Shown here one piece after another: positions 1 through 64,000 of a stretch of 64,000 nt of DNA. Within the stretch, counting starts at the first letter, position 1. The number at the start of each line of letters is the position of its first letter. Location of the stretch: the NCBI GenBank assembly GCA_017849585.1, contig JAFIGT010000022.1:1-64000 (forward strand), read 5' to 3'. The stretch is from Verrucomicrobium sp. (GTDB lineage: Bacteria > Verrucomicrobiota > Verrucomicrobiia > Methylacidiphilales > UBA1321). The position numbers and the translations under genes are program-made. The notes under the pieces were generated by a model, which was given only the letters and a program-made list of their open reading frames with translations, did not search any database and was not told the origin of the DNA.

Positions 1-1
1 G

Positions 2-48
2 AAGCTCTTGGCTCCTGTCGCCCTACGGGCTCCATCCGCCAAGAGCTT
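2..48. repeat. Perfect 11-bp inverted repeat with inner stem
   Basis: Arms at 2-12 and 38-48 are exact reverse complements, and an inner GCCC/GGGC pair (20-23, 27-30) extends the hairpin. It resembles a dispersed palindromic (REP-type) unit. The other copies needed to prove a repeat family were not seen in the window. No T-run follows, so a terminator role is not supported. Confidence 0.4.
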
Positions 49-149
49 GATCCCATCCCATCATCTGTTACCCTTACCATCAACTAACTAACCAACCCCA
101 TTCCTCTCACTCGTTTTGGACCATATTGGGGGACTCAATCATATCCTAG

Positions 150-758
150 TTAAATTGGAGAATCTTGAAAATAGTTAGAATATTTAAGTCCAATTTCGGT
201 TGGCAAGAATTTCGGAGATTCGCCTATTTCATCAATTAGGGATGGATAAATAGCCTTTACTAAGCCAGTACTAGCTAGGGACTCTAGAACATAAGAATGT
301 TTTTTATCTGCATGATTTATCGCTGATGGAAATAGAAGTAAGTCTTCCAAAAATGCGCTATCGACTGCAAAAAGTAGCCGCTTTAAATCTGTTAGGTTCA
401 GGTCACCTTTAACGTAATGGTAAAATAGCTTGCCTATAATTTTAGCTTTCTCATTAGAATCTGCGCGTTCGATAGAAAAAACAACAAGCTCGCCAGTTCT
501 TTTTTGAAGCTTTGGGTCATTCTTTAGTTCTTTTGAAAATTTTGCTGCGTCTTCTGGAGGGACTTTATTAGCTTCGTTTAAGAATGCTTGAATTTTCGAG
601 AGAAATAAGCGCTCCCTAATCCCAAGTGTAATTTTGGCTAATTTGACAATTTCGCCAAGAACTGGAATTCCAGTGATAATTTCTCCCTTCAAGATATGCT
701 CAATTGCCGCATCTCCCCATTCTGCGGCCAAATCAATAGCTTCACCTATGATTTTCAT
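150..758 (-). CDS. Hypothetical protein, accessory region
   Basis: This is an unrecognised protein of about 202 residues, counted from the internal ATG at 758; a TTG at 776 is the alternative start. It has a hydrophobic or amphipathic N-terminal third (residues about 20-50), then a charged helical middle and a C-terminal part resembling a small winged-helix-like segment, but no motif I can name. There is no signal peptide. The gene is clearly more AT-rich than the genes after 1.7 kb, which fits acquired DNA. It stands alone, with no co-directional neighbour within 500 bases. That it is coding is likely from its length and amino-acid composition; the function is unknown. Confidence 0.6.
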   Translation of the reverse strand: MKIIGEAIDLAAEWGDAAIEHILKGEIITGIPVLGEIVKLAKITLGIRERLFLSKIQAFLNEANKVPPEDAAKFSKELKNDPKLQKRTGELVVFSIERADSNEKAKIIGKLFYHYVKGDLNLTDLKRLLFAVDSAFLEDLLLFPSAINHADKKHSYVLESLASTGLVKAIYPSLIDEIGESPKFLPTEIGLKYSNYFQDSPI

Positions 759-1210
759 AGGTAGAATCTTTAGCAAAATAGGCCGCTCACAACAGGAAAA
801 TAGCTAGATTCTTACTTTCCTGTGCCACGGTTAGTAAATTTTATTCCATTCCCGCTCAATTATATCCAAGAATCATATCTAAAGAATGGTTTCCACGGAT
901 TTTTGCCCGGAATTATAAATCAGCCCCGTCCTGTCACTTTTGACGGAAAAGGGCTTTCCGCGTTTTCATAAAACGGGGGTACCTCTCAAAAAATAGAAAT
1001 TGTGCTGATTCCCTCAAGTAAGTTTATATATAAACTAATCCATTTAAGGAATGACTGGGATATGACTTGATAATGGGTTGAATGGGGTATTGGTAATCCT
1101 TCGGATTACATCCTCACCCCATTGATTACATTACTGGGAGTGTTCTAATTTAATCCAAAATTCAATGAATCCCTTTGGCCTCTTCTTTCTCTTCGTGACT
1201 AGAAGAAAAA
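759..1210. other. AT-rich intergenic stretch without recognised gene
   Basis: No convincing ORF is present. The stretch is AT-rich and contains a long bulged hairpin near its right end (1081-1123). No promoter, CRISPR unit or insertion-sequence end was recognised. Confidence 0.4.
1081..1123. other. Two-tier hairpin
   Basis: The outer arms AATGGGG (1081-1087) and CCCCATT (1117-1123) are reverse complements. They enclose a second perfect 7-bp stem, GTAATCC/GGATTAC (1093-1099, 1103-1109), with a 3-base loop. No T-run follows on either strand, so this may be a structured RNA or an element end rather than a terminator. Confidence 0.4.
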
Positions 1211-1321
1211 TGTCCCAAAGAGGGATTTGAACCCTCACGCCACAGCGACCATTCTGCCTGCACCGTCTTTGCTGGCGATTTTATAAAAAAATCGTGGGCG
1301 TTCCACGCAAGATTTGGGACA
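1211..1321 (-). other. tRNA-like element (canonical T-arm and acceptor, odd interior)
   Basis: On the minus strand the ends pair perfectly over 9 bases (1211-1219 with 1313-1321). Next to the 3' arm is a textbook T-arm: stem GAGGG/CCCTC around loop TTCAAAT. The interior is not a normal cloverleaf. It has a short GTGG/CCAC hairpin and an AT-rich CGATTTT/AAAATCG hairpin, whose 7-base loop would centre on TTA, and then about 40 unassigned bases. There is no CCA. At 111 bases it is longer than ordinary tRNAs. It could be a decayed tRNA, a remodelled attachment site or a tRNA-mimicking RNA. Confidence 0.35.
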
Positions 1322-1370
1322 CCCAATCAATAACACAGTTGTCACTTGAAATCAAATTAGGTCTTCCCCA

Positions 1371-1673
1371 TTACTCTCCCCCAATTAAGGCAAGAATTGC
1401 GGTTTGTATGTGTTTTGGTAGATTTGGCCAAGCTTTGACAATCCGCGACAGGTCAGGACTATCAGCGTACAGAATTGGTGTCGATTTTAGTGTCACCTGC
1501 TGTTTTTCAGGGTTTAAAGGCGTTGAAGTAACAATAACTTGCGGAGTTACGCCGCCAGATTCAAATCCTGCCCCCGCAATTTTTCCTCTGTAAGACCCAG
1601 AACGTCCATTAGCCGAGTTGACAGGCGACGCTTGTTTTTGATCTGCTGCGATTATCACCAAGTGAGGTGGCAT
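1371..1673 (-). pseudogene. Integrase-tail-like remnant
   Basis: The 100-residue frame contains AGAGFES and ends in SRIVKAWPNLPKHIQTAIL. From memory of the families, this pair is common at the C-termini of tyrosine recombinases from planctomycetes and verrucomicrobia, where the integrase end reads through a tRNA-derived attachment site. The opposite strand at about 1555-1585 reads like a tRNA 3' end (TTCAAATCC followed by CCCGCA). No catalytic R-H-R-Y part is present, so only a tail survives. It could instead be a spurious frame over an attachment site. Confidence 0.35.
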
Positions 1674-1718
1674 CGATCACAGTCTGGTCGATGTCACCTC
1701 ATAAAACACCGGGGACCT

Positions 1719-2327
1719 TTATTCGCTCAAGTTGAAGACGGCGATCCCCTGCTCCACGTTGCGCTGCTTCACCAATTTTGCCGGTACGGATGTGAAGTAA
1801 ATTTCGAGTGTCGGATAGACCGTTGCTTCCAGCAGGTGTCCTGCGCGCATTTGACCGTCATGAAGGCTCACTCCACTGTGAACATGGACCTGCGGCTTGC
1901 CATCCAAAAGCCCGACATCACCAATGATGGAGATCACCTCCACTTGCTCCGTGATGGGAATATCGCGGTAAGCTTTCTTGGTAAAATCAAAACAACCGAG
2001 TTTTGCGCGGCTGAAACCGCCAATGCCGGTCAGATGGCCTGCCGTGATCTTTTCCCGCACCGCAAACGCAGTGAGGCCGGACAGGACGTCATCATTTTCC
2101 CCAAAGACAATGGCGTAGACTTTTTGGCCATTGGGTTGTTCCGAAACCTTTCGAACCTGCATCTTCGGTGCGCGACTCAGATCGGTGATGAGGGGCGCTC
2201 GCGTATATCCAGCAGGGAGCGGTTTCGAGTCCGTCTGCCCATGGAGATATGCCGTTGTCGCAAGCATCCCGCAAAGAGTGAACATCCATCCGGTCCAGCG
2301 AAGACGAGTGTGATTGATGATTTTCAT
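1719..2327 (-). CDS. Exported PPC (DUF296) domain protein
   Basis: The 202-residue protein has an N-terminal signal peptide (about residues 1-30, ending near HGQ), then a PPC/DUF296 domain. That domain carries the G-x-GG-FS and D-x-PQVHVHSG-x5-H features of the fold; the histidine cluster near residue 145 could bind metal. PPC domains form trimers, and their bacterial roles are mostly unknown. The start is fixed by GGAGAG just upstream of the ATG. It lies 108 bases downstream of the flavin monooxygenase on the same strand, so the two probably share a transcript. Export is unusual for this family, which is mostly cytosolic or DNA-binding. Confidence 0.8.
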   Translation of the reverse strand: MKIINHTRLRWTGWMFTLCGMLATTAYLHGQTDSKPLPAGYTRAPLITDLSRAPKMQVRKVSEQPNGQKVYAIVFGENDDVLSGLTAFAVREKITAGHLTGIGGFSRAKLGCFDFTKKAYRDIPITEQVEVISIIGDVGLLDGKPQVHVHSGVSLHDGQMRAGHLLEATVYPTLEIYFTSVPAKLVKQRNVEQGIAVFNLSE

Positions 2328-2435
2328 TTATACTCTCCAGCTTGGTCCGGAACTCCTCCTTCGAAAAGGGATTTCATTCGTGAACGTATCTCACGACTGT
2401 GATGCCCGTCTCTGGAATCGTTACAGTTGAGCTCG

Positions 2436-4100
2436 CTATGCTGGCGGTGCTACCGAGAGCGAGGTAAAGATCCCGCCCAAATGTTTTTCGAGATCGAACA
2501 TCCGGATCGGGCGGGAGCTAAATCCAACATAGCCATCGGGCCGGATGAGGAAGATCCCACCCTTTTGCGCGCCGTAGAGATAGTGAAATTCCATCGCGGG
2601 ATCGAGATAGATCTCTCCTTCAAAGGCTTCAAACCCCTCCGTCTTTTGCGATGCCAACACGAGAGTTGGAGTTAAAAATGGCCGCACCGGTTTCGTCCAC
2701 GCCGCCATTCTGCAAATGGCGTCCCGCATCGCCGGATCCGGCTTGTGTCCCGTGATGATCAACAGCCGGAATTTCCGCGAATCGAGCACATCATAAAGGG
2801 AGATAGGCACCGGAGTTCCCGACGCCGGAAGAAGATCGCCGTCAACCGCGCGCATCCCGGCGACCACTTCCATATTTTCGTTATGGAGGGCTTCCTGATG
2901 ACCATGGTTTTCCACAATGGTGCTTGGTTCATACTGAATGCGCACTTGCAGTCCCTGCTCGAATTCCTTGAAGTGATTCGTGTAAAAGTGGCTGAAGAAT
3001 CTCCAGATGTGGTCCCGGCTCAACGCGCCCACGCGGTTGAATTGCGCGGATAGCTTGTGCGTGAAATCCGACAGACCCACCACCTGCTTGCCCACGTAAC
3101 TGCGCTCCGTATCGTATGTATCCAGAAGTGATGCAGGGCTTGCCCCCTTGCGGACAAAGGCGATTTTCCACCCGAGATTGAATGAGTCCTGAATGCCTGT
3201 ATTCATTCCCAGACCAGTCTCGGGACTATGAATGTGCGCCGCATCGCCTCCGATGAAGACATTCCCCTTCCGGTAATGTTTCACCCGGCGGTGATGACAG
3301 TGAAATTCCGACATCCACCCGGGGTTACTCAAGGTGCACATGCCGGGAATAATCCGCTCCACGGCGTCGATGATGTCTTCCAGTTTCGGTTCCCGGCCCA
3401 GGGCGCGCGACTCTGACTCGACCACGTAAATGCGGTATTTTCCGCCAGGCATTGGAAATACCGCCAGCAATCCCGCGTCGGAGAAGAAGGCGTAGCCATG
3501 ACCGTGCTGCAATTTCCACGCGATGTCCACGTCCGCCAGCAGCCAGTTATCATGATACTGCTCACCGATAAATTCGAAATTCAACCCGTGTCGCACGGAG
3601 CTATGTGCCCCGCCACAGCCCAGCAAATAGGGCGTCTCTACCTGTTCCGTTTTCCCATCCGGTGCGGTCAACACGGCGGTGACGCGGTCGCCATGATCGA
3701 CGAATGACTCGAGGGTGGTCTTCCACTCAACGCCCCCTCCCAGTCGTGTCAGTTCCTCCCGCAAAATCCGTTCCGGGCCGGTCTGCGGAATATTGAGCAA
3801 AAAATTGTAACGCGACGTCACGCGGCCATATTCCGCACGGAAGATGATCTCCCCATGATTGTACGCGCTGAAGGAATGAATCTTTTCCCCCTCGGCCAAC
3901 ACCTCCCCTGCGAGCCTGCGCATCTGGAATTCCTCCAGACTGCGAGGCATCACCACTACCGCCTTGGACAATGTTGTCGGAGCCATCGCCTTGTCGATAA
4001 TACGCACACGCAGACCATGCCGCAGAAGATCGGTAGCCAATGCCAGTCCAGTCGGACCAGCCCCAACAACAAGCGCATCCAGGGAGGAATCAGTAGCCAT
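2436..4100 (-). CDS. FAD-dependent aromatic monooxygenase (PheA/TfdB type)
   Basis: This is a class A flavoprotein hydroxylase of about 554 residues. It shows the N-terminal GxGxxG dinucleotide motif (VVGAGPTGLALA), a mid-protein DG-type motif near LGCGGAHSSVR, and the GD motif (FIGGDAAHIHSP). The C-terminus fits the thioredoxin-like domain of the phenol hydroxylase group. Such enzymes use NAD(P)H and O2 to hydroxylate aromatics and sometimes inactivate antibiotics. I chose the ATG at 4100 because GAGGG precedes it and it begins right before the Rossmann strand; an upstream frame extends to 4151. The gene is divergent from a TetR regulator with an operator between them, so it is probably induced by the same ligand as the pump. 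Confidence 0.9.
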   Translation of the reverse strand: MATDSSLDALVVGAGPTGLALATDLLRHGLRVRIIDKAMAPTTLSKAVVVMPRSLEEFQMRRLAGEVLAEGEKIHSFSAYNHGEIIFRAEYGRVTSRYNFLLNIPQTGPERILREELTRLGGGVEWKTTLESFVDHGDRVTAVLTAPDGKTEQVETPYLLGCGGAHSSVRHGLNFEFIGEQYHDNWLLADVDIAWKLQHGHGYAFFSDAGLLAVFPMPGGKYRIYVVESESRALGREPKLEDIIDAVERIIPGMCTLSNPGWMSEFHCHHRRVKHYRKGNVFIGGDAAHIHSPETGLGMNTGIQDSFNLGWKIAFVRKGASPASLLDTYDTERSYVGKQVVGLSDFTHKLSAQFNRVGALSRDHIWRFFSHFYTNHFKEFEQGLQVRIQYEPSTIVENHGHQEALHNENMEVVAGMRAVDGDLLPASGTPVPISLYDVLDSRKFRLLIITGHKPDPAMRDAICRMAAWTKPVRPFLTPTLVLASQKTEGFEAFEGEIYLDPAMEFHYLYGAQKGGIFLIRPDGYVGFSSRPIRMFDLEKHLGGIFTSLSVAPPA

Positions 4101-4257
4101 GATGATTGCCCTCAGTATGGGCAAATCCTCATTCGGGAAGCAAGTCAGCACGTTAGCTTTCTTAACCCTTACATAAGTCTCTTTAATTGCGAATGACTAC
4201 ACCCCGGAACTCCGCCTTCGATTTGTGGCGCCTATAGAGCGTGCCTACGAAAAAAAC

Positions 4258-4286
4258 TTGATTTAGACCGATCAGTCTAGTAGATT
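4258..4286 (+). promoter_or_regulatory. tetR promoter with embedded TetR-type operator
   Basis: TTGATT (4258-4263) and TAGATT (4281-4286) are separated by 17 bases. The spacer is almost wholly the imperfect palindrome TAGACCGATCAGTCTA (4264-4279). A bound repressor would block polymerase, so autorepression is likely. The -10 ends 6 bases before the ATG at 4293, implying a leaderless mRNA. Confidence 0.65.
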
Positions 4287-4292
4287 ACCTTT

Positions 4293-4913
4293 ATGAAACG
4301 GGAAGGCGACACCAAACAACGGCTGGTCAAAGTGGCCGCGCAGTTGATTTGGGAACAGAGTTACGGCTCAGTCGGCGTCGATGACATCTGCAAAAAGGCG
4401 GGTGTCACCAAGGGCAGCTTCTATTTTGCCTTTCCCTCCAAAGTTGATCTGGCCATTGCCGCCTTGGAAGAACACTGGCAAACCAAGCGTGCCATCCTCG
4501 ACTCTATTTTCTCTTCACAGGAACCTGCCCTCAGTCGTTTCGAAAAGTACTGCGATTTAATCATTTCGGACCAGAAATCCAAACGCGAGGAATTTGGCAA
4601 AGTCTGCGGCTGCCCCGCCTGCTCCCTGGGCAGTGAACTCAGCACGCAGGACGAGAGAATTCGCCAGAAGTCAGACGAATTGATGGAACGCTTCATCCGC
4701 TACCTGACGAGCGCCGTCTCCGCCCTCCAGACAGAAGGATTAATCCCGCAGGAAGATCCGAAAGTGGTCGCACGACAGATTTACGATTACATCATGGGTT
4801 TGATGCTCGAAGCGAAGATTCAAAACTCACTCGAAGCCCTCCATCGCCTGAAACCCGGCGTCTTTCGCATTCTGGGGTTGAAGCCCACGGGATTGACATC
4901 CATCTCCGCTTAA
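4293..4913 (+). CDS. TetR/AcrR family repressor
   Basis: The 206-residue protein has a TetR helix-turn-helix at about residues 8-55 (KAGVTKGSFYFAFPSK resembles the recognition helix and its flank). A divergent ligand-binding C-terminal domain follows, with a Cys pair (GCPACS) near residue 110. The ATG start has no Shine-Dalgarno, which agrees with the leaderless promoter upstream. It sits between a flavin monooxygenase (divergent) and an RND efflux operon (downstream), and similar palindromes occur at both promoters. Its probable role is ligand-released repressor of the pump, the monooxygenase and itself. The ligand is unknown. Confidence 0.9.
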   Translation: MKREGDTKQRLVKVAAQLIWEQSYGSVGVDDICKKAGVTKGSFYFAFPSKVDLAIAALEEHWQTKRAILDSIFSSQEPALSRFEKYCDLIISDQKSKREEFGKVCGCPACSLGSELSTQDERIRQKSDELMERFIRYLTSAVSALQTEGLIPQEDPKVVARQIYDYIMGLMLEAKIQNSLEALHRLKPGVFRILGLKPTGLTSISA

Positions 4914-4931
4914 TTTTTTTTAGCCCTGAAC

Positions 4932-4946
4932 TATACTGACCGGTCA
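4932..4946 (+). promoter_or_regulatory. RND operon -10 box overlapping a TetR operator
   Basis: TATACT (4932-4937) runs directly into the perfect palindrome TGACCGGTCA (4937-4946), whose half site matches the one in the tetR promoter. No good -35 was found. The arrangement predicts repression of the pump operon by the adjacent TetR protein. Confidence 0.6.
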
Positions 4947-5003
4947 ACTAACTAAAACTAAAATTGTCCTGATTGCGACCCTCTCATCGTCCTAGGAGTA
5001 CCC

Positions 5004-6449
5004 ATGAAATCTCTCGCCCTTCTTTCCGCGAACGTTGCGGTGGCTGCCCTGGTTCTCACCGGGTGCTCGGTCGGTCCCAATTATCATCGCGCCGAAGTGG
5101 AAACTCCTGCCGCTTACGCGGAGAAAACGCCTTGGAAGCAAGCCACGCCCTCCGATGCGATCGCCCGTGGCGATTGGTGGACCGTTTTCAATGATACGAA
5201 GCTCAACGAATTGCAAACCCAGGCGGCGGCGAACAATCAGGATTTGCGCGCGGCGGTGGCTCGTGTAGACCAAGCCCGCGCGATCTCGCGCGTGGCAAAA
5301 GCGGATTTCCTTCCCTCGATCAACGCCAATGCGAGCGGCGCGTTCCTTCGCAATTCCTCCAACAGCGAAGTCGTCTCGCCCGGCCTCGAAACTAGCAATG
5401 TGAACACCTCACTGAGTCTCGGCTATGAACTCGATATCTGGGGCCGCGTGCGCCGGACTGTCGAAGCTTCCACCGCGACCCTGCAGGCAAGTGTGGCCGA
5501 CTACGAAGTGGTGCGGCTCGCGCTGCATGCGGAAGTCGCGCAAAATTATTTCTCGCTACGCGCGCTCGATACCGAACTGGACATCATCACGCATGCGATT
5601 GAACTGCGGAAAAAAGAACTCGAACTGGTACGCACGCGCTTTCAAGCCGGTTCCAGCACCGATCTCGACGTCGCCCGCGCGGAAACGGCTCTCGCAGACG
5701 CGCAGGCAGAGCTGGCCACGGTGCGAGGACAACGCGCAGAGCTCGAGCATGCGCTCGCCGTACTGCTCGGCAAGACAACCGAGTCATTCCGCATGGCCAC
5801 ACATCCTCTTTCGACGGTACCACCGCCGATTCCCGCTGGCGTGCCGTCCGATCTGTTGGAACGCCGCCCCGACATCGCGGAAGCGGAACGGCGCATGGCT
5901 GCGGCCAATGCGGAAGTGGGCATCGCCACGGCGGCTTTTTTCCCGGTGATCCGGCTCGTGGGCACGGCGGGTCTGGAAAGCGCCGATCTCGGCTCGCTCT
6001 TCAACTGGCCGAGCCGCATGTGGTCGGTGGGCCCGAGCATGACGCTCCCGATTTTCCAAGGAGGCCGCAATACCGCCAATCTCGAGCGCTCGAAAGCACG
6101 CTACGAGGAAACTGTGGCGCAATATCGTCAGCAAGTGTTGACCGCGTTCAAGCAGGTGGAGGATCAACTTTCCACCCTGCGTCACCTGTCCGACCGCGCC
6201 GACGCACAGCAAACTTCGGCCTCCTCATCGCAGCGTGCCTACACACTCTCCGATCTACTCTACCGTACCGGCGCGGCCAATTACCTCGACGTGATCGATG
6301 CGGAACGAAGCGCACTGGAAAGCCAGCGGGCCGCCATCCGTACTCTCGGTCAGCGTTACTTCGCCAGCATCCAGCTCGTGAAGGCTCTCGGTGGCGGCTG
6401 GAGCGATTCGCAAATTAAATCCTTCGCCTCGACTGAATCCAAACCCTGA
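5004..6449 (+). CDS. RND efflux outer membrane lipoprotein (NodT/OprM family)
   Basis: The 481-residue protein starts with a lipoprotein signal (LVLTGCSVGPNY, acylated Cys about residue 21). Two outer-membrane-efflux (TolC-like) repeats with long helical hairpins follow, including YELDIWGRVRR and the DLLERRPDIAEAE signature. It forms the trimeric exit duct that docks on the periplasmic adaptor. The start is supported by AGGAG a few bases upstream. It is the first gene of the pump operon, with 48 bases to the adaptor gene. Confidence 0.93.
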   Translation: MKSLALLSANVAVAALVLTGCSVGPNYHRAEVETPAAYAEKTPWKQATPSDAIARGDWWTVFNDTKLNELQTQAAANNQDLRAAVARVDQARAISRVAKADFLPSINANASGAFLRNSSNSEVVSPGLETSNVNTSLSLGYELDIWGRVRRTVEASTATLQASVADYEVVRLALHAEVAQNYFSLRALDTELDIITHAIELRKKELELVRTRFQAGSSTDLDVARAETALADAQAELATVRGQRAELEHALAVLLGKTTESFRMATHPLSTVPPPIPAGVPSDLLERRPDIAEAERRMAAANAEVGIATAAFFPVIRLVGTAGLESADLGSLFNWPSRMWSVGPSMTLPIFQGGRNTANLERSKARYEETVAQYRQQVLTAFKQVEDQLSTLRHLSDRADAQQTSASSSQRAYTLSDLLYRTGAANYLDVIDAERSALESQRAAIRTLGQRYFASIQLVKALGGGWSDSQIKSFASTESKP

Positions 6450-6497
6450 TCCCTCCCCTTTCCTACCCGACTGCAACCCTCGAACTCCCCTACGCCC

Positions 6498-7919
6498 ATG
6501 AAAACCACGATCAATCCCGAGAAGTCTCACCTTCATCAGAACCGGGTCGAAATGGCAATCCCGGTGAAGCCCGCCCTCAATGGCGCTTACGTCGCCGACT
6601 ACTGCGAGAATCCCACCGCCGAAGGTAATGAAGGTTTGGTTCCCCTGATTCCACCCCAACCGCATGACACCAATGCCGCCCGCCACGCCATCCCCTTGCG
6701 CGCGCCGTCCGCTACCGCTACCGCGAGCAGCAAACGTTTTCCCGTCGTGTTGGTCTCAGTGATCGCTTTGTTGGCCATTGGTGCGGGCGCTTATTACTTC
6801 CTCGGGCAAAAACATGAAACGACGGCAGCCGCCTCCGCGACACCGCCTCCCGTGCAGGCCACTGTGCAAACCGTCGCGCCACAGCAAATTCGCATCTGGA
6901 ATGAATTTTCCGGCCGGCTGCAAGCGGTCGACTATGCCCAGATCCGGCCCGAAGTCAGTGGCCGCATCACTGAAGTCCGTTTTGAAGACGGGCAGACCGT
7001 CAATGCGGGCGATATCCTCTTCGTGATTGATCCCCGCCCCTACGAGGATGCCGTGGCGAAGGCGAAAGCCCGCGTGGCGTCCGCGAAGGCGTCCATCGAG
7101 TTCACGAAAGCGGAGCAAAAGCGCGCGGAGATTCTGATTCGCGCCAATGCCATCGCGCAGCGTGACTTCGATCAGTCCGCCAGCTCAGATCGCGTCGCCG
7201 TCTCGAACCTCGACGAAGCTGAAGCGGCGCTCAAGCAGGCCAGCCTCGATCTGGAACATGCCTACGTCAAAGCCCCAATCTCCGGTCGCGCCAGCCGCGC
7301 GGAAATCACAGTGGGCAACGTCGTGCAGAGCGGTCCCAGTGCTCCGGTGCTGACCTCCATCGCTTCGCGCGACGGCATCTATGCCGACTTCGAAGTCGAC
7401 GAGCAAACCTATCTGGAGACTATCCGCAACGCCGCCTCGGGCAATGCGCAGGAGCGCCTCATCCCGGTGCAGCTCATCCTCGCGGGTGACAAGGATCATG
7501 TCTACGACGGCACGATCTGGAGCTTCGACAACCGTATCGATGTCGCCTCCGGGACGATCCGCGCCCGCGCCAAATTCGCCAACACCGACGGCGCGCTGCT
7601 GCCCGGCATGTTCGTCACCGTCAAGCTCGCCAGCAGCCGTGAACGCTCCGCTGTGCTCATCCCGGAACGCGCCATTGGCTCGGACCAGAGCAAGAAGTTC
7701 GTCTACGTAATCGACTCCGGCAACAAGGCGACATACCGTGAAATTCAGCTCGGTAAATCGATCCGCGAACAACGCGTCATCGAATCCGGCCTGCTCGCCG
7801 GAGACCGTGTGATCACCGATGGCGTGCAACACGTGCGCCCCGGCTCCCTCGTGCAGCCGACGGAAATCAAGCCGGCGGTCGTTCCGGTAAAAATCACCTC
7901 TGTGGAAAGTGCCCGCTAA
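6498..7919 (+). CDS. RND periplasmic adaptor (membrane fusion protein)
   Basis: The 473-residue adaptor has one membrane anchor (residues about 81-102). It also has a split biotinyl-lipoyl hairpin (QIRPEVSGRITEV and YVKAPISGRASRAE), a coiled-coil segment between the halves and a C-terminal beta-barrel. It links the inner membrane pump to the outer membrane duct. The roughly 80-residue N-terminal cytosolic extension rich in Pro and Ala is unusual for AcrA-type adaptors; it may be real or reflect a too-early start, and no Shine-Dalgarno decides this. Its TAA overlaps the next ATG (TAATG), so the two are translationally coupled. Confidence 0.92.
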   Translation: MKTTINPEKSHLHQNRVEMAIPVKPALNGAYVADYCENPTAEGNEGLVPLIPPQPHDTNAARHAIPLRAPSATATASSKRFPVVLVSVIALLAIGAGAYYFLGQKHETTAAASATPPPVQATVQTVAPQQIRIWNEFSGRLQAVDYAQIRPEVSGRITEVRFEDGQTVNAGDILFVIDPRPYEDAVAKAKARVASAKASIEFTKAEQKRAEILIRANAIAQRDFDQSASSDRVAVSNLDEAEAALKQASLDLEHAYVKAPISGRASRAEITVGNVVQSGPSAPVLTSIASRDGIYADFEVDEQTYLETIRNAASGNAQERLIPVQLILAGDKDHVYDGTIWSFDNRIDVASGTIRARAKFANTDGALLPGMFVTVKLASSRERSAVLIPERAIGSDQSKKFVYVIDSGNKATYREIQLGKSIREQRVIESGLLAGDRVITDGVQHVRPGSLVQPTEIKPAVVPVKITSVESAR

Positions 7920-10900
7920 TGAACCTCTCGCGATTTTTCATCGACCGGCCCATCTTTGCCGGGGTGATCTCCTTCGTCATCTTCCTGGCGGGGCTGATCT
8001 CGCTCTTCCAGTTACCGATCTCGGAGTACCCCGAAGTGGTGCCAGCCTCGGTGGTGGTTACCGCGCAATTCCCCGGCGCGACGCCGAAGACGATTGCCGA
8101 AACCGTCGCCACGCCGCTCGAGGAACAAATCAACGGCGTGGAAAACATGCTCTACATGTTTTCGCAAGCTTCGACCGACGGTAACCTCACGCTGACGATC
8201 ACGTTCAAGCTCGGCACCGATCCGAATCTGGCGCAGCAGCTCGTGCAGAATCGCGTGAATCAGGCCCTGCCGCGATTGCCGGAAGTCACCCAGCGCATCG
8301 GCGTCACGACAGTGAAAAGCTCGCCCGACCTCACGATGGTCGTGCATCTCACCTCGCCCAATCAGCGCTACGACATGCTCTATCTCCGCAATTACGCGGT
8401 GCTGAACGTGAAGGATCAGCTGGCGAAAATTGAGGGCATCGGTCGCGTGAATCTCTTCGGTTCCGGCGATTACGCCATGCGCATCTGGCTCAATCCCCAG
8501 CGCGTGTCCGAACGGGGATTGACCGCGCAGGAAGTCATCTCCGCGATCCGGCGGCAAAATGTTCAGGCTTCCACCGGCGTGATCGGCGGTCCGCCCTACG
8601 ATCGCGGTGTGGAAATCCAACTTCCAGTCAATGCCCAAGGCCGCTTGCAGGACCCGGACCAGTTCGGCGAGATTATCATCAAGCGCAGCGCCGACGGTGT
8701 GGTCACTCGTCTGAAAGATGTGGCACGGATCGAAATTGGCGCGGCCGAATTCGGTCTCCGCTCCCTACTCGACAATAAGAACGCCGTGGCGATTCCCATC
8801 TTCCAACTCCCCGGCTCGAATGCGATCAAGATTTCCGACGACGTCCGCAAAACGATGGCAGAACTGAAAAAGAATTTTCCCGAAGGCGTCGATTACACCA
8901 TTGCCTACGATCCCACCATCTTCGTGCGTGGTTCGATTGAAGCGGTCGTCCACACGTTGTTCGAAGCGCTCATTCTCGTCGTCATCGTCGTGATTGTGTT
9001 TCTGCAAACATGGCGCGCCTCCATCATTCCGTTGCTCGCTGTGCCGGTCTCCATTGTCGGTACGTTCGCCATCATGCATGCCACGGGCGGCTCCATCAAT
9101 GCCCTCTCGCTCTTCGGCCTCGTGCTCGCCATCGGCATTGTCGTGGACGACGCCATTGTTGTCGTTGAAAATGTAGAGCGCAACATGGAGGACGGGCTCG
9201 CCCCGCGCGAAGCCACGATCAAGGCCATGAGCGAGGTCACCAGCCCGATCATCGCCATTACTCTCGTCCTCTGCGCCGTGTTCGTGCCGATCGCCTTCAT
9301 TAGCGGATTGAGCGGCCAGTTCTACCGCCAGTTTGCCCTGACCATCGCGTTCTCCACGATTATCTCCGCGTTCAATTCATTGACCTTGAGTCCCGCGCTG
9401 GCGGCGGTTCTGCTGCGCTCGCCTCATGCCCCGAAGGATGCGCTCACGCGCGGCATTGAATGGATCTTCGGTCCGTTCTTCCGCGTATTCAATCGCTTCT
9501 TCCATCGTAGCTCCGAAGGATACGGCACCAGCGTCAAAAGTCTCATCGGCCACAAATCGATTTCGATGGCGCTCTATCTCTTGCTCATCGGCGCAACGGT
9601 CTACATGTTCAATCTCGTCCCGCCGGGCTTTGTTCCGCTCCAGGACAAGCAATACCTCGTCAGCTTTGCGCAACTTCCCGACGGAGCCACGCTCGACCGC
9701 ACCGAGAACGTCATCCGACAAATGACCGATATCGCCCTTAAAGATCCCGGCGTGGAAAGCGCCATCGCATTCCCCGGCCTTTCGATCAACGGATTCATCA
9801 ACAGTGCCAGCGCAGGCATCGTCTTCGTTTCGCTCAAACCCTTCGAGCATCGTACAACGCCCGAACTCTCCGGCTTTGCCATCACTCACCGGCTGCAACA
9901 ACAGTACAGCGGGATCAAGGACGCCTTCATCGCCATCTTCCCGCCGCCACCCGTGCAAGGACTCGGCACAATTGGCGGCTTTAAGCTCCAGGTTGAAGAC
10001 CGGACCGGCGCGGGCTACGAGGCGTTGAATTCCGCCATGAAGGATGTGGTGGCAAAAGCTTCCAAGACACCTGAACTGGCCGGTATTTTCTCCAGTTTCA
10101 AAGTCAACGTGCCGCAACTCTACATTGATCTCGACCGCACCAAGGTGATGCAACTCGGCGTCGACGTGCAGGACGTCTTCGACACGTTGCAAATCTACCT
10201 CGGTTCGCTTTATATCAATGACTTCAATAAATTCGGCCGCACGTACCGGGTGATCGCGCAAGCGGACAAGGAATTCCGCTCCCGCCCTGACGACATCCTG
10301 AAACTCCGCACCCGCAATGCGGAAGGTCAAATGGTTCCGCTTGGCTCCGTCATTCGCATCTCCGATGCGACCGGCCCCGAGAGTGCGCAACGTTACAACG
10401 CGTTCCTCTCCGCCGATCTCAACGGCGGGGCCGCGCCGGGATACTCCAGTGGTCAGGCACAAGCCGCCATCACGCGCATTCTGCGTGAGACCTTGCCGAA
10501 GGGCATGGATTTCGAGTGGACCGAGTTGACCTACCAAAAGGAAATCGCGGGCAACACCGCCATCCTCGTCTTCCCGATCTGCGTGCTGCTTGTTTACCTC
10601 GTGCTGGCCGCGAAATACGAAAGCCTCTTCATGCCGCTCTCGGTCGTGTTGATCGTGCCCTTGTGTTTGCTCTCCGCCATTGGTGGCGTCTGGCTCACGC
10701 AAGGCGACAACAATATCTTTACGCAAATTGGCTTCTTCGTGCTGGCTGCGCTGGCGTGCAAGAACTCCATCCTGATCGTGGAGTTCGCGCGCGAACTGGA
10801 ACATCATGGTCGCACCACGGTGGCGGCAGCCATTGAAGCCTCACGGCTCCGGTTGCGCCCAATCCTGATGACCTCCTTTGCGTTCATCATGGGTGTGATT

Positions 10901-11107
10901 CCGCTCGTGGTCTCCAAAGGTGCCGGCGCGGAAATGCGTCATGCGATGGGTGTCGCCGTATTCTCCGGCATGCTGGGCGTCACGTTCTTCGGCCTGCTTC
11001 TGACCCCGGTGTTCTATGTGATTCTGCGCGCGGTGGAGAAGCGCTTCACATCGGAGAAACCCGCGCATCACTCCCACCCCGAACCCGAGCTGGCGACGCA
11101 TCGCTGA
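7919..11107 (+). CDS. RND multidrug pump, HAE1 (AcrB/MexF) family
   Basis: The 1062-residue, 12-TM inner membrane antiporter has the typical N-terminus FFIDRPIFA, large periplasmic porter loops and the TM4 proton-relay pair DD in GIVVDDAIVVVENVER. The second half repeats the fold, ending in a TM segment at LLLTPVFYVILR. It exports hydrophobic drugs or toxic organics at the expense of the proton gradient. Full length, with no frameshift. It overlaps the adaptor gene by one base. Adjacency to an aromatic monooxygenase hints at aromatic or phenolic substrates (inference). Confidence 0.95.
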   Translation: MNLSRFFIDRPIFAGVISFVIFLAGLISLFQLPISEYPEVVPASVVVTAQFPGATPKTIAETVATPLEEQINGVENMLYMFSQASTDGNLTLTITFKLGTDPNLAQQLVQNRVNQALPRLPEVTQRIGVTTVKSSPDLTMVVHLTSPNQRYDMLYLRNYAVLNVKDQLAKIEGIGRVNLFGSGDYAMRIWLNPQRVSERGLTAQEVISAIRRQNVQASTGVIGGPPYDRGVEIQLPVNAQGRLQDPDQFGEIIIKRSADGVVTRLKDVARIEIGAAEFGLRSLLDNKNAVAIPIFQLPGSNAIKISDDVRKTMAELKKNFPEGVDYTIAYDPTIFVRGSIEAVVHTLFEALILVVIVVIVFLQTWRASIIPLLAVPVSIVGTFAIMHATGGSINALSLFGLVLAIGIVVDDAIVVVENVERNMEDGLAPREATIKAMSEVTSPIIAITLVLCAVFVPIAFISGLSGQFYRQFALTIAFSTIISAFNSLTLSPALAAVLLRSPHAPKDALTRGIEWIFGPFFRVFNRFFHRSSEGYGTSVKSLIGHKSISMALYLLLIGATVYMFNLVPPGFVPLQDKQYLVSFAQLPDGATLDRTENVIRQMTDIALKDPGVESAIAFPGLSINGFINSASAGIVFVSLKPFEHRTTPELSGFAITHRLQQQYSGIKDAFIAIFPPPPVQGLGTIGGFKLQVEDRTGAGYEALNSAMKDVVAKASKTPELAGIFSSFKVNVPQLYIDLDRTKVMQLGVDVQDVFDTLQIYLGSLYINDFNKFGRTYRVIAQADKEFRSRPDDILKLRTRNAEGQMVPLGSVIRISDATGPESAQRYNAFLSADLNGGAAPGYSSGQAQAAITRILRETLPKGMDFEWTELTYQKEIAGNTAILVFPICVLLVYLVLAAKYESLFMPLSVVLIVPLCLLSAIGGVWLTQGDNNIFTQIGFFVLAALACKNSILIVEFARELEHHGRTTVAAAIEASRLRLRPILMTSFAFIMGVIPLVVSKGAGAEMRHAMGVAVFSGMLGVTFFGLLLTPVFYVILRAVEKRFTSEKPAHHSHPEPELATHR

Positions 11108-11180
11108 AGCAACGCTTTTGCCTTGCTTCGCCGCCCCAACAAATCAAGCTAATGAGGTCATTCCAAATACTACTATCCCT

Positions 11181-12275
11181 ATGCCCTCATTCCGCCTGCT
11201 CCCCTTCCTCGGACTACTCGCCCTAAGCACCACCTGCGTTCTCGCCGAACGGGGCAATCCGCTGGTCGAATTCGAAGGTCAAAGCGTGGACCGGATGATC
11301 TCGGATTTCATGCGCGAGCATGAGGTTCCCGGTATGACCCTCGCGATTGTGCAGGCACCCTACATCACGCGCGTCACGGGCTACGGCCTCAGCGATCCGC
11401 ACCGCAAACTCCTCGCTTCGACGAACACCCTCTTTCCCGTCGCGCAAATGGCCGAAGCTTACACCGCTGTGGCGATTCTACAATTGGTCGAGTCGGGAAA
11501 AATCAAACTCGATGATCCCATCGGCAATTACGTTCCCAATCTTCCCGCGTCATGGCGGACGATTCCCCTCCGCGATCTTGTGCGCCACACCTCCGGACTG
11601 CCAAGCACGGGACAACAACCGCCCGCGTTCGAACCCGGCAGCGCGACCGCCCCGAGCGCCACTGATTATCGTTTACTTCAGACCGTGATTGAAAAAGCGA
11701 GCGGCCAGAGTTATCAACAATTTGTTCGCGCGAATCAATTCGATCGGCTCGGGCTGCGCCACACCTTCTTCGCGAGCGAACTCGCGCAGGTGCATTCCGA
11801 AACCTTCCCGACAGGCGGACGCCACGCAGAATTCCTGAAGAAGCCCGATCTCATCAATCCCCTCGAAGTGGCCGTCAGCTCCATCCCTCCGAAGACAAAG
11901 CCGCTGCCCACCGCGATCTACACCTCGGCCCTCGATGTCAGCTTGTGGGATGTCGGCCTCGCCGGAGAAATCCTCATTAAAAATCCCGAGCTTCGCAAAA
12001 TTCTCTATACGCCCGGCACCTTGAAAAATGGCACCAAGCTCACCACATCCGGTCCATGGAGCTTCCCCGGCCGCCCCGGCCTCATGCTCGTCAGTGGCAG
12101 CGGCGACGGCGCTTCCGCATTCCTCAGCCGCTACACTCATCCGGACGAATTGCTCTGCGTCACGCTCCTCGCGAACAAGCAAGGGCTCGATCTCGCCCCA
12201 CTCGCCGCGCGCATCGCTGCGGCATTCGATGCGCGCTTGATTCACACCTCAGCGATCAAGGGCCGAGATAAGTGA
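11181..12275 (+). CDS. CubicO/class C beta-lactamase-like protein, catalytic residues lost
   Basis: The protein is 364 residues long from the ATG at 11181, which begins a clear signal peptide (RLLPFLGLLALSTTCVLA). The fold is the serine beta-lactamase-like/CubicO type, with conserved anchors GYGLSDPHR and VRHTSGLPS. Where active members have SxxK, it reads QMAE (residues 89-92). Where they have YxN it has PSA (158-160), and the C-terminal HGG-type motif reads SGS. It therefore probably lacks hydrolase activity and may be a binding or structural paralogue. It follows the pump by about 70 bases, and its 3' end overlaps the convergent glycosidase-like gene by 20 bases. Confidence 0.82.
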   Translation: MPSFRLLPFLGLLALSTTCVLAERGNPLVEFEGQSVDRMISDFMREHEVPGMTLAIVQAPYITRVTGYGLSDPHRKLLASTNTLFPVAQMAEAYTAVAILQLVESGKIKLDDPIGNYVPNLPASWRTIPLRDLVRHTSGLPSTGQQPPAFEPGSATAPSATDYRLLQTVIEKASGQSYQQFVRANQFDRLGLRHTFFASELAQVHSETFPTGGRHAEFLKKPDLINPLEVAVSSIPPKTKPLPTAIYTSALDVSLWDVGLAGEILIKNPELRKILYTPGTLKNGTKLTTSGPWSFPGRPGLMLVSGSGDGASAFLSRYTHPDELLCVTLLANKQGLDLAPLAARIAAAFDARLIHTSAIKGRDK

Positions 12276-15200
12276 AGGTGACGTCATCCAACAGCAACGT
12301 TCCTGCTCCGGAATAAATGCCGCACATGATGGCCGCGTACTGGATCAGCGGCTGGCTGAAGGTAACGTCGTAGCTGACCTGCGTGTAATTGCCCCCGGCC
12401 ACAACACTCGGAAAACTCTGCGTCAGGAACGTACCCGCGTCGCGATTGTAAACCTGCAGGAAGGGAATCGCCGTCTCGCTGGCTCCAGTCCGTCTCACAT
12501 ACGCGGTCAACCGGTACCGTCCGGGCGAGGAAATGCGCACATCCTGAAACACATAGACCTTTCCCGCACCAGATGATGACATCGTCAACGCGTAACTCCC
12601 GCCATGGACCGCAGTCGTCAAATTGATCTGCCCCTGCGGGTCAAAATTCGTTTTGCGCAAGGTCCAGTTCATCGGCGTGCACACCGCCAGACCGCCCGTT
12701 TGCAAGTCACCGGTAATGCATTCGAAATCGCCGTTGACGTAAAGTGGCGCGGCTTTCTTTAGCTCCACTCCAGTAATGGATAGCGGAGCATTGCTCACGA
12801 CATACGCCACATCCGCCACGTAGAGCGCCGTCGTGCCGCCGCTCACGGTCGTCGTCAGCGGCTTGCCGTACGCGTCGATAGCCGAGACAAGCGTACCGCT
12901 GACAGTGAGCACATGCTCCATTTTCTCCGCACCGAATAGACTCAGCGTCTTGCCATCCTTGCGGAGAAATTGATGGCGAATCGCAAAAGGTTCGAGTCCC
13001 GCAGCCGTGTATTTTCCCACGTAACCGTCCGCTTTGCGCATCTGGCTTTGGAAGACACCCATCCAGTAGGTATCGATTTGCGGCGAGAGAGTGTAACGGT
13101 TGAAGAGGAAATCCGCGAACCCGAATTGGTAAAACCGGTCGATGCCTTTCTCCAAATAGTAGAGATAGAGATAAGGCGTCAGATACATTCGGTCGGCCTC
13201 GGTCGTGATGCTGTCCCACATCTGCTCGGTCATCCAGTTCGCCGATCCCGGTTTCTTCGCAGTAAGTGCGGTCTGCAGTTGATCTACGCGCGTGGTGTCG
13301 TACGCGTGCTGCGCAAAGACATCGAAATAATTAGCCGCACCCAGATTGAGCAGGTCATACGGCATATTCAGATCTGTCGTGGCGGTGAGGGAAAAACCGC
13401 TCATCAGCACGGTGCAGCTGGGGTCTGCCGCCTTGGCCTGCGTGTAGGCGGTCTGCAACATATTGAAGTAATCCTGCGTCGTGCCGGAGAATGCGGAGAC
13501 ATGTGATCCCGGCGGGTGATAATCCACCTCGTTCATGATCTCCCAGCATTTCACATCATTCTTGTAGCGCGAAACCACCTGATAGACATAGTTCCCCCAT
13601 TCCGTCAGGCTGCGCGGTTTCCAACGACCGGACATCTTGGTGTATTCCGGTACGGCATTCTTGTAGGCATCGCCCGGATCGACGGCTGCCCACGGCGGTG
13701 GATTTCCCAGGATACCCACAAGTTCCACCCCAGCCACCTTGGAACGCTCCACCAGTTGGTCCGCTCGTGTCCAGGTGAATCCATTCGCGCCTGTGCCTTC
13801 ATTCGGTTGCACCGCATACCACATGAACCCACTCAAGTCGCCGAACTGCCGCGACGTCTTGATCCCCATCCGTGTGAGCACCGCCGGGGAATAATCCTCC
13901 GTCGGGAAATGGTGTCCGAGATAACGATCCCACGCTCCATCAGCGGACGCTTCATTCGCGGGCAGCACGGCGATGGCACTCGCATACACCGTGGCTACGC
14001 CCGAGGGATTCGTGACCGTGGTCTGGAGTTTATAATACCCGCGCCCCACCAATTCCGAAAGCGTCAGAGTCGTCGGATGATAGCTATTATCCCCGGCAAT
14101 CGCCACGCTTTGCGTCCTGTTCAACAGCACCGTACCAAGCCGGTCGGTCGCTTGAATGGCTACCGAGTAAGTCTTGGTCGCGCCGGAATGATTGATCCCC
14201 AGCAATGTATAAGTCGGCGTGGTTCCCTCGACGAGACATTGATCCTCCACCCGCCACATCGGTGTAAGCGACGAATAGACCAGCGTCCCCTGCCGCGCGG
14301 TGTGCGGATATAATGCGCGCGTCAACCCGTCCGTCACCAGCAAGGTCGTGTTCGCATCCGCTGTCAACGGCGTGGCCGGATTGCCACTCAGGCTGCCCGT
14401 GGCCAAGGCGATATCGGAGATCTTCAATTCCGAGACATTGAAGGGGTCGAGTCTCTGCACTCGCAGAAATGCCGGTAGCGGCGCGATCTGGGAGATCGAA
14501 GTCGCACACGACGCGACCTGCGTCCCGTTCACATACAACCGCAATTGGCCACCGCCCCAAGTCATCGCGATGCGAACAAGTTGCCCCATGGCTGAGGAAA
14601 ATCCCGCATAATTCGTCACCGATGAGGTCGTCGCGTTGCGGATCAAGGCATTCAAACCCTGCGTCGGATAACCCGCGCCGGGAATGAATATTCCCATCAA
14701 TGATTTGCCCGAAGCTACTGGCATGGCCGGCATCACCTGAAACGCGTAATCGTACGAATTGCCGAATTGCGTCACCGGCCGCGAAAGCGACAGCGTCATC
14801 TGCACCGTCCCCTGATCTGGCAGAATCACCCCCGGCGCATACGCCTCGAACCACTGCAATGAATTAGTCACCGACACCTGGTCAAACTTCGCCACCAGCG
14901 TGTCATTACTGCCCGTGACAAACAGGAGATTCGTCGCGGGAACGCTGGAATTCGCCGCAGGCAGCCATGGCACGACGCCTCCGTTGACCGCCTGCACCGC
15001 CGCCGTGCAATCAGTGGTGCGGGCCGCGCTGGAAAGAATCACCCGCGTGTATTTCTTTGACTGCGGATCGATCGAAATACTCACCCGCACATATTGGCTC
15101 CCGGTCGTATCGTAGTCGGAATAATTCCCCAGAGAAACCGTCGTGTGACCATTGCCAGTTGCGTTGCTCACATACAACTCCAGAGCACCGTTATTGTACA

Positions 15201-15723
15201 TCAGGATGAACCAATATTTATTCGCGGAAAAATTCGTGTCCGCCACGCCGAAGTAAACCTGCGCCTGATTTCCCGTCCCCGCGCTGACCGAAGAGAGATT
15301 CATCGAAAAGGAGACCGTAAACGGCTGCTTCATATCGAGACCATTGGTCCCCGCCAGCCACAGGTACGTCCCATACGCGCTCCCATCGAGGTCCTTGATT
15401 TGAAGCGTCTGCGCACCGCTCGCAGGGTTGCTCGTCGTCAGCGTCAAACTCAGCGTGTTGGTTCCGAACTGATTCATCCACACATGCCCCGACGTCAACG
15501 TCCCATCGCGCACACCGATAATCGAAGAGCCCGCAATATAGCCAGGAGCACCGGTCGACTGGCTCGCTTCAAAGCCCGTGGCAAACTGTGTCCATCCCTG
15601 CGTGGCCGTGAAAAAGACCAATCCTGCCGCGATCCACCATCGCCGCAGAACGTCTCCTTTTTTCCAGAATGAATTGAGGTGAACTAAGGACTTTCCCGCG
15701 TACAGCTTCGATAATGAAAGCAT
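12256..15723 (-). CDS. Secreted multidomain glycoside-hydrolase-like protein
   Basis: This is a large exported protein of about 1155 residues. After the signal (RRWWIAAGLVFFTATQGWTQ) come one or two concanavalin/LamG-like beta domains, a long linker and a clan-A-type TIM barrel. In the barrel, WEIMNEVD and NWMTEQMWDS supply plausible acid/base and nucleophile glutamates (GH39-like). A C-terminal CBM_4_9-like module follows, with NGDFE and LLLDDVTF. It probably acts on plant or algal polysaccharide outside the cell. The start is uncertain: ATG at 15723 gives a long n-region, while an in-frame CTG at 15648, preceded by AAAAAAGGAG, would give an ideal signal peptide. The gene is monocistronic. 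Confidence 0.75.
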   Translation of the reverse strand: MLSLSKLYAGKSLVHLNSFWKKGDVLRRWWIAAGLVFFTATQGWTQFATGFEASQSTGAPGYIAGSSIIGVRDGTLTSGHVWMNQFGTNTLSLTLTTSNPASGAQTLQIKDLDGSAYGTYLWLAGTNGLDMKQPFTVSFSMNLSSVSAGTGNQAQVYFGVADTNFSANKYWFILMYNNGALELYVSNATGNGHTTVSLGNYSDYDTTGSQYVRVSISIDPQSKKYTRVILSSAARTTDCTAAVQAVNGGVVPWLPAANSSVPATNLLFVTGSNDTLVAKFDQVSVTNSLQWFEAYAPGVILPDQGTVQMTLSLSRPVTQFGNSYDYAFQVMPAMPVASGKSLMGIFIPGAGYPTQGLNALIRNATTSSVTNYAGFSSAMGQLVRIAMTWGGGQLRLYVNGTQVASCATSISQIAPLPAFLRVQRLDPFNVSELKISDIALATGSLSGNPATPLTADANTTLLVTDGLTRALYPHTARQGTLVYSSLTPMWRVEDQCLVEGTTPTYTLLGINHSGATKTYSVAIQATDRLGTVLLNRTQSVAIAGDNSYHPTTLTLSELVGRGYYKLQTTVTNPSGVATVYASAIAVLPANEASADGAWDRYLGHHFPTEDYSPAVLTRMGIKTSRQFGDLSGFMWYAVQPNEGTGANGFTWTRADQLVERSKVAGVELVGILGNPPPWAAVDPGDAYKNAVPEYTKMSGRWKPRSLTEWGNYVYQVVSRYKNDVKCWEIMNEVDYHPPGSHVSAFSGTTQDYFNMLQTAYTQAKAADPSCTVLMSGFSLTATTDLNMPYDLLNLGAANYFDVFAQHAYDTTRVDQLQTALTAKKPGSANWMTEQMWDSITTEADRMYLTPYLYLYYLEKGIDRFYQFGFADFLFNRYTLSPQIDTYWMGVFQSQMRKADGYVGKYTAAGLEPFAIRHQFLRKDGKTLSLFGAEKMEHVLTVSGTLVSAIDAYGKPLTTTVSGGTTALYVADVAYVVSNAPLSITGVELKKAAPLYVNGDFECITGDLQTGGLAVCTPMNWTLRKTNFDPQGQINLTTAVHGGSYALTMSSSGAGKVYVFQDVRISSPGRYRLTAYVRRTGASETAIPFLQVYNRDAGTFLTQSFPSVVAGGNYTQVSYDVTFSQPLIQYAAIMCGIYSGAGTLLLDDVTFTYLGP

Positions 15724-15876
15724 AGGATGGATGGGTGACGGACCTGGTTGATGGCCCTGATCTCGCCATAACAATAATCACCACCCAAGGATACATCCAT
15801 CCCGACTACTTCACAGCTTTTGGCATAATGTTACAAAAAATGCGTGAGGATCAATAGCGCTGAATTTCGAGGGAGA

Positions 15877-16989
15877 TCACTCCATCGATTCAGCCAACTC
15901 CGGCTTCATCGCTTCCCGATCCGTCTTCGAATCTCCATACCATTCGCGCGAGTTGATACAGATTCGGCATACGGAGAGCATGACTGGCACCTCCACCAAT
16001 ACGCCGACCACCGTCGCAAGTGCCGCAGGACTGGTTGGACCGAAGAGCGTAATGGCCACCGCGACGGCGAGTTCGAAAAAATTGCTCGCGCCGATCAACG
16101 CTCCGGGCGTAGCGATACGGTGCGGCACGTTGAAGTACCGCATCAAGCCATAAGTCAGTCCCGAGTTGAAATAGACCTGAATCAGGATCGGCACCGCGAG
16201 CAGCAACACGGCCGTCCAGTTCGTTAAAATATTTTCCGCCTGAAACGCAAAGATCAGCACCAGCGTAGCGAGCAACGCCAGTATCGTCACGGGCCGAAAC
16301 TTCGGCAGAAACGCCGAGTCAAACCACGCCAAGCCCTTCAGCCGAATCAGCGCGAACCGGCTCGCCCAACCTGCCGACAGTGGAATGACGATAAACACCA
16401 ACACCGAGATCAGGAGCACATTCGCCGGAATATGCACCCCACTCACGCCGACGAGAAACATGATGATCGGTGCGAAGGCAAAGATCATGATCAGGTCATT
16501 GATCGCCACCTGCGCCAACGTATAGGGCCCGTCCCCATCGGTGAGATAACTCCACACAAATACCATCGCCGTGCAGGGGGCCGCAGCGAGAATAATGAGA
16601 CCGGCAGTGTAATTGCGCGCCGTGTCCGGCTCAATCCAGCCCAGCCACGAAGCGAACACAGTCTGCACGAAGAACCAGCCCAACAACGCCATGCTGAATG
16701 GCTTCACCAGCCAGTTGACGAATAGCGTGATCAGTAATCCCTTCGGCTTCTTCGCCACACCCTTGAGACCACCGAAATCAATCTTAAGCATCATCGGATA
16801 AATCATCAGCCAGATCAGCACCGCGATCGCGATGTTGACGTGTGAGCCTTCACCAAATTCCAGTTGGCTGACTTGTCGCGTCAGATCGGGCAACAATTTT
16901 CCGAGAGTGACACCGACCACCATGCAGAGGAGCACCCAGAGCGAAAGGTAGCGCTCGAAAAAATCGAGTTGTTTGGTGGGTTTGGTCAT
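15877..16989 (-). CDS. acr3: Arsenite efflux permease Acr3
   Basis: The 370-residue, 10-TM protein of the bile/arsenite/riboflavin transporter superfamily has the Acr3 hallmark segment [15 protein letters not shown], containing the essential Cys, and the conserved [11 protein letters not shown] near the C-terminus. It expels As(III), possibly energised by the ArsA ATPase encoded upstream. It is the last gene of the ars operon; its start overlaps the arsC stop by 4 bases (ATGA), so translation is coupled. Confidence 0.95.
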
Positions 16990-17432
16990 TTGATTGTCTC
17001 CTTTAAAGCCTGACGATATCCAGCAGCATAAGCTTCGAATACCAGTTTGATTTGATCCCGCACTCTCCGAAAAACATTGCGAATCTCTTCCTCTGAACCT
17101 GTCGCATGCGCCGGGTCATCGAAGCCCCAATGATACCGGTTCACCTGGCCCGGAAACATTGGGCACACCTGATCGGCGTTGCCACATACAGTAATCACCG
17201 TGTTCACCTGCCGATCGAGAAACGCATTCATGTGCTTGGAGGTATGATTGGAAATATCGATGCCGATTTCCCGCATCACTTCAATCGCCAGGGGATGCAC
17301 ATATCCTGCGGGCTTCGATCCGGCACTCTGCACATCAAACAGATCTCCCGCGCAATGCTCCAGAATGCCTTCGGCCAGATGGCTGCGGCACGAATTGCCC
17401 GTACACAAAATCAATATCAGGGGTTTGCTCAT
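16986..17432 (-). CDS. arsC: Arsenate reductase, low-MW phosphatase type (thioredoxin-coupled)
   Basis: The 148-residue protein has the P-loop CTGNSCRS at the N-terminus and a second redox segment with two Cys ([14 protein letters not shown]). This is the three-Cys arrangement of thioredoxin-dependent ArsC, which reduces As(V) to As(III) for export. The ATG at 17432 overlaps the arsA stop by 4 bases; a longer upstream frame would run into arsA and is rejected. It is one of two arsC paralogues in this operon. Confidence 0.92.
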
Positions 17433-19222
17433 AAAGAATTCGAAGTAGCGATAAAAAGCCCGCGCAAGGCCTCCAAGCCTGTCGGTTCCTGTGCCTGCCA
17501 AGGCATCAGCACTGTCTTCATCGCGAATTGCTCCACCACTTCCTTGATGAATCGTTGTTCATTCGCCGCCCGTGCTTGCAGGGCGATATTACTCGTCATT
17601 GCTCCGGCGAAACTCTGGTTGATCACCCAGGCATAAGGCGTGATCGCCGCCCGCTTCAGGTCCACCTGCAACTGCGCCGCTTCATGCACCGGCGTGGCCT
17701 CCGGCAGCGTGACCAGCAACACGCGGGTGTAATTCGGGTCCCGCAGTCGCGGCAACAATTCGCGTACCGCCTCGGGGAGGTCGCTCGTACTGCGCAGCAC
17801 CTCGCGATGATACGATTCTGTCGCATCGAGCAACAACAACGTGTGACCAGTCGGAGCCGTATCGAGTACGACAAATTGATCTTTTCCCTCGGCCACCGTG
17901 CGGGCAAACGCGGTGAACACCGCCACCTCTTCGGTGCAGGGCGAGCGCAACTCCTCCTCCAGCAAGGCACGGCCATCCGCATCCAATTTCGAGCCAGCGG
18001 TAGTCAGCGTTCGTTCAATATGCGCCTTCGTCTCGGCCGCTGGATCAATCCGGCTGACATGCAAATTCGGCAGGCTTCCATTCACTGCATCCACCAAATG
18101 CGCCGCGGGGTCGGTCGTGGAGAGCAACACCTGATGTCCCAGTTCCGCCAGCCGCACCGCCAACGCGGCGGCCACAGTAGTCTTGCCCACACCTCCCTTG
18201 CCCATCGTCATGATCACGCCTCGTCCACTTTGCGAGAGCTCCTGTGCCAGCGCTTCCAGCGACAAAAGCGAATCCAAAACAAAAGGCTCTGAGGAAGAAT
18301 TCGTCTTCTCCTCATTAAGAGGAGCCCGCATGGCCCGCAGCGAAGCCACTCCCAGAAATCCCGTGGGACGAAACCTTACCTCGGTTTTCGGCAAGGACTG
18401 CAAGGCCTCCCGCATCTGCTCCAACGACCTCGCACAGCGGCGGGCGAAAGACGACGCGAGCGCATCGGAATCATCTGACACGGTAAAGACGCCATTCACG
18501 ATCAAGCGCTGGTTCTTCATGCCCAATCCGGACAATTCCGCGCTGGCGCGTGCGGCTTCCTTCAACGCGCTTTTCTCCGGTCGCGTCACCAGCACCAACA
18601 GAGTACGCGCCGCATCCTGCAAGGCCGCCACCGTTTTTTCGTAAGCGTGACGTTGTTCCTTCAATCCCGCCAAAGGTCCGAGACACGAGTTGCCCGTCTT
18701 GTTCTCTGCAATGAAATCATTCCACGCGGCAGGCAGGCTCAGCAGTCGCAAGGTATGCCCCGTCGGCGCCGTATCGAGAATGACATGGTCGTAGTCCGCG
18801 ATCGCCGACTCATCGGCAATCAAGCGCGTGAATTCATTGAAACTGGCGATCTCCACCGTGCATGCGCCGGAGAGTTGCTCCTCGATGCTTTTCACCGCCG
18901 CGTCGGGCAGAATGCCACGGTACGGTCCCACAATCCGTTCGCGGTACTCGCGGGCCGCCGCTTCCGGATCGATGTTCAGGGCCTGCAGGTTCGCCACACT
19001 CCGCACCGCCGTCGGTTGCGGCGACAAGGGCGTCTCCAATACTTCGTCGAGATTCGAAGCCGGGTCGGTGCTGATCAACAGCACACGCTTGCCCGCGTCC
19101 GCCAGAGCGACCGCCGACGCGCACGAAAGCGACGTCTTGCCCACGCCTCCCTTTCCCGTGAAAAAAAGAAATCGCGGCGCCGTCGCCAGCCAGTCCATTA
19201 CCGGCGCGGAATGAAAATGCAT
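17429..19222 (-). CDS. arsA: ArsA arsenite-stimulated ATPase, two-domain
   Basis: This is a tandem ATPase of about 597 residues with two deviant Walker A loops ([11 protein letters not shown] near the start, [13 protein letters not shown] near the middle) and two DTAPTGHT signal loops. Cys residues in SGACTVE and SPCTEE match the positions of metalloid-site cysteines in E. coli ArsA halves. It takes As(III) from ArsD and powers efflux. The start at 19222 lies 8 bases after arsD; a second ATG at 19198 is possible. Pairing ArsA with Acr3 instead of ArsB is known but less common. Confidence 0.93.
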
Positions 19223-19230
19223 CGCGTGAC

Positions 19231-19644
19231 CTAACAGCAGGATGATTTCGACGCATCCCCGCCACAGCAACTCGACGAGCCCGGCTCCTTGACTTCTTTT
19301 TCGCCACCGCAGCAAGTTGTATTCGAGGAGGAGAACGAGAGTTTCGCACCAGCCAGCAATGCCAATTGTTCGCGCGTCGGGTACACGGACTTCATCACAA
19401 TTTCGCCGTCCGCCACGACCATCGGCAGACATTCCGTGCCCTGCTCCTTCAACGTCGCGCGTACTTTTTCATTCGCGGCGAACGCTGCCGGTTGCTGGGA
19501 GAGATTAAACCGCTCCACCGAAACACCCTGTCCCTGCAGCCACGACAGATCGCTGGCAAATTGCACCAGCTTCGGATCTACATCCGTACCGCACACGCCG
19601 GTCGAACAACACATCGCCGGATCAAAGACTTCGATTTTCTTCAT
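19231..19644 (-). CDS. arsD: ArsD arsenic metallochaperone with Cys-rich tail
   Basis: The 137-residue protein has the thioredoxin-like ArsD core: a vicinal Cys pair plus a third Cys near the start (MCCSTGVCG), a Cys-Pro later (ECLPMVV), and three further vicinal pairs in a low-complexity tail (TTCCGG, SSCCGG, SSCC). It delivers As(III) to ArsA and acts as a weak repressor in some operons. The tail resembles the extra vicinal pairs (Cys112/113, 119/120) of E. coli ArsD, extended by one pair. It sits directly before arsA with an 8-base gap. Confidence 0.93.
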   Translation of the reverse strand: MKKIEVFDPAMCCSTGVCGTDVDPKLVQFASDLSWLQGQGVSVERFNLSQQPAAFAANEKVRATLKEQGTECLPMVVADGEIVMKSVYPTREQLALLAGAKLSFSSSNTTCCGGEKEVKEPGSSSCCGGDASKSSCC

Positions 19645-19723
19645 AAATACTCTTTCTTATCGTCTGTCGCGAGCGCCGCGTGACACCCGTCACGCCGACG
19701 CCCGCATTCACCGCTGTCATTCC

Positions 19724-20245
19724 TTAGCTTGCCGCTTCGGTCTCCAGCGAAATTTTTTCCTGTTGACCAATCCCCTCCACGGCCTGCTGCAAACGCAATC
19801 GCTCCATCTTTTCCAGCGGCAACGAGGTGAACAGACTGAGCCTCCGTTGAATCTGCAGCGCCACCTGCGCCGTCAGCTTCAATTTCTCCTCATCCGTCCC
19901 CTCGAAGGTCGCCGGATCGGGCGAACCCCAATGCGCGACGACTGGTTGCCCCGGCCAGACGGGACAGCTTTCCTTCGCGTTGTCGCAAACGGTGATCACA
20001 AAATCGAAGCGTACGCTCTTGAATTCCTCCCACGACTTGCTGCGCGCATCGGACGCATCGATCTTGAAGTTTTCCTTCAGGACCCGCAGCACGTAGGGAT
20101 TGATCTTGCCACTCGGCTGGGCTCCGGCGCTATAGGACTCAAAGCGTCCCGGCGCAACCCGGCGAATAATATATTCGCAGAGGATGGAGCGGGCGGAATT
20201 GCCCGTGCACAGGAACAGGATTTTCGGAAGGCTGGCAGTACTCAT
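19724..20245 (-). CDS. arsC: Second arsenate reductase/low-MW phosphatase paralogue
   Basis: The 173-residue protein has CTGNSARS near the N-terminus and VCDNAKESCPVWPG with two later Cys, as in the thioredoxin-linked ArsC group. It differs from the downstream paralogue by Ala for Cys in the P-loop and by a roughly 30-residue charged C-terminal extension. The ATG at 20245 follows arsR closely (29 bases). Two distinct reductases in one operon may broaden thiol-partner use (inference). Confidence 0.9.
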   Translation of the reverse strand: MSTASLPKILFLCTGNSARSILCEYIIRRVAPGRFESYSAGAQPSGKINPYVLRVLKENFKIDASDARSKSWEEFKSVRFDFVITVCDNAKESCPVWPGQPVVAHWGSPDPATFEGTDEEKLKLTAQVALQIQRRLSLFTSLPLEKMERLRLQQAVEGIGQQEKISLETEAAS

Positions 20246-20274
20246 GTTTTTCCTTTTGGTTGTTGGGTTACTGT

Positions 20275-20673
20275 CTACCGACAAAAGCTTTTGGCTTTTC
20301 CGAGAGCTGGCGCGCCGCAGCACACCTGATCCAAAACTTCCCGCACCTCTCGGATGCTCACAACCTTCTGCAGCTTGGCCAGGTCTCCGCGAAAAACAGC
20401 TTCAGTCGTGCAACAATCCTGCAAACACTTCAGATTGGCCTCCAGCTCAGGCGGACATTTCACCGGAAGCCGGTAGATCATCCAGTTCTGGTGACGCTCC
20501 GCCTCCACCATGCCCCGCTCCTTCAGGTAGCCGAGATGCCGGGAAATATTCACCTGTGACTCACCGAGGATCTTCTGGATGTGGCACACACAGAGCGGCC
20601 CGCGCAGGAGAAGATGCAAAATCCGCAACCGCGTCTCGTCGCAGAGGCATTGGTAAATCTGGATCAATTTCAC
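20275..20673 (-). CDS. arsR: ArsR family arsenite-responsive repressor
   Basis: The 132-residue winged-helix regulator has a metal-site helix reading PLCVCHIQKIL, a variant of the ELCVCDL signature with the CxC preserved. Recognition helix region: SQVNISRHLGYLK. Two extra Cys pairs (QDCCTT, QVCCGAP) lie in the C-terminal third and could add thiolate ligands. The start is GTG with no Shine-Dalgarno; the promoter -10 lies only 6 bases upstream, pointing to a leaderless transcript. First gene of arsR-arsC-arsD-arsA-arsC-acr3. Confidence 0.93.
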   Translation of the reverse strand: MKLIQIYQCLCDETRLRILHLLLRGPLCVCHIQKILGESQVNISRHLGYLKERGMVEAERHQNWMIYRLPVKCPPELEANLKCLQDCCTTEAVFRGDLAKLQKVVSIREVREVLDQVCCGAPALGKAKSFCR

Positions 20674-20679
20674 GGCGTC

Positions 20680-20707
20680 AATATACGTATAGGCGTATAT
20701 TCGTCAA
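20680..20707 (-). promoter_or_regulatory. ars operon promoter and operator
   Basis: On the minus strand TTGACG (-35, 20702-20707) is followed after 16 bases by TATATT (-10, 20680-20685). The inverted repeat ATATACG-N6-CGTATAT (20681-20700) covers the -10 and most of the spacer and is the likely ArsR site. Confidence 0.7.
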
Positions 20708-20784
20708 TTGGAATATTTCTCATTGACATAAAAGGCCACAGATCGAGCTCCTTACTCCGTCACTGAAATCGCTGTATTCGTTCA

Positions 20785-20825
20785 AGAATCTTCACGCGGG
20801 TAAATTATCCCCGCGTTGCGATTCT
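20785..20825. other. Hairpin in arsR-dps intergenic region
   Basis: CGCGGG (20795-20800) and CCCGCG (20810-20815) pair, and GAATC/GATTC flanks extend the structure. It lies between the divergent arsR and dps genes. It could be an operator or a structured leader for dps; there is no T-run. Confidence 0.35.
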
Positions 20826-20990
20826 TTGACGATTGCTTGCGGTTCTCCTCGGGAAATGCCCCAAATGGGAGGACGCCAGCCTTTACCGCCCCTCTAAAAG
20901 ATGCTAGGTTACAGAACGAAGATTGTCCGATGTCTCCCCGAGAGCATGGGCGCGCAGAAACCTAAACGATAACTTTTGGAGAATTAAAAA

Positions 20991-21470
20991 ATGAGCACTG
21001 CCACAAAAACAACTTCGGTCGCGGCGAAAAATGACACCCGCTTAATTGACAGCTTGAACCTCGTCCTGGCCGATTCCTACGCCTTGATGAGTCTGACCCA
21101 CCTCGCCCATTGGAACGTCGAGGGCGACCAATTTTTCGGTCTGCACAAGGCCTTCGAAGAACAGTATGAGAATCTGTTCGAAGCCGTGGACGAAATCGCC
21201 GAACGCGTGCGCGCCCTGGACGCCTATGCCATTGGCGGCCTCGGCACTCTCGCCAAAACAGCGGGCATGGAAGAATTCAAGTCCCCGCTCGCGCAGAAGG
21301 ATTATGTGGCGGCCCTCATCGTGGCGCACGAAAAGGTGATTACGGATATGACCCAGACCCGGGATCTGGCCGGTCAACTCAATGATTTGGAATCCCAGGA
21401 TATGGCCATCGGTCGGCTGCAATGGCACGAAAAGACGCTGTGGATGCTGAAGAGCTTCCTGAAGCGCTAA
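20991..21470 (+). CDS. dps: Dps family ferritin-like DNA-protection protein
   Basis: The 159-residue four-helix protein carries the Dps ferroxidase ligands: His in LAHWNVEG, a second His in FGLHKAFEEQYE, then Asp/Glu in EAVDEIAERVRALD. Dps dodecamers oxidise Fe(II) with peroxide, store iron and shield DNA under starvation and oxidative stress. A GGAG lies 9 bases before the ATG. The following Cys-rich gene starts 7 bases after the stop and is probably co-transcribed. Confidence 0.93.
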   Translation: MSTATKTTSVAAKNDTRLIDSLNLVLADSYALMSLTHLAHWNVEGDQFFGLHKAFEEQYENLFEAVDEIAERVRALDAYAIGGLGTLAKTAGMEEFKSPLAQKDYVAALIVAHEKVITDMTQTRDLAGQLNDLESQDMAIGRLQWHEKTLWMLKSFLKR

Positions 21471-21477
21471 GCTAAGA

Positions 21478-21975
21478 ATGAAGAGTGAAACCTGTCCGGC
21501 GGCATTCGGAGCCGAATGTCCGCCGGCAACCTGTCATGGGCGGTGTGCGATCGAGGTGATCGACGAATTGCTCAGCCAGCGGAAATCCGTCACCGGCGAA
21601 CAAGCCGACCTGCTATTGGATTTACGCTGGCAGCTCTCCCGGCAGGATTCAGCCGAAGAGGCTCTACGCCTCTTCGCCACGTTGCGCTTGCAGTTGGAGT
21701 CGTTCCACTACCTCGCCTTCTTCCGCATGCGCCGCTGGCTGGAGCACCACATCGTCGCCCAAGTGCAGAGCTGCCCCGTGGCTCCAGTCCACCTCTGCGC
21801 CATCAAGCTCGACTCATACTGCATCGAAGCGGTCCGTCGTCACTGTCTCTGCCGCTCCCTCGAGAAAGGCACGCCCCTGCTCGCGCCGCGGCTGACCTTT
21901 GCCTTCCGCGAGAATATTCGCCACGCCCGCGCTATCGCGCAGGCCAAGACCCAGCTCTCCGTCTCGGGTCATTAA
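21478..21975 (+). CDS. Cys-rich hypothetical protein in dps operon
   Basis: The 165-residue protein is unrecognised. Four Cys lie in the first 23 residues (ETCPAAF, ECPPATCHGRC), and more lie at about residues 100-125 (SCPVAPVHLC, YCIEAVRRHCLC), with a helical charged middle between. The Cys spacing suggests zinc or iron-sulfur binding. It sits 7 bases downstream of dps on the same strand, so a link to iron or redox stress is plausible but unproven. No signal peptide. Confidence 0.6.
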   Translation: MKSETCPAAFGAECPPATCHGRCAIEVIDELLSQRKSVTGEQADLLLDLRWQLSRQDSAEEALRLFATLRLQLESFHYLAFFRMRRWLEHHIVAQVQSCPVAPVHLCAIKLDSYCIEAVRRHCLCRSLEKGTPLLAPRLTFAFRENIRHARAIAQAKTQLSVSGH

Positions 21976-22049
21976 GAAGCTGTCGGACGCCCGGGACAAA
22001 ACCGGATATACTTGTCGCCCTTTCACGCGATGCGCTATGAATAGCGGCG

Positions 22050-22850
22050 ATGGATCAATTTCCCCACGTTGCCTATGTCGGCGTTCATGAAGGCCGCACC
22101 GTCTTCGGTTCCTTTGTCGACTCCGAATGGGTGCTCCATTTTGTCGCTGCGGGTGAATGGTCGTTCCAGATGGAAGGCCGCGATTATCTCGTCGGTCCCG
22201 GCGATATGATTCTCCTGCCGCCCCGGCTCCTGCATGTCGTCCGTCAGGTGAGCGGTCGACAACGCGCCCAGCACGTCATTCATTTTGAACTGCACGGCAG
22301 CACGCTCGGCCAGAAACTTCCCCTCGCCGTCTCCCTGCCCAAGCGCCAGCAAGTCGAAGCCGCCCAGCTCTTCAAACGCCTGCGTCGCGAGTGGCTCGCA
22401 GCGGAAGCGTTCGCCGATGTGATCACCGGCGGCATTCTCGCGGAGATGCTCGGCCTTTATTTCCGCAATAGCGAGCGTCCCAAATCCAGTGCCGCCTCCG
22501 CCACGCTGGCGTGGAAAAACATCGAATGTTCCGTGCAATATCTCCACGCGAACTTCCACCGTCCCCAACTCACTCTGCGCGACATCAGCGCCGCCGCCAA
22601 GGTCTCGCCCAATTATCTCTGCCGCCTGTTCAAACAGAACACCGGCTATACCCCGATGGCTTATCTCACTCTTTTGCGCCACTCCAAGGCCGAGGAACTC
22701 CTCTTGCGTTCACTGCAAAATTGCACCGAGATCGCCGAGGCCGCCGGTTACGGCGACCTCCACGTTTTCAGCCGCTCCTTCAAGAAAATCGCGGGACTCT
22801 CCCCGACCGAATTCCAGAAACAGCACGCGCGACGCGCTCCCGCTATTTAG
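22050..22850 (+). CDS. AraC family transcriptional regulator with cupin sensor
   Basis: The 266-residue protein has an N-terminal cupin-type ligand domain (GRDYLVGPGDMILLPPR) and a C-terminal pair of AraC helix-turn-helix motifs (DISAAAKVSPNYLCRLFKQ and AEAAGYGDLHVFSRSFKK). Such regulators usually respond to a sugar and activate nearby catabolic genes. Its 3' end overlaps the convergent Gfo/Idh gene by 4 bases, so the oxidoreductases next door are candidate targets. Confidence 0.9.
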   Translation: MDQFPHVAYVGVHEGRTVFGSFVDSEWVLHFVAAGEWSFQMEGRDYLVGPGDMILLPPRLLHVVRQVSGRQRAQHVIHFELHGSTLGQKLPLAVSLPKRQQVEAAQLFKRLRREWLAAEAFADVITGGILAEMLGLYFRNSERPKSSAASATLAWKNIECSVQYLHANFHRPQLTLRDISAAAKVSPNYLCRLFKQNTGYTPMAYLTLLRHSKAEELLLRSLQNCTEIAEAAGYGDLHVFSRSFKKIAGLSPTEFQKQHARRAPAI

Positions 22851-23845
22851 AGCGCAATTGTCCGTTTTTCTTCGGCGCTCTGGTACGCACCGTAAATAAT
22901 CCGCAACGTCTCGCGCACATCGTCCAGCGTCGACACCGGTGGCTTGCCCCCGCGAATCGCCTCGACGAACGCCCGCGCCTGTCCCGCGAAGGACGACGGA
23001 TAATCGGTCTCCGCCTCGATCCGTTCGCCATTCACATAGAGCGCATCGGTGATGATCAGATTCCCCTTGTCCCCGGCAATGCGAATGCCGCTGATGCCGT
23101 CGCCGAAGTTCGATGCGATGGATTGCATGACGGTGCACACGGAGCCGTCCGCGTATTGCAACGCCACTTGCGCCGTGTCCTCGCATTCCATATTCGTCCG
23201 TACCAGTTTCGAGGTGAACGCCGAAACCGCCACAGGGCGTCCGAGCAAATAGAGCGTCTGGTAGACCAGATGATGACCGCTATCCATCAGCGTGCCGCCC
23301 GTCGCGAGTGACTTTTTCGCGCGCCAGCCCGTGGCGTGACCGTCCCCAATCGAGTGCGTGGAGACAAACGAGGATGACACGATCCGTCCCAGCTTGCCGC
23401 TGGCGATGACCGCCTTCGCCTGTTGCACCGCGCCGCGATAGGCGAAGTTGTGACCCGGGAAAACAACGAGCTTCTTCTGCGCCGCCAGCTTCGCAATTCC
23501 ATCGAGTTGTGCCAGGTCAGTGACGACCGGCTTTTCCACAAGCAAATGTTTGCCCGCATTGAGACCCGCCATGATCTGGTCGTAATGGTACGGGTTGATG
23601 CTGCCGATGATCAGCGCGTCAATCGCCGGATCGGCGACCAGTTTGTCGAAGCTCTCGTACGGGGTGATTTTCAATTCCGCCGCTTTCTGCTGGAGCTGCG
23701 TCTTCTTTGCCGCAATCTTCGCCGCGTCGCCGTGGAAATCCTGACAGATGGCCGTCACGCCCGCATCGCTCAATTTCGCGAAGGCGTTGTAATGCCAATC
23801 TGCAATGAACCCGATGCCGACCATGCCGATATTCAATTTTTTCAT
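22847..23845 (-). CDS. Gfo/Idh/MocA family NAD(P)-dependent oxidoreductase
   Basis: The 332-residue protein has the N-terminal Rossmann motif VGIGFIADWHYNAF, the family motif EKPVVTDL near residue 95 and a beta-sheet C-terminal domain. Members oxidise or reduce sugars, inositols or sugar derivatives. The start at 23845 aligns with the Rossmann strand; a longer upstream frame lacks homology. It lies 35 bases after the zinc-type dehydrogenase on the same strand, probably one operon for sugar or polyol turnover. Confidence 0.9.
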   Translation of the reverse strand: MKKLNIGMVGIGFIADWHYNAFAKLSDAGVTAICQDFHGDAAKIAAKKTQLQQKAAELKITPYESFDKLVADPAIDALIIGSINPYHYDQIMAGLNAGKHLLVEKPVVTDLAQLDGIAKLAAQKKLVVFPGHNFAYRGAVQQAKAVIASGKLGRIVSSSFVSTHSIGDGHATGWRAKKSLATGGTLMDSGHHLVYQTLYLLGRPVAVSAFTSKLVRTNMECEDTAQVALQYADGSVCTVMQSIASNFGDGISGIRIAGDKGNLIITDALYVNGERIEAETDYPSSFAGQARAFVEAIRGGKPPVSTLDDVRETLRIIYGAYQSAEEKRTIAL

Positions 23846-23880
23846 AGGAGTGAAAAGGAAGTCAGATGTGATCCTTCGGA

Positions 23881-24894
23881 TTATTTCGACCAGTCGAAAA
23901 CGACGCCGGTGTAGACATCCTTTTGGTTCTTCAAACCGTCGTACACGTCCTGACACGCCTTCGGAGAGACCACATGCGTGATCAACGGATCGAGCTGCAG
24001 TTTCTTCTGGCCGATGAGCCGCAGAATCGCCCGGACATTTCCTTCCATCGAAAACCGTCCATAGCCATTGCGATCTTCCGCCACCGGATAACGCCATTCA
24101 TGCGCGCCCTTGACCGTCACGCAACCGCTGCCCCAGAGGTGGGTACGATTCAGGAACGCGGTCAAATCCGTCACGAATTCCTGTCGCGGACTGCCGAGGA
24201 GGATGACCTCGCCCTGCTTGCCCGCCAGCGCACCCGCCGTCGCGGCCACTGCCGGAACGCCCGTCGCTTCCACCACGGAACGACAACCGCGACCGCCCGT
24301 GATCGCCGCCACTTGGGACTCCAGTTCCGCGCCCGGAGCCAGCACGTGCGCAATGCCACATTGCAAGGCCTGCTCGCGGCGTTTCGCGGAAAGATCAATG
24401 CCAATCACTTCGCAACCGGCCAGCGTGAAAAGCTGCGCCGCGAGATTGCCCACGAGGCCAAGGCCAAACACCGCCACATAATCACCGAGCGCGACATCCG
24501 CCACGCGCAAGGCCGTGATCGAGACCGCCGCGATGCGCGCAAAGGTCGCCTTCACCGGGTCCACCGTAATGTCCACCGGAATGCGCATGATGTCGGTCGC
24601 CGCATATTGGGAATGCGCACCGTAGGTGAAAATCCGCTCGCCCACCTTCACATCCGTCACGTTCGCGCCCGTGCGCACCACGCGACCGACGGAACCGTAA
24701 CCGGGCGTGAACGGCAGCGGTGCCCACGATTCCTTGCCCGTCAAAATAGCCAGTTCCGTTCCAGCGCTGACGACGCTATATTCGGTTTCGATCAATACCT
24801 GATCCGGGCCGTTGGGGAGCGCGGAGGAATCCGCCGGAGAAAAGACTGCCTTGCCGGGTTCAGTGAAAAGGACGCGATGAAAACGATCGTTCAT
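23881..24894 (-). CDS. Medium-chain (zinc-type) alcohol/polyol dehydrogenase family protein
   Basis: The 337-residue MDR protein has a GroES-like N-terminal domain (SAGTELAILTG, PGYGSVGRVV) and a Rossmann domain with GLGLVGNLAAQLF. The classical catalytic Cys and structural-zinc Cys cluster of alcohol dehydrogenases are not evident, and the catalytic position reads SAGTE, as in bacteriochlorophyllide-dehydrogenase-like or Gfo-linked MDR members. Its probable substrate is a sugar or polyol derivative passed to the adjacent Gfo/Idh enzyme. Confidence 0.85.
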   Translation of the reverse strand: MNDRFHRVLFTEPGKAVFSPADSSALPNGPDQVLIETEYSVVSAGTELAILTGKESWAPLPFTPGYGSVGRVVRTGANVTDVKVGERIFTYGAHSQYAATDIMRIPVDITVDPVKATFARIAAVSITALRVADVALGDYVAVFGLGLVGNLAAQLFTLAGCEVIGIDLSAKRREQALQCGIAHVLAPGAELESQVAAITGGRGCRSVVEATGVPAVAATAGALAGKQGEVILLGSPRQEFVTDLTAFLNRTHLWGSGCVTVKGAHEWRYPVAEDRNGYGRFSMEGNVRAILRLIGQKKLQLDPLITHVVSPKACQDVYDGLKNQKDVYTGVVFDWSK

Positions 24895-24975
24895 AGTGTG
24901 GTCAACCTAACGCACCCACCGGGCGCTGTCTTTGGACCACACTACGAAGATTTGTCTTAAATTATCCTTCGCGGA

Positions 24976-26835
24976 TTACGGCTGCGTCGGCGTCAGCTTG
25001 ATGTAATCGAGCAACAGGCTGTAGCCGAGGCTACTCGCATTTTTGCCAGTGACCGTGAAGACAAACTTTTTCGTGGTCGATTCCGTAATGGTCACTGTGC
25101 CGATCGTTTTCTCCGCATAACTGTCCGTCGCCGAATACTGATCCCACGGCGTGCCGACATTGACCCCATCGACGGTCAACTGGCAAATCCCCCGCGTGCT
25201 CTGGTACTTCGTCTTCACCGCCACGGAATACACTCCTGCCTTCGGCACCCGCATGCGGAAGGTGATCGCATCGCCGACCGTCGTACTATTCAGCTTGATG
25301 CCCTTTCCACCATTGAAGTTATTCGCCTCCGTGATCACGTCTGCCGTGCGACCCGCCGAAGGCGTGTACGGAAGATTCTCGCAGTCCTGAAATGGCGCCA
25401 GTCGAATCTGGTCAAAACAGAGCCGGTAGCTGGAACTCGCCGCGTTCTTCCCCGTCACCGTGAAGAGGAAATCCGCATTGGCCGCAACACCCTGGGTCAG
25501 CCCGCCATAGTAGAAATCCACCACACCGGGCGTGGCCGCATATTGATCCTGTGCACTCCCCACTGTCGTGCCATTGATCGCCAGACTCGCCTGTCCCTGA
25601 TCACTGCCGCGCCGCGAGCGCACAATCACGCGATACGTACCCACGGAGGGAAACGGCACACTGTAGGAGAGAAATTGCCCCACCGCATCGCAGTCCAGTT
25701 TGTCGCCAATGCCACCGCTCAGGAGGGGATCGGTGATTTCGTAAAACGGCACCGGGCTCGCATTGGACACCGTCAGGGCTTCCGCTTCATACCAGCAACG
25801 GCGCTGCGCCAGCGATTGCAGTGTCGTCAACAACTGCGCCTCGTAGGCGGTCGAATTCAGGTCCGCGGCGAAAATTTCCAGGCGCACCGCCCCCAGCAAT
25901 ACCGCATTCCGAATCGCCACATCGAAATTGGCCGTCGTGTAGGTGCCACCGCCCGTGCTGTAGATATTGATCAACTGCCCGCTCAGATCCATGAACGCGT
26001 TTTTCTCCCCCCAAATATCGACCGCCTGATTGCCATAATGAAACCAACTGTCGTGCGTGACATAGCAGGCCTGCGGCGAGAACCGCTCGAAATAGAGCGA
26101 GTACGCGTAATCGCGCAACGTCCGCGCCACCGTCGCCGTGCGCTGCCCGGCAATGTCATCATGCAGGGCGAGGCAAATGCGCTTCGTCGGGAAAGCCGTC
26201 GCGTATACCGTGATCATCCGTTTCCACGCATCGATCAATTTGTCCTGCGTATAACCGATCTGCGCCGCCTGCGTGGCCGTCATGATCAGATTGGTTTCCA
26301 GACCATTCGAAAGCGCCGGTCCCGTCACCTGCACTTCCTTCAAGGTGGGATGATTCGAAAATTGCGCCCCGGCCGCACGGGCCGCCGCCTCCATCGCATC
26401 CAGATAAATGGAATCCCATGGCACCGGCGCGGTCGCCTGGCTCTGTCCCGGATCGACGTAGGTGGAAGAAAGCGTCCACGTGTACGAAGCCGCCCCCTTG
26501 GTGTAAATCCATTGCGGTACCCAGCGCCCACCCAGAATGGCCAGCTTCATCGGCTTGCCCGCCGTTTGACAGGCATTCACCACACTCGTCACACCCGCCC
26601 AATCAAATACGCCTTCTTGCGGCTGTACCCGCGAAAGACTCGTGTAAAAAACCACGCCCGAGACCTCCGACTTACCCAAGAGGTTCGGCAAATAATCCAC
26701 CGCCGCATTATCCAGATCCGACGCGCGAACAATCGGCCACACCTCCGTCGACCGCGCAGGACTCGATAAGCCCAGAATTACAATCGATACGATCCACGTC
26801 CAACGACACAGGAACTTCTGAAGTAGTGATTGCAT
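24976..26835 (-). CDS. Secreted glycoside-hydrolase-like protein with two CBM-type modules
   Basis: This is a protein of about 619 residues with a signal peptide (FLCRWTWIVSIVILGLSSPARS, spanning about residues 8-29). A TIM-barrel-like N-terminal part follows, with a GH42-style opening (SRVQPQEGVFDWAGV) and ALHDDIAG in the barrel. The C-terminal half holds two tandem jelly-roll modules of CBM6/35 type, each with DQY(A/S)AT and ending FTVTGKNA. A catalytic glutamate pair is not obvious. The ATG at 26835 was chosen because it begins the signal peptide. LacI-like palindromes lie upstream. Confidence 0.75.
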   Translation of the reverse strand: MQSLLQKFLCRWTWIVSIVILGLSSPARSTEVWPIVRASDLDNAAVDYLPNLLGKSEVSGVVFYTSLSRVQPQEGVFDWAGVTSVVNACQTAGKPMKLAILGGRWVPQWIYTKGAASYTWTLSSTYVDPGQSQATAPVPWDSIYLDAMEAAARAAGAQFSNHPTLKEVQVTGPALSNGLETNLIMTATQAAQIGYTQDKLIDAWKRMITVYATAFPTKRICLALHDDIAGQRTATVARTLRDYAYSLYFERFSPQACYVTHDSWFHYGNQAVDIWGEKNAFMDLSGQLINIYSTGGGTYTTANFDVAIRNAVLLGAVRLEIFAADLNSTAYEAQLLTTLQSLAQRRCWYEAEALTVSNASPVPFYEITDPLLSGGIGDKLDCDAVGQFLSYSVPFPSVGTYRVIVRSRRGSDQGQASLAINGTTVGSAQDQYAATPGVVDFYYGGLTQGVAANADFLFTVTGKNAASSSYRLCFDQIRLAPFQDCENLPYTPSAGRTADVITEANNFNGGKGIKLNSTTVGDAITFRMRVPKAGVYSVAVKTKYQSTRGICQLTVDGVNVGTPWDQYSATDSYAEKTIGTVTITESTTKKFVFTVTGKNASSLGYSLLLDYIKLTPTQP

Positions 26836-26884
26836 GAAACGCACCCTAAACCAAATCAAGCCGTCGCCGCAATCAAAAAGCAAC

Positions 26885-26975
26885 AGTTTCAAACTATTTC
26901 ATAAAATTACAAATAGAGACTTAAAAGAAAGATATAAAGGTTTAAAGAACGATTATCAGATTTGAAACAGTTTCA
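26885..26975 (-). promoter_or_regulatory. Two LacI-like palindromes upstream of glycosidase gene
   Basis: AGTTTCAAACT (26885-26895) and TGAAACAGTTTCA (26963-26975) share the GTTTCA/TGAAAC half site typical of LacI-family operators. They lie in an AT-rich stretch that contains the promoter of the gene starting at 26835. No LacI-type gene is in the window, so the regulator would act in trans. Confidence 0.45.
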
Positions 26976-26998
26976 TTTAAACTGCCAAATACCAGCTC

Positions 26999-27169
26999 CT
27001 ACACCAACGAAGCGACCTGAACGCGAGGATATTTCGGTTTAATCAATGGCTTGGGTGCGGAGGCCGTTCCGCTGGCCGCCCCCGAGAGGGCTACCTCCAG
27101 AAGAATGACTGTGGCGAGAGTGAGCACGTAGTACTTACAGGAACCGAGACAGGTGATTAATAGCTTCAT
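26999..27169 (-). CDS. Small exported or membrane peptide
   Basis: The 56-codon frame has AAGGA 6-7 bases before its ATG. The hydrophobic core (about residues 13-32) suggests a signal or membrane segment, followed by a basic Pro/Lys-rich tail (KPLIKPKYPRV). It is divergent from the TpsA gene. No family recognised. Support comes from the Shine-Dalgarno and the signal-like composition only. Confidence 0.4.
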   Translation of the reverse strand: MKLLITCLGSCKYYVLTLATVILLEVALSGAASGTASAPKPLIKPKYPRVQVASLV

Positions 27170-27325
27170 AGCGATCCTTGCTTCACCACTTTTCGTCTCG
27201 CAGCCGGACAATATTAGCGAATTGTAATAAGTCGCAGTCAATCGCCGGGCATTAGAATTGCTACGTTCTAAAACCCTAAAAAATTGTTGGCCTTGTTCAA
27301 TATCAACCCGTATAAATTCTGCGCC

Positions 27326-30300
27326 ATGAAGCCCCGAGCACCACATCGATTCCTCTTCGCAATCTTTGTTTTCGCGGCTTCCCTTTCCCTCCGCGCCAAT
27401 CCGACGGGCGGCGATGTCGTGGGTGGTTCCGCCCAGATCTCCGGAGGCGCGGGCACCTTGGTGGTCACTTCGGCCACACAACGCACGATCATCAACTGGC
27501 AGGACTTCTCCATCGGTGCAGGGGAACTCACCAAATTCATCCAGCCTTCCGCCAACAGTGCGGTCCTCAATCGTGTGGTCGGCAGCAATCTCTCCTCCAT
27601 CTACGGCACGCTGCAATCCAATGGCTCCGTCTACCTCATCAACCCCAATGGCATCGTCATCGGCCCCGGCGGCGTGATCAATGCCCAGACCTTCATCGCA
27701 AGCACGCAGAATCTCAGCAACGAGAATTTTCTGCAGGGCGGCGACCTCCTTTTCAGCGGCAACTCCAATGCCTCGATCTCCAACCAAGGCACCATCACCG
27801 CACTCGGCGGCGACATCGTCCTGATCGCCCGTCAGGTCGAGAACACCGGTTCGCTCAACGCCGACTCCGGCACAGTGGCGCTCGCGGCTGGGACACAGAT
27901 CTTGCTGAAGGAATCGGGCTCGGAACGGATTTTCGTTCAGGGCGGAACTGGCTCCGTGCTTAACCGCGGCCTGATCCAATCCGTGCAAGCCGAGCTCAAG
28001 GCCAATGGCGATAACATGTACGCCCTCGCGATCAACAACGAAGGCATCATCCGCGCCACCGGCTTCAATCAATCCGGCGGTCGCGTCCTCCTCAAATCCG
28101 CGCGCGGCACGGTCCACAATAACGGCACCATCACCGCCACCCGCCAGCGCGCCACGGCAACCGACGGCGGCGACATCCAGCTCATCGGCGAGCGCGTCTT
28201 CGTCACGGGCGGCCTGCTCAATGCCAGCGGTGTTCAGGGCGGCACGATTCTCATTGGAGGCGATTATCAGGGCGCAAACCCCGATCTGCTCAATTCCCGC
28301 CAAACCTACATCGGCTCCGCCGCGCAACTCATCGCCGACGGCACCATCGCAGGCGGCAAAGTGGTCGTCTGGTCCGACGAAGGCACCACCTTCAACGGCT
28401 CCATCTCCGCACTCGGCGCCGGCACGGTAGAAGTCTCCGGCAAGACGGGACTCGCCTTCAACGGCACCGTCGTCACCGGGGGCGGCTCGCTCCTGCTCGA
28501 TCCTCAGTCCATCACCGTGCAAGCCACGCTGCCCAACATCGACGGACTCGGTCTCGGCACCGACATCACCTCCGCCGCCCAGCTCAGCAACCCCGCCACC
28601 TACGGCGCGGTCAACAGCGTCATCACCGCCGCCGCAGTCAACGCCCTCCTCACTGGCAACGCCACGGTGCAACTCTCCGCCACGGTCCAGATCACGGTCA
28701 ACGCCTCCATCACCGCCACCGGCGTCGGCAGTCTGCTTTTGAGCGCGCCCACCGTGAATCTCAACGCCGTCATCTCCCTGCCCAACGGCGGTTCGCTCAC
28801 TGGCACCGCCACCGTCGTTAACGTCGGCGCCGCCGGTCGCATCCAGAACGGCATCGACGTCGCCGCCTCGGGGGCCACGGTCAATCTCGCCGCCGCGACC
28901 TACATTGAACAAGTCCGCATCAGTGGCAAAAATCTGACGTTAAATGGCATGGGAGCCACCACGGTGATTCAGATTCCCGCCACGCCCCTCACCAACTCCT
29001 TCGTCTACACCGGCAACGGTGCTACCTACCACTCCATCATCCAGGTCGACAACGCCAGTACGGTGAACATCCAGAACCTCACCGTCGATGGCCTCGGTGT
29101 CGCCTCCAACTTCCTCAACCACCGCTTCACCGGCATCGGCTACCACAACGCGGGCGGCACGATCAACAACGTCACGGTCAAAAACATCAACGAAGGGCCC
29201 ACCGCCGGAACGCAGCACGGCTTCGGCATTCTCGCCGCCGTGGATACCGGCAGCTATCACCTCAATGTTTTCAACTCGAACATCACCAAGTTCGAGAAAC
29301 AGGGCATCACCCTGCGCGGCGCGGGCCTCACCTACAACGTCTCCAACAACACGCTCGATAACAAAGATCAAATCTGGGCCACCCCCAACGGCATCGTCGT
29401 CTTCGAAGGCGCGACCGGTCTCATCCAGAACAACACGCTCACCAACATCAACGGCTTCCTCCCCGGCACCGACGCGGCGGGTATTCTCCTCCTCAACGCC
29501 GGCGCAGGCACGCAGGTGCTCAACAACAGCATCACCAATGTCGACATCGGCATCTATTCCGACAGCGCCAAAGGCAATCTCCTCATTCAAGGCAACACCG
29601 TCACCAACGGCAACTACGGCATCTATATCTCCTCCACGGGTGGCATCACCACCCTGCAGAACAACATCGTCGCGAATGCCGCCTATGTGAACGGTTACCT
29701 CTACAGCACTACCGATCAGGTCTTCAATCTCATCAACAACCAATGGATCAACGGTGTCGACGGACTCTACATTCAGGGCAGCGGCGCGACAGGCCCCCTC
29801 GTCTCCATCAATAGCGACAAGTTCACCAATCTCTCCGGCTACTACATCGCCCTCTACGACGCCCCGCACAACGTCTACTCCCAGCCCGGCTCGGCGCACA
29901 TGACCTTCGACGGGCTCGACACCGGCCTCTACAACATCAACCATAGTCCGCTCACCCTGGCGCAATTCATCGCCGTCAATGCCAAGATCTACGATCAACG
30001 CGACATCTTCGAAGGTCTCGTCTTGCCCTACTACGCCACCTACGCGCAACCTCCCGTTCCCAATCCCGCTCCGGTGATCACCCCCAATAACCCGCTCCTC
30101 GACCCGCTCTATGGACAGGTCGATTTCCTCGCCGACAATCTCTACAGCTTCCGTCCCCACGAGGAAGGCGCCTACTACATCGCATTCCGCAGCACGACCG
30201 CCGGTAACGCCGCCGGCTGGGGCAATCAGCCTGTCCTCAGCGCCTTGTCCAGCTACGACGTGCAGGGCAACCAAAAAGACATCATCCGTATTCTGCCGCG

Positions 30301-30352
30301 CACCGAAGGTAGCTCCGCCAACAACCTCTCGTTCCTGATCCCACCGCTCTAA
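27326..30352 (+). CDS. TpsA-type exoprotein with TPS secretion domain and beta-helix passenger
   Basis: The 1008-residue exoprotein has a signal peptide followed by a filamentous-haemagglutinin N-terminal (TPS) domain: NWQDFSIGAGE, NRVVG and LINPNGIVIGPGG are diagnostic. Residues about 500-900 form right-handed parallel beta-helix repeats of the NosD/pectate-lyase-like kind, with many N-N-T and I-x-N-N turns, instead of FHA adhesin repeats. It is exported by the partner encoded 4 bases downstream. ATG at 27326 is preferred over an upstream TTG. No Shine-Dalgarno. Confidence 0.9.
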   Translation: MKPRAPHRFLFAIFVFAASLSLRANPTGGDVVGGSAQISGGAGTLVVTSATQRTIINWQDFSIGAGELTKFIQPSANSAVLNRVVGSNLSSIYGTLQSNGSVYLINPNGIVIGPGGVINAQTFIASTQNLSNENFLQGGDLLFSGNSNASISNQGTITALGGDIVLIARQVENTGSLNADSGTVALAAGTQILLKESGSERIFVQGGTGSVLNRGLIQSVQAELKANGDNMYALAINNEGIIRATGFNQSGGRVLLKSARGTVHNNGTITATRQRATATDGGDIQLIGERVFVTGGLLNASGVQGGTILIGGDYQGANPDLLNSRQTYIGSAAQLIADGTIAGGKVVVWSDEGTTFNGSISALGAGTVEVSGKTGLAFNGTVVTGGGSLLLDPQSITVQATLPNIDGLGLGTDITSAAQLSNPATYGAVNSVITAAAVNALLTGNATVQLSATVQITVNASITATGVGSLLLSAPTVNLNAVISLPNGGSLTGTATVVNVGAAGRIQNGIDVAASGATVNLAAATYIEQVRISGKNLTLNGMGATTVIQIPATPLTNSFVYTGNGATYHSIIQVDNASTVNIQNLTVDGLGVASNFLNHRFTGIGYHNAGGTINNVTVKNINEGPTAGTQHGFGILAAVDTGSYHLNVFNSNITKFEKQGITLRGAGLTYNVSNNTLDNKDQIWATPNGIVVFEGATGLIQNNTLTNINGFLPGTDAAGILLLNAGAGTQVLNNSITNVDIGIYSDSAKGNLLIQGNTVTNGNYGIYISSTGGITTLQNNIVANAAYVNGYLYSTTDQVFNLINNQWINGVDGLYIQGSGATGPLVSINSDKFTNLSGYYIALYDAPHNVYSQPGSAHMTFDGLDTGLYNINHSPLTLAQFIAVNAKIYDQRDIFEGLVLPYYATYAQPPVPNPAPVITPNNPLLDPLYGQVDFLADNLYSFRPHEEGAYYIAFRSTTAGNAAGWGNQPVLSALSSYDVQGNQKDIIRILPRTEGSSANNLSFLIPPL

Positions 30353-30356
30353 ATCA

Positions 30357-32120
30357 ATGCTTTTTCGTCAACGCCGTTTTACCAACTCGATCCTCCTTGG
30401 CTTTTGCTTCCTACTCCTGATCTCCCAGGTGCGAATCTCCCATGCCCAGAACATGGAGCTCATCGCGCCGAAGGAACCGCCGCGCAAGACCGCCCCCGCT
30501 CAACTCCCCACTCCTCCGCTGCAACCCGCCGCTGAGACCAGCGAAGCCATTGTCATCAACTCCCTCGTCGGTCTCGTCCTGCTCAACAGCCCGGATCACA
30601 TCATGGAGACCTCCGAAGCCGCCGCTGTCCGCGGCCTCCGCGCCACGGAAGTTCCGCTCTGCCAGCAACCCGGCTTCAAGTCCGTCACCAACCGATACCT
30701 CGGCAAGCCGCTCTCGGGAAAAAGTCTCAGCGAGCTGATGCACGATATCATCCTGTATTACCGCTCGGTCGATCATCCAGTCGTCGACGTCTTCGCGCCC
30801 GAGCAGGACGTCACCGATGGCGTACTGCAACTCGTCGTGATCGAGGCCAAGGTGGGCGAGAAAAAAGTGGAGGGCAACCGCTGGTTCAGTTCCCGTTCAC
30901 TCACCGACGAAATTCGCCTGAAGAGTGGCGACTACATCAACGCCCGCACGCTCCTTTCCGATCTCGACTGGCTCAATCGCAATCCTTTCCGCGCCGTCAA
31001 CCTCATCTACTCCCGCGGCGAAGATCTCGGCACGACCGATCTCATCCTGCAGACACAGGATCGCTTCCCGCTGCGCGTCTTCACCGGCTACGAAAACACC
31101 GGCAACCAGCTCACCGGCCTCGACCGTTACCTCGCCGGTTTCAACTGGGGCGACGCCTTCGGCCTCGGTCAGCAGATCAACTACCAGTACACCACCAGTG
31201 GCGATTTCAGCTCCTTCCGCGCCCATAGCGGCGGCTACATCATTCCGCTGCCGTGGCGACACATCGTGAGCCTCTATGGCGGCTATGCGGAATCGAGTGC
31301 GCTCGACAGCACCTCCCTCGTCCGCCTCAAGGGTCGTGGCTGGCAAACCAGCGGCCGCTACACCGTCCCGCTGCCCGGCAGCAGTGCGCTCGTGCACGAA
31401 GCGTTCACCGGATTCGATTTCAAGATCAGCAATAACAATCTCGATTTCGGCGGCAGCAGCGTCTACCAGAACTCCACCGACATCGACCAATTCGTCTTCG
31501 GCTACAACGCCAGCGTCACGGACAGTTGGGGTGCCACCAACGGAGGCCTCACCGTCTACTACAGCCCCGGCGACCTCAGTGGCGCGAACAACAACGCCAT
31601 ATTCAATCAGGCCCGCACCGATGCGAAAGCCGCCTACACCTACGCGCTCTTCACACTCGAACGGGTGACGAAACTTCCCTTCGGCTTCACATGGGACCTG
31701 CGCGGCACCGCCCAACTCGCCAATGAAAATCTCCTCGGCAGCGAACAACTCGGCCTCGGTGGTTTCAGCACCGTGCGCGGTTACGAGGAACGCGAGGTCA
31801 ACGGCGACCAAGGCTGGATCATCAACAACGAAATTCGCACCCCGCCCGTCAGCCTCACCCAGCTTTTCACCAAGTGCAGCGCCGCACAAGACAGCCTGCA
31901 ATTCCTCTTCTTCTGGGATTACGGCACCATCAGCAATGTCGCCAAACAACCCGGCGAATCCGCCAACATCACCCTCACCAGCATCGGCCCCGGCGTGCGC
32001 TACAAAATCAATACCTACGCCAGCCTGCGCTTCGACTACGGCTTCCAGCTCAAAGATAGCGGCGTGGCCAATAATAACGATGGCTCCTACGGCCATCTCG
32101 CTTTCCTGCTAAGCTACTAA
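30357..32120 (+). CDS. TpsB outer membrane transporter (ShlB/FhaC family)
   Basis: The 587-residue protein has a signal peptide, a POTRA_2 domain (about residues 90-190) and a C-terminal 16-strand barrel typical of haemolysin-activator transporters, with GLGGFSTVRGYEER matching the conserved VRGY loop (VRGF/VRGY of Omp85-TpsB). It ends in an aromatic-rich last strand (AFLLSY), as expected for BAM insertion. It secretes the TpsA protein encoded just upstream; the 4-base gap implies an operon. Confidence 0.93.
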   Translation: MLFRQRRFTNSILLGFCFLLLISQVRISHAQNMELIAPKEPPRKTAPAQLPTPPLQPAAETSEAIVINSLVGLVLLNSPDHIMETSEAAAVRGLRATEVPLCQQPGFKSVTNRYLGKPLSGKSLSELMHDIILYYRSVDHPVVDVFAPEQDVTDGVLQLVVIEAKVGEKKVEGNRWFSSRSLTDEIRLKSGDYINARTLLSDLDWLNRNPFRAVNLIYSRGEDLGTTDLILQTQDRFPLRVFTGYENTGNQLTGLDRYLAGFNWGDAFGLGQQINYQYTTSGDFSSFRAHSGGYIIPLPWRHIVSLYGGYAESSALDSTSLVRLKGRGWQTSGRYTVPLPGSSALVHEAFTGFDFKISNNNLDFGGSSVYQNSTDIDQFVFGYNASVTDSWGATNGGLTVYYSPGDLSGANNNAIFNQARTDAKAAYTYALFTLERVTKLPFGFTWDLRGTAQLANENLLGSEQLGLGGFSTVRGYEEREVNGDQGWIINNEIRTPPVSLTQLFTKCSAAQDSLQFLFFWDYGTISNVAKQPGESANITLTSIGPGVRYKINTYASLRFDYGFQLKDSGVANNNDGSYGHLAFLLSY

Positions 32121-32148
32121 CCAGCGCGACGCTGGATCACACACGCCG

Positions 32149-32427
32149 CTACTTCACCGCGACGGACGTACCGGCGGGCTGCGCCTGCTTGATTGCGACC
32201 GCCTTTTCGGCACTGACCAATTTCACCCGGCCATCCACCCGCACGAAACGCGTCGCCCGTGTCGTCGCCATCCCGTCAGTATTGATGACCAGCGCCAGCT
32301 CATTGCCATTCGGCGCGCTCGAAACCTTCTTCTCCACCACCACCTGCGGCGTTTCGGCGGAAAGAGGCCCAGCGGTCGTCCACAGCAGCATTGCGATGGG
32401 AGCAGCCCAGTTGCAGCGCATTCTCAT
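32149..32427 (-). CDS. Small periplasmic hypothetical protein
   Basis: The protein is about 92 residues with a signal peptide (MLLWTTAGPLSAE region) and a short soluble domain rich in Val and Lys. An AGGAGG abuts the upstream ATG at 32436 but lies 9 bases from the ATG at 32427, so the latter is chosen. No family recognised. It is convergent with the TpsB gene and stands alone. Confidence 0.6.
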   Translation of the reverse strand: MRMRCNWAAPIAMLLWTTAGPLSAETPQVVVEKKVSSAPNGNELALVINTDGMATTRATRFVRVDGRVKLVSAEKAVAIKQAQPAGTSVAVK

Positions 32428-32529
32428 ATCATTCATCCTCCTAATAAATAATCGGAATCAGAATAAGAAAACTTGATAAATATCAGGGTAAAATAGACCC
32501 TTGTCAATGGAAGCCGGCCCAAAAAAAGC

Positions 32530-33252
32530 CTATTGTTCCCCGAGATGCGCTAACAAGAGCTTCTGCAGGACAAGTGGTTGCAACACCTCCACCCGCTTGC
32601 CGTGGATCGCAATTAATTTTTCCTCGCGGAGCTTTGCCAGCGTCCGCGAGAGCGTTTCTCCCCGCGTACTCAACTCCGCCGCGAGCATGGTTTTGGTCAT
32701 GCCTAACTCAATCGAAACCGGCTTCGCCCCCAGCGGCTTCGGGCAACGCTTCACCAACCAGTTCAGCACCCGCGTCTCCACGTCCTTCAAAGTGAGATCA
32801 TCCAGCGAACTCACCAACACCCGCAAATGCTGGCTCATCGACGCCAGCATGCGCAGCGCCAGATCGGGCCGCCTTTTCACCCACTGCAACATCTCCGTCT
32901 TGGGCACGAGAATCAGATCGCTCGCCTCGATGGCGCGCGCATCCGCCGGATAACCGGTCTCGCTCGCGAGCGCCGCTTCGGCGAAGGACTCGCCCTCACG
33001 GAAAAGATGGATCACCTGCTCCTTGCCATTGGCGCCGATGCGGTGGACATTGATCGTCCCGGTGCGCACCACGTAAAAGCCCACCGACGGCTCGCCCGCG
33101 CGGAAAACGTACTCGCCTTTGCCGTAGGTCTGTAAACGCGAGAAAGCCGCGATGCCCTCCAGATCTTCCTGCGGCAAGCCCGCGAAAAGCGGACAAGTGT
33201 GCAACGTATTCACGAGAGCGGCCACGCGCAAATCAGCGGTCGGTTTCGGCAT
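32530..33252 (-). CDS. Crp/Fnr family regulator
   Basis: The 240-residue protein has a cyclic-nucleotide-binding-like sensor (GEYVFRAGEPSVGFYVV, FREGESFAE) and a C-terminal winged helix (TKTMLAAELSTRGETLSRTLAKL). No N-terminal Cys cluster for a 4Fe-4S centre is present, so it is not a classical oxygen-sensing Fnr; DNR/NnrR-type NO sensors also lack it. It is followed upstream in the same orientation by DUF59 and oxidase-like genes, suggesting a nitrogen-oxide regulon. Confidence 0.9.
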   Translation of the reverse strand: MPKPTADLRVAALVNTLHTCPLFAGLPQEDLEGIAAFSRLQTYGKGEYVFRAGEPSVGFYVVRTGTINVHRIGANGKEQVIHLFREGESFAEAALASETGYPADARAIEASDLILVPKTEMLQWVKRRPDLALRMLASMSQHLRVLVSSLDDLTLKDVETRVLNWLVKRCPKPLGAKPVSIELGMTKTMLAAELSTRGETLSRTLAKLREEKLIAIHGKRVEVLQPLVLQKLLLAHLGEQ

Positions 33253-33289
33253 GTCCGGATTCTGGCGACCTCTCCAGTCTGAAGCACGC

Positions 33290-33607
33290 TTAAAAGAAAC
33301 AGCCGAGGTCACGCCGCGCACTCTCGCTCATCATCGACACATTCCAGACCGGCTCCCACACGAGATTCACTTCCACCATTTCAATCCCGTCGATCGTCGC
33401 CAGCATCCGCCTTACGCCACTCGTAATCGCGTCATGCATCGGGCACCCCCGCGTGCTCAGGGTCATCGTCACCCGCACCGTCTTGTCTTCAATGGCCACA
33501 CCGTAGATCAATCCCAGATCCACAATATTGCAGCCCAGTTCGGGATCGATCACCGCGCGCAGTAATCGCCACACAATTTCCTCGGGAGTTTCGAGTGGAG
33601 TCGTCAT
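33290..33607 (-). CDS. DUF59/MIP18 family protein (iron-sulfur maturation type)
   Basis: The 105-residue protein has the DUF59 fold features: VIDPELGCNIVDLGLIYGV and TLSTRGCPMHDAI, including the conserved Cys. Relatives (SufT, PaaD, MIP18) assist iron-sulfur or other metallocentre assembly. Its start overlaps the upstream oxidase-like gene's stop by 4 bases, so it may help assemble metal centres of that respiratory or NO cluster. Confidence 0.88.
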   Translation of the reverse strand: MTTPLETPEEIVWRLLRAVIDPELGCNIVDLGLIYGVAIEDKTVRVTMTLSTRGCPMHDAITSGVRRMLATIDGIEMVEVNLVWEPVWNVSMMSESARRDLGCFF

Positions 33608-34911
33608 ATCGCATTCACCTCAGGTTTGGCACTGGGAAACGGGCTCATTTGGGGAAACCACCAATGCCGCAGGATCAATCCCGCATTCACGGCAAACACG
33701 CCCACGCTCACCAACCACAGAATCGCCCCCAGCCGGGAAATCAGCGCATTGCTCTCGAGTGTCCCGACGCACACCACGACCAGCGCCATCAGATACAGCC
33801 AGAATCCCACCGCCTGCAAGCGCGCGGAATAGAGATCCGCCAACGCGGGAATTTGCGCCCGGCCGATGTGTGGACTGTAGCTTCGAAACCAGACGAGGAA
33901 CGGCAGAATTTTATAGAGCATCCCGAGAATCGCAAAGATCACCACGCCAAAGAGCCCCAACAACGCATAGACCGATTCCAGTTGCATCGTCCACGCCGTG
34001 GGCTCCTCGCTCCACTCCAGAATCAATCCCCCGCACAACGCGGTCGGCGCAAGCAACGTCACCGCCGTCAAAAACATGACCAGTCCCCAATCCAGGGTGC
34101 GACGCTTGCGCGCGCGCAAAATCGCGACCACTTCCACGCCGTAGATCACCAGCCCCAGCCCGATCAATCCCCCGCAGACTGCCGCCGCCACGGGCAATTG
34201 CGCCACGATGGCCGAGACCAGCCAGGCCAGCCCGCCGTTTATCAAAATCAAGATCCACCATGCCCGCGCCTCGCTCTGCAACTCCGAGAGCGCGAACATG
34301 GGGATCAGCTTCAACGACACACCAACAATCAGCATCACAAAAATTCCGACTACGCCGAGGTGCGCATGCGCGTGCATCAACCCGATCGGATTCGGCGGCA
34401 GAAACGGCCAGAACTTGTTCGCCGCGAGCATCAGTCCAGCCGTCATGGTGAGAAACAACCACAGCAACGCAGCGACGACAAATGCCGCGATGACATTCGG
34501 CTTCGCCACCCGGCCCAGCGTCCGCGCGAGATTGTAGACAAAAAACAACATCCCAAAATAGATAAACGACCCTGCGTGCCCCACCTGTTTCATGTCCCAC
34601 ACCGCGAACATCGGCACCATGAGCGTCACGCCGACCAGATGAAACGCCGCATGCCAGCAGACCAATTTTTCGCTGAACAATTTCGTCTCCAGCGCGACCG
34701 GCACGAGTTGATACACCGATCCCATCACCACCGACAAAATGAATCCCAGGATCAGCAGATGCGCTGCCGCGACCGTGTGCGGACGGTAATGATAACTCGT
34801 CACCAACTCCGGCTCCGCCACCAACCACACCGCGCCCAGCAGCAAACACGCCAGACCGTAGATCATGAAGATCAGCGGCAGCGTGGTGGATGGGGCGTGA
34901 TTTTGGGCCAT
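33604..34911 (-). CDS. Haem-copper-oxidase-like/NnrS-like 12-TM protein
   Basis: The protein is 435 residues with about 12 TM segments. His-rich TM ends (AAAHLLILGF, CWHAAFHLVG, LMHAHAHLGVVG) resemble ligands in subunit I of haem-copper oxidases and in NnrS. A segment ending G-x2-Y-x-L-x-P is repeated with variation near residues 75, 205 and 345. It probably binds haem and acts in NO or oxygen chemistry at the membrane. The ATG at 34911 is placed just before the first TM. The surrounding DUF2249, cupin and Crp/Fnr genes support a nitrogen-oxide role; a full oxidase subunit II is absent. Confidence 0.75.
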   Translation of the reverse strand: MAQNHAPSTTLPLIFMIYGLACLLLGAVWLVAEPELVTSYHYRPHTVAAAHLLILGFILSVVMGSVYQLVPVALETKLFSEKLVCWHAAFHLVGVTLMVPMFAVWDMKQVGHAGSFIYFGMLFFVYNLARTLGRVAKPNVIAAFVVAALLWLFLTMTAGLMLAANKFWPFLPPNPIGLMHAHAHLGVVGIFVMLIVGVSLKLIPMFALSELQSEARAWWILILINGGLAWLVSAIVAQLPVAAAVCGGLIGLGLVIYGVEVVAILRARKRRTLDWGLVMFLTAVTLLAPTALCGGLILEWSEEPTAWTMQLESVYALLGLFGVVIFAILGMLYKILPFLVWFRSYSPHIGRAQIPALADLYSARLQAVGFWLYLMALVVVCVGTLESNALISRLGAILWLVSVGVFAVNAGLILRHWWFPQMSPFPSAKPEVNAI

Positions 34912-34951
34912 GCGCGTTCTCTCAAGGGGATAGCGTTGGGGACACGGTTTC

Positions 34952-35473
34952 TTAGGAACAGGTGATAAGGGTGATCCAGCTTCCATCCGGTTGCTCCTCG
35001 CTGCTCGACTGGAAGCCGCGTTCCTTCAGCGCGTCGATTAAATGCAGGGGCCGGCGATCCGTGTGCGCTTCGAGTTGATCGCCCGCCTTGAGTTTTTCCA
35101 CCTCAGTCAGAATTTTTACCATCGGCTGTGGCGGTTCCAATCCCCGCGCATCGACCGTGTGTAAGGCTGGCGCGCTCGACGCGGCCACTTTTTCCGGCAC
35201 GGTCACATCCTCTTGCGGCAATGCTTCCTCGGCGGGCAACTTCTCCGCAAAGAGCGTCTCCCAATGATTCACTCCCACCTGTCTCGCGCGATGCTTCAAC
35301 CCGAAGCGCCGCAGCACCATTACCAAGGGCAGCGGCTCGAAGGGGGTGATTAATTTCAGGCTTTGTCCGGCCACAATCGTCTGGGCCACCTCGAGAATCC
35401 GGGACAGCGGTTTTTCGCCGCGCTCCAGTTCCTCGCGCACATCCAGAATCACCATCTTCGCGCCGCGGCTCAT
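34952..35473 (-). CDS. DUF2249 protein, two domains
   Basis: The 173-residue protein has two DUF2249 (TusA-like) units: residues about 5-75 (ILDVREELERGEKP, ITPFEPLPLVMVL) and about 105-170 (VDARGLEPPQPMV, the typical D-x-R-G-LEPPxP signature). DUF2249 proteins commonly neighbour nitric oxide reductases and NnrS. It lies 10 bases after the single-domain DUF2249 gene. Molecular role not established. Confidence 0.85.
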   Translation of the reverse strand: MSRGAKMVILDVREELERGEKPLSRILEVAQTIVAGQSLKLITPFEPLPLVMVLRRFGLKHRARQVGVNHWETLFAEKLPAEEALPQEDVTVPEKVAASSAPALHTVDARGLEPPQPMVKILTEVEKLKAGDQLEAHTDRRPLHLIDALKERGFQSSSEEQPDGSWITLITCS

Positions 35474-35483
35474 GGCACGTTCC

Positions 35484-35792
35484 TTATTCCGAGCAGCCGC
35501 ACTTCGACGCGGTCGCCGCTTCGGGGGAAGCCTGTTGCGCTGCTTTCTTCGTGATCTTCACCTGGAAAACCACGGGACCGCGCTCGATGTAATCCCATCC
35601 GTAACCGTCTTGAAATTCCGCTTCGAACTGGTAGCGCAGCGGCACCGGATCGTGGTCATTTTTCAGGACGAAATAATCGCCCACCGTCAGACTATTCCAG
35701 CGGGCAAAGATTTGACCGTGCTTCACCGAGCACGGGATTTCGCGCACGTCGAAGATTTTTTCGGCAGGGATTTCAGCATTATTTTGGCTCAT
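35484..35792 (-). CDS. DUF2249 protein, single domain
   Basis: The 102-residue protein has one DUF2249 domain with IFDVREIPCSVKHGQIFARW and FVLKNDHDPVPLRYQF, plus a C-terminal Cys (KCGCSE). The His and acidic residues of the family suggest metal or haem contact. It is part of the same minus-strand cluster; a cupin gene ends 29 bases upstream. Confidence 0.85.
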   Translation of the reverse strand: MSQNNAEIPAEKIFDVREIPCSVKHGQIFARWNSLTVGDYFVLKNDHDPVPLRYQFEAEFQDGYGWDYIERGPVVFQVKITKKAAQQASPEAATASKCGCSE

Positions 35793-35821
35793 GGTATTTT
35801 CTCTTTGGGTTTTTGGTTAGG

Positions 35822-36187
35822 TTAAGATTGTGGGGAAACAGTCACCAACGTCAGCAGCATGGAAAACGCTTCCTTCGCCTGCACCGCGTGCGGCAGTCCC
35901 GGCGGCATGTACAATTGATCGCCCGCGCGGAGCGTGCGCGGCTCGCCCTTCAGGAAAAACTCGCAGCTTCCGCTGAGGATTTGCACCAGCGCATGATGCG
36001 GCGATGTATGCTCGGTCAGCTCCTGTCCCTCCGCAAAGCCGAAGAGCACTTGCCGCGTGCCGTTCGCACGAAACAACGTGCGGCTGACAATCCCATTCGG
36101 CGCGTACTGCGCCTCGTTGATCAGCGAGATGACTTTCGGTTCGTTGGTGAAAAGCGGTTGTTCGGCCATGCAGGAACTATCGTCCAT
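35822..36187 (-). CDS. Small cupin-domain protein
   Basis: The single-domain cupin is about 121 residues. Metal-binding residues lie in HTSPHHALVQILSG and PPGLPHAV. The start at 36187 is preferred because AAGGA lies about 13 bases upstream; the ATG at 36169 is possible. Cupins of this type recur beside DUF2249 genes in denitrifier clusters and may sense or scavenge small ligands. It is the first gene of the downstream cluster. Confidence 0.8.
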   Translation of the reverse strand: MDDSSCMAEQPLFTNEPKVISLINEAQYAPNGIVSRTLFRANGTRQVLFGFAEGQELTEHTSPHHALVQILSGSCEFFLKGEPRTLRAGDQLYMPPGLPHAVQAKEAFSMLLTLVTVSPQS

Positions 36188-36234
36188 CCCGACCGAAAGT
36201 TCCTTGATGCAGGTCAAACAAATCCGTTTTAGTC

Positions 36235-37077
36235 TTAATTCGTCCCACCCGACTTCCACTGGCGCGGCGTCTGCCCGGTCTGCAACCGGAACCAGCGCGC
36301 GAAATAATTCGCATCCTGAAATCCGAGTTGCGCCGCCACGTCCGCGATCTTGCGCAACTCCCGCAGCAACCGCTTCGCCTGCTGCACCCGTTGCTGCGAC
36401 CGCATCTGGCCGAGCGTGAGACCCGTAGCCGTCTTCAGCACCCGGTTCAAATAATCCTGTTGATACCCGATCTGCCCCGCGATCTCCTGCAGCGACAAAT
36501 GATCCGGTGCCGACGCCAGTACCCGCTGCGCGGCACTCACCACCGGCAGCGCTGGGGCCGAAGTCGCGCGCGGCGCGGACCCGATCAAACCGAGCGACCG
36601 GCATAGCGTATCCAGCAATTGCAATACAATGCCCGACGCCCGCAATTGCGCGGGGCCCACGCCCGTACGCGCCCGTTCGTAACGTCCGAGTTGCGAAAGC
36701 CACTGACGCACTTCCGACAAATCGATCTGGTTCAACTGCGCGATTTGCGTCCGCTGCTTCTTCGCCCCGCGCCAATCCAGATCCACCACCAGGCACAGCG
36801 GTCGACGACTCTCGGTTTCCGTAAACGCATGCACCTGTCCCGGGGGCAAAAACACCACCGTCCCCGTCCGGATCGCATGCCCCTGCTGCTTCGCTCCCAC
36901 ACCGACCTGTTGCAAACCGCGACCACCCAGATAGAGCAACACCTGCGCGTAATCATGTTGATGCGGACGCACCGCCGTCGTCTCCGGCAAATGGCGGTTC
37001 AACCGCAACCGCCGTACGCGCAAGCCGGGCAGTTGGATATCCAACTGGCGAAAAAAGAGAGGGCGAATATTTTTCAT
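36235..37077 (-). CDS. AraC family regulator with cupin domain
   Basis: The 280-residue protein has an N-terminal cupin (HQHDYAQVLLYLGGRG, VFLPPGQVHAF) and a C-terminal AraC double helix-turn-helix (EIAGQIGYQQDYLNRVLK, DVAAQLGFQDANYFARWFR). It is divergent from the SDR-GH88-OYE genes; direct repeats in the intergenic region are candidate binding sites. Its likely role is inducer-responsive activator of uronate/glycan catabolism. Confidence 0.9.
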   Translation of the reverse strand: MKNIRPLFFRQLDIQLPGLRVRRLRLNRHLPETTAVRPHQHDYAQVLLYLGGRGLQQVGVGAKQQGHAIRTGTVVFLPPGQVHAFTETESRRPLCLVVDLDWRGAKKQRTQIAQLNQIDLSEVRQWLSQLGRYERARTGVGPAQLRASGIVLQLLDTLCRSLGLIGSAPRATSAPALPVVSAAQRVLASAPDHLSLQEIAGQIGYQQDYLNRVLKTATGLTLGQMRSQQRVQQAKRLLRELRKIADVAAQLGFQDANYFARWFRLQTGQTPRQWKSGGTN

Positions 37078-37162
37078 GGCGAGAGCTCGAAAAGTCACGC
37101 TGCGATGGAACCACGGCATCGTCAAGCGCCCGAAGCCGAATTCCGGGATATGACTAAAAAAA

Positions 37163-37208
37163 TAGTCGATTTTGTGCTATTGGCAATGGTTTTCCGCTCT
37201 AGTCGATT
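37163..37208 (+). promoter_or_regulatory. Direct repeat, candidate AraC site
   Basis: TAGTCGATT occurs at 37163-37171 and 37200-37208, 37 bases apart start to start, between the divergent AraC gene and the SDR gene. Paired direct repeats are typical AraC half sites. Confidence 0.45.
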
Positions 37209-37234
37209 GGCTAAAACCCTGCTTCAATGGGGTC

Positions 37235-38026
37235 ATGCCAGCACCCGCCGCCATTCTCGTCACCGGTTCCAGCCGCGGTCTGGGCCGTGGCGTCGCCCTG
37301 CAACTCGCCCGCACCGGTTTCAGCGTCGCCATTCACTACGCCAGCCGCTCCGACGCGGCCAAGGAAACCGCCGCCGCCTGTCGCGAAGCCGCCCCCAATC
37401 CCGAACAATATTTCCCCATCGTCGGCGGCAATCTCGGCGTCGCCTCCGAACGCCAGGCCCTCTTCGACGCCACCGTCAAAGCCTTTGGCCGTCTCGACGG
37501 ACTCGTCAACAACGCCGGTATCGCCCCACGCGTTCGCGCCGACATCACCGAAGCCACCGAAGAGAGCTTCGACGAAGTCGTCACCGTCAACCTCAAGGGC
37601 CCCTACTTTCTCTCCCAACTCGCCGCCCGCTACTGGCTCGAGCACCCCGGCGAAAGCCGGATTCGCGGCGGTTACAAAATGGTGTTTGTCACCTCTATTT
37701 CAGCCGATACAGCTTCTGTGGGACGCGGTGAATATTGCATTTCCAAAGCAGGTCTGGCCATGGCCAGCCAGCTCTGGGCCACACGCCTCGCTTCGGAAGG
37801 CATCCAGGTTTTGGAAATCCGCCCCGGCGTGATGGCCACCGACATGACCAGCGGCGTCAAAGAAAAGTACGACAAGCTCATCGCCGACGGCCTCATCCCG
37901 CAAAATCGCTGGGGCACGCCCGAAGACGTCGGCCTCGCGGTCGAAGCAGTCATGAAGGGCCACTACCCCTATTCCACCGGCGACGTCATTTACGTCGATG
38001 GCGGTTTCCACCTGCGCCGACTTTAA
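37235..38026 (+). CDS. Short-chain dehydrogenase/reductase
   Basis: The 263-residue SDR has a TGSSRGLGRG cofactor loop, LVNNAGIA and the catalytic YCISKAG (YxxxK), with a preceding Ser. It is related to 3-oxoacyl-ACP reductase/sugar dehydrogenases and ends VIYVDGGFHL. The ATG at 37235 aligns with the family start. First gene of an operon with GH88 and OYE genes, so a sugar or uronate substrate is more likely than fatty acid synthesis. Confidence 0.9.
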   Translation: MPAPAAILVTGSSRGLGRGVALQLARTGFSVAIHYASRSDAAKETAAACREAAPNPEQYFPIVGGNLGVASERQALFDATVKAFGRLDGLVNNAGIAPRVRADITEATEESFDEVVTVNLKGPYFLSQLAARYWLEHPGESRIRGGYKMVFVTSISADTASVGRGEYCISKAGLAMASQLWATRLASEGIQVLEIRPGVMATDMTSGVKEKYDKLIADGLIPQNRWGTPEDVGLAVEAVMKGHYPYSTGDVIYVDGGFHLRRL

Positions 38027-38062
38027 TTTCACACGAGTCCAACCCCCAACGAGGTCTCCTCC

Positions 38063-39445
38063 ATGATCCAGATCAACAGCCAGCTCCACGTGCAGCAATT
38101 GCAACCGATGCTCGAAAAACTCTTCGCCGTCTCCGGCCCGAAGATCCTCAAGCTCGATGAACGCTGGCGCGCTAACACCGGCTCCCCCGTCTTCACCGTG
38201 GCCGGCCAATACACCGCGCGCGGCTGGACCGAGTGGACCCAGGGTTTTCAATTCGGCTCCGCGCTCCTGCAATACGAAGTCACTCGCGACGAACGCTTCC
38301 TCGACATCGGCCGCCGCAACACCGTCGACAAGATGGCCGGGCACCTCACCCACATCGGCGTGCATGATCACGGCTTCAACAACGTCAGCACCTACGGCAA
38401 TCTCCTGCGCCTCATGCGTGAGGAAATCATTCCCTATTCACCGTGGGAAAAAAATTTCTACGAACTCGCCATGAAGGTGAGCGGGGCCGTGCAGGCCGCG
38501 CGCTGGACCTCCCTCGGCGCGGGTCAGGGCTACATCTACTCGTTCAATGGACCGCACTCGTTGTTCTCCGATACGATTCGCTCGCTGCGCGCGCTCGCGA
38601 TTTCCGATCACCTCGGCCACGTGCTGATGGGCGAAAAAGATCAGCCGATCAATCTCCTGCATCGTCTCCTCGAACACGCCGAGACCACGGCGCGTTACAA
38701 TGTTTACTTCGGTTCCGGTCGTGACTCCTACGATCTCCGTGGTCGCGTCGTGCACGAGTCCATCTTCAATCTCAACGACGGTTCCTACCGCTGCCCCAGT
38801 TCGCAGCAAGGTTACTCGCCCTTCTCCACTTGGACCCGTGGCTTGGCGTGGATTCTCTGCGGCTTCGCAGAGCAACTCGAATACCTCGCCACGCTGCCTG
38901 AGGAACGACTCTCCGGCCACGGCGGCAAGGCCAACGTCCTCGCGCGCTTTGCGGAAGTGGCCGAAGCGACCGCCGATTTCTATATTCAATACACGCCCAC
39001 CGACGGCATTCCGTATTGGGACACCGGCGCGCCCGGTCTCGCCTATCTCGGCGATTATCTCGACCGCCCCGCCGATCCGCACAATGCCTACGAACCGGTC
39101 GACAGCTCTGCCGCCGTCATCGCCGCGCAGGGTCTCCTCCGCCTCGGCAATTACCTCATGGGCCATAACCAACCCGAGAAAGGCCGTCACTATTTCCAGG
39201 CAGGCTTGACTGTCTCGCAGACCGTGCTGTCCGAGCCGTACCTCTCCACCGATCTCAATCACGAGGGGCTCATCGTTCACTCCGTCTACCACCGCCCGAA
39301 CGGCTGGGATTACATCCCGCAAGGCCAGAAGGTCCCGTGCGGCGAATCCTCGATGTGGGGCGATTACCATGCACACGAACTCGCGCTGCTCCTCTGGCGC
39401 GAAGCCACCGGCAAACCGTACCTCACGTTCTTCAATTCCTTTTAG
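38063..39445 (+). CDS. GH88-type unsaturated glucuronyl hydrolase
   Basis: The 460-residue (alpha/alpha)6-barrel protein has GH88 landmarks: GVHDHGFNN, STWTRGLAWILCGF, DSSAAVIAAQGLL and MWGDYHAHELALLL. GH88 enzymes hydrate the unsaturated uronic acid left by polysaccharide lyases, releasing a keto-sugar. No signal peptide, so it works on imported oligosaccharides in the cytosol. GAGG precedes the ATG. The SDR and OYE partners may process the released sugar acid (inference). Confidence 0.88.
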   Translation: MIQINSQLHVQQLQPMLEKLFAVSGPKILKLDERWRANTGSPVFTVAGQYTARGWTEWTQGFQFGSALLQYEVTRDERFLDIGRRNTVDKMAGHLTHIGVHDHGFNNVSTYGNLLRLMREEIIPYSPWEKNFYELAMKVSGAVQAARWTSLGAGQGYIYSFNGPHSLFSDTIRSLRALAISDHLGHVLMGEKDQPINLLHRLLEHAETTARYNVYFGSGRDSYDLRGRVVHESIFNLNDGSYRCPSSQQGYSPFSTWTRGLAWILCGFAEQLEYLATLPEERLSGHGGKANVLARFAEVAEATADFYIQYTPTDGIPYWDTGAPGLAYLGDYLDRPADPHNAYEPVDSSAAVIAAQGLLRLGNYLMGHNQPEKGRHYFQAGLTVSQTVLSEPYLSTDLNHEGLIVHSVYHRPNGWDYIPQGQKVPCGESSMWGDYHAHELALLLWREATGKPYLTFFNSF

Positions 39446-39469
39446 TCAACCCCCATCCTCCCCATCACC

Positions 39470-40945
39470 ATGAGCATACCGTTCAAACTCGTCCGCATCC
39501 CCTCCCTCAAAGACGTCGACGCCTTCCGCGCGCACCTCGCATCGCTTGGTCTCGACCTCAAGGCCGAGGACGCCGCCGACAACAGCGCCTCCTCGCCCCT
39601 CAAGCAAAGCTACACATGGAATGGCCGCACCGTCGGCAACCGCTGGGCCGTGCATCCGATGGAAGGCTGGGACGGCACCACGACCGGAGGCGTGACGGAA
39701 CCGATGACGCGCCGCTGGCAGCGCTTCGGCGAGAGCGGCGCAAAGATGATCTGGGGCGGTGAAGCGATGGCCGTGCGCCCGGAAGGTCGCGCGAATCCGA
39801 ATCAAATCATCGTCAACGAAACGAACAAAGCGGGCATCGCCTCACTGCGCGACGCGCTGATCAAGTCGCACCACGAACGCTTCGGCAAGACCGACGACCT
39901 CATCATCGGTTTCCAGCTCACCCACTCCGGCCGCTTCTGCCGTCCCAACGACAAGAAGAAGTGGGAGTCCCGTATTGCGTACCATCACCCGATCCTCGAC
40001 AAGAAATTCAACGTCACCAGCAGCGAGCAGATTCTGACCGATGACGACCTGAAACGTCTCGTCGAGGACTACGCCAAGGCCGCGAAGATCGCCGCCGATT
40101 GCGGCGCCGATTTCGTCGACATCAAGCATTGCCACGGCTACCTGCTGCATGAATTCCTCGGCGCATTCACCCGCCCGGGTCAATACGGCGGCTCGTTCGA
40201 GAACCGCACCCGCCTCATCCGCGAAATCGCCGCCGCAATCCGCGCCGTCGCCCCGAAGCTCGGTCTCGGCGTGCGCCTCAGCGCGTTCGACATCGTCCCG
40301 TTCAAGCCGAATCCCGAACTCGCCGAAGCCGGCAAACTCGGTCCCGGCATGCCCGAGGATTTCTCGCAGCTCCTGCCGTACAAATATCAGTTTGGCATCA
40401 ACCAGAATAATCCCGTGGAGCCCGATCTGACCGAGACATTCCAGTTCCTCCAACTCCTGCAGGACCTCGACATCCAGCTCGTCAACCTCTCCGCGGGCAG
40501 CCCCTACTACAATCCCCACATCCAGCGTCCCGCCTCGTACCCGCCCTCGGACGGTTACCAGCCGCACGAAGATCCGCTCATCTCCGTCGCGCGCCAGATC
40601 AATGTCGTGAAGGAACTCAAAGCCAAGTTCCCCAAGCTCATCCTCGTCGGCACCGGCTACTCCTACCTGCAAGAATATCTCCCGCACGTCGCGCAGTACT
40701 ATCTCCGCCACGGGCATGTCGACGTTGTCGGCATCGGCCGCGTCGTCTTGTCCTACCCCGGCATTCTCTCCGACGCCGCGGAAAAGGGCGCGATCGAAAA
40801 GCGTTTCATCTGCCGCACGTTCAGCGATTGCACCACCGCCCCGCGCAACGGCCTGCGCTCCGGCTGCTACCCGCTCGACGAGTACTACAAGAAATTCGAA
40901 GACGCCCCCAAGCTCAAGGAGATCAAGAAAGCGCAAGGCGTTTAG
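39470..40945 (+). CDS. Old Yellow Enzyme-family NADH:flavin oxidoreductase
   Basis: The 491-residue FMN barrel protein has HPMEGWDGT near residue 62, GFQLTHSGRF, a substrate-site stretch DIKHCHGYLLHEFLGAFTR (His-x-x-x-Tyr-Leu) and a later phosphate-binding VVGIGRVVLS. It reduces activated alkenes or related carbonyls. Last gene of the SDR-GH88-OYE operon, ended by a strong terminator. Coupling an OYE to uronate processing is unusual. Confidence 0.88.
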   Translation: MSIPFKLVRIPSLKDVDAFRAHLASLGLDLKAEDAADNSASSPLKQSYTWNGRTVGNRWAVHPMEGWDGTTTGGVTEPMTRRWQRFGESGAKMIWGGEAMAVRPEGRANPNQIIVNETNKAGIASLRDALIKSHHERFGKTDDLIIGFQLTHSGRFCRPNDKKKWESRIAYHHPILDKKFNVTSSEQILTDDDLKRLVEDYAKAAKIAADCGADFVDIKHCHGYLLHEFLGAFTRPGQYGGSFENRTRLIREIAAAIRAVAPKLGLGVRLSAFDIVPFKPNPELAEAGKLGPGMPEDFSQLLPYKYQFGINQNNPVEPDLTETFQFLQLLQDLDIQLVNLSAGSPYYNPHIQRPASYPPSDGYQPHEDPLISVARQINVVKELKAKFPKLILVGTGYSYLQEYLPHVAQYYLRHGHVDVVGIGRVVLSYPGILSDAAEKGAIEKRFICRTFSDCTTAPRNGLRSGCYPLDEYYKKFEDAPKLKEIKKAQGV

Positions 40946-40981
40946 TCCTCCAAACCCATTTGACGGTGGTTATAAAAAAGG

Positions 40982-41015
40982 AAGGGCGGCACGGGTGTGC
41001 CGCCCTTTGCTTTTT
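40982..41015 (+). terminator. Intrinsic terminator after OYE gene
   Basis: The perfect stem AAGGGCGGCAC/GTGCCGCCCTT with loop GGGT is followed by a T-rich tail (TTTGCTTTTT). It closes the SDR-GH88-OYE operon. Confidence 0.9.
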
Positions 41016-41401
41016 CGGCTCATATCCCCCGATCCAGCAAAAATGTCGCACACCTAGCTCACGTAGCCAACCTAACGCAAACGCTTCCGCCCGATTCCTG
41101 CTAGAACTGAGTTCATGCACGAGCACTCTTCTTCTGAAATCGCCGATTTGAAATTTCAAATTCCCTTGCAGTTTGATCGACGCCGTCGTCGACACCCAAC
41201 AGAAGGGGTCGATTATTGTAGTCGTTTGTCGACGCTATTTTTTTACCTCCCAACAGACAAATCACCATCGAATCTGGCACACCACTAGATTCACTAGTTC
41301 CCTCGGAATTCCACTCGGACCGAAGTATTATTGGGTGCAAGGCTCAGCCCTGCCGTCACGCTGGTTGACGTTCCGTCCAAGTTCGCTAGAGTGACCGCTC
41401 C
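41016..41401. other. Intergenic region upstream of ABC-F gene
   Basis: No gene was recognised. The stretch holds short GTCGAC-rich inverted motifs near 41180-41240 and presumably the ABC-F promoter and leader. No clear regulatory ORF or attenuator could be identified. Confidence 0.4.
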
Positions 41402-43369
41402 ATGCTCACGCTCTCCAAACTGGCCAAATCGTTCGGCGGACGCACCCTCTTCGAGGACGTCTCGCTGCAAATCAACACCGGCGACCGCTCCGCGCTCGTC
41501 GGCCCCAATGGCGCGGGCAAGTCCACCCTCTTCTCCCTCATCCTCAAAGCGCAGGACCCCGACGAAGGCTCCGTCACGCTCGACCCGCATTGCACGCTCG
41601 GCTACCTGCCGCAGGAATCCATGCCCGTCGGTGACGAGACGGTTCTCGAAATCGCCACCTCCATCACCCCCGATCACGCCAAATACCGCCGCATCCTGAA
41701 CGAATGCGAAGCCAAGGGCGAAACCGATTGCGAACGTTACCACGAAGCGGTGGAACAATACGCCAACCTCGGCGGCTTCGGCCTCGATCCGCAAGCCAAG
41801 AAAATCCTGCATGGCCTCGCCTTCCGCGAGAGCGATTTCAACCGCATGGCCCGCACGCTCAGCGGAGGCTGGATCATGCGCGCGCACCTCGCGCGCTTGC
41901 TCGTCATGGAGCCCGATCTCCTGATGCTCGATGAACCGACCAATCACCTCGATCTCGAATCGCTCGGCTGGTTCCAGAACTATCTCCAGACCTATCCCGG
42001 CGCGATCCTCATGATCTCCCACGATCGCGCGTTCCTCAACGCCCTCATCGACCAGATCCTCGAAATTCGCGGACGCAAAATCCACACCTACCGCGGCAAC
42101 TACGACGACTACGTCGAACAACGCCGCGCCCGCGATGCGCAGCAACTCGCCGCTTACCAGAATCAGCAAAAAGAAATCGCCGCGCTCCAACTCTTCGCCG
42201 ACCGCTTCCGCGCCAAGGCCAGCAAAGCCTCGCAAGCCCAGTCCAAGCTCAAGCAGATCGAGCGCATGGAAAAGATCGAGGCTCCCGAATCATCCGAAAA
42301 ACGGGTCCGCATCAAGTTCCCCCAACCGCCGCGCGGATCGCGCCGCGCCATCACGCTGGAAAAAGTCCACCACGCCTACGATGATCTCGTCGTCTACAAC
42401 GGCATCGATTTTGAAGCCGAACGCGATCAGCGCATCGTCCTCGTCGGTCCCAATGGCGCGGGCAAATCCACGCTGCTGAAAATCCTCGGCGGCGTTCTCC
42501 CCGTGCAGCAAGGAGTCCGCAATCTCGGCAGCAATGTGCGCGTCGGCTACTTCTCCCAGAACCGCATGGACACCCTCCGCGCCAACAACACGGTGCTGGA
42601 GGAAGCGATGCGCATCGAAAAACGCCTGCCCGAAGAAGCCGTCCGCTCGGTACTTGGCTCGTTTTTGTTCAGCGGCGACGACGCCTACAAAAAAGTGTCG
42701 GTCCTTTCTGGTGGAGAAAAAACGCGGCTCTCACTCGTCAAGATCCTCCTCGATCCGCCCAATCTCCTGCTCATGGATGAGCCCACCACCCACCTCGACA
42801 TGGCCAGCATCGATGCCCTCGTCGACGCGCTCGGGCAGTACGAAGGCACGCTCATCTTCATCAGCCACGACGTCTACTTCATCCGCGCCCTCGCGAAGAG
42901 CGTGCTCCACATCAGTGGCGGCAAACTCACCGCCTATGCCGGCGATTACGATTACTATCTCGAGAAGTCGCAAGCCGTCTCCGAAACGAGCGGGCTCACC
43001 GCCGGGGTCAAGCTGACCGATTCCCGTCCCGCCGAAGCTCCCACGGCGGCAAAGACTCCCGATGCCAAGCCCACCTTCAAGACGAAAGAGCAAAAACGAC
43101 AGGAAGCCGAGGAACGCCAGATGCGCTCGGAACAACGCAAACGCCTCCAACGCGAAATCCAACAGATCGAGAACGACATCATCGAAAACGAAGCCCGGCA
43201 AAAGCAAGTCGTCACCAAGCTGGAAGACCCGCACTTTTACGAAAGCGGCGGCGACGTCGTTGCACTCAACCGAGAACTCGTCGAACTGACCGAAGCTCTC
43301 GAAAAACTCAATCTCAAGTGGGCCGAACTCAGCGATGACCCGCTCCTGGCCAATCAGGCTGAAAGTTGA
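41402..43369 (+). CDS. ABC-F family ATPase (Uup/YheS type)
   Basis: The 655-residue protein has two ABC domains: Walker A GPNGAGKST in both, signatures LSGGW and LSGGE, Walker B LLMLDEPTNHLD and LLMDEPTTHLD. They are joined by the linker helices, and a C-terminal coiled-coil extension (about residues 560-655) follows. ABC-F proteins bind the ribosome E site and relieve stalled or antibiotic-inhibited translation. No membrane domain. Most similar in layout to Uup/EttA-type housekeeping members. Confidence 0.93.
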   Translation: MLTLSKLAKSFGGRTLFEDVSLQINTGDRSALVGPNGAGKSTLFSLILKAQDPDEGSVTLDPHCTLGYLPQESMPVGDETVLEIATSITPDHAKYRRILNECEAKGETDCERYHEAVEQYANLGGFGLDPQAKKILHGLAFRESDFNRMARTLSGGWIMRAHLARLLVMEPDLLMLDEPTNHLDLESLGWFQNYLQTYPGAILMISHDRAFLNALIDQILEIRGRKIHTYRGNYDDYVEQRRARDAQQLAAYQNQQKEIAALQLFADRFRAKASKASQAQSKLKQIERMEKIEAPESSEKRVRIKFPQPPRGSRRAITLEKVHHAYDDLVVYNGIDFEAERDQRIVLVGPNGAGKSTLLKILGGVLPVQQGVRNLGSNVRVGYFSQNRMDTLRANNTVLEEAMRIEKRLPEEAVRSVLGSFLFSGDDAYKKVSVLSGGEKTRLSLVKILLDPPNLLLMDEPTTHLDMASIDALVDALGQYEGTLIFISHDVYFIRALAKSVLHISGGKLTAYAGDYDYYLEKSQAVSETSGLTAGVKLTDSRPAEAPTAAKTPDAKPTFKTKEQKRQEAEERQMRSEQRKRLQREIQQIENDIIENEARQKQVVTKLEDPHFYESGGDVVALNRELVELTEALEKLNLKWAELSDDPLLANQAES

Positions 43370-43440
43370 AACTACGCCTAATATCAGCTCGACTACTTGC
43401 CGACATTAGATAGGGTTCCGCACAAGAACCCGATCTACCT

Positions 43441-44697
43441 ATGAGCAATCCCGCGCTGCCTTCGGAGAAAGTTCACACGCAATGTTGCATTGTCGGCGGG
43501 GGACCAGCCGGCATGATGCTCGGCCTGCTACTCGCCCGTTCCGGCGTACAGGTTGTCGTTCTGGAAAAGCACGCCGACTTTTTCCGCGATTTTCGCGGCG
43601 ATACGATTCACCCCTCGACCCTCGAACTCCTCTACGAGCTTGGCTGTCTCGACGAATTCCTCAAGGTGCCGCACCAGCCGATGAGTTCGCTGACGGTCTC
43701 GATCAACGGCAAGATCGTCGATGGCCCCGACTTCTCCCACTTGCCAACACACTGCAAATTCGTCGCCTTCACCCCGCAGTGGCATTTCCTCGATTTCATC
43801 GCACGCCAAGGCAAACGCTATCCCACTTTCGATCTGCGCATGAATGCCGAGGCCGTGGGACTTATCGAACAAGACGGCCGCATCGCCGGAGTCAAGGTTG
43901 ATGCCGCCGATCATGAAATCGAGATTCACGCCGATCTCGTTGTCGGGGCCGACGGCCGTGGATCGACCGTGCGCCAACTGGCCGGAATGCAAGTCGAGGA
44001 CTTCGGCGTGCCGATTGATGTGCTCTGGTTCCGGCTGCCGAAAAATGCGAACTCCCCGAGCGGCGAACCTTCTTTCGGCTATTTCAAAAACGGCCTCATG
44101 ATGATCCTCATCGACCGGGGCGATTATTGGCAGGCTGCGCACATCATTCCCAAGGGCGGGCTGGATGAGCTCAAGAGCCGGGGCCTCGAAGCGTTCCGCC
44201 AGCGCATCGTCGATCTCGTGCCCATCGTGAAGGAAGCCATCCCCGCCGTCGATGATTGGGACAAGGTCAAGCTCCTCTCCGTTCAGGTGAACCGCCTGCC
44301 GCAGTGGTCGCGTCCCGGCCTGCTCTGCATCGGGGACTGCGCGCACGCCATGTCACCCGCCGGTGGTATCGGGGTGAACATCGCCATCCAGGATGCCGTC
44401 GCCACGGCCAACCTTTTCGCGGAAAAACTCCGTGAAGAAAAACTGACCGATGCTGATTTGCACCTCGTGCAAAAACGCCGCGAATGGGCCATTCGTTGGA
44501 CGCAAAACGTGCAACTTCTACTGCACCGCAAACTGCTTAATCCCGCCAAGATTCAGAAACCCGGCGACGACTCGCTTCCCCTCGGACCGCGGCTGGTTGG
44601 AAAAATTCCATTCCTACGTCAACTGATCGCGCGCGTGGTCGGAATCGGCTTCTGCCCCGAGCACGTGCGCACCAGCGAGTATCGACCACGCGCCTAG
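43441..44697 (+). CDS. FAD-dependent monooxygenase (UbiH/PHBH type)
   Basis: The 418-residue class A flavoprotein has IVGGGPAGMMLGLLLA, the DG motif in VVGADGRGSTVRQ and the GD motif CIGDCAHAMSPAGGIG. The likely role is hydroxylation of an aromatic, quinone precursor or lipid-like substrate. It stands alone between the ABC-F gene and a convergent Spy-like gene; no pathway partner adjoins it. Its sequence differs clearly from the monooxygenase at 2.4-4.1 kb. Confidence 0.9.
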   Translation: MSNPALPSEKVHTQCCIVGGGPAGMMLGLLLARSGVQVVVLEKHADFFRDFRGDTIHPSTLELLYELGCLDEFLKVPHQPMSSLTVSINGKIVDGPDFSHLPTHCKFVAFTPQWHFLDFIARQGKRYPTFDLRMNAEAVGLIEQDGRIAGVKVDAADHEIEIHADLVVGADGRGSTVRQLAGMQVEDFGVPIDVLWFRLPKNANSPSGEPSFGYFKNGLMMILIDRGDYWQAAHIIPKGGLDELKSRGLEAFRQRIVDLVPIVKEAIPAVDDWDKVKLLSVQVNRLPQWSRPGLLCIGDCAHAMSPAGGIGVNIAIQDAVATANLFAEKLREEKLTDADLHLVQKRREWAIRWTQNVQLLLHRKLLNPAKIQKPGDDSLPLGPRLVGKIPFLRQLIARVVGIGFCPEHVRTSEYRPRA

Positions 44698-44724
44698 AAT
44701 CGGCGCGCGGTCATTTCGTTCCAC

Positions 44725-45210
44725 TTATTGCGTCACCGGGGTACCGGGCGCTTGCTGGCCGCCTCCAGCTTTCCCCCCCTCTTTGCGCTTGCCCATCTTT
44801 TCCATCATTTCCTGACGGTGAGCCCTCACCTTTTCCAGGATCGGCGCAATCGTCGGATCTGCCTTCAACATGGCCGCATGGGATTTCTCTTCGAGCGCCT
44901 TGGCTTTTGCCATCATGGCCTGCCGCTGTTCCAGCGTAGGCTTGGTGCCGCCACTTTTCATCGCTTGCCGCTCCTGCTTCAAGGCTTCCATGTCCGTCTT
45001 GAGCGACGGATCAGCCTCGACCGCTTTATTGCGCGCGGCCTCCAGTTTCGCCTGCTCCTCCGCAGTGAGATAAGCCATCTTCATTTTCGGACGACCTTCG
45101 CCCGCGGGCGGGCCTTGTGGTGGGGTGGTGGATTCTTGCGCCGAGACCAAGCCAGGGCCTCCCAACGCCAAAGTCAACAGTACGGTACAGAGCAGAGAGG
45201 TTAGTTTCAT
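44725..45210 (-). CDS. Periplasmic Spy/CpxP-like protein
   Basis: The protein is 161 residues from the ATG at 45210, with a signal peptide (SLLCTVLLTLALGGPGLVSA, about residues 4-23). A mostly helical, Met- and Lys-rich mature part with LTAEEQAKLEAAR and PTLEQRQAMM repeats the LTxxQ style of Spy/CpxP chaperones and metal-sensor proteins. The C-terminus is low-complexity Gly/Gln/Pro. It may buffer envelope stress or metal; assignment to the family is tentative. Confidence 0.65.
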   Translation of the reverse strand: MKLTSLLCTVLLTLALGGPGLVSAQESTTPPQGPPAGEGRPKMKMAYLTAEEQAKLEAARNKAVEADPSLKTDMEALKQERQAMKSGGTKPTLEQRQAMMAKAKALEEKSHAAMLKADPTIAPILEKVRAHRQEMMEKMGKRKEGGKAGGGQQAPGTPVTQ

Positions 45211-45267
45211 GATTAGTTGAACCACCGCTCCGCGAAAAAGTTGCGCGCACCTCAGCGCAACTGCAGT

Positions 45268-46773
45268 TCAACTGTGCCCGGTCAACCGCAAGGCCAGCAC
45301 GATTTCCTTGCGGATAATCTTCAATTCCCGCTGCACTTCCGGCGGTGCCTTGGAACTTGCATCCAGCAGCGGCCCATCGATATAAAGCAGCCCCACCGGC
45401 TGCTCCCCCTGCATGATCGGCAGCAAAAGAAAAGCTGTCGGTTCCGTTGTGGCAATCCACGTCGGCAAATGCTCAAGAATATGCGTTTCGTGGGCATTAT
45501 CGATCGCGATGTCCTTGCCATTCAAAAGCGCCATGCCCGTCAGCAAAGCCACATCAAGTTCAGGTCGGACCACGAACGATTCCCGTAGTTGGACAGCGTG
45601 CAATCCGTAGGCTGCCTGCGCCGCGATCGCTCCACCCTGTCCCGGATCCTTCACCGCGACCACGACATTGCGCGCTTTAAAACCGAGATAGATCGTTTCC
45701 GCGATAACCGAAAGCAGTTGGTTGAGATTGATCTCATCACCCGACATCATCTCGGTCACCATCAGCACACCATCCTGAAAAACCTGCAAGTCGGGCGTCC
45801 GGCTCGCCGCCGGTACGGGAACTGGACCGGGAGTCACTCCTCTTCCATCCGACTGGCAAAGCAACATTGCCTTGGACCAGAATTCGCCACTCGGCCGCAC
45901 CGCGTAGAACTTTCCGATCTCCTGCACCACGTTGCGAAAGCCACGTGCGAGATCGAGTCCATTGATGCCTGACTCCTTGAACTGGCTCAAGCTACGCAGG
46001 GCCTCTTCCATTTCGGCCACACTCTTCGCGCTGGCCACGGCCCGGCAGGCACGATGCGTCAGCATGGTCACCTGCAAAAGCTTGCGATCGATCTGCGGCA
46101 AATCGCGGTCGCTGACATTGAACGGATCCATGTAGGACGTCACGGTCGTCGGCAGATTCAAAAATTCGCCAATCTGTTTGCCCAATTGTTCCATGCGCAA
46201 GCCCAGCACCAGCTTGCTCGCCTCTTCCTCCGTCTTTCCCTCCTCGCGCACCATGCGGATCATGTCCCGCTGTTCGGCGGGCAGGAATGTGGCCAACAAA
46301 ATTTTCCCAAGCTGCGTGAACGCCGCCGTGATGAATCCCTGCTCCGGGTCATCCAGCTTTGCCTTCTCGGCGATCATGCGCGCCAGTGAACCGCCCATGA
46401 CGGACATCAGGCACGCGTTGCGAATGTGCTCGGCCTGCGCGTGATTCGGCAATTGTTCGAGCAATAAAATCGAGTAGGCAATTGACCGGATCGGCGCGAG
46501 GCCCAGTACCATGATGGCCTGCGAGACGGTGACAATGCGTTTGCCCGAGCGGTTGTATTCAATGCTGTTGGCGATTTGCAGGACGCGCGTTGTCAGCGAA
46601 ATATCCTTGAGAATAATACCGGCAATTTCGTGAATGTCCGCCGTGGCTCCGCTGCCGCTGAGGTTTTTGACGATTTCGACGCACTGCCCCATGCTAAACA
46701 GGTGCCCCGGTCGAATGACTTCATTTTTGACCTGTTCCAGCGTGCTATAGGCTCTTTCGTTACTTTCGCTCAC
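45268..46773 (-). CDS. HDOD-domain signalling protein with GAF-like C-terminus
   Basis: The 501-residue protein has an HDOD domain at about residues 20-220 (GIILKDISLTTRVLQIANSIEYN, TQLGKILLATFLP) and a linker. A C-terminal GAF-like segment (about 330-495) ends LLYIDGPLLDASSKAP. HDOD proteins relay two-component or c-di-GMP signals without the metal phosphodiesterase activity of HD-GYP. The GTG start has GAGGATACCT just upstream. Single gene with its own leader. Confidence 0.85.
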   Translation of the reverse strand: MSESNERAYSTLEQVKNEVIRPGHLFSMGQCVEIVKNLSGSGATADIHEIAGIILKDISLTTRVLQIANSIEYNRSGKRIVTVSQAIMVLGLAPIRSIAYSILLLEQLPNHAQAEHIRNACLMSVMGGSLARMIAEKAKLDDPEQGFITAAFTQLGKILLATFLPAEQRDMIRMVREEGKTEEEASKLVLGLRMEQLGKQIGEFLNLPTTVTSYMDPFNVSDRDLPQIDRKLLQVTMLTHRACRAVASAKSVAEMEEALRSLSQFKESGINGLDLARGFRNVVQEIGKFYAVRPSGEFWSKAMLLCQSDGRGVTPGPVPVPAASRTPDLQVFQDGVLMVTEMMSGDEINLNQLLSVIAETIYLGFKARNVVVAVKDPGQGGAIAAQAAYGLHAVQLRESFVVRPELDVALLTGMALLNGKDIAIDNAHETHILEHLPTWIATTEPTAFLLLPIMQGEQPVGLLYIDGPLLDASSKAPPEVQRELKIIRKEIVLALRLTGHS

Positions 46774-46939
46774 AGGTATCCTCTAGACAGAATGCTTTTG
46801 GGGTAGACGAAGACGTCTCAATGGATTGCAGCAACTCCCTGTCCTTTTTAACTAACGGCAACCGCAACGATTTCTTTAACGCTTACTTACTTGATAGATC
46901 AGGTTAACTTATCCTGTAGATCGCGTGATTCTAATGCAC

Positions 46940-47671
46940 TTAATATTTCAGCACGCGAGCTAAAAACGACCGAGCCGCCTCCGTCTGGGGATCTTCGAAC
47001 ACTTGTTGCGGGGAACCGCACTCGGCGATTTTTCCGCCCGCAAGGAGAGCCACGCGATCCGCCACGTGCCGGGCGAATCCCATCTGATGCGTCACCAACC
47101 AGAGATCGCGTCCCTCGCTTTTGACCTCTTCGATTACATCGAGCACCTCTGCGGTCATTTCAGGATCGAGCGCGGACGTCGGTTCATCCAGCAACACAAA
47201 GCGCGGCTTTACCGCGAGCGCTCGAACGATAGCCACGCGCTGACGTTGCCCTCCCGACAATTCTGCAGGGCGTTTCAGCGCGGAAGATTCCAGATGAAAG
47301 CGCGTGAGCAAAGTCTCGGCCGTTTCCCGTGCCGCTTCTGCCGAATAGCCGTGCACTTTTTCCAGTGGCAACGTGATGTTCTCCAGCGCGGTGAGATGCG
47401 GGAAGAGATTGAACGCCTGAAAAACCGTGCCGACGGAACGCCGATGGCGCAGCAACGCGGGCTCGGAGAAATCCATGCGCTCGCCCTCGACCCAGACTTC
47501 GCCCGCCTCGGGATGTTCCAGTCCGGCGAGAATTCGCAGCAGAGTCGACTTCCCGCCACCCGACGGTCCAATCAGAGCCACGCAATGCACTCCCTCGAGC
47601 GAGAGGTCAATCCCGTCGAGCACGACATGGCCGTCAAACTCCTTGCGAAGGCCGCGCACATCAAGTTTCAT
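46940..47671 (-). CDS. Polar amino-acid ABC transporter ATPase
   Basis: The 243-residue protein has Walker A GPSGGGKST, the Q-loop region, signature LSGGQRQRVAIVRAL, Walker B FVLLDEPTSALDP and the H-loop THQMGFARHVADRV, matching GlnQ/HisP proteins. It energises the adjacent permease. Its start overlaps the permease's stop by 11 bases. Last gene of a three-gene operon. Confidence 0.93.
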   Translation of the reverse strand: MKLDVRGLRKEFDGHVVLDGIDLSLEGVHCVALIGPSGGGKSTLLRILAGLEHPEAGEVWVEGERMDFSEPALLRHRRSVGTVFQAFNLFPHLTALENITLPLEKVHGYSAEAARETAETLLTRFHLESSALKRPAELSGGQRQRVAIVRALAVKPRFVLLDEPTSALDPEMTAEVLDVIEEVKSEGRDLWLVTHQMGFARHVADRVALLAGGKIAECGSPQQVFEDPQTEAARSFLARVLKY

Positions 47672-48449
47672 AGCGCACCTTTCCTTCCAACGAGCGGGTC
47701 CAGAGCGAAATGGGCAACGTCAAAATCAAGTAGCCCGCCGCGAGCGGCAGAAACGCCTCCAGCGAACTATACGTGATCGCGTTCACGTTTTGGGCCGTCT
47801 GCGTCATCTCCGTAATGCCAATGATCGAGAGCAACGAGGAATCCTTGATCAACGACGCGAACTGCCCCGCCAGCGGCGGCAACACCTGACGTAGCGCCTG
47901 CGGAAAAATCACATAGCGGTAAGTCTGCGTGGTGGTGAGCCCGATCGCCCGCGCCGATTCGCGCTGCGATTTGCCAATGCCTTCAATGCCCGCGCGGAAA
48001 ATTTCGCTGAGATACGCACCGCTGAAAAACGCCAGCGCCAGCATGCCGATGCCAACCCGAAATCCATTCTGCATCGAAGCAAAGACCACGTACCACCAGA
48101 TCAAAATCTGCACGAGCAACGGCGTGCCGCGAACCAGTTCGACATAGATGCGGGCCAGATAGCGTAAGACAATCACGCGCGACCGTTGCGCGAGGGCCGC
48201 GGCCAATCCGATCAGCACACTCAGCACCAGCGCACCAACCGATAAGCCGAGACTCAGCAGCCAGCCTTTCCAAAACAGCGGCCAATACGGCGCCACGCTT
48301 TCCCAGCGTAACCCTCCACTGATTCCCTCCACCGCGAGCCAGCCCGTGACCAGCACCAGTACCGCCGCCAATACCGCGTTCAACCCCTTCGCTTGCCGCG
48401 AGGGCTGAGGCGTGCGTTCGCACTGGAGAAAGAGGGAGGTCCAATTCAC
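47661..48449 (-). CDS. Polar amino-acid ABC transporter permease (HisM/GlnP type)
   Basis: The 262-residue inner membrane permease has the EAA-like loop AGIEGIGKSQRESARAIGL that docks the ATPase, and VELVRGTPLLVQILIWW typical of the family. The start is GTG with no clear Shine-Dalgarno, 24 bases after the binding-protein gene. Family members import glutamine, histidine, cystine or similar; the exact substrate cannot be read here. Confidence 0.92.
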   Translation of the reverse strand: MNWTSLFLQCERTPQPSRQAKGLNAVLAAVLVLVTGWLAVEGISGGLRWESVAPYWPLFWKGWLLSLGLSVGALVLSVLIGLAAALAQRSRVIVLRYLARIYVELVRGTPLLVQILIWWYVVFASMQNGFRVGIGMLALAFFSGAYLSEIFRAGIEGIGKSQRESARAIGLTTTQTYRYVIFPQALRQVLPPLAGQFASLIKDSSLLSIIGITEMTQTAQNVNAITYSSLEAFLPLAAGYLILTLPISLWTRSLEGKVRYET

Positions 48450-48473
48450 ACGTAGGAAGGGTTAAAATTCAGA

Positions 48474-49295
48474 CTAGAACACAAATTCGATGCCCTGCTC
48501 TTTGAAGGCCGCCTTGAGTTCCTTCATGTACTTATCGCCGAGTTGTTCGAAACCGCCGCGCTGGCGAAAGTCCTTCAAGAACGCATTCACCTGACCGCGT
48601 AATTCGTCGTTCCCCTTGCGCAGACCGATCGCCCACGACTCGCGCTGGAAAGGAGCCAGCAGTGCCCGCGTCGAATCAGGATACTTCTTCCAGTTCTGGT
48701 AAATCGAAAGCTGATCATAAATAAAGGCGTCCGCCTTGCCCTGCGAAACCTCCATCACGGCCGGAGCGCTCGATTCCATCACCAGCACCTCTGCGTTCTT
48801 CAAATGCTCCATCGCGTACGTGTGCCCGGTCGTGCCCCGCTTCACCGCGACCTTGCGCCCCGCCTGATCCAGATCGGCCACGGATTGCACCGTGCTCGCC
48901 TTCGGCACTAGGATACCCAATCCCGTGCGGACGTAGGGGTCCGAAAAATCAATCGACTTCGACCGCTCCTCCGTCGCCGTCATCGACGCCACCACCAGAT
49001 CCACCCGGCCACCCTTCAATGCCAGGATCAACCCCGTGAACGGGATATTCTCAATCTCCACCGGACGGCCCAGATACTGCCCTAGCGCGTAGACCATTTC
49101 CACGCCGACGCCGCAAGGCCGTTTCTGCTCATCCATCATCTCGAACGGCGGATAGGCCAGCTCCATCCCCACTACGAGAGGCTTCACCCCGCCAACGGAC
49201 TTGGACGGCGAATCCGGGCGGCCGCAGGCGGAAAACAGGAGCGTCGCGGCCAGTAGCAGGCCCAAACTAGAGAAAAGAAAGGAGCGGCTTTTCAT
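48474..49295 (-). CDS. Amino-acid ABC transporter substrate-binding lipoprotein
   Basis: The 273-residue periplasmic binding protein (SBP_bac_3) has a lipobox at LLFSACGRP, PPFEMMDEQKRPCGVGVEMV and the ligand-site stretch FSDPYVRTGLGILV. It delivers a polar amino acid to the permease. The ATG at 49295 begins the signal peptide; the frame extends upstream through the antisense of the tRNA-Asp gene, which is an artefact. First gene of the transporter operon. Confidence 0.92.
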   Translation of the reverse strand: MKSRSFLFSSLGLLLAATLLFSACGRPDSPSKSVGGVKPLVVGMELAYPPFEMMDEQKRPCGVGVEMVYALGQYLGRPVEIENIPFTGLILALKGGRVDLVVASMTATEERSKSIDFSDPYVRTGLGILVPKASTVQSVADLDQAGRKVAVKRGTTGHTYAMEHLKNAEVLVMESSAPAVMEVSQGKADAFIYDQLSIYQNWKKYPDSTRALLAPFQRESWAIGLRKGNDELRGQVNAFLKDFRQRGGFEQLGDKYMKELKAAFKEQGIEFVF

Positions 49296-49457
49296 ATCGC
49301 CCCCGAGAGTAGGTGAGGGACTCGCCCCGAGGCAAGGGAAGCTTCGCGTCCCCTGCCGAAAAAGAACTGCACAAAAAACATTGCCAGATATCGAAAAACT
49401 TCCTACGTTCATCGTCCCCGGTTCGTACCGCAAGGTTCGAGCCGAGTTGTTTTTTCT

Positions 49458-49534
49458 GGAGCCATAGCTCAATTGGTTAGAGCGCTGCCCTGTCACGGCA
49501 GAGGTTGCGGGTTCGAGCCCCGTTGGCTCCGCCA
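49458..49534 (+). tRNA. tRNA-Asp (GTC), CCA encoded
   Basis: It forms a complete cloverleaf. Acceptor GGAGCCA/TGGCTCC, D-arm with GGTTAG, anticodon stem CTGCC/GGCAG around loop CTGTCAC (anticodon GTC), T-arm with GGTTCGAGCC, then discriminator G and encoded CCA. It borders the accessory island to its right, and tRNA 3' ends are common integration targets. Confidence 0.95.
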
Positions 49535-49621
49535 CTGTTTTTAGAGGCAAAACCTGTTCCCGCTATCCATAAATCTAGTTTTCCAGACAAATTCCAGACG
49601 TTAAAACTCCACAGTCTCATG

Positions 49622-49639
49622 CACCCAGGGTTCTGGGTG
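49622..49639. other. Short hairpin after tRNA-Asp
   Basis: CACCCAG (49622-49628) pairs with CTGGGTG (49633-49639) around GGTT. It sits about 90 bases after the tRNA in the gene-free stretch 49535-49737. No T-run follows, so it may be part of an element end. Confidence 0.35.
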
Positions 49640-49737
49640 ATGCCAAAAATGATCTTGTATCGGTCGGGTAATGTCAGCATGCGCTGTGGAAGAAATAGCC
49701 GTATTGACCTACGATATTCAGGCTTTAAGAAATAACC

Positions 49738-50574
49738 ATGGCGAGCCCGTCCGCATCTAAGCATTCTCATCGAAAGTGTATTTCCTTTCTACGTTTTCGG
49801 GCAAAGCACATTGAACTAAGTAAGACATACTGGCGCTGCGTCCTCGGGTCTGAGGCCGTGGATAAACTCCTGTCGGCTGCCAAAGATCAGGAACTCACGG
49901 TCAATGTCCTTGACCTTCCAACAAGGCAAATACAGTACGGATTCACGGTTAGAGAGACCAGAGAGAATAGCAGCGAATACCTAGATCGCATTAGGCTCCA
50001 CCTGCTCGCCATCTGCTGCGCCAATCTCGAATCCTTTTTTAAGGATATTACACTTGTCTTCCTTCTCTCGCAGGGACATAAGACCTCCACTGGGAGGTTG
50101 TCCGCAATCGGAGTGGCAATGGGATCTCCAATTTTAGCAAGAGCCTCTTTACCAGAGCCAATGAAATATGCTCAGGAATTATTTGGAGTTGTCTATGGAG
50201 AACATTTTCTCCGCCTTCGAAAAGCATACAAATATCGCTGCGCACTTGTTCACAACGGGGGTATCGTCGCTCCTCGCACTATCTCGGAATTGAGCTTATC
50301 TCCGTCGCGTCTTCATTCCCGGCTCGGCTATAGCTGGGCAGAATTGAAAGCAGCCTTGGAGTCCGCATATGAAGTGGCACTCATTACGGACCAGAAGATC
50401 GGAAATTACAAATTGTGGCTGGAGGAAGTTTATCTTGAGCTTACCTACCTAAAAGAAACCAAGACGCTTCCCAAGAAAGCCGAGGTTTGGGCCTATTTTC
50501 ATGATCAGGGTTTCCCTATTCCAAGAAAAAAAGATCGGGAGTCGATTTGGAGGAGGATCATTTGTTCTGCTTAA
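49738..50574 (+). CDS. HEPN-like protein (candidate RNase of defence type)
   Basis: The 278-residue mostly helical protein has RCALVH (R167-x4-H172) in KYRCALVHNGG, the RNase-type HEPN motif. An earlier helix (LLAICCANLESFFKD) fits the MAE_28990/RiboL-PSP style of HEPN proteins. Such proteins cleave RNA or form toxin-antitoxin/abortive-infection pairs, but no MNT partner is adjacent. First gene after tRNA-Asp. More AT-rich than the core genes. Activity is inferred from the motif. Confidence 0.6.
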   Translation: MASPSASKHSHRKCISFLRFRAKHIELSKTYWRCVLGSEAVDKLLSAAKDQELTVNVLDLPTRQIQYGFTVRETRENSSEYLDRIRLHLLAICCANLESFFKDITLVFLLSQGHKTSTGRLSAIGVAMGSPILARASLPEPMKYAQELFGVVYGEHFLRLRKAYKYRCALVHNGGIVAPRTISELSLSPSRLHSRLGYSWAELKAALESAYEVALITDQKIGNYKLWLEEVYLELTYLKETKTLPKKAEVWAYFHDQGFPIPRKKDRESIWRRIICSA

Positions 50575-50679
50575 ATAATGGCGTTAGCTGCCGTTTTGTT
50601 GTAGCTTATCCGCGATCGTCAAGAGCGGGATACTTGGTGACAAAAACATTTCCTCCGGCCTTTTCGGACTGAACTATTG

Positions 50680-50940
50680 TTACATTGGAAGTCCACGTTG
50701 GCATTTGTCGTTTAGCCAGCGATCAATGTCGGCACGACGATACCTAATGCTTCGACGAATTCGAAAATATGGCAATGTTCCGTCCTTACGCCAATTCGCT
50801 GCCGCACGGGACGTAATTTGGAGATAACTCGCCAATTGCTTTTCAGTGAGTAAATCTGGCCAGCGAGTCGCTTCAAATACCCCCGACTCTGAAGAATTAT
50901 CCTTTGGATATTCCCCTTCTTTTCGAAATACGCTTCTCAT
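50680..50940 (-). CDS. Excisionase/MerR-like HTH protein
   Basis: The protein is about 86 residues. The helix-turn-helix LLTEKQLASYLQITSRAAANWRKDGTLP, with residues RRSIRYRRADIDRWL after it, is the typical helix_turn_helix_17 (excisionase) layout. A GAGGG stands 6 bases before the ATG at 50940, which decides the start over upstream codons. Such proteins regulate excision of integrative elements; no integrase gene is visible here. Confidence 0.75.
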   Translation of the reverse strand: MRSVFRKEGEYPKDNSSESGVFEATRWPDLLTEKQLASYLQITSRAAANWRKDGTLPYFRIRRSIRYRRADIDRWLNDKCQRGLPM

Positions 50941-51087
50941 GCCATCCCTCATTAGCCTAATGGATGGACACAGAAATCGGTAGTTGAAAGGATTTAAAAC
51001 ACAGGGATATGTTACTCCATGTCGAAGTAACATCTCTTTTTCAAAAATAAGATTTCAGAAACCGGCACAATACAAAGTCTGAGACGA

Positions 51088-51729
51088 ATGCCAATGCCCG
51101 ATCCAATCCGTATTACCCAAAAGCTCACGGAACAACTCAACTTTATTCGGAGATCCTGCACATCGTTCGATCAAGGCCATGAAGATGAGGCCCTCCGAAT
51201 AGCCACTTCGTTGCGAATTCTATTCCATGACACCGGAAAGAGCGTATCGCTCATGAAACACTTAGCTCTTAAGGATACGACGATGTTGTCTTCGTCTCGC
51301 GGCCTCGGAGATTTTAAAGACTATTTATCGCACCGCATTGATCTCACTTCAGAAGCCCCCATCAAGATGATCCCGCTGCTCGGAGAGAGATTCAGAGTGC
51401 TTCCTCTCGGAGATTGGTGGTCGAATGAGGCAGTTTTTATTTATAATAATGAAGGTCATGCTAGAAAGAAAATAATCCTGAGTGCAGCAAACAAAGATGG
51501 AGGAGCTCATGTGGATGCCGCGCTTGAAACGTACTATGAAATTCTCTGCTCTGGAAAATACACCTTAGGTATTACAGGAAACCTAAAGTATCCTGAAGCA
51601 CCGCCATTTCCGCAAGGGATCACAATTTACCCCAAGAATGCCCACCTTGCATTGATTCGTCAGTTCGCTCATGAAGTCCTTGTCTCGGCAAGTCATTTTA
51701 ATTGGAATAGCTTGACGTCACGGCCATAA
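51088..51729 (+). CDS. Conserved-looking hypothetical protein
   Basis: The 213-residue soluble protein is not recognised. The N-terminal half is helical (QLNFIRRSCTSFDQGHEDEA, ATSLRILFHDTGKS). A short later motif, KDGGAHVDAA, looks conserved. Family members may be phage- or island-encoded. It starts 55 bases after the divergent HTH gene's frame. No signal peptide. Confidence 0.6.
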   Translation: MPMPDPIRITQKLTEQLNFIRRSCTSFDQGHEDEALRIATSLRILFHDTGKSVSLMKHLALKDTTMLSSSRGLGDFKDYLSHRIDLTSEAPIKMIPLLGERFRVLPLGDWWSNEAVFIYNNEGHARKKIILSAANKDGGAHVDAALETYYEILCSGKYTLGITGNLKYPEAPPFPQGITIYPKNAHLALIRQFAHEVLVSASHFNWNSLTSRP

Positions 51730-51932
51730 ATCCGGCCTGTTCCGGAACAGACGGCTGAGCATTCAAAGATTATTGTTTTTGAAGGCCGACGCTTCGCCTC
51801 AGATCGACTCCCACTACGGGCTAAACCTCTGCGCCGTTCCAAGGATAGAAACGACATTGGATGCAAAAAGGTGATCGACTGAAACTCCTAAAACTGTCGA
51901 ACTACTTTTGAATCGAGCCAAAGTCGATCCAG

Positions 51933-52421
51933 CTAAACTCTTTTGCCGTGATCAAAAATAAGATCTTCAGCACCGTAACAGATATTTCCTCGGATCTCGA
52001 CAGAGGCAGTTATCGGCAGAGTACGGATGGTCATGGATGAGGCTTCTTCCTCGCTCATGGGGAAAAACGCCCCGCCTGGCTCCATAAACAGGAAGTGGTC
52101 GCCGAAATTGGCGCCACATGTGCAAAAATTGGCGAAGTAAGCTCGCCCTCCGCTTTTGAATGAATGTTTGCGATACGGGGGATGAAACGTTTGAATCAAC
52201 TCCAACAAGCTTTCAGGCATCTCGGTGATTTCGCAAAATATCGAGGGCTGAGACGGATCACTCGATCCTAGGGCTTCTCTGTCTTCATCATCTCCTCCTT
52301 GGATTGAGGAACTTGCCAAGGCAACGACAGGCTGTGAAGTACGGCATCTCCAGCATTCCTGTGACGAGGTAATCAGATAAAGCGGTTTTCTAACCATCGT
52401 TGCATTGTCGTCTGTATCCAT
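51933..52421 (-). CDS. Hypothetical protein with CxxC zinc-knuckle-like pairs
   Basis: The 162-residue protein carries two Cys clusters, SQECWRCRTSQPVVAL near residue 22 and NFCTCGANFGDHFL near residue 108, that could form a zinc ribbon. The rest is Ser/Glu-rich. No family named. It stands alone on the minus strand of the island. Confidence 0.6.
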   Translation of the reverse strand: MDTDDNATMVRKPLYLITSSQECWRCRTSQPVVALASSSIQGGDDEDREALGSSDPSQPSIFCEITEMPESLLELIQTFHPPYRKHSFKSGGRAYFANFCTCGANFGDHFLFMEPGGAFFPMSEEEASSMTIRTLPITASVEIRGNICYGAEDLIFDHGKRV

Positions 52422-52533
52422 ATCGGAAATTCAGGATTTGAAGGAAATATACCAAAACCAAATCGTCTACAGCGATGCTCATTGTCGCCTCCTCAAAGTA
52501 CCAGTCAATGCTAGACTCCAGTTGTTAAACGAT

Positions 52534-53361
52534 CTATTCCCCCGATGATGCTTCGTTCAGCGCCTCTCTGATGCTCGATCCCCAATAATATGCCGATTCG
52601 GTAAAATGCCTCAAATCTGATTCTCTCGGAACCAATCCATTAATGGCATACCGACCTAATATTAAATCGCTTACGGTATCGCCCATTGCCCGCAAATCAC
52701 GAGCTAATCTTGCTAATTCAGGAGTACTGGGTTTCTTTTGAACATTTGGATTTTCACGGATCTTGTTTGCGGCCGAGATCAAAATCTGCCTGAGGGCCTC
52801 CGTGCTTCCGGGTGCAATCTGCTTAAGGATTTCGTCTTCCACTTCGACAGTTGGCCAACGCATCGTGACGCAACGACAGCGACGCATTAGCGGCTCAGTC
52901 ACTTCGCGGCGATCATTTTTGGTAAAGAAAACCATCAACTGAGCCGCATTGGCCCGAAGCTCTCCAAGCTGAGGAACATAAAGCAGATTGTCATTTAAGA
53001 AACCAAGCAGGAACGAATCCATCTCGGGTTGAGCTTTGTCCAGTTCGTCAATGACCAGGGCAACTTTCTGCTGTAAGGAGAGACGGATAGCAACAGGCAA
53101 CACACCTTCGATCAGCTTATTCCGGTCGGACAAATCCCGATCAAAAATCAATTCCGATTTGGCGACGCCAGGGAAGCATTGAAAATAAACCAGCCGGGCT
53201 TTTATTTTATCAGCGGTTACTTTTGCCAAGAATGTTTTTCCACAGCCGGGAGGGCCATCGAGCAAAACAGCACTGAGCGCCGGCTGCTTTCCCATTTCCT
53301 GCAAGGCATTTTCAACTGCCCATGTCGCCACTGGATCGGTGGCAATGTAATGCTGGTTCAT
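52534..53361 (-). CDS. MoxR-type AAA ATPase
   Basis: The 275-residue protein has Walker A GPPGCGKT (about residues 36-43), Walker B VALVIDELDKAQP and a sensor region FFTKNDRREVTEPLMRRCR. These match MoxR-like AAA+ chaperone/remodelling ATPases and short AAA modules of mobile elements. Its start overlaps the sigma-like gene's stop by 4 bases (ATGA), so the two are coupled. Last gene of the operon. Partner unknown; no vWA gene adjoins it. Confidence 0.85.
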   Translation of the reverse strand: MNQHYIATDPVATWAVENALQEMGKQPALSAVLLDGPPGCGKTFLAKVTADKIKARLVYFQCFPGVAKSELIFDRDLSDRNKLIEGVLPVAIRLSLQQKVALVIDELDKAQPEMDSFLLGFLNDNLLYVPQLGELRANAAQLMVFFTKNDRREVTEPLMRRCRCVTMRWPTVEVEDEILKQIAPGSTEALRQILISAANKIRENPNVQKKPSTPELARLARDLRAMGDTVSDLILGRYAINGLVPRESDLRHFTESAYYWGSSIREALNEASSGE

Positions 53362-54341
53362 TGAGCGAGACTCTCCACAACACTTACCGCCAGCTTCTGG
53401 AGTTCGTCCAACGCCCTCTCCATCGAAAAGCTCTCGCCTTCGGCATACGGAGTACCCGGGGGCGTCATGCCAAGGCTCAAACGAACAAAGCCGGGCCGAT
53501 TCTGAGCCGCTTCATAAAGACGTTCCAATGCAAGTGACCGATCTGCATTTTCAAACGGAGCTCTGGCTTCCTCGATGGGAATTGTATCGCACCACGTCAG
53601 ACCATCCTGATCGAAACGCCCATCTATCGCTGCGTTTATGGATAAGAGGGCAGTCTCTCCTTCGTTACTCCAATTGCGATACGTCAAAGCTGCGCCAAAA
53701 TGTCGTTTTCTTTCGGATGGGACTCCCACAGGAACCGGGCTGCCCTTTTCCTCGCGTGTGAGAGCAAGGTAAACCTCGCGGCATTTGCGGTCGTCACTCT
53801 CTTTCAGGTAATTCAGCATGTGAGAAAGCGCCCATGCCTGCAAGTGAGCCTCCACATTGTTTCCCTTTTTTGGATTTAACGTTTCCAGCCCGCGGATCAT
53901 TCCGATCAATCCCTCCCCCTCCAAATCGGGCCATAAATTGGAAGCATGCGCAAAATGCCGCGCAATAATCTTGTCAATCACCCGCGCATAACGGTGAATA
54001 ACGACGTTTTGTAAATCGATTGCCTCCTGCCTCATTGCCCACCATTCTTCCTTCTCTTTCCCAATAACCTTTTCGGCGATTGACCGGGCCGAACACCACA
54101 AATCAAGGGAAAGAGGCAAATTCAAAATCAACTCGTCACGCGTGGATGATGGACCGGTAAGCGTGCCAATCATTTGGACAATGATTTCCCGTTTAACGCT
54201 CCTGAGTTTACATTCCTGGATAATGTCCTTCAATCCGTCCCGAAGGCATGCCCGCGGCAATTCCATCTTGAGCAACAGACATTTTTCACGTTTGAGCGCC
54301 TCCTGATAATTCAGGACGATTTTCAGATCTTCGGTTATCAT
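53358..54341 (-). CDS. Sigma-region-2-like protein
   Basis: The 327-residue protein has residues about 135-180 resembling sigma-70 region 2 (LWPDLEGEGLIGMIRGLETL, then a helix ending MLNYLKESDD, analogous to the WIRQ-type segment). No convincing region 4 is seen. It could be an anti-host transcription factor, a divergent sigma or a scaffold that only shares helices. It overlaps both neighbours by 4 bases, so its product is likely made in step with the secretion ATPase and AAA ATPase. Confidence 0.5.
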   Translation of the reverse strand: MITEDLKIVLNYQEALKREKCLLLKMELPRACLRDGLKDIIQECKLRSVKREIIVQMIGTLTGPSSTRDELILNLPLSLDLWCSARSIAEKVIGKEKEEWWAMRQEAIDLQNVVIHRYARVIDKIIARHFAHASNLWPDLEGEGLIGMIRGLETLNPKKGNNVEAHLQAWALSHMLNYLKESDDRKCREVYLALTREEKGSPVPVGVPSERKRHFGAALTYRNWSNEGETALLSINAAIDGRFDQDGLTWCDTIPIEEARAPFENADRSLALERLYEAAQNRPGFVRLSLGMTPPGTPYAEGESFSMERALDELQKLAVSVVESLAQ

Positions 54342-56335
54342 ACAGGTAAGTCCGGCAAAAATGAGCGGGCTTCCATCAGCTCGATTTCACCGCTAAAGGC
54401 CAGCGAAACCGCGATTTCGGGCAATGTCTTATACCCGCGTGCCTGGTTGGCTCGTCGGAGTTGATGCGGCGGCTCGTTGCGTTCGATCAATTCGCGCAAC
54501 GCCTGGTCAACAATCATTACCTCGGCAACGGCAAAACGATCACGATAGCCCGATCCGTGACAAAGAGGGCAACCTCGGCGTTTGGCGCTCAACGGCCTTT
54601 CAATCGAGTCGTAGATGTTTCCAAAAAATCGCAACTCATCCGGTGTCGCTTCTTCCGTTACCTTGCATGTACAAAGCCTTCTCACCAGCCGTTGGGCCAT
54701 AATCATTTTCACGGCATAAGCGAACGTGGAACGATCTATTCGGAAACTGCTATTGACCCTCGTAATAACACCAGCGCAGTCATTGGCATGCGTTGTCGTG
54801 AACACCTGGGTTCCTGAAACCGCACAATCCATTGCGGCTTGCGCCGATTCTGGATCGCGCATTTCCTGCACCATCAGAATGTCGGGGTCCTGCCGGACAA
54901 CCGATTTCATCAGCGCGGCGAACGTGATATTCTGCCGCTCGTTGATTTCAAATTGCACCGCACCGGACAGATGCTTCTCAACCGGATCTTCAATGGTGAT
55001 GATTTTTTGATCGGGACGGTCAAGTTCGTTCAAGCAAGCGTAGATTGTGGTTGTCTTTCCGCTTCCCGTGGGGCCGGATAAAATCATCATTCCGGTTTCC
55101 TGCGGAAGAAACCAATCAATGGCCCTGCGGCTTTTGGCATCGATTTGCAGCTGCCCCAAATCCGGCAATCGTCGGTCAAGCAAGCGGATGACAGCAGATT
55201 CTTCATCGCCCTTCGGTGGCGAAACCTCCACGCGGAGTTCCAGCTTTTCGCCATTTGCCCGGTTAAATTCCGCTGCACCACTTTGGATGGTTCTCTCGTG
55301 GTCGTGCCGCAAGGAAGCCTGTATTTTAACCCGTCTCAAAAAATCTTTCGCATAGATCAACTCAAGCGGGGATTGCTCGACCATCACGCCCAAGATACGG
55401 AACCTCACGCGGGAACGCCCGTCCTTTGGCTCGATATGGATGTCGCTGGCCCCCGCTATTGCTGCGGACTCAATAATCTGTTCGTACAGCTTCTGGCCAA
55501 TTTCTCCAGAATTCCAGTTGGCCGATATTTGCCACCCGGCGGCCTTGAATTCCTCAATGTCCTCAACCGCATGGGGAGTAGATTCGTCCAAGCGCCTATT
55601 CTCCCATGGACTAATAGCCAACACATAAACACGTTTCCCCAGAATTTGCAGGCATTGTTTGGCAATTTGAAGATTATTGGCCCGGGGCGTCGCAACCCAT
55701 GCAATTGTTTTTCCACCCTGAACAAGCCATACGTCCGCAAGACCGCGAATTCGTTCCGCACGTCGCACAAATCCGTCGGGTAGCGTGTCCACCATGCATG
55801 CATGGTGAAGTGCTGCTATCAGATCCGATAGGGCTTCTACACCATTAAGGCCACACTCCTCAGCCCACTCTTTCATTTCATCAGTGGTAAAGGAAGGTTC
55901 TTCGCAAGACGCGCTCGTTGGACAATATTCCCGCACCGAAAGAAAAAAGTGGGGGCTAATCAACCGAATTTCCGGCGCTGCCCCCTGCGGATTCATCTGT
56001 TGAAAGGCCACCCTTACCTCCCCTTCAAAGGCAGGATCGAGCATTCCTATGACCGGAATAGGGTCTATCCGCAGCACCACGGCCGCCATCTCAAATAACT
56101 TTTGAGCGTCCCAATGGCCCTGGGAAAGAGATGATGGAGATCCGGAGGGCCAAACAGGCGGAAATCCCTCCTCAACTGCTACCGCCTCCAGCCAAGCCTC
56201 TTCCTCAATGGAGCCTATCTGCCGTATAGCAACCTCATGAAAAGCAATAGCTTCCGTCCTTCTTATTCTGGAGACAATATTTTGATCCAGGATTCCCCTT
56301 CGGACGATAATTCGCTCTAGCTGGGTTGGTTCCAC
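54338..56335 (-). CDS. GspE/PilB-type secretion ATPase
   Basis: The 665-residue protein has a GspE N2 segment ASDIHIEP (about 296-303) and Walker A GPTGSGKTTT (421-430). The Asp box TIEDPVE is present; the Walker B region reads DPDILMVQEMRD, where GE is usual, and the His box reads TTTHAND. A tetra-Cys zinc site (LCTCK and CPLCHGSGY) matches PilB/GspE. These ATPases power type II secretion or type IV pili, but no pilin or pseudopilin genes are near, so it is an orphan. The GTG start has no Shine-Dalgarno. Confidence 0.88.
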   Translation of the reverse strand: MEPTQLERIIVRRGILDQNIVSRIRRTEAIAFHEVAIRQIGSIEEEAWLEAVAVEEGFPPVWPSGSPSSLSQGHWDAQKLFEMAAVVLRIDPIPVIGMLDPAFEGEVRVAFQQMNPQGAAPEIRLISPHFFLSVREYCPTSASCEEPSFTTDEMKEWAEECGLNGVEALSDLIAALHHACMVDTLPDGFVRRAERIRGLADVWLVQGGKTIAWVATPRANNLQIAKQCLQILGKRVYVLAISPWENRRLDESTPHAVEDIEEFKAAGWQISANWNSGEIGQKLYEQIIESAAIAGASDIHIEPKDGRSRVRFRILGVMVEQSPLELIYAKDFLRRVKIQASLRHDHERTIQSGAAEFNRANGEKLELRVEVSPPKGDEESAVIRLLDRRLPDLGQLQIDAKSRRAIDWFLPQETGMMILSGPTGSGKTTTIYACLNELDRPDQKIITIEDPVEKHLSGAVQFEINERQNITFAALMKSVVRQDPDILMVQEMRDPESAQAAMDCAVSGTQVFTTTHANDCAGVITRVNSSFRIDRSTFAYAVKMIMAQRLVRRLCTCKVTEEATPDELRFFGNIYDSIERPLSAKRRGCPLCHGSGYRDRFAVAEVMIVDQALRELIERNEPPHQLRRANQARGYKTLPEIAVSLAFSGEIELMEARSFLPDLPV

Positions 56336-56454
56336 CCATACTTATTCACATACGGCTTTTTGACCTGATGAAACAGTCCCCCCGCCGTTCCATAAAGCTC
56401 GACAAGCCTACTTCTTGTCCAAATTCCGATAAGGTGCGAAACTACCGCTGCGTC

Positions 56455-58053
56455 ATGGCTACTGAGCAAGACAAGTTTTATCAACACGAGCATCAAAAGT
56501 TCCTCAAAAATGAGGCACTCCGAGGCCCTTGGGTGACGATCTTCCAGATGAACTCCGTCGAAGATGGCCTGTCACTTTTTTGCGCCCTCATCGAAAAGGA
56601 CCACCGCGGCCAAGTCCTTGAGCAAAGTGGCTGGGACCTTCGCTACGGTGATGGCGGCCCATCAGTCTGCACCAGTTATGACGATGATCGTCCGGTAAAT
56701 AAATACCTTCGTATTTCCCACGGGTGGATCGAGCCCATTGCTCTTTACCGAAAGTTCCCGGAGCGCGAAAATTACGTCGAGCTTTCAGAGGATTTTCGAC
56801 TCTTCCACAACCTTTATTACGACGTGAAACGCAATTGTTTTCTAAAATTTAACGACGACGGCCATGAAGAAGAAGTCGCCGTGATCAATGGCACGACGGT
56901 GAAAGTAAAGCTCCACCTACTTACGGACTATCTCGCAGTACGGCAAATGGATTTTGTTCTCTTCTTCGAGGGCAATTATCGGTCGAAATCTACCCGCGAG
57001 GAGCTTGGGGTATCATCAGCCCGCGACTTTACTGAGCAGGGCGACTTGATCCGGATGGATTTCTTCACCTCGGACTATTCCTACGGTGATGGCTCCCAAA
57101 GCAATTCCATCCTTCGCGGTAAGCTAATACTGCCGTGTCCGACGGATTTCGTCCCCGACCCGTTCGCGCGTAAAGAAGAAGTCTATCCCGAGTTCATCAT
57201 TAATTATGACCAAAATGGGAAGCCCTTGAGGTATAGCTGTGATCCGGAAACATTGGCCAACTACTTCGGAAAAAATCCTGGCGCGCCCCACTATGTGACA
57301 CCGGTTCATTTCCGTCGCGAGGTGCTCCAGAAATATTACGACAACCCGCAGGATTTCAGCGTGGAGGATGGGGTCATCAGACGCTCGGGCTTCTGGAATA
57401 TGCGGCTTGATAACGATCATCCAGATCGGGTCATCGCCTTCTTAGGTGATCTCGGGCGGGACCTGCCCGAGTCCGAGCGGCATCACTGGCTGGCCCACAA
57501 CATTCCCCCAGAAGGCAAGATGAGCGAAACCGCTCATATGCGCAGTTTCCGTGGCTGGTTTGCGGATCCGACAAGCCTCGACTTGGTCTTCAAGCGGGAA
57601 TATGAGCAGGTGAATCGCGAATGGGAGGCAAAGAAAAGCTGGCCTATTTTTCTACCCCCCGATCCTGACGACGTTCATGTGATTAAGACCATCCGTATTC
57701 CCCTGAGCGAGAACCCAGCGGAGTTCGACAACTTCGTCCTTGGAATGACCAAACTACTCATCGATTCCCTCAATGAAGCCGAGTTGGAAAAGTCGATCAC
57801 GGTCGAAAAGGGAGACCGCGGAATCACGAAACTTAATAAATTCCTCAATGCTCAAAAAGGTCCAGATCCCACCACCTCAATCAAGTTTTTGCGCAATCTT
57901 CAGGATTTGCGCATCGGTAGCGCCCGCCGAAAAAGCTCGCGGTACAAATCAGCCGGAATTGCCTTTGGTTTGGACGACGGTTTCAAGGCAGCAGGGCTAG
58001 TTATCCTGAAGCAGGCAATTGCTTTCTTGGAGCACCTGCGATTGGAAATTTAA
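56455..58053 (+). CDS. Large hypothetical protein
   Basis: The 532-residue protein, counted from ATG 56455, is a soluble protein of unknown family; an upstream frame begins at 56326. It has an N-terminal beta-rich part (LRISHGWIEPIALYRKFP) and aromatic-rich middle regions (GNYRSKSTREELGVSS, HFRREVLQKYYDNP). The helical C-terminus (EAELEKSITVEKG) could be HEPN-like in character but lacks a clear Rx4-6H. It is divergent from the GspE-like gene and may share its promoter region. Likely part of the island's cargo. Confidence 0.65.
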   Translation: MATEQDKFYQHEHQKFLKNEALRGPWVTIFQMNSVEDGLSLFCALIEKDHRGQVLEQSGWDLRYGDGGPSVCTSYDDDRPVNKYLRISHGWIEPIALYRKFPERENYVELSEDFRLFHNLYYDVKRNCFLKFNDDGHEEEVAVINGTTVKVKLHLLTDYLAVRQMDFVLFFEGNYRSKSTREELGVSSARDFTEQGDLIRMDFFTSDYSYGDGSQSNSILRGKLILPCPTDFVPDPFARKEEVYPEFIINYDQNGKPLRYSCDPETLANYFGKNPGAPHYVTPVHFRREVLQKYYDNPQDFSVEDGVIRRSGFWNMRLDNDHPDRVIAFLGDLGRDLPESERHHWLAHNIPPEGKMSETAHMRSFRGWFADPTSLDLVFKREYEQVNREWEAKKSWPIFLPPDPDDVHVIKTIRIPLSENPAEFDNFVLGMTKLLIDSLNEAELEKSITVEKGDRGITKLNKFLNAQKGPDPTTSIKFLRNLQDLRIGSARRKSSRYKSAGIAFGLDDGFKAAGLVILKQAIAFLEHLRLEI

Positions 58054-58133
58054 GCGGCAGCCTTCTCAAGCAATGCGTGTTTTAAAATCAACGCTGGAAA
58101 TGGCGCTAAAATAATGGATACCCCTTAAATCCG

Positions 58134-58961
58134 ATGAGTGCTCCTTCGGCGTCATCCGTTTCCACCTGCCGACTATGCGGTTCAATTTCGCCGCTTAGGA
58201 ACTCACACATTCTTCCCGATTTTTACATTAGCTCGGTCGAGCAACAAATAATGCGCGGCCCTCAGAGCCAACCACATTCGATTCTGTTAAGCACAAGAAG
58301 CGAAATCGTTGGAGGACAAAGACAGCGAAATTATTGGGAACGAATCGTTGGGCTTAAAGAGCATCTTCTTTGTGCTGCATGCGAACTTCGTTTCAGTGTC
58401 TACGAAAACTATGCGCGTACTGCTTTTTATGGCTCGGGGCCTGGCCCGTCGCTTGCTAAAGGTTCGCTGGGAGTTGAAATCGAACCAGCTCCGATAGGAG
58501 TGGCGCCACGAGGTTTTCTCGGAGCACATCGTGCTCAATTTGATTTTCGGCTTTTCAAGTTGTTCGTGCTGTCACTTTTTTGGAGAGCGAGTGTCGCTCA
58601 TGGAAGCTTCTTTCATCGCGTCAGTCTTGGGCCATATGAGCAACGTCTTGCCAAGCTTTTATTATCAGAAAATCCGGAGGACGAGAATATCTTCCCGTTC
58701 GTTGTTATAGACCTTCGGCAAGAATCGTTTGGTTTGTAAGATATGATTGAAGAATCTAGCCGAGGACGAATTGAGGCAAGTACGGTTTATAGCTGGGTAT
58801 TTGGAGGTTTTTTATTCGTTTTTTTGGTGTTAGAAGGTGTGCCGCCCTTATTTCTCCAGCCGTTTATTTTAAAGAATGATGGCAGTATCATCATTGTGTC
58901 AGCCTCGGCAGAACCTATCCTGCGTTGGTGGGCAGAACGCTTGCGGGGACGGATGCCCTGA
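58134..58961 (+). pseudogene. HNH/zinc-knuckle-like gene split by an in-frame TAA
   Basis: The first 201 codons (CRLCGS near residue 13, a His motif LRNSHILPDFYI, then CAACELRFS) end in TAA at 58737-58739. The reading frame then continues, without shift, for 72 codons from 58743 to 58961. The extension (YSWVFGGFLFVFLVLE) resembles the C-terminal half of related CxxC/HNH-type proteins. It could be a nonsense mutation, programmed readthrough or two genes; the unshifted frame makes one ancestral gene most likely. The product may be a truncated nuclease-like protein. Confidence 0.6.
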
Positions 58962-59244
58962 TAGCGTTTCCATTTGAGGGATTCTTCGTTCTGTGCAGAC
59001 GGAGCCGCATAACAGAGAGTTAGCTTTTTCTACTAGAATTTACGAAATAAAACTCTGCTCTATACGCAATAATCCGTTATCCTATAGAAACTTAGGAAAG
59101 GATGTGGTAGTTATCTTTCCTTCTCGGCTCCATAAATTGGATCGTTTCCGTCACTAACCGAAAATCGGATAGAAGTTGATTTAGTTGCTTAATCAAATTG
59201 GAGGTCGCTCACATTGATGCACCCGTGGTATGCATGACCATAAC

Positions 59245-59952
59245 ATGAATGCACTGGGAAGAATTACAGCATTGCTCCTGTTGTCTATCTCCCTCGTCCA
59301 GGCTCAGACCTATCAGGAAGACCTTTCTCAAATGGGAACGCGCAAAACGTTTCGAGCCATAGGAGACTTGGGGGATGTTGAACAAATCATTGATCTCCGG
59401 GGTTTTCTTCCTCTCTCATGTCCCATGAAGGATGCCTACAAACATCCTCAGGAGACCTCCGGCCTGATGTTTGATGAATTCAGGTGGTTCAAGTATCCAT
59501 TAGTTCAAGGACTACAGGAGGTCTATTACGGAAAAGCCGCTGCCGCGGAGAAAAACTTCGCAGCAACGCCTGTAATCACAGAAGATAAATTAGAAGGGGA
59601 TCTGAAAGCGTGGGCTCAATTTAGCTATCAGCTCTCAGCCAATAATGGAGAGATCCTATTTAAGCAACTCGGAGGAACCACAGGCTTCGAACGTGCTGAA
59701 CCAGTAGCCATCCTCGTTACAAAGGCCTCTGTCTTTCTGCTGATGAACTTCCGGTACGGCAACACACGGCGGCACGATACCGGTCAAGTCCTGGCTGCCT
59801 ACGAGTTTTCGCGATCACTCAAAGCAAACAAGATGTTCTATAGTTTATATACGACCTTTGCCTTCGAGAAATTCGATAAGAAGGCCGTGGCAACGGCGAC
59901 GCCTATGCTAACGAAACTGGCCCTCGCTTATTTCGGTGTTCCAACTCCCTAA
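59245..59952 (+). CDS. Exported hypothetical protein
   Basis: The 235-residue protein starts with a signal peptide (GRITALLLLSISLVQAQ) and has a soluble mature part with an aromatic-rich middle. The start at 59245 is preferred to the ATG at 59230 because it begins the signal. Unrecognised family; no neighbour on the same strand is close enough to suggest an operon. A 283-base gene-free stretch (58962-59244) precedes it. Confidence 0.65.
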   Translation: MNALGRITALLLLSISLVQAQTYQEDLSQMGTRKTFRAIGDLGDVEQIIDLRGFLPLSCPMKDAYKHPQETSGLMFDEFRWFKYPLVQGLQEVYYGKAAAAEKNFAATPVITEDKLEGDLKAWAQFSYQLSANNGEILFKQLGGTTGFERAEPVAILVTKASVFLLMNFRYGNTRRHDTGQVLAAYEFSRSLKANKMFYSLYTTFAFEKFDKKAVATATPMLTKLALAYFGVPTP

Positions 59953-60053
59953 ATCACTACAGGCACCTGGCGTGTCTCAAATTAATGGTGCGGGATTTAA
60001 ATCGAGACCATAAATAATCTGGAATACTATGCCACATGCTTGCCAGATACCCA

Positions 60054-60869
60054 TTAGTCGCCCTCGTCATCATTCTCTTCTTCTGAAAATGCCCAACGCG
60101 GCAACGAGATCATCCGGCCTTGCGGCCCCGGCCACACATTGCTGTCCGCGCATTTTTTGTACAGATTAAGCAACTGACGGAATTCAGAGCGCCCTTGCTC
60201 AAGCGCCGCTGGCGCCACTTCGTACACGCACACCTGATGGGGAGGCGATTTTTCGACCGCAACGAACAGGAAGGAAGTCCGTTTCAAACCGAGTAACTGC
60301 CCCAAGTACAGGTAATAGGCAGCCTGCACATAGTAACGCATGTTTGCCATCGTCCGCCGGAATTCATGAGGAAGTATTCCGGGAACCGTCTTCACATCCA
60401 CCAGGTATTTCTCTTTGGGCAGCCAGTCGATCCGGCCCTTGAGCAACAGGCCTGTCGCCGGATCTTTCGCAAAAGCGGAAATCTCCGCACAGCCCTCCCC
60501 AAAGATCTGTTGGCATCTCTCATTGGCTTTGACGTTGGCAACCATCGCCTCAATGTCTTCCAAGTCCTGCTGCCGGACAATCTCCAACCCGGCTCCTTCC
60601 TGCCGCGATTTCCACTGCTTTCCCGCCTCGGTGGCAAAGCTCATTCCCACGGGTTTAATGGCAAATGGAACCCGCCACGAACCCGGTTCCAATAGCTCGC
60701 GATGGAACAGCGTTCCGAACTTCATTGCAGGCGTCTCCTCCTTGCCGAAAAGCTGGTAATGCCGCGCATGAGCCGGGGATCGGTACAATTCCTTAAGCAA
60801 GGAATTGGAGACTCCCGATTCCGCATGATAAGTGTCCGCAGGCATTCCGCGGTAGAGTCCCGGTTTCAT
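60054..60869 (-). CDS. PD-(D/E)XK exonuclease, RecE-like (DUF3799)
   Basis: The 271-residue protein has a nuclease core GRIDWLPKEKYLVDVKT (the D and D-V-K of the PD-(D/E)XK motif) and the DUF3799-like N-terminal region SNSLLKELYRSPAHARHY. It likely resects double-strand ends to provide 3' single strands for the RecT annealase encoded 10 bases upstream in the operon. The ATG at 60869 was chosen because it begins the domain. No obvious truncation. Confidence 0.82.
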   Translation of the reverse strand: MKPGLYRGMPADTYHAESGVSNSLLKELYRSPAHARHYQLFGKEETPAMKFGTLFHRELLEPGSWRVPFAIKPVGMSFATEAGKQWKSRQEGAGLEIVRQQDLEDIEAMVANVKANERCQQIFGEGCAEISAFAKDPATGLLLKGRIDWLPKEKYLVDVKTVPGILPHEFRRTMANMRYYVQAAYYLYLGQLLGLKRTSFLFVAVEKSPPHQVCVYEVAPAALEQGRSEFRQLLNLYKKCADSNVWPGPQGRMISLPRWAFSEEENDDEGD

Positions 60870-60879
60870 GAGTTCCTCC

Positions 60880-61989
60880 TTATTTGACTGTCCGTCGGGC
60901 TGCCAACACACGATCCCGCAGGTTGCCAAAATTGCGGATAATGCCCTGCAACTTTTCGCCCGAGAGGACATCGAGATTTTCAGGTGTTCGTGTGCCCGGT
61001 TTTTCTTTTTTCAGCGCAACGAGAAGTTCAGCGTCCGTGATGTTGTCCACGCTCATGATTTGGCGAAGCACCCCACTGAGCGGAGACGGCTTCCCTCTTG
61101 CTCCATCCCCGTTATTAAAAGGTTTTCCGGCGGCTGGTGAAGCATCTGGGATTGATCCCTCAGGCTGAGCAGTGTTGGAGGAAGCTTCACCGCCAGTCGT
61201 TCCCGATTGAAAATCCAGAATTTCCGGCTCACCCTCCTCTTTCCCACCGATTTCCGGAATAGGCATTCCGGTGTTGAGTCCATTGCCACTTGCCGGAGGA
61301 ACCTCAACAGCATCATGCTCCAATGCTCGGCAAAGCTGGACACTCAGGATGCCATACTTGCTGAGGGCGGCTTTGATAACGGTTTTAAGGGCCATCGAAT
61401 CGAAGTTCTTTTGCCATGCAGAATCCTCGTCGAAATAACTGGGAGCATACCTTTTGGCGTGCTGCTCGATTTCCCGATGTGTCCAAAACACGGTCTTTTC
61501 AAATCCATTGAGAAGCCGGAAATAACAGACATATCCTGCAGGAAGCTCGTCCTCGTCCGCCTTGTCCCAATCCAAGGTCAATTCACCTTTGATCCGGTCG
61601 AACTTGATGAGAACTCCGGCGGGGATGACCACATCGTTGATGCAGGCATATTGCCCCGTCCGTTGGGCCAACTGGATGTAACCCTTATAACCCATTTGAA
61701 ACTGCGCCCGGCCCTTGTAAGGCACGATATGAGCGTATCCCAGATTCTTTTCGATCGGCAGATCCAACGTGGCGGCAACCATCGCCGCTGCCAGCACACT
61801 TTGAGGATCGACGTTTTTCAGACCGGAGCCATTAACGGCCGTAAGTACGCTGCATAAAAACTGGGAAGCGCGTTCACCCAATACTTGCCGGAATCGGTCC
61901 TTGTAGGCAGGTGAATCGATCAAGGCGGCAATCGTTACGGGTTCGGTTGGCTTTCGTTCCAAGGTGGTGGAAGCAGATGTGGTAGTCAT
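60880..61989 (-). CDS. recT: RecT family single-strand annealing protein
   Basis: The 369-residue protein has RecT motifs: NPQ-type VDPQSVLAAAMVAATLDLPIEKNLG, FQMGYKGYIQLAQRTG and the Y-x3-L segment SKYGILSVQL. It anneals complementary strands during phage or plasmid recombination. GAAGGGA lies 13 bases before the ATG. It pairs with the RecE-like gene downstream. A Ser/Gly/Pro-rich linker near residues 240-300 is longer than usual. Strong indicator of phage-type DNA. Confidence 0.9.
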   Translation of the reverse strand: MTTTSASTTLERKPTEPVTIAALIDSPAYKDRFRQVLGERASQFLCSVLTAVNGSGLKNVDPQSVLAAAMVAATLDLPIEKNLGYAHIVPYKGRAQFQMGYKGYIQLAQRTGQYACINDVVIPAGVLIKFDRIKGELTLDWDKADEDELPAGYVCYFRLLNGFEKTVFWTHREIEQHAKRYAPSYFDEDSAWQKNFDSMALKTVIKAALSKYGILSVQLCRALEHDAVEVPPASGNGLNTGMPIPEIGGKEEGEPEILDFQSGTTGGEASSNTAQPEGSIPDASPAAGKPFNNGDGARGKPSPLSGVLRQIMSVDNITDAELLVALKKEKPGTRTPENLDVLSGEKLQGIIRNFGNLRDRVLAARRTVK

Positions 61990-62090
61990 TTTCGGGAATC
62001 CCTTCTTGTTGATTGTTCACCCGTAGACTACGGGGGCGAAGTTCGCGGCGTTTTCCGACCCGGAACAAAAAACGATGAGTTAATAAGAAG

Positions 62091-62609
62091 ATGATGACTA
62101 AGCGTTACATGCTTTCGTGGGCAGACATCAAAAGCCCTACACAAGTGGCTGATTATTACGAAGAAAGATTGGGGAAACGGGGGCAAAACCCGCCCGGTAT
62201 CCAATGCAAGCCTCATGCCCTGAAGTCCACGGTCGAACCCGGAGGCGTTCTGGAACTGATGCAGCGGGAACTGCCGGAAGCGTGGGCCGAACTCAAAATC
62301 ATCGACGCCCGAGGTTTGAACGGATCGTTGATCGTCTATCTCGACATCGACATTGAAAATCCGGGTGGCCGCGTCATTGAATTCCTCCGGCAACATGCCC
62401 GAACCGATTCCGAGTCCCAGCTTTTGAAAGGCCTGATCGAGACTTCCAACTTGTGCAAATCGCTACGTCTCCAAGCAAAATATGCCGGCCTCCCTTCTGC
62501 AAAACCCCACACGCTTCCTTCCCCTGCCCAATCGAGTGGTGAGGACGGTCTTTTCGCCCGGCTGAAACGACTCTGGGCCAAGCTGCAATCAGGAGGCGAA
62601 TCACTCTAA
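62091..62609 (+). CDS. Hypothetical protein
   Basis: The protein is about 172 residues with two possible ATGs (62091, 62094) and AAGAAG just upstream. It has a beta-rich middle (ELKIIDARGLNGSLIVYLDIDIE) and helical ends. The tail is Ser/Pro-rich and then basic. No family recognised. It precedes the large ORF from 62660 by 50 bases and may be co-transcribed. Confidence 0.6.
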   Translation: MMTKRYMLSWADIKSPTQVADYYEERLGKRGQNPPGIQCKPHALKSTVEPGGVLELMQRELPEAWAELKIIDARGLNGSLIVYLDIDIENPGGRVIEFLRQHARTDSESQLLKGLIETSNLCKSLRLQAKYAGLPSAKPHTLPSPAQSSGEDGLFARLKRLWAKLQSGGESL

Positions 62610-62659
62610 AGCGGAGAGCATCCGCTCTGTCCAAACGGCGTAGCGTAATAAGGAGTAGC

Positions 62660-64000
62660 ATGAAATCGACCAAAGAACTGGCTCAACAGTGGGCGGACAC
62701 GCATAAGAAAATCATTGCCGACCCCACCTACTCCAATTTCCGTGAGTTGAGCAGTGAACTCCCCGCCTTCTCCACCTCGCCCGTTCGTTCTTTGCCGCGC
62801 GCCGTCATCGATGCCCGTCTTGGCGAAAAAGTCAAAGTGGAGAATTCCTTTTTTTATTATGATTCGAGCAATCCGTTTGTGATGAATGCGCTGGTCATCC
62901 CTGCCTTCAGCCGGTTGGGTGCGGCCGTTGATAATCAGGCTCCTCCTGGATCGCTGTTACGCGACACCTATGGCGTCGGGAAAACAAGGTTTGTGACCTC
63001 CGCGGCTAAAGGTCTATTCGCCAAACGCGATGATTTCATTTTTGTCACGATCGACCGTGACAACTATCAAGGCGTTTTCCAGAACCGGAAATTGTGGAGC
63101 ACACTCGAACTCATCACCCACCGGTTTCAATGTGCCAATGAACGGGGTGGCCCCCTGCATCCCAAAACATTTGCGTTGCTCAATGAACCCATGCCGGGAT
63201 ATGAGACGACCGGCATTCGCAAGGGCGACATGATCGACCGGTTGCCGCGCAAAGATCTGGAACAACTGGAATTTTCTCTCCGCTTTAACGACGGGCTCTT
63301 CGTCGAACCACTGGCCAGCGCCCAAGCTTCCGACGGAGAGTTTCGCCTTTCGCTCGACCAATGGCACAAGCCACGCACCGCCCTTGCTTTTCCGGAGCCG
63401 ACAGCACTGGGTTACGCTCGATTACATCCTGACGTAATCATGCAGGCGTATGTGAATGAATGGGGCAATTTCCGACCTGACCAGCAAAAAGAGGCCACTC
63501 CAATCATCTCATCACTCTGCTCCAGTTCCGCACGGTCCGGTTCCGTATTTTCGACCGAGATTCAGGGAAGCCATCTCAAGAGCTTGCCTCTCTCGGGCAA
63601 AGCCGCCCTTTTTGTAGATTACAATCCGAACGATTCGCAGCAAATCGGCGGCTCCGGGATGATTCACAGCCGTTTGCGCGGCGAACTCCTCATGCCATTG
63701 CCCAGTTTACCGCTCGGTGTTTATTCGGCATGGATGGAGGGATTGGCCCTATGGAAAGATGTTGATGGTGTCAGCGCCCAGCAAGACCCGAATAAATTCC
63801 TCGCCGATCCCCAAAGCTACCTTCCCTTTCACCAGGTGGCATTGATGGATGCCGAGCGCTATTTGAGCTTAATCACCCTTTCGGTACAGGCGGCCGAAAA
63901 ATCGGGTCGCCATTTGGTCAGTTCGGTTTTTCAAAATGGCCAGGCCACCGATCAAATCGAAAAGTTCTATGGTCCCGAGGCCATGGACGCCGCCGAACGC
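62660..64000 (+). CDS. Large unknown protein, truncated by window edge
   Basis: The frame opens at ATG 62660 with AGGAG 4 bases upstream and stays open to base 64000 (447 codons), so the C-terminus is missing. No family recognised. A RDTYGVGKTRFVTSA segment near residue 98-112 looks like part of a P-loop but lacks the first Gly, so NTP binding is not claimed. No signal peptide or TM. It follows an unknown gene and lies close to recT; probably part of the island's core machinery. Confidence 0.75.
   Translation, partial: MKSTKELAQQWADTHKKIIADPTYSNFRELSSELPAFSTSPVRSLPRAVIDARLGEKVKVENSFFYYDSSNPFVMNALVIPAFSRLGAAVDNQAPPGSLLRDTYGVGKTRFVTSAAKGLFAKRDDFIFVTIDRDNYQGVFQNRKLWSTLELITHRFQCANERGGPLHPKTFALLNEPMPGYETTGIRKGDMIDRLPRKDLEQLEFSLRFNDGLFVEPLASAQASDGEFRLSLDQWHKPRTALAFPEPTALGYARLHPDVIMQAYVNEWGNFRPDQQKEATPIISSLCSSSARSGSVFSTEIQGSHLKSLPLSGKAALFVDYNPNDSQQIGGSGMIHSRLRGELLMPLPSLPLGVYSAWMEGLALWKDVDGVSAQQDPNKFLADPQSYLPFHQVALMDAERYLSLITLSVQAAEKSGRHLVSSVFQNGQATDQIEKFYGPEAMDAAER

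Follow-up and report, generated by a model that had tools for sequence, protein, structure and literature searches.

A candidate non-decoding tRNA-like RNA just inside one end of an apparent genomic island in Verrucomicrobium sp.

Introduction

The closest described counterpart of the RNA considered here is tRNA-Other of Bacillus cereus, an island-flanking pseudo-tRNA for which a role outside translation has been proposed; it has a Trp anticodon, is charged poorly in vitro and has mapped transcripts (PMC3399842, accessible part). Allo-tRNAs, as described in the accessible part of PMC7609411, have a 12-bp branch arranged as 8/4 or 9/3, and tRNA 3′ fragments are found at attR sites (PMC9897764, accessible part). 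Nothing closer than these three sources emerged from the accessible part of the literature on YrlA or on integrative elements with tRNA-like sequences.

The RNA reported here lies at 1211-1321 in a 64,000-nt stretch of DNA from Verrucomicrobium sp. (contig JAFIGT010000022.1, assembly GCA_017849585.1; hereafter the window). In comparison with tRNA-Other (accessible part of PMC3399842), it has abnormal D and anticodon regions, and it is known here from sequence alone. With allo-tRNAs and irregular allo-tRNA-like sequences, as far as these are covered in the accessible part of PMC7609411, it shares a long acceptor, a long variable arm and an odd anticodon, as well as extra bases between the acceptor and D stem and the suggested links to transposable elements; its branch, however, is 8/5 or 9/5 rather than the 12-bp 8/4 or 9/3 that defines allo-tRNAs. 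Like tRNA 3′ fragments at attR sites, it places a tRNA 3′ end at an island border; unlike those fragments, in the accessible part of PMC9897764, it has a 5′ acceptor partner, and the likely att copy is a separate sequence at 1551-1584. Our tentative reading is of a non-decoding class II tRNA-like RNA with a leucine-like 3′ end, placed inside an integrated genomic island and close to one of its ends.

Results

Position, stems and predicted fold

A first-pass annotation, which named no strand, had described a 9-bp closing stem and a standard T-arm around D and anticodon regions that do not fold normally. The RNA reads on the minus strand, with the following parts from 5′ to 3′.

1211-1321, minus strand: whole tRNA-like RNA, 111 nt with the ninth acceptor pair, 109 nt in the 8-bp version (1212-1320); all stems are paired in the predicted minimum
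1313-1321, minus strand: 5′ strand of the acceptor-like stem, TGTCCCAAA, a perfect complement of 1211-1219
1293-1307, minus strand: hairpin in the D-arm position, CGTGG-AACGC-CCACG, 5 bp, loop without GG
1278-1292, minus strand: hairpin in the anticodon position, 5 bp, all A-U
1238-1277, minus strand: long stem-loop at the variable-arm position, CGCCA ... TGGCG with inner pairs, 40 nt
1220-1236, minus strand: T-arm, GAGGG-TTCAAAT-CCCTC, 5 of 5 pairs, standard loop
1211-1219, minus strand: 3′ strand of the acceptor-like stem, TTTGGGACA; CCA is not encoded and TTTTTC comes next

The closing stem, in which 1321-1313 and 1219-1211 form nine of nine Watson-Crick pairs, and the standard T-arm were both confirmed, giving an acceptor branch of 8/5 or 9/5, that is 13 or 14 bp. 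The abnormality of the D and anticodon regions was borne out as well. In the predicted minimum the D loop reads AACGC, without the conserved GG that pairs with the T loop in canonical tRNAs; a D stem of 3 bp, GCG/CGC, is the alternative and would leave UGGAA exposed. A T run follows the hairpin at 1307-1293, which is thus also terminator-like. Read with a 7-nt loop, TTTTATA, the hairpin in the anticodon position has TTA at 34-36 and U at 37. The exposed TTA of the first-pass annotation belongs to the 7-nt reading, whereas the predicted minimum gives this hairpin a 5-nt loop. The U at 37, the all-A-U stem and the lack of GG in the D loop of the predicted minimum speak against decoding; the pairing with UAA that had been proposed is unlikely, and finds little support given the U at 37, the all-A-U stem and the lack of an encoded CCA.

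The isolated 111-mer is predicted to fold as a five-armed cloverleaf of -40.4 kcal/mol, with z -3.06 and none of 200 shuffles as stable. The 109-mer with the 8-bp acceptor gave z -2.83 (1 of 200 shuffles as stable), and a 122-nt sequence with 5 and 6 flanking bases added gave z -2.83 (5 of 200). No sigma-70-type promoter was found in 800-1750. An 18-nt inverted repeat (78%, 27-nt spacer) lies at window 1071-1133, about 80 bp past the 3′ end of the RNA.

How often such pairing arises by chance was estimated in two ways. Both strands of the window and of 60 simulated 64-kb windows (first-order Markov) were scanned for TTCRA set in a 5-bp T-stem and closed by an 8-bp acceptor that allowed one G-T at most; one match was obtained in the 60 simulated windows against two in the real one, namely the tRNA-like RNA and an ordinary tRNA-Asp at 49458. 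In addition, the 3′ part was held fixed and paired with a random upstream 95-nt stretch in 300,000 trials. An 8-bp acceptor partner appeared in 0.21% of trials, a 9-bp partner in 0.056% (5.6e-4 per trial), and an 8-bp acceptor partner together with a 5-bp variable-stem partner in 0.007% (7e-5). The acceptor and variable-stem partners stand in tRNA order. Given these low rates, the 5′ acceptor strand is very probably the true partner of the 3′ strand.

Standard tRNA models and the tRNA set of the genome

Neither test of a canonical tRNA, a call by ARAGORN or an RF00005 score above the cut-off, recovered the RNA: ARAGORN and Rfam at gathering scores each returned only the tRNA-Asp from the window. 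In a relaxed Rfam search the best model for the whole RNA was tRNA-Sec (RF01852), whose 21.9 bits (E 0.066) fall short of the cut-off of 47. In the covariance search, a check suggested in the first-pass annotation, the RNA stayed below both the tRNA and the tRNA-Sec cut-offs. It resembles tRNA-Sec in combining an 8-bp acceptor and 5-bp T-stem with a long variable arm, and differs from it in score (tRNA-Sec being taken as more than 47 bits for RF01852 with a UCA anticodon), in having UUA and in its D-arm. The Ro-binding motif is the mark of YrlA and Y RNAs; this motif was not seen on reading the RNA, and no such Rfam family matched it up to E 10.

The genome, which is 96% complete, has 43 tRNA matches above the cut-off and one tmRNA. 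No tRNA-Sec was found in it above the cut-off by a search that weak matches can escape, since it also omitted the tRNA-like RNA of the window. As called by ARAGORN, 24 of the 43 tRNAs likewise end without CCA, so the missing CCA is weak evidence. The genome also contains a second tRNA-Cys(GCA)-like gene (L078 1052-1127, minus strand), which scores 28.5 bits against the tRNA cut-off of 29.

Isotype likeness of the two ends

The two ends were compared with 188 distinct tRNAs, a set rich in Leu (58). The 3′ 36 nt scored 22 against Leu and 16.5 against the next isotypes (Glu, Ser), with shuffled queries reaching at most 15 against Leu; the 5′ 28 nt scored 10 (shuffles, median 9 and maximum 15), with no isotype above shuffles. 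Against the 43 tRNAs of its own genome, the 3′ end scored 16.5 each for Ser and Glu and 15 for Leu. The T-stem is common to two of the own tRNA-Ser, the loop differing by one base, and the exact T-arm was found in none of the 43 extracted tRNAs (a set that does not include the tRNA at C2:145428). Leu was also best, at 19, among 40 tRNAs of three phage arrays, which had themselves been fetched with a leucine-type pattern. Judged by these isotype scores and by the comparison with the extracted own tRNAs, C2:145428 left out, the 3′ half belongs with class II, is leucine-like and did not derive directly from any of them. Its tRNA-derived origin is supported by these scores and the random-partner test, and to that extent the derivation proposed in the first-pass annotation stands; in the 5′ part no tRNA sequence is recognisable. 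The RNA shares its variable-arm end, T-arm and class II layout with tRNA-Leu genes and differs from them in the D-arm, the anticodon arm and its length, 111 nt where theirs is about 85.

Searches for homologues

A single-sequence model (R1), in which the one sequence was entered twice, had matches in 41 of 384 class genomes at E ≤0.1 and in 56 of 387 phylum genomes at E ≤0.01, own genome included in both counts. The own copy scored 142 bits and the next best, a tRNA-Leu, 36.2 bits; besides the own copy, 42 of the 44 loci fetched from both searches were tRNA-Leu genes by ARAGORN. No homologue was recognised in these two draws, which overlap and whose weak matches were inspected in part. In a DNA search of 98 relatives, own genome included, only the own copy and a 22-nt T-arm match within a tRNA-Leu gene of one relative (G090) were obtained. 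No second copy was found in the own genome at E up to 0.001; a candidate copy on C16 is the tmRNA gene. There was no match in phages and plasmids, the T-arm pattern was absent from viral contigs, and a pattern of acceptor and T-arm with a long gap was absent from genome and viral contigs collection-wide.

A looser leucine-type pattern retrieved 28 genome and 6 viral stretches, in 32 of which ARAGORN found an ordinary tRNA-Leu at the match; one exception, L189, is a tRNA-Leu-like 3′ fragment as judged by eye, and the other, L174, is described below. A candidate homologue of 30.7 bits and 111 nt (L135) was rejected as coding DNA inside a 397-aa ORF (L156). Another locus (L151) scored 25 bits with R1 and had no tRNA by ARAGORN. 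Among five further long weak R1 matches of 19-24 bits (L221-L225), ARAGORN found a tRNA only in L222, and L221 lies within a 267-aa ORF. In the absence of a homologue there is no covariation and no sign of selection for the RNA. A lack of conservation, named in the first-pass annotation among the refuting outcomes, speaks against a widespread RNA and leaves a single island-borne one unaffected.

Two other irregular tRNA-like sequences came to light. That at L222 1276-1183 (minus strand) lies among phage head genes, directly after a tRNA-Gly gene; a gene for a minor head protein precedes it, and a small ORF and then the gene of a neck-type protein follow. CCA is encoded, the acceptor is 8 bp long and the hairpin in the anticodon position closes a 4-nt loop with 7 bp; the predicted fold has z -2.27, with 6 of 200 shuffles as stable. 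The sequence at L174 7873-7979 (plus strand), from a Prevotella genome, reaches 29.4 bits under the tRNA model, for which the cut-off is 29, and carries a long hairpin in the anticodon-arm position; its predicted fold is no more stable than shuffles (z -0.20 for 7878-7979, z -0.96 for 7871-7981). Both share a leucine-like T-arm with the window RNA, and homology beyond the T-arm is not supported by the sequences.

Island setting

The surroundings of the RNA include the following features.

1551-1584, plus strand: second copy of the 3′ end of a tRNA-Met gene, probably the att scar left by the island; by alignment, 91% over C17:11386-11418, E 2.5e-5
1371-1673, minus strand: chimeric ORF of 100 aa that runs antisense to the tRNA-Met 3′ copy in its middle and ends in a short tail, relatives of which occur in some other genomes
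150-776, minus strand: 208-aa ORF on the island side; relatives were found in 5 plasmid records and, in a search of 387 genomes, in 4 besides the own one

The same genome has the intact tRNA-Met gene on contig 17 (L062; L124 2341-2418). Its 3′ copy, apparently the scar of an integrated island, lies about 230 bp from the tRNA-like RNA, which is on the island side of it. The first-pass annotation had offered an att site, beside a dead tRNA and a tRNA mimic, as one identity for the RNA itself. The att site was not upheld: a 3′ copy of an own tRNA gene is what marks an att site here, and it is found at 1551-1584 rather than at 1211-1321, which has no second copy in the genome and whose exact T-arm is in none of the 43 own tRNAs extracted. 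A 17-nt inverted repeat, 88% complementary with a 5-nt spacer, lies just outside the tRNA-Met copy, at window 1663-1701.

The tail of the chimeric ORF is putatively that of an integrase gene. Of 286 class genomes, 16 (own included) hold a match to the ORF at E ≤0.01. These matches fall at 20 places, four of which sit in frames of more than 800 aa and are not such tails; a W..LP motif was readable by script in 8 of the 15 other short-frame places. At four places (L098, L099, L102, L109), the tail match coincides with or adjoins a match, in a relaxed Rfam search, to the 3′ end of a tRNA or tmRNA. One of these (L098) matches tmRNA at E 3e-8, and the others (L099, L102, L109) are weak matches (E 0.5-0.9) to a plastid family, the matched part being read as an antisense T-arm. 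The ORF and its tail form the pattern that an element whose integrase gene runs through the att core would leave, the integrase identity being putative. No integrase was found on the stretches seen, and the tail had no match in plasmids or phages. The PCC-domain gene beside the att copy had a match in one of four genomes tried, with no tRNA nearby; an empty site was thus not found among the four.

Hypothetical proteins encoded on 5 plasmids (Rhizobium, Aminobacter, Agrobacterium, Anabaena, Synechococcus) share 30-36% identity with the 208-aa protein, for which no Pfam, PHROG or PADLOC match was obtained. On contig 17, the intact tRNA-Met is followed by two ORFs and then by a Mrr-type nuclease, a SIR2-domain protein and a type I specificity subunit, suggesting that this side of the tRNA-Met att pair is a defence-type island. 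The type I specificity gene runs into an IS, of which contig 17 has the left end; the present contig opens with the right end (window 1-141), and both IS ends occur in L201 343-1641, 1299 bp. The genome has the right end at 6 places, among them several contig ends, and the two IS flanks, AAC and TAT, show no matching target duplication (contigs 17 and 3). The join of contig 17 to this contig through the IS is likely; the non-matching flanks and the 6 places keep it short of proof. With the same caution about the join, the tRNA-like RNA stands at an island border.

Discussion

By sequence and predicted fold, the RNA has a tRNA-like form unfit for decoding, and it looks like an island-borne pseudo-tRNA, a kind already known. 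In the reading that we tentatively favour, it would have arrived with the island and be copied within a longer island transcript, as no sigma-70-type promoter was seen for it in 800-1750. Its tRNA shape may leave the acceptor and T-arm recognisable to tRNA-handling enzymes, for example RNase P or the CCA-adding enzyme, and its role, if any, could lie in structure or processing and outside translation, the kind of role suggested for tRNA-Other of Bacillus cereus. The fact that every stem is paired in the predicted fold favours a maintained structure over decay, with the reservation that a single sequence cannot show selection. Counted against this reading are the failure to recognise a homologue in the searches made, the better scores of Ser and Glu than of Leu when the 3′ end is set against the genome's own tRNAs alone, the T-stem shared with two own tRNA-Ser, the 5′ 28 nt that match no isotype above shuffles, the absence of a sigma-70-type promoter in the region searched and the unproved contig link.

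A substantial share of the probability, though well under half, goes to a dead tRNA, that is a class II gene from the island or an older phage whose D and anticodon region has decayed and which is without function. A 3′ half that is still recognisable beside a 5′ part that is not, the missing CCA, the failure of ordinary models and the lack of a recognised homologue in the 98 relatives (own included) and the 384 class and 387 phylum genomes are all as decay would have it; decay should, however, leave mispairs, and all stems of the predicted minimum are paired, in a fold of greater stability than its shuffles. It is rather unlikely that only the 3′ part is tRNA-derived, as an att relic of another element that used a tRNA gene, with the rest made up of the terminator of the upstream gene and chance pairing. 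Island ends do often carry tRNA 3′ fragments (PMC9897764, accessible part), the 5′ 28 nt resemble no tRNA, and the hairpin in the D position with its T run scores as a terminator, one of 3 in the region against 0.9 expected from shuffles (sd 1.1). Such a relic would nonetheless have to acquire by chance a 9-bp acceptor partner, or an 8-bp acceptor and a variable stem together, at the low per-trial rates given above, and the same T-arm is missing from the 43 extracted own tRNAs.

An irregular tRNA active in translation, of the allo-tRNA or suppressor type and reading UAA, is very improbable. The 8-bp acceptor, 5-bp T-stem and long variable arm, with tRNA-Sec as the best Rfam model, would suit it, as would the UUA of the 7-nt loop reading, and ochre-reading 9/3 allo-tRNAs have been reported (PMC7609411, accessible part). 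Against it stand a score of less than half the cut-off, an acceptor branch of 13 or 14 bp rather than 12, the D loop of the predicted minimum without GG, the U at 37, the all-A-U anticodon stem, the lack of an encoded CCA and a genome, 96% complete, with no tRNA-Sec above the cut-off. A broader idea, which we consider improbable, is that mobile elements carry a class of RNAs that keep the leucine-type charging half, acceptor and T-arm, with the decoding loop lost, and that act as tRNA decoys or structural mimics; the window RNA and the irregular sequences at L222 1276-1183 and L174 7873-7979 would then be its members.

If the RNA is a maintained one, its 9/5 branch, its D loop without GG and its long variable arm would make it an extreme shape among island-borne pseudo-tRNAs, and it would offer a test case for how much of a tRNA the charging or processing enzymes require. 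If it is instead a relic, it would show how annotation near att sites can be misled.
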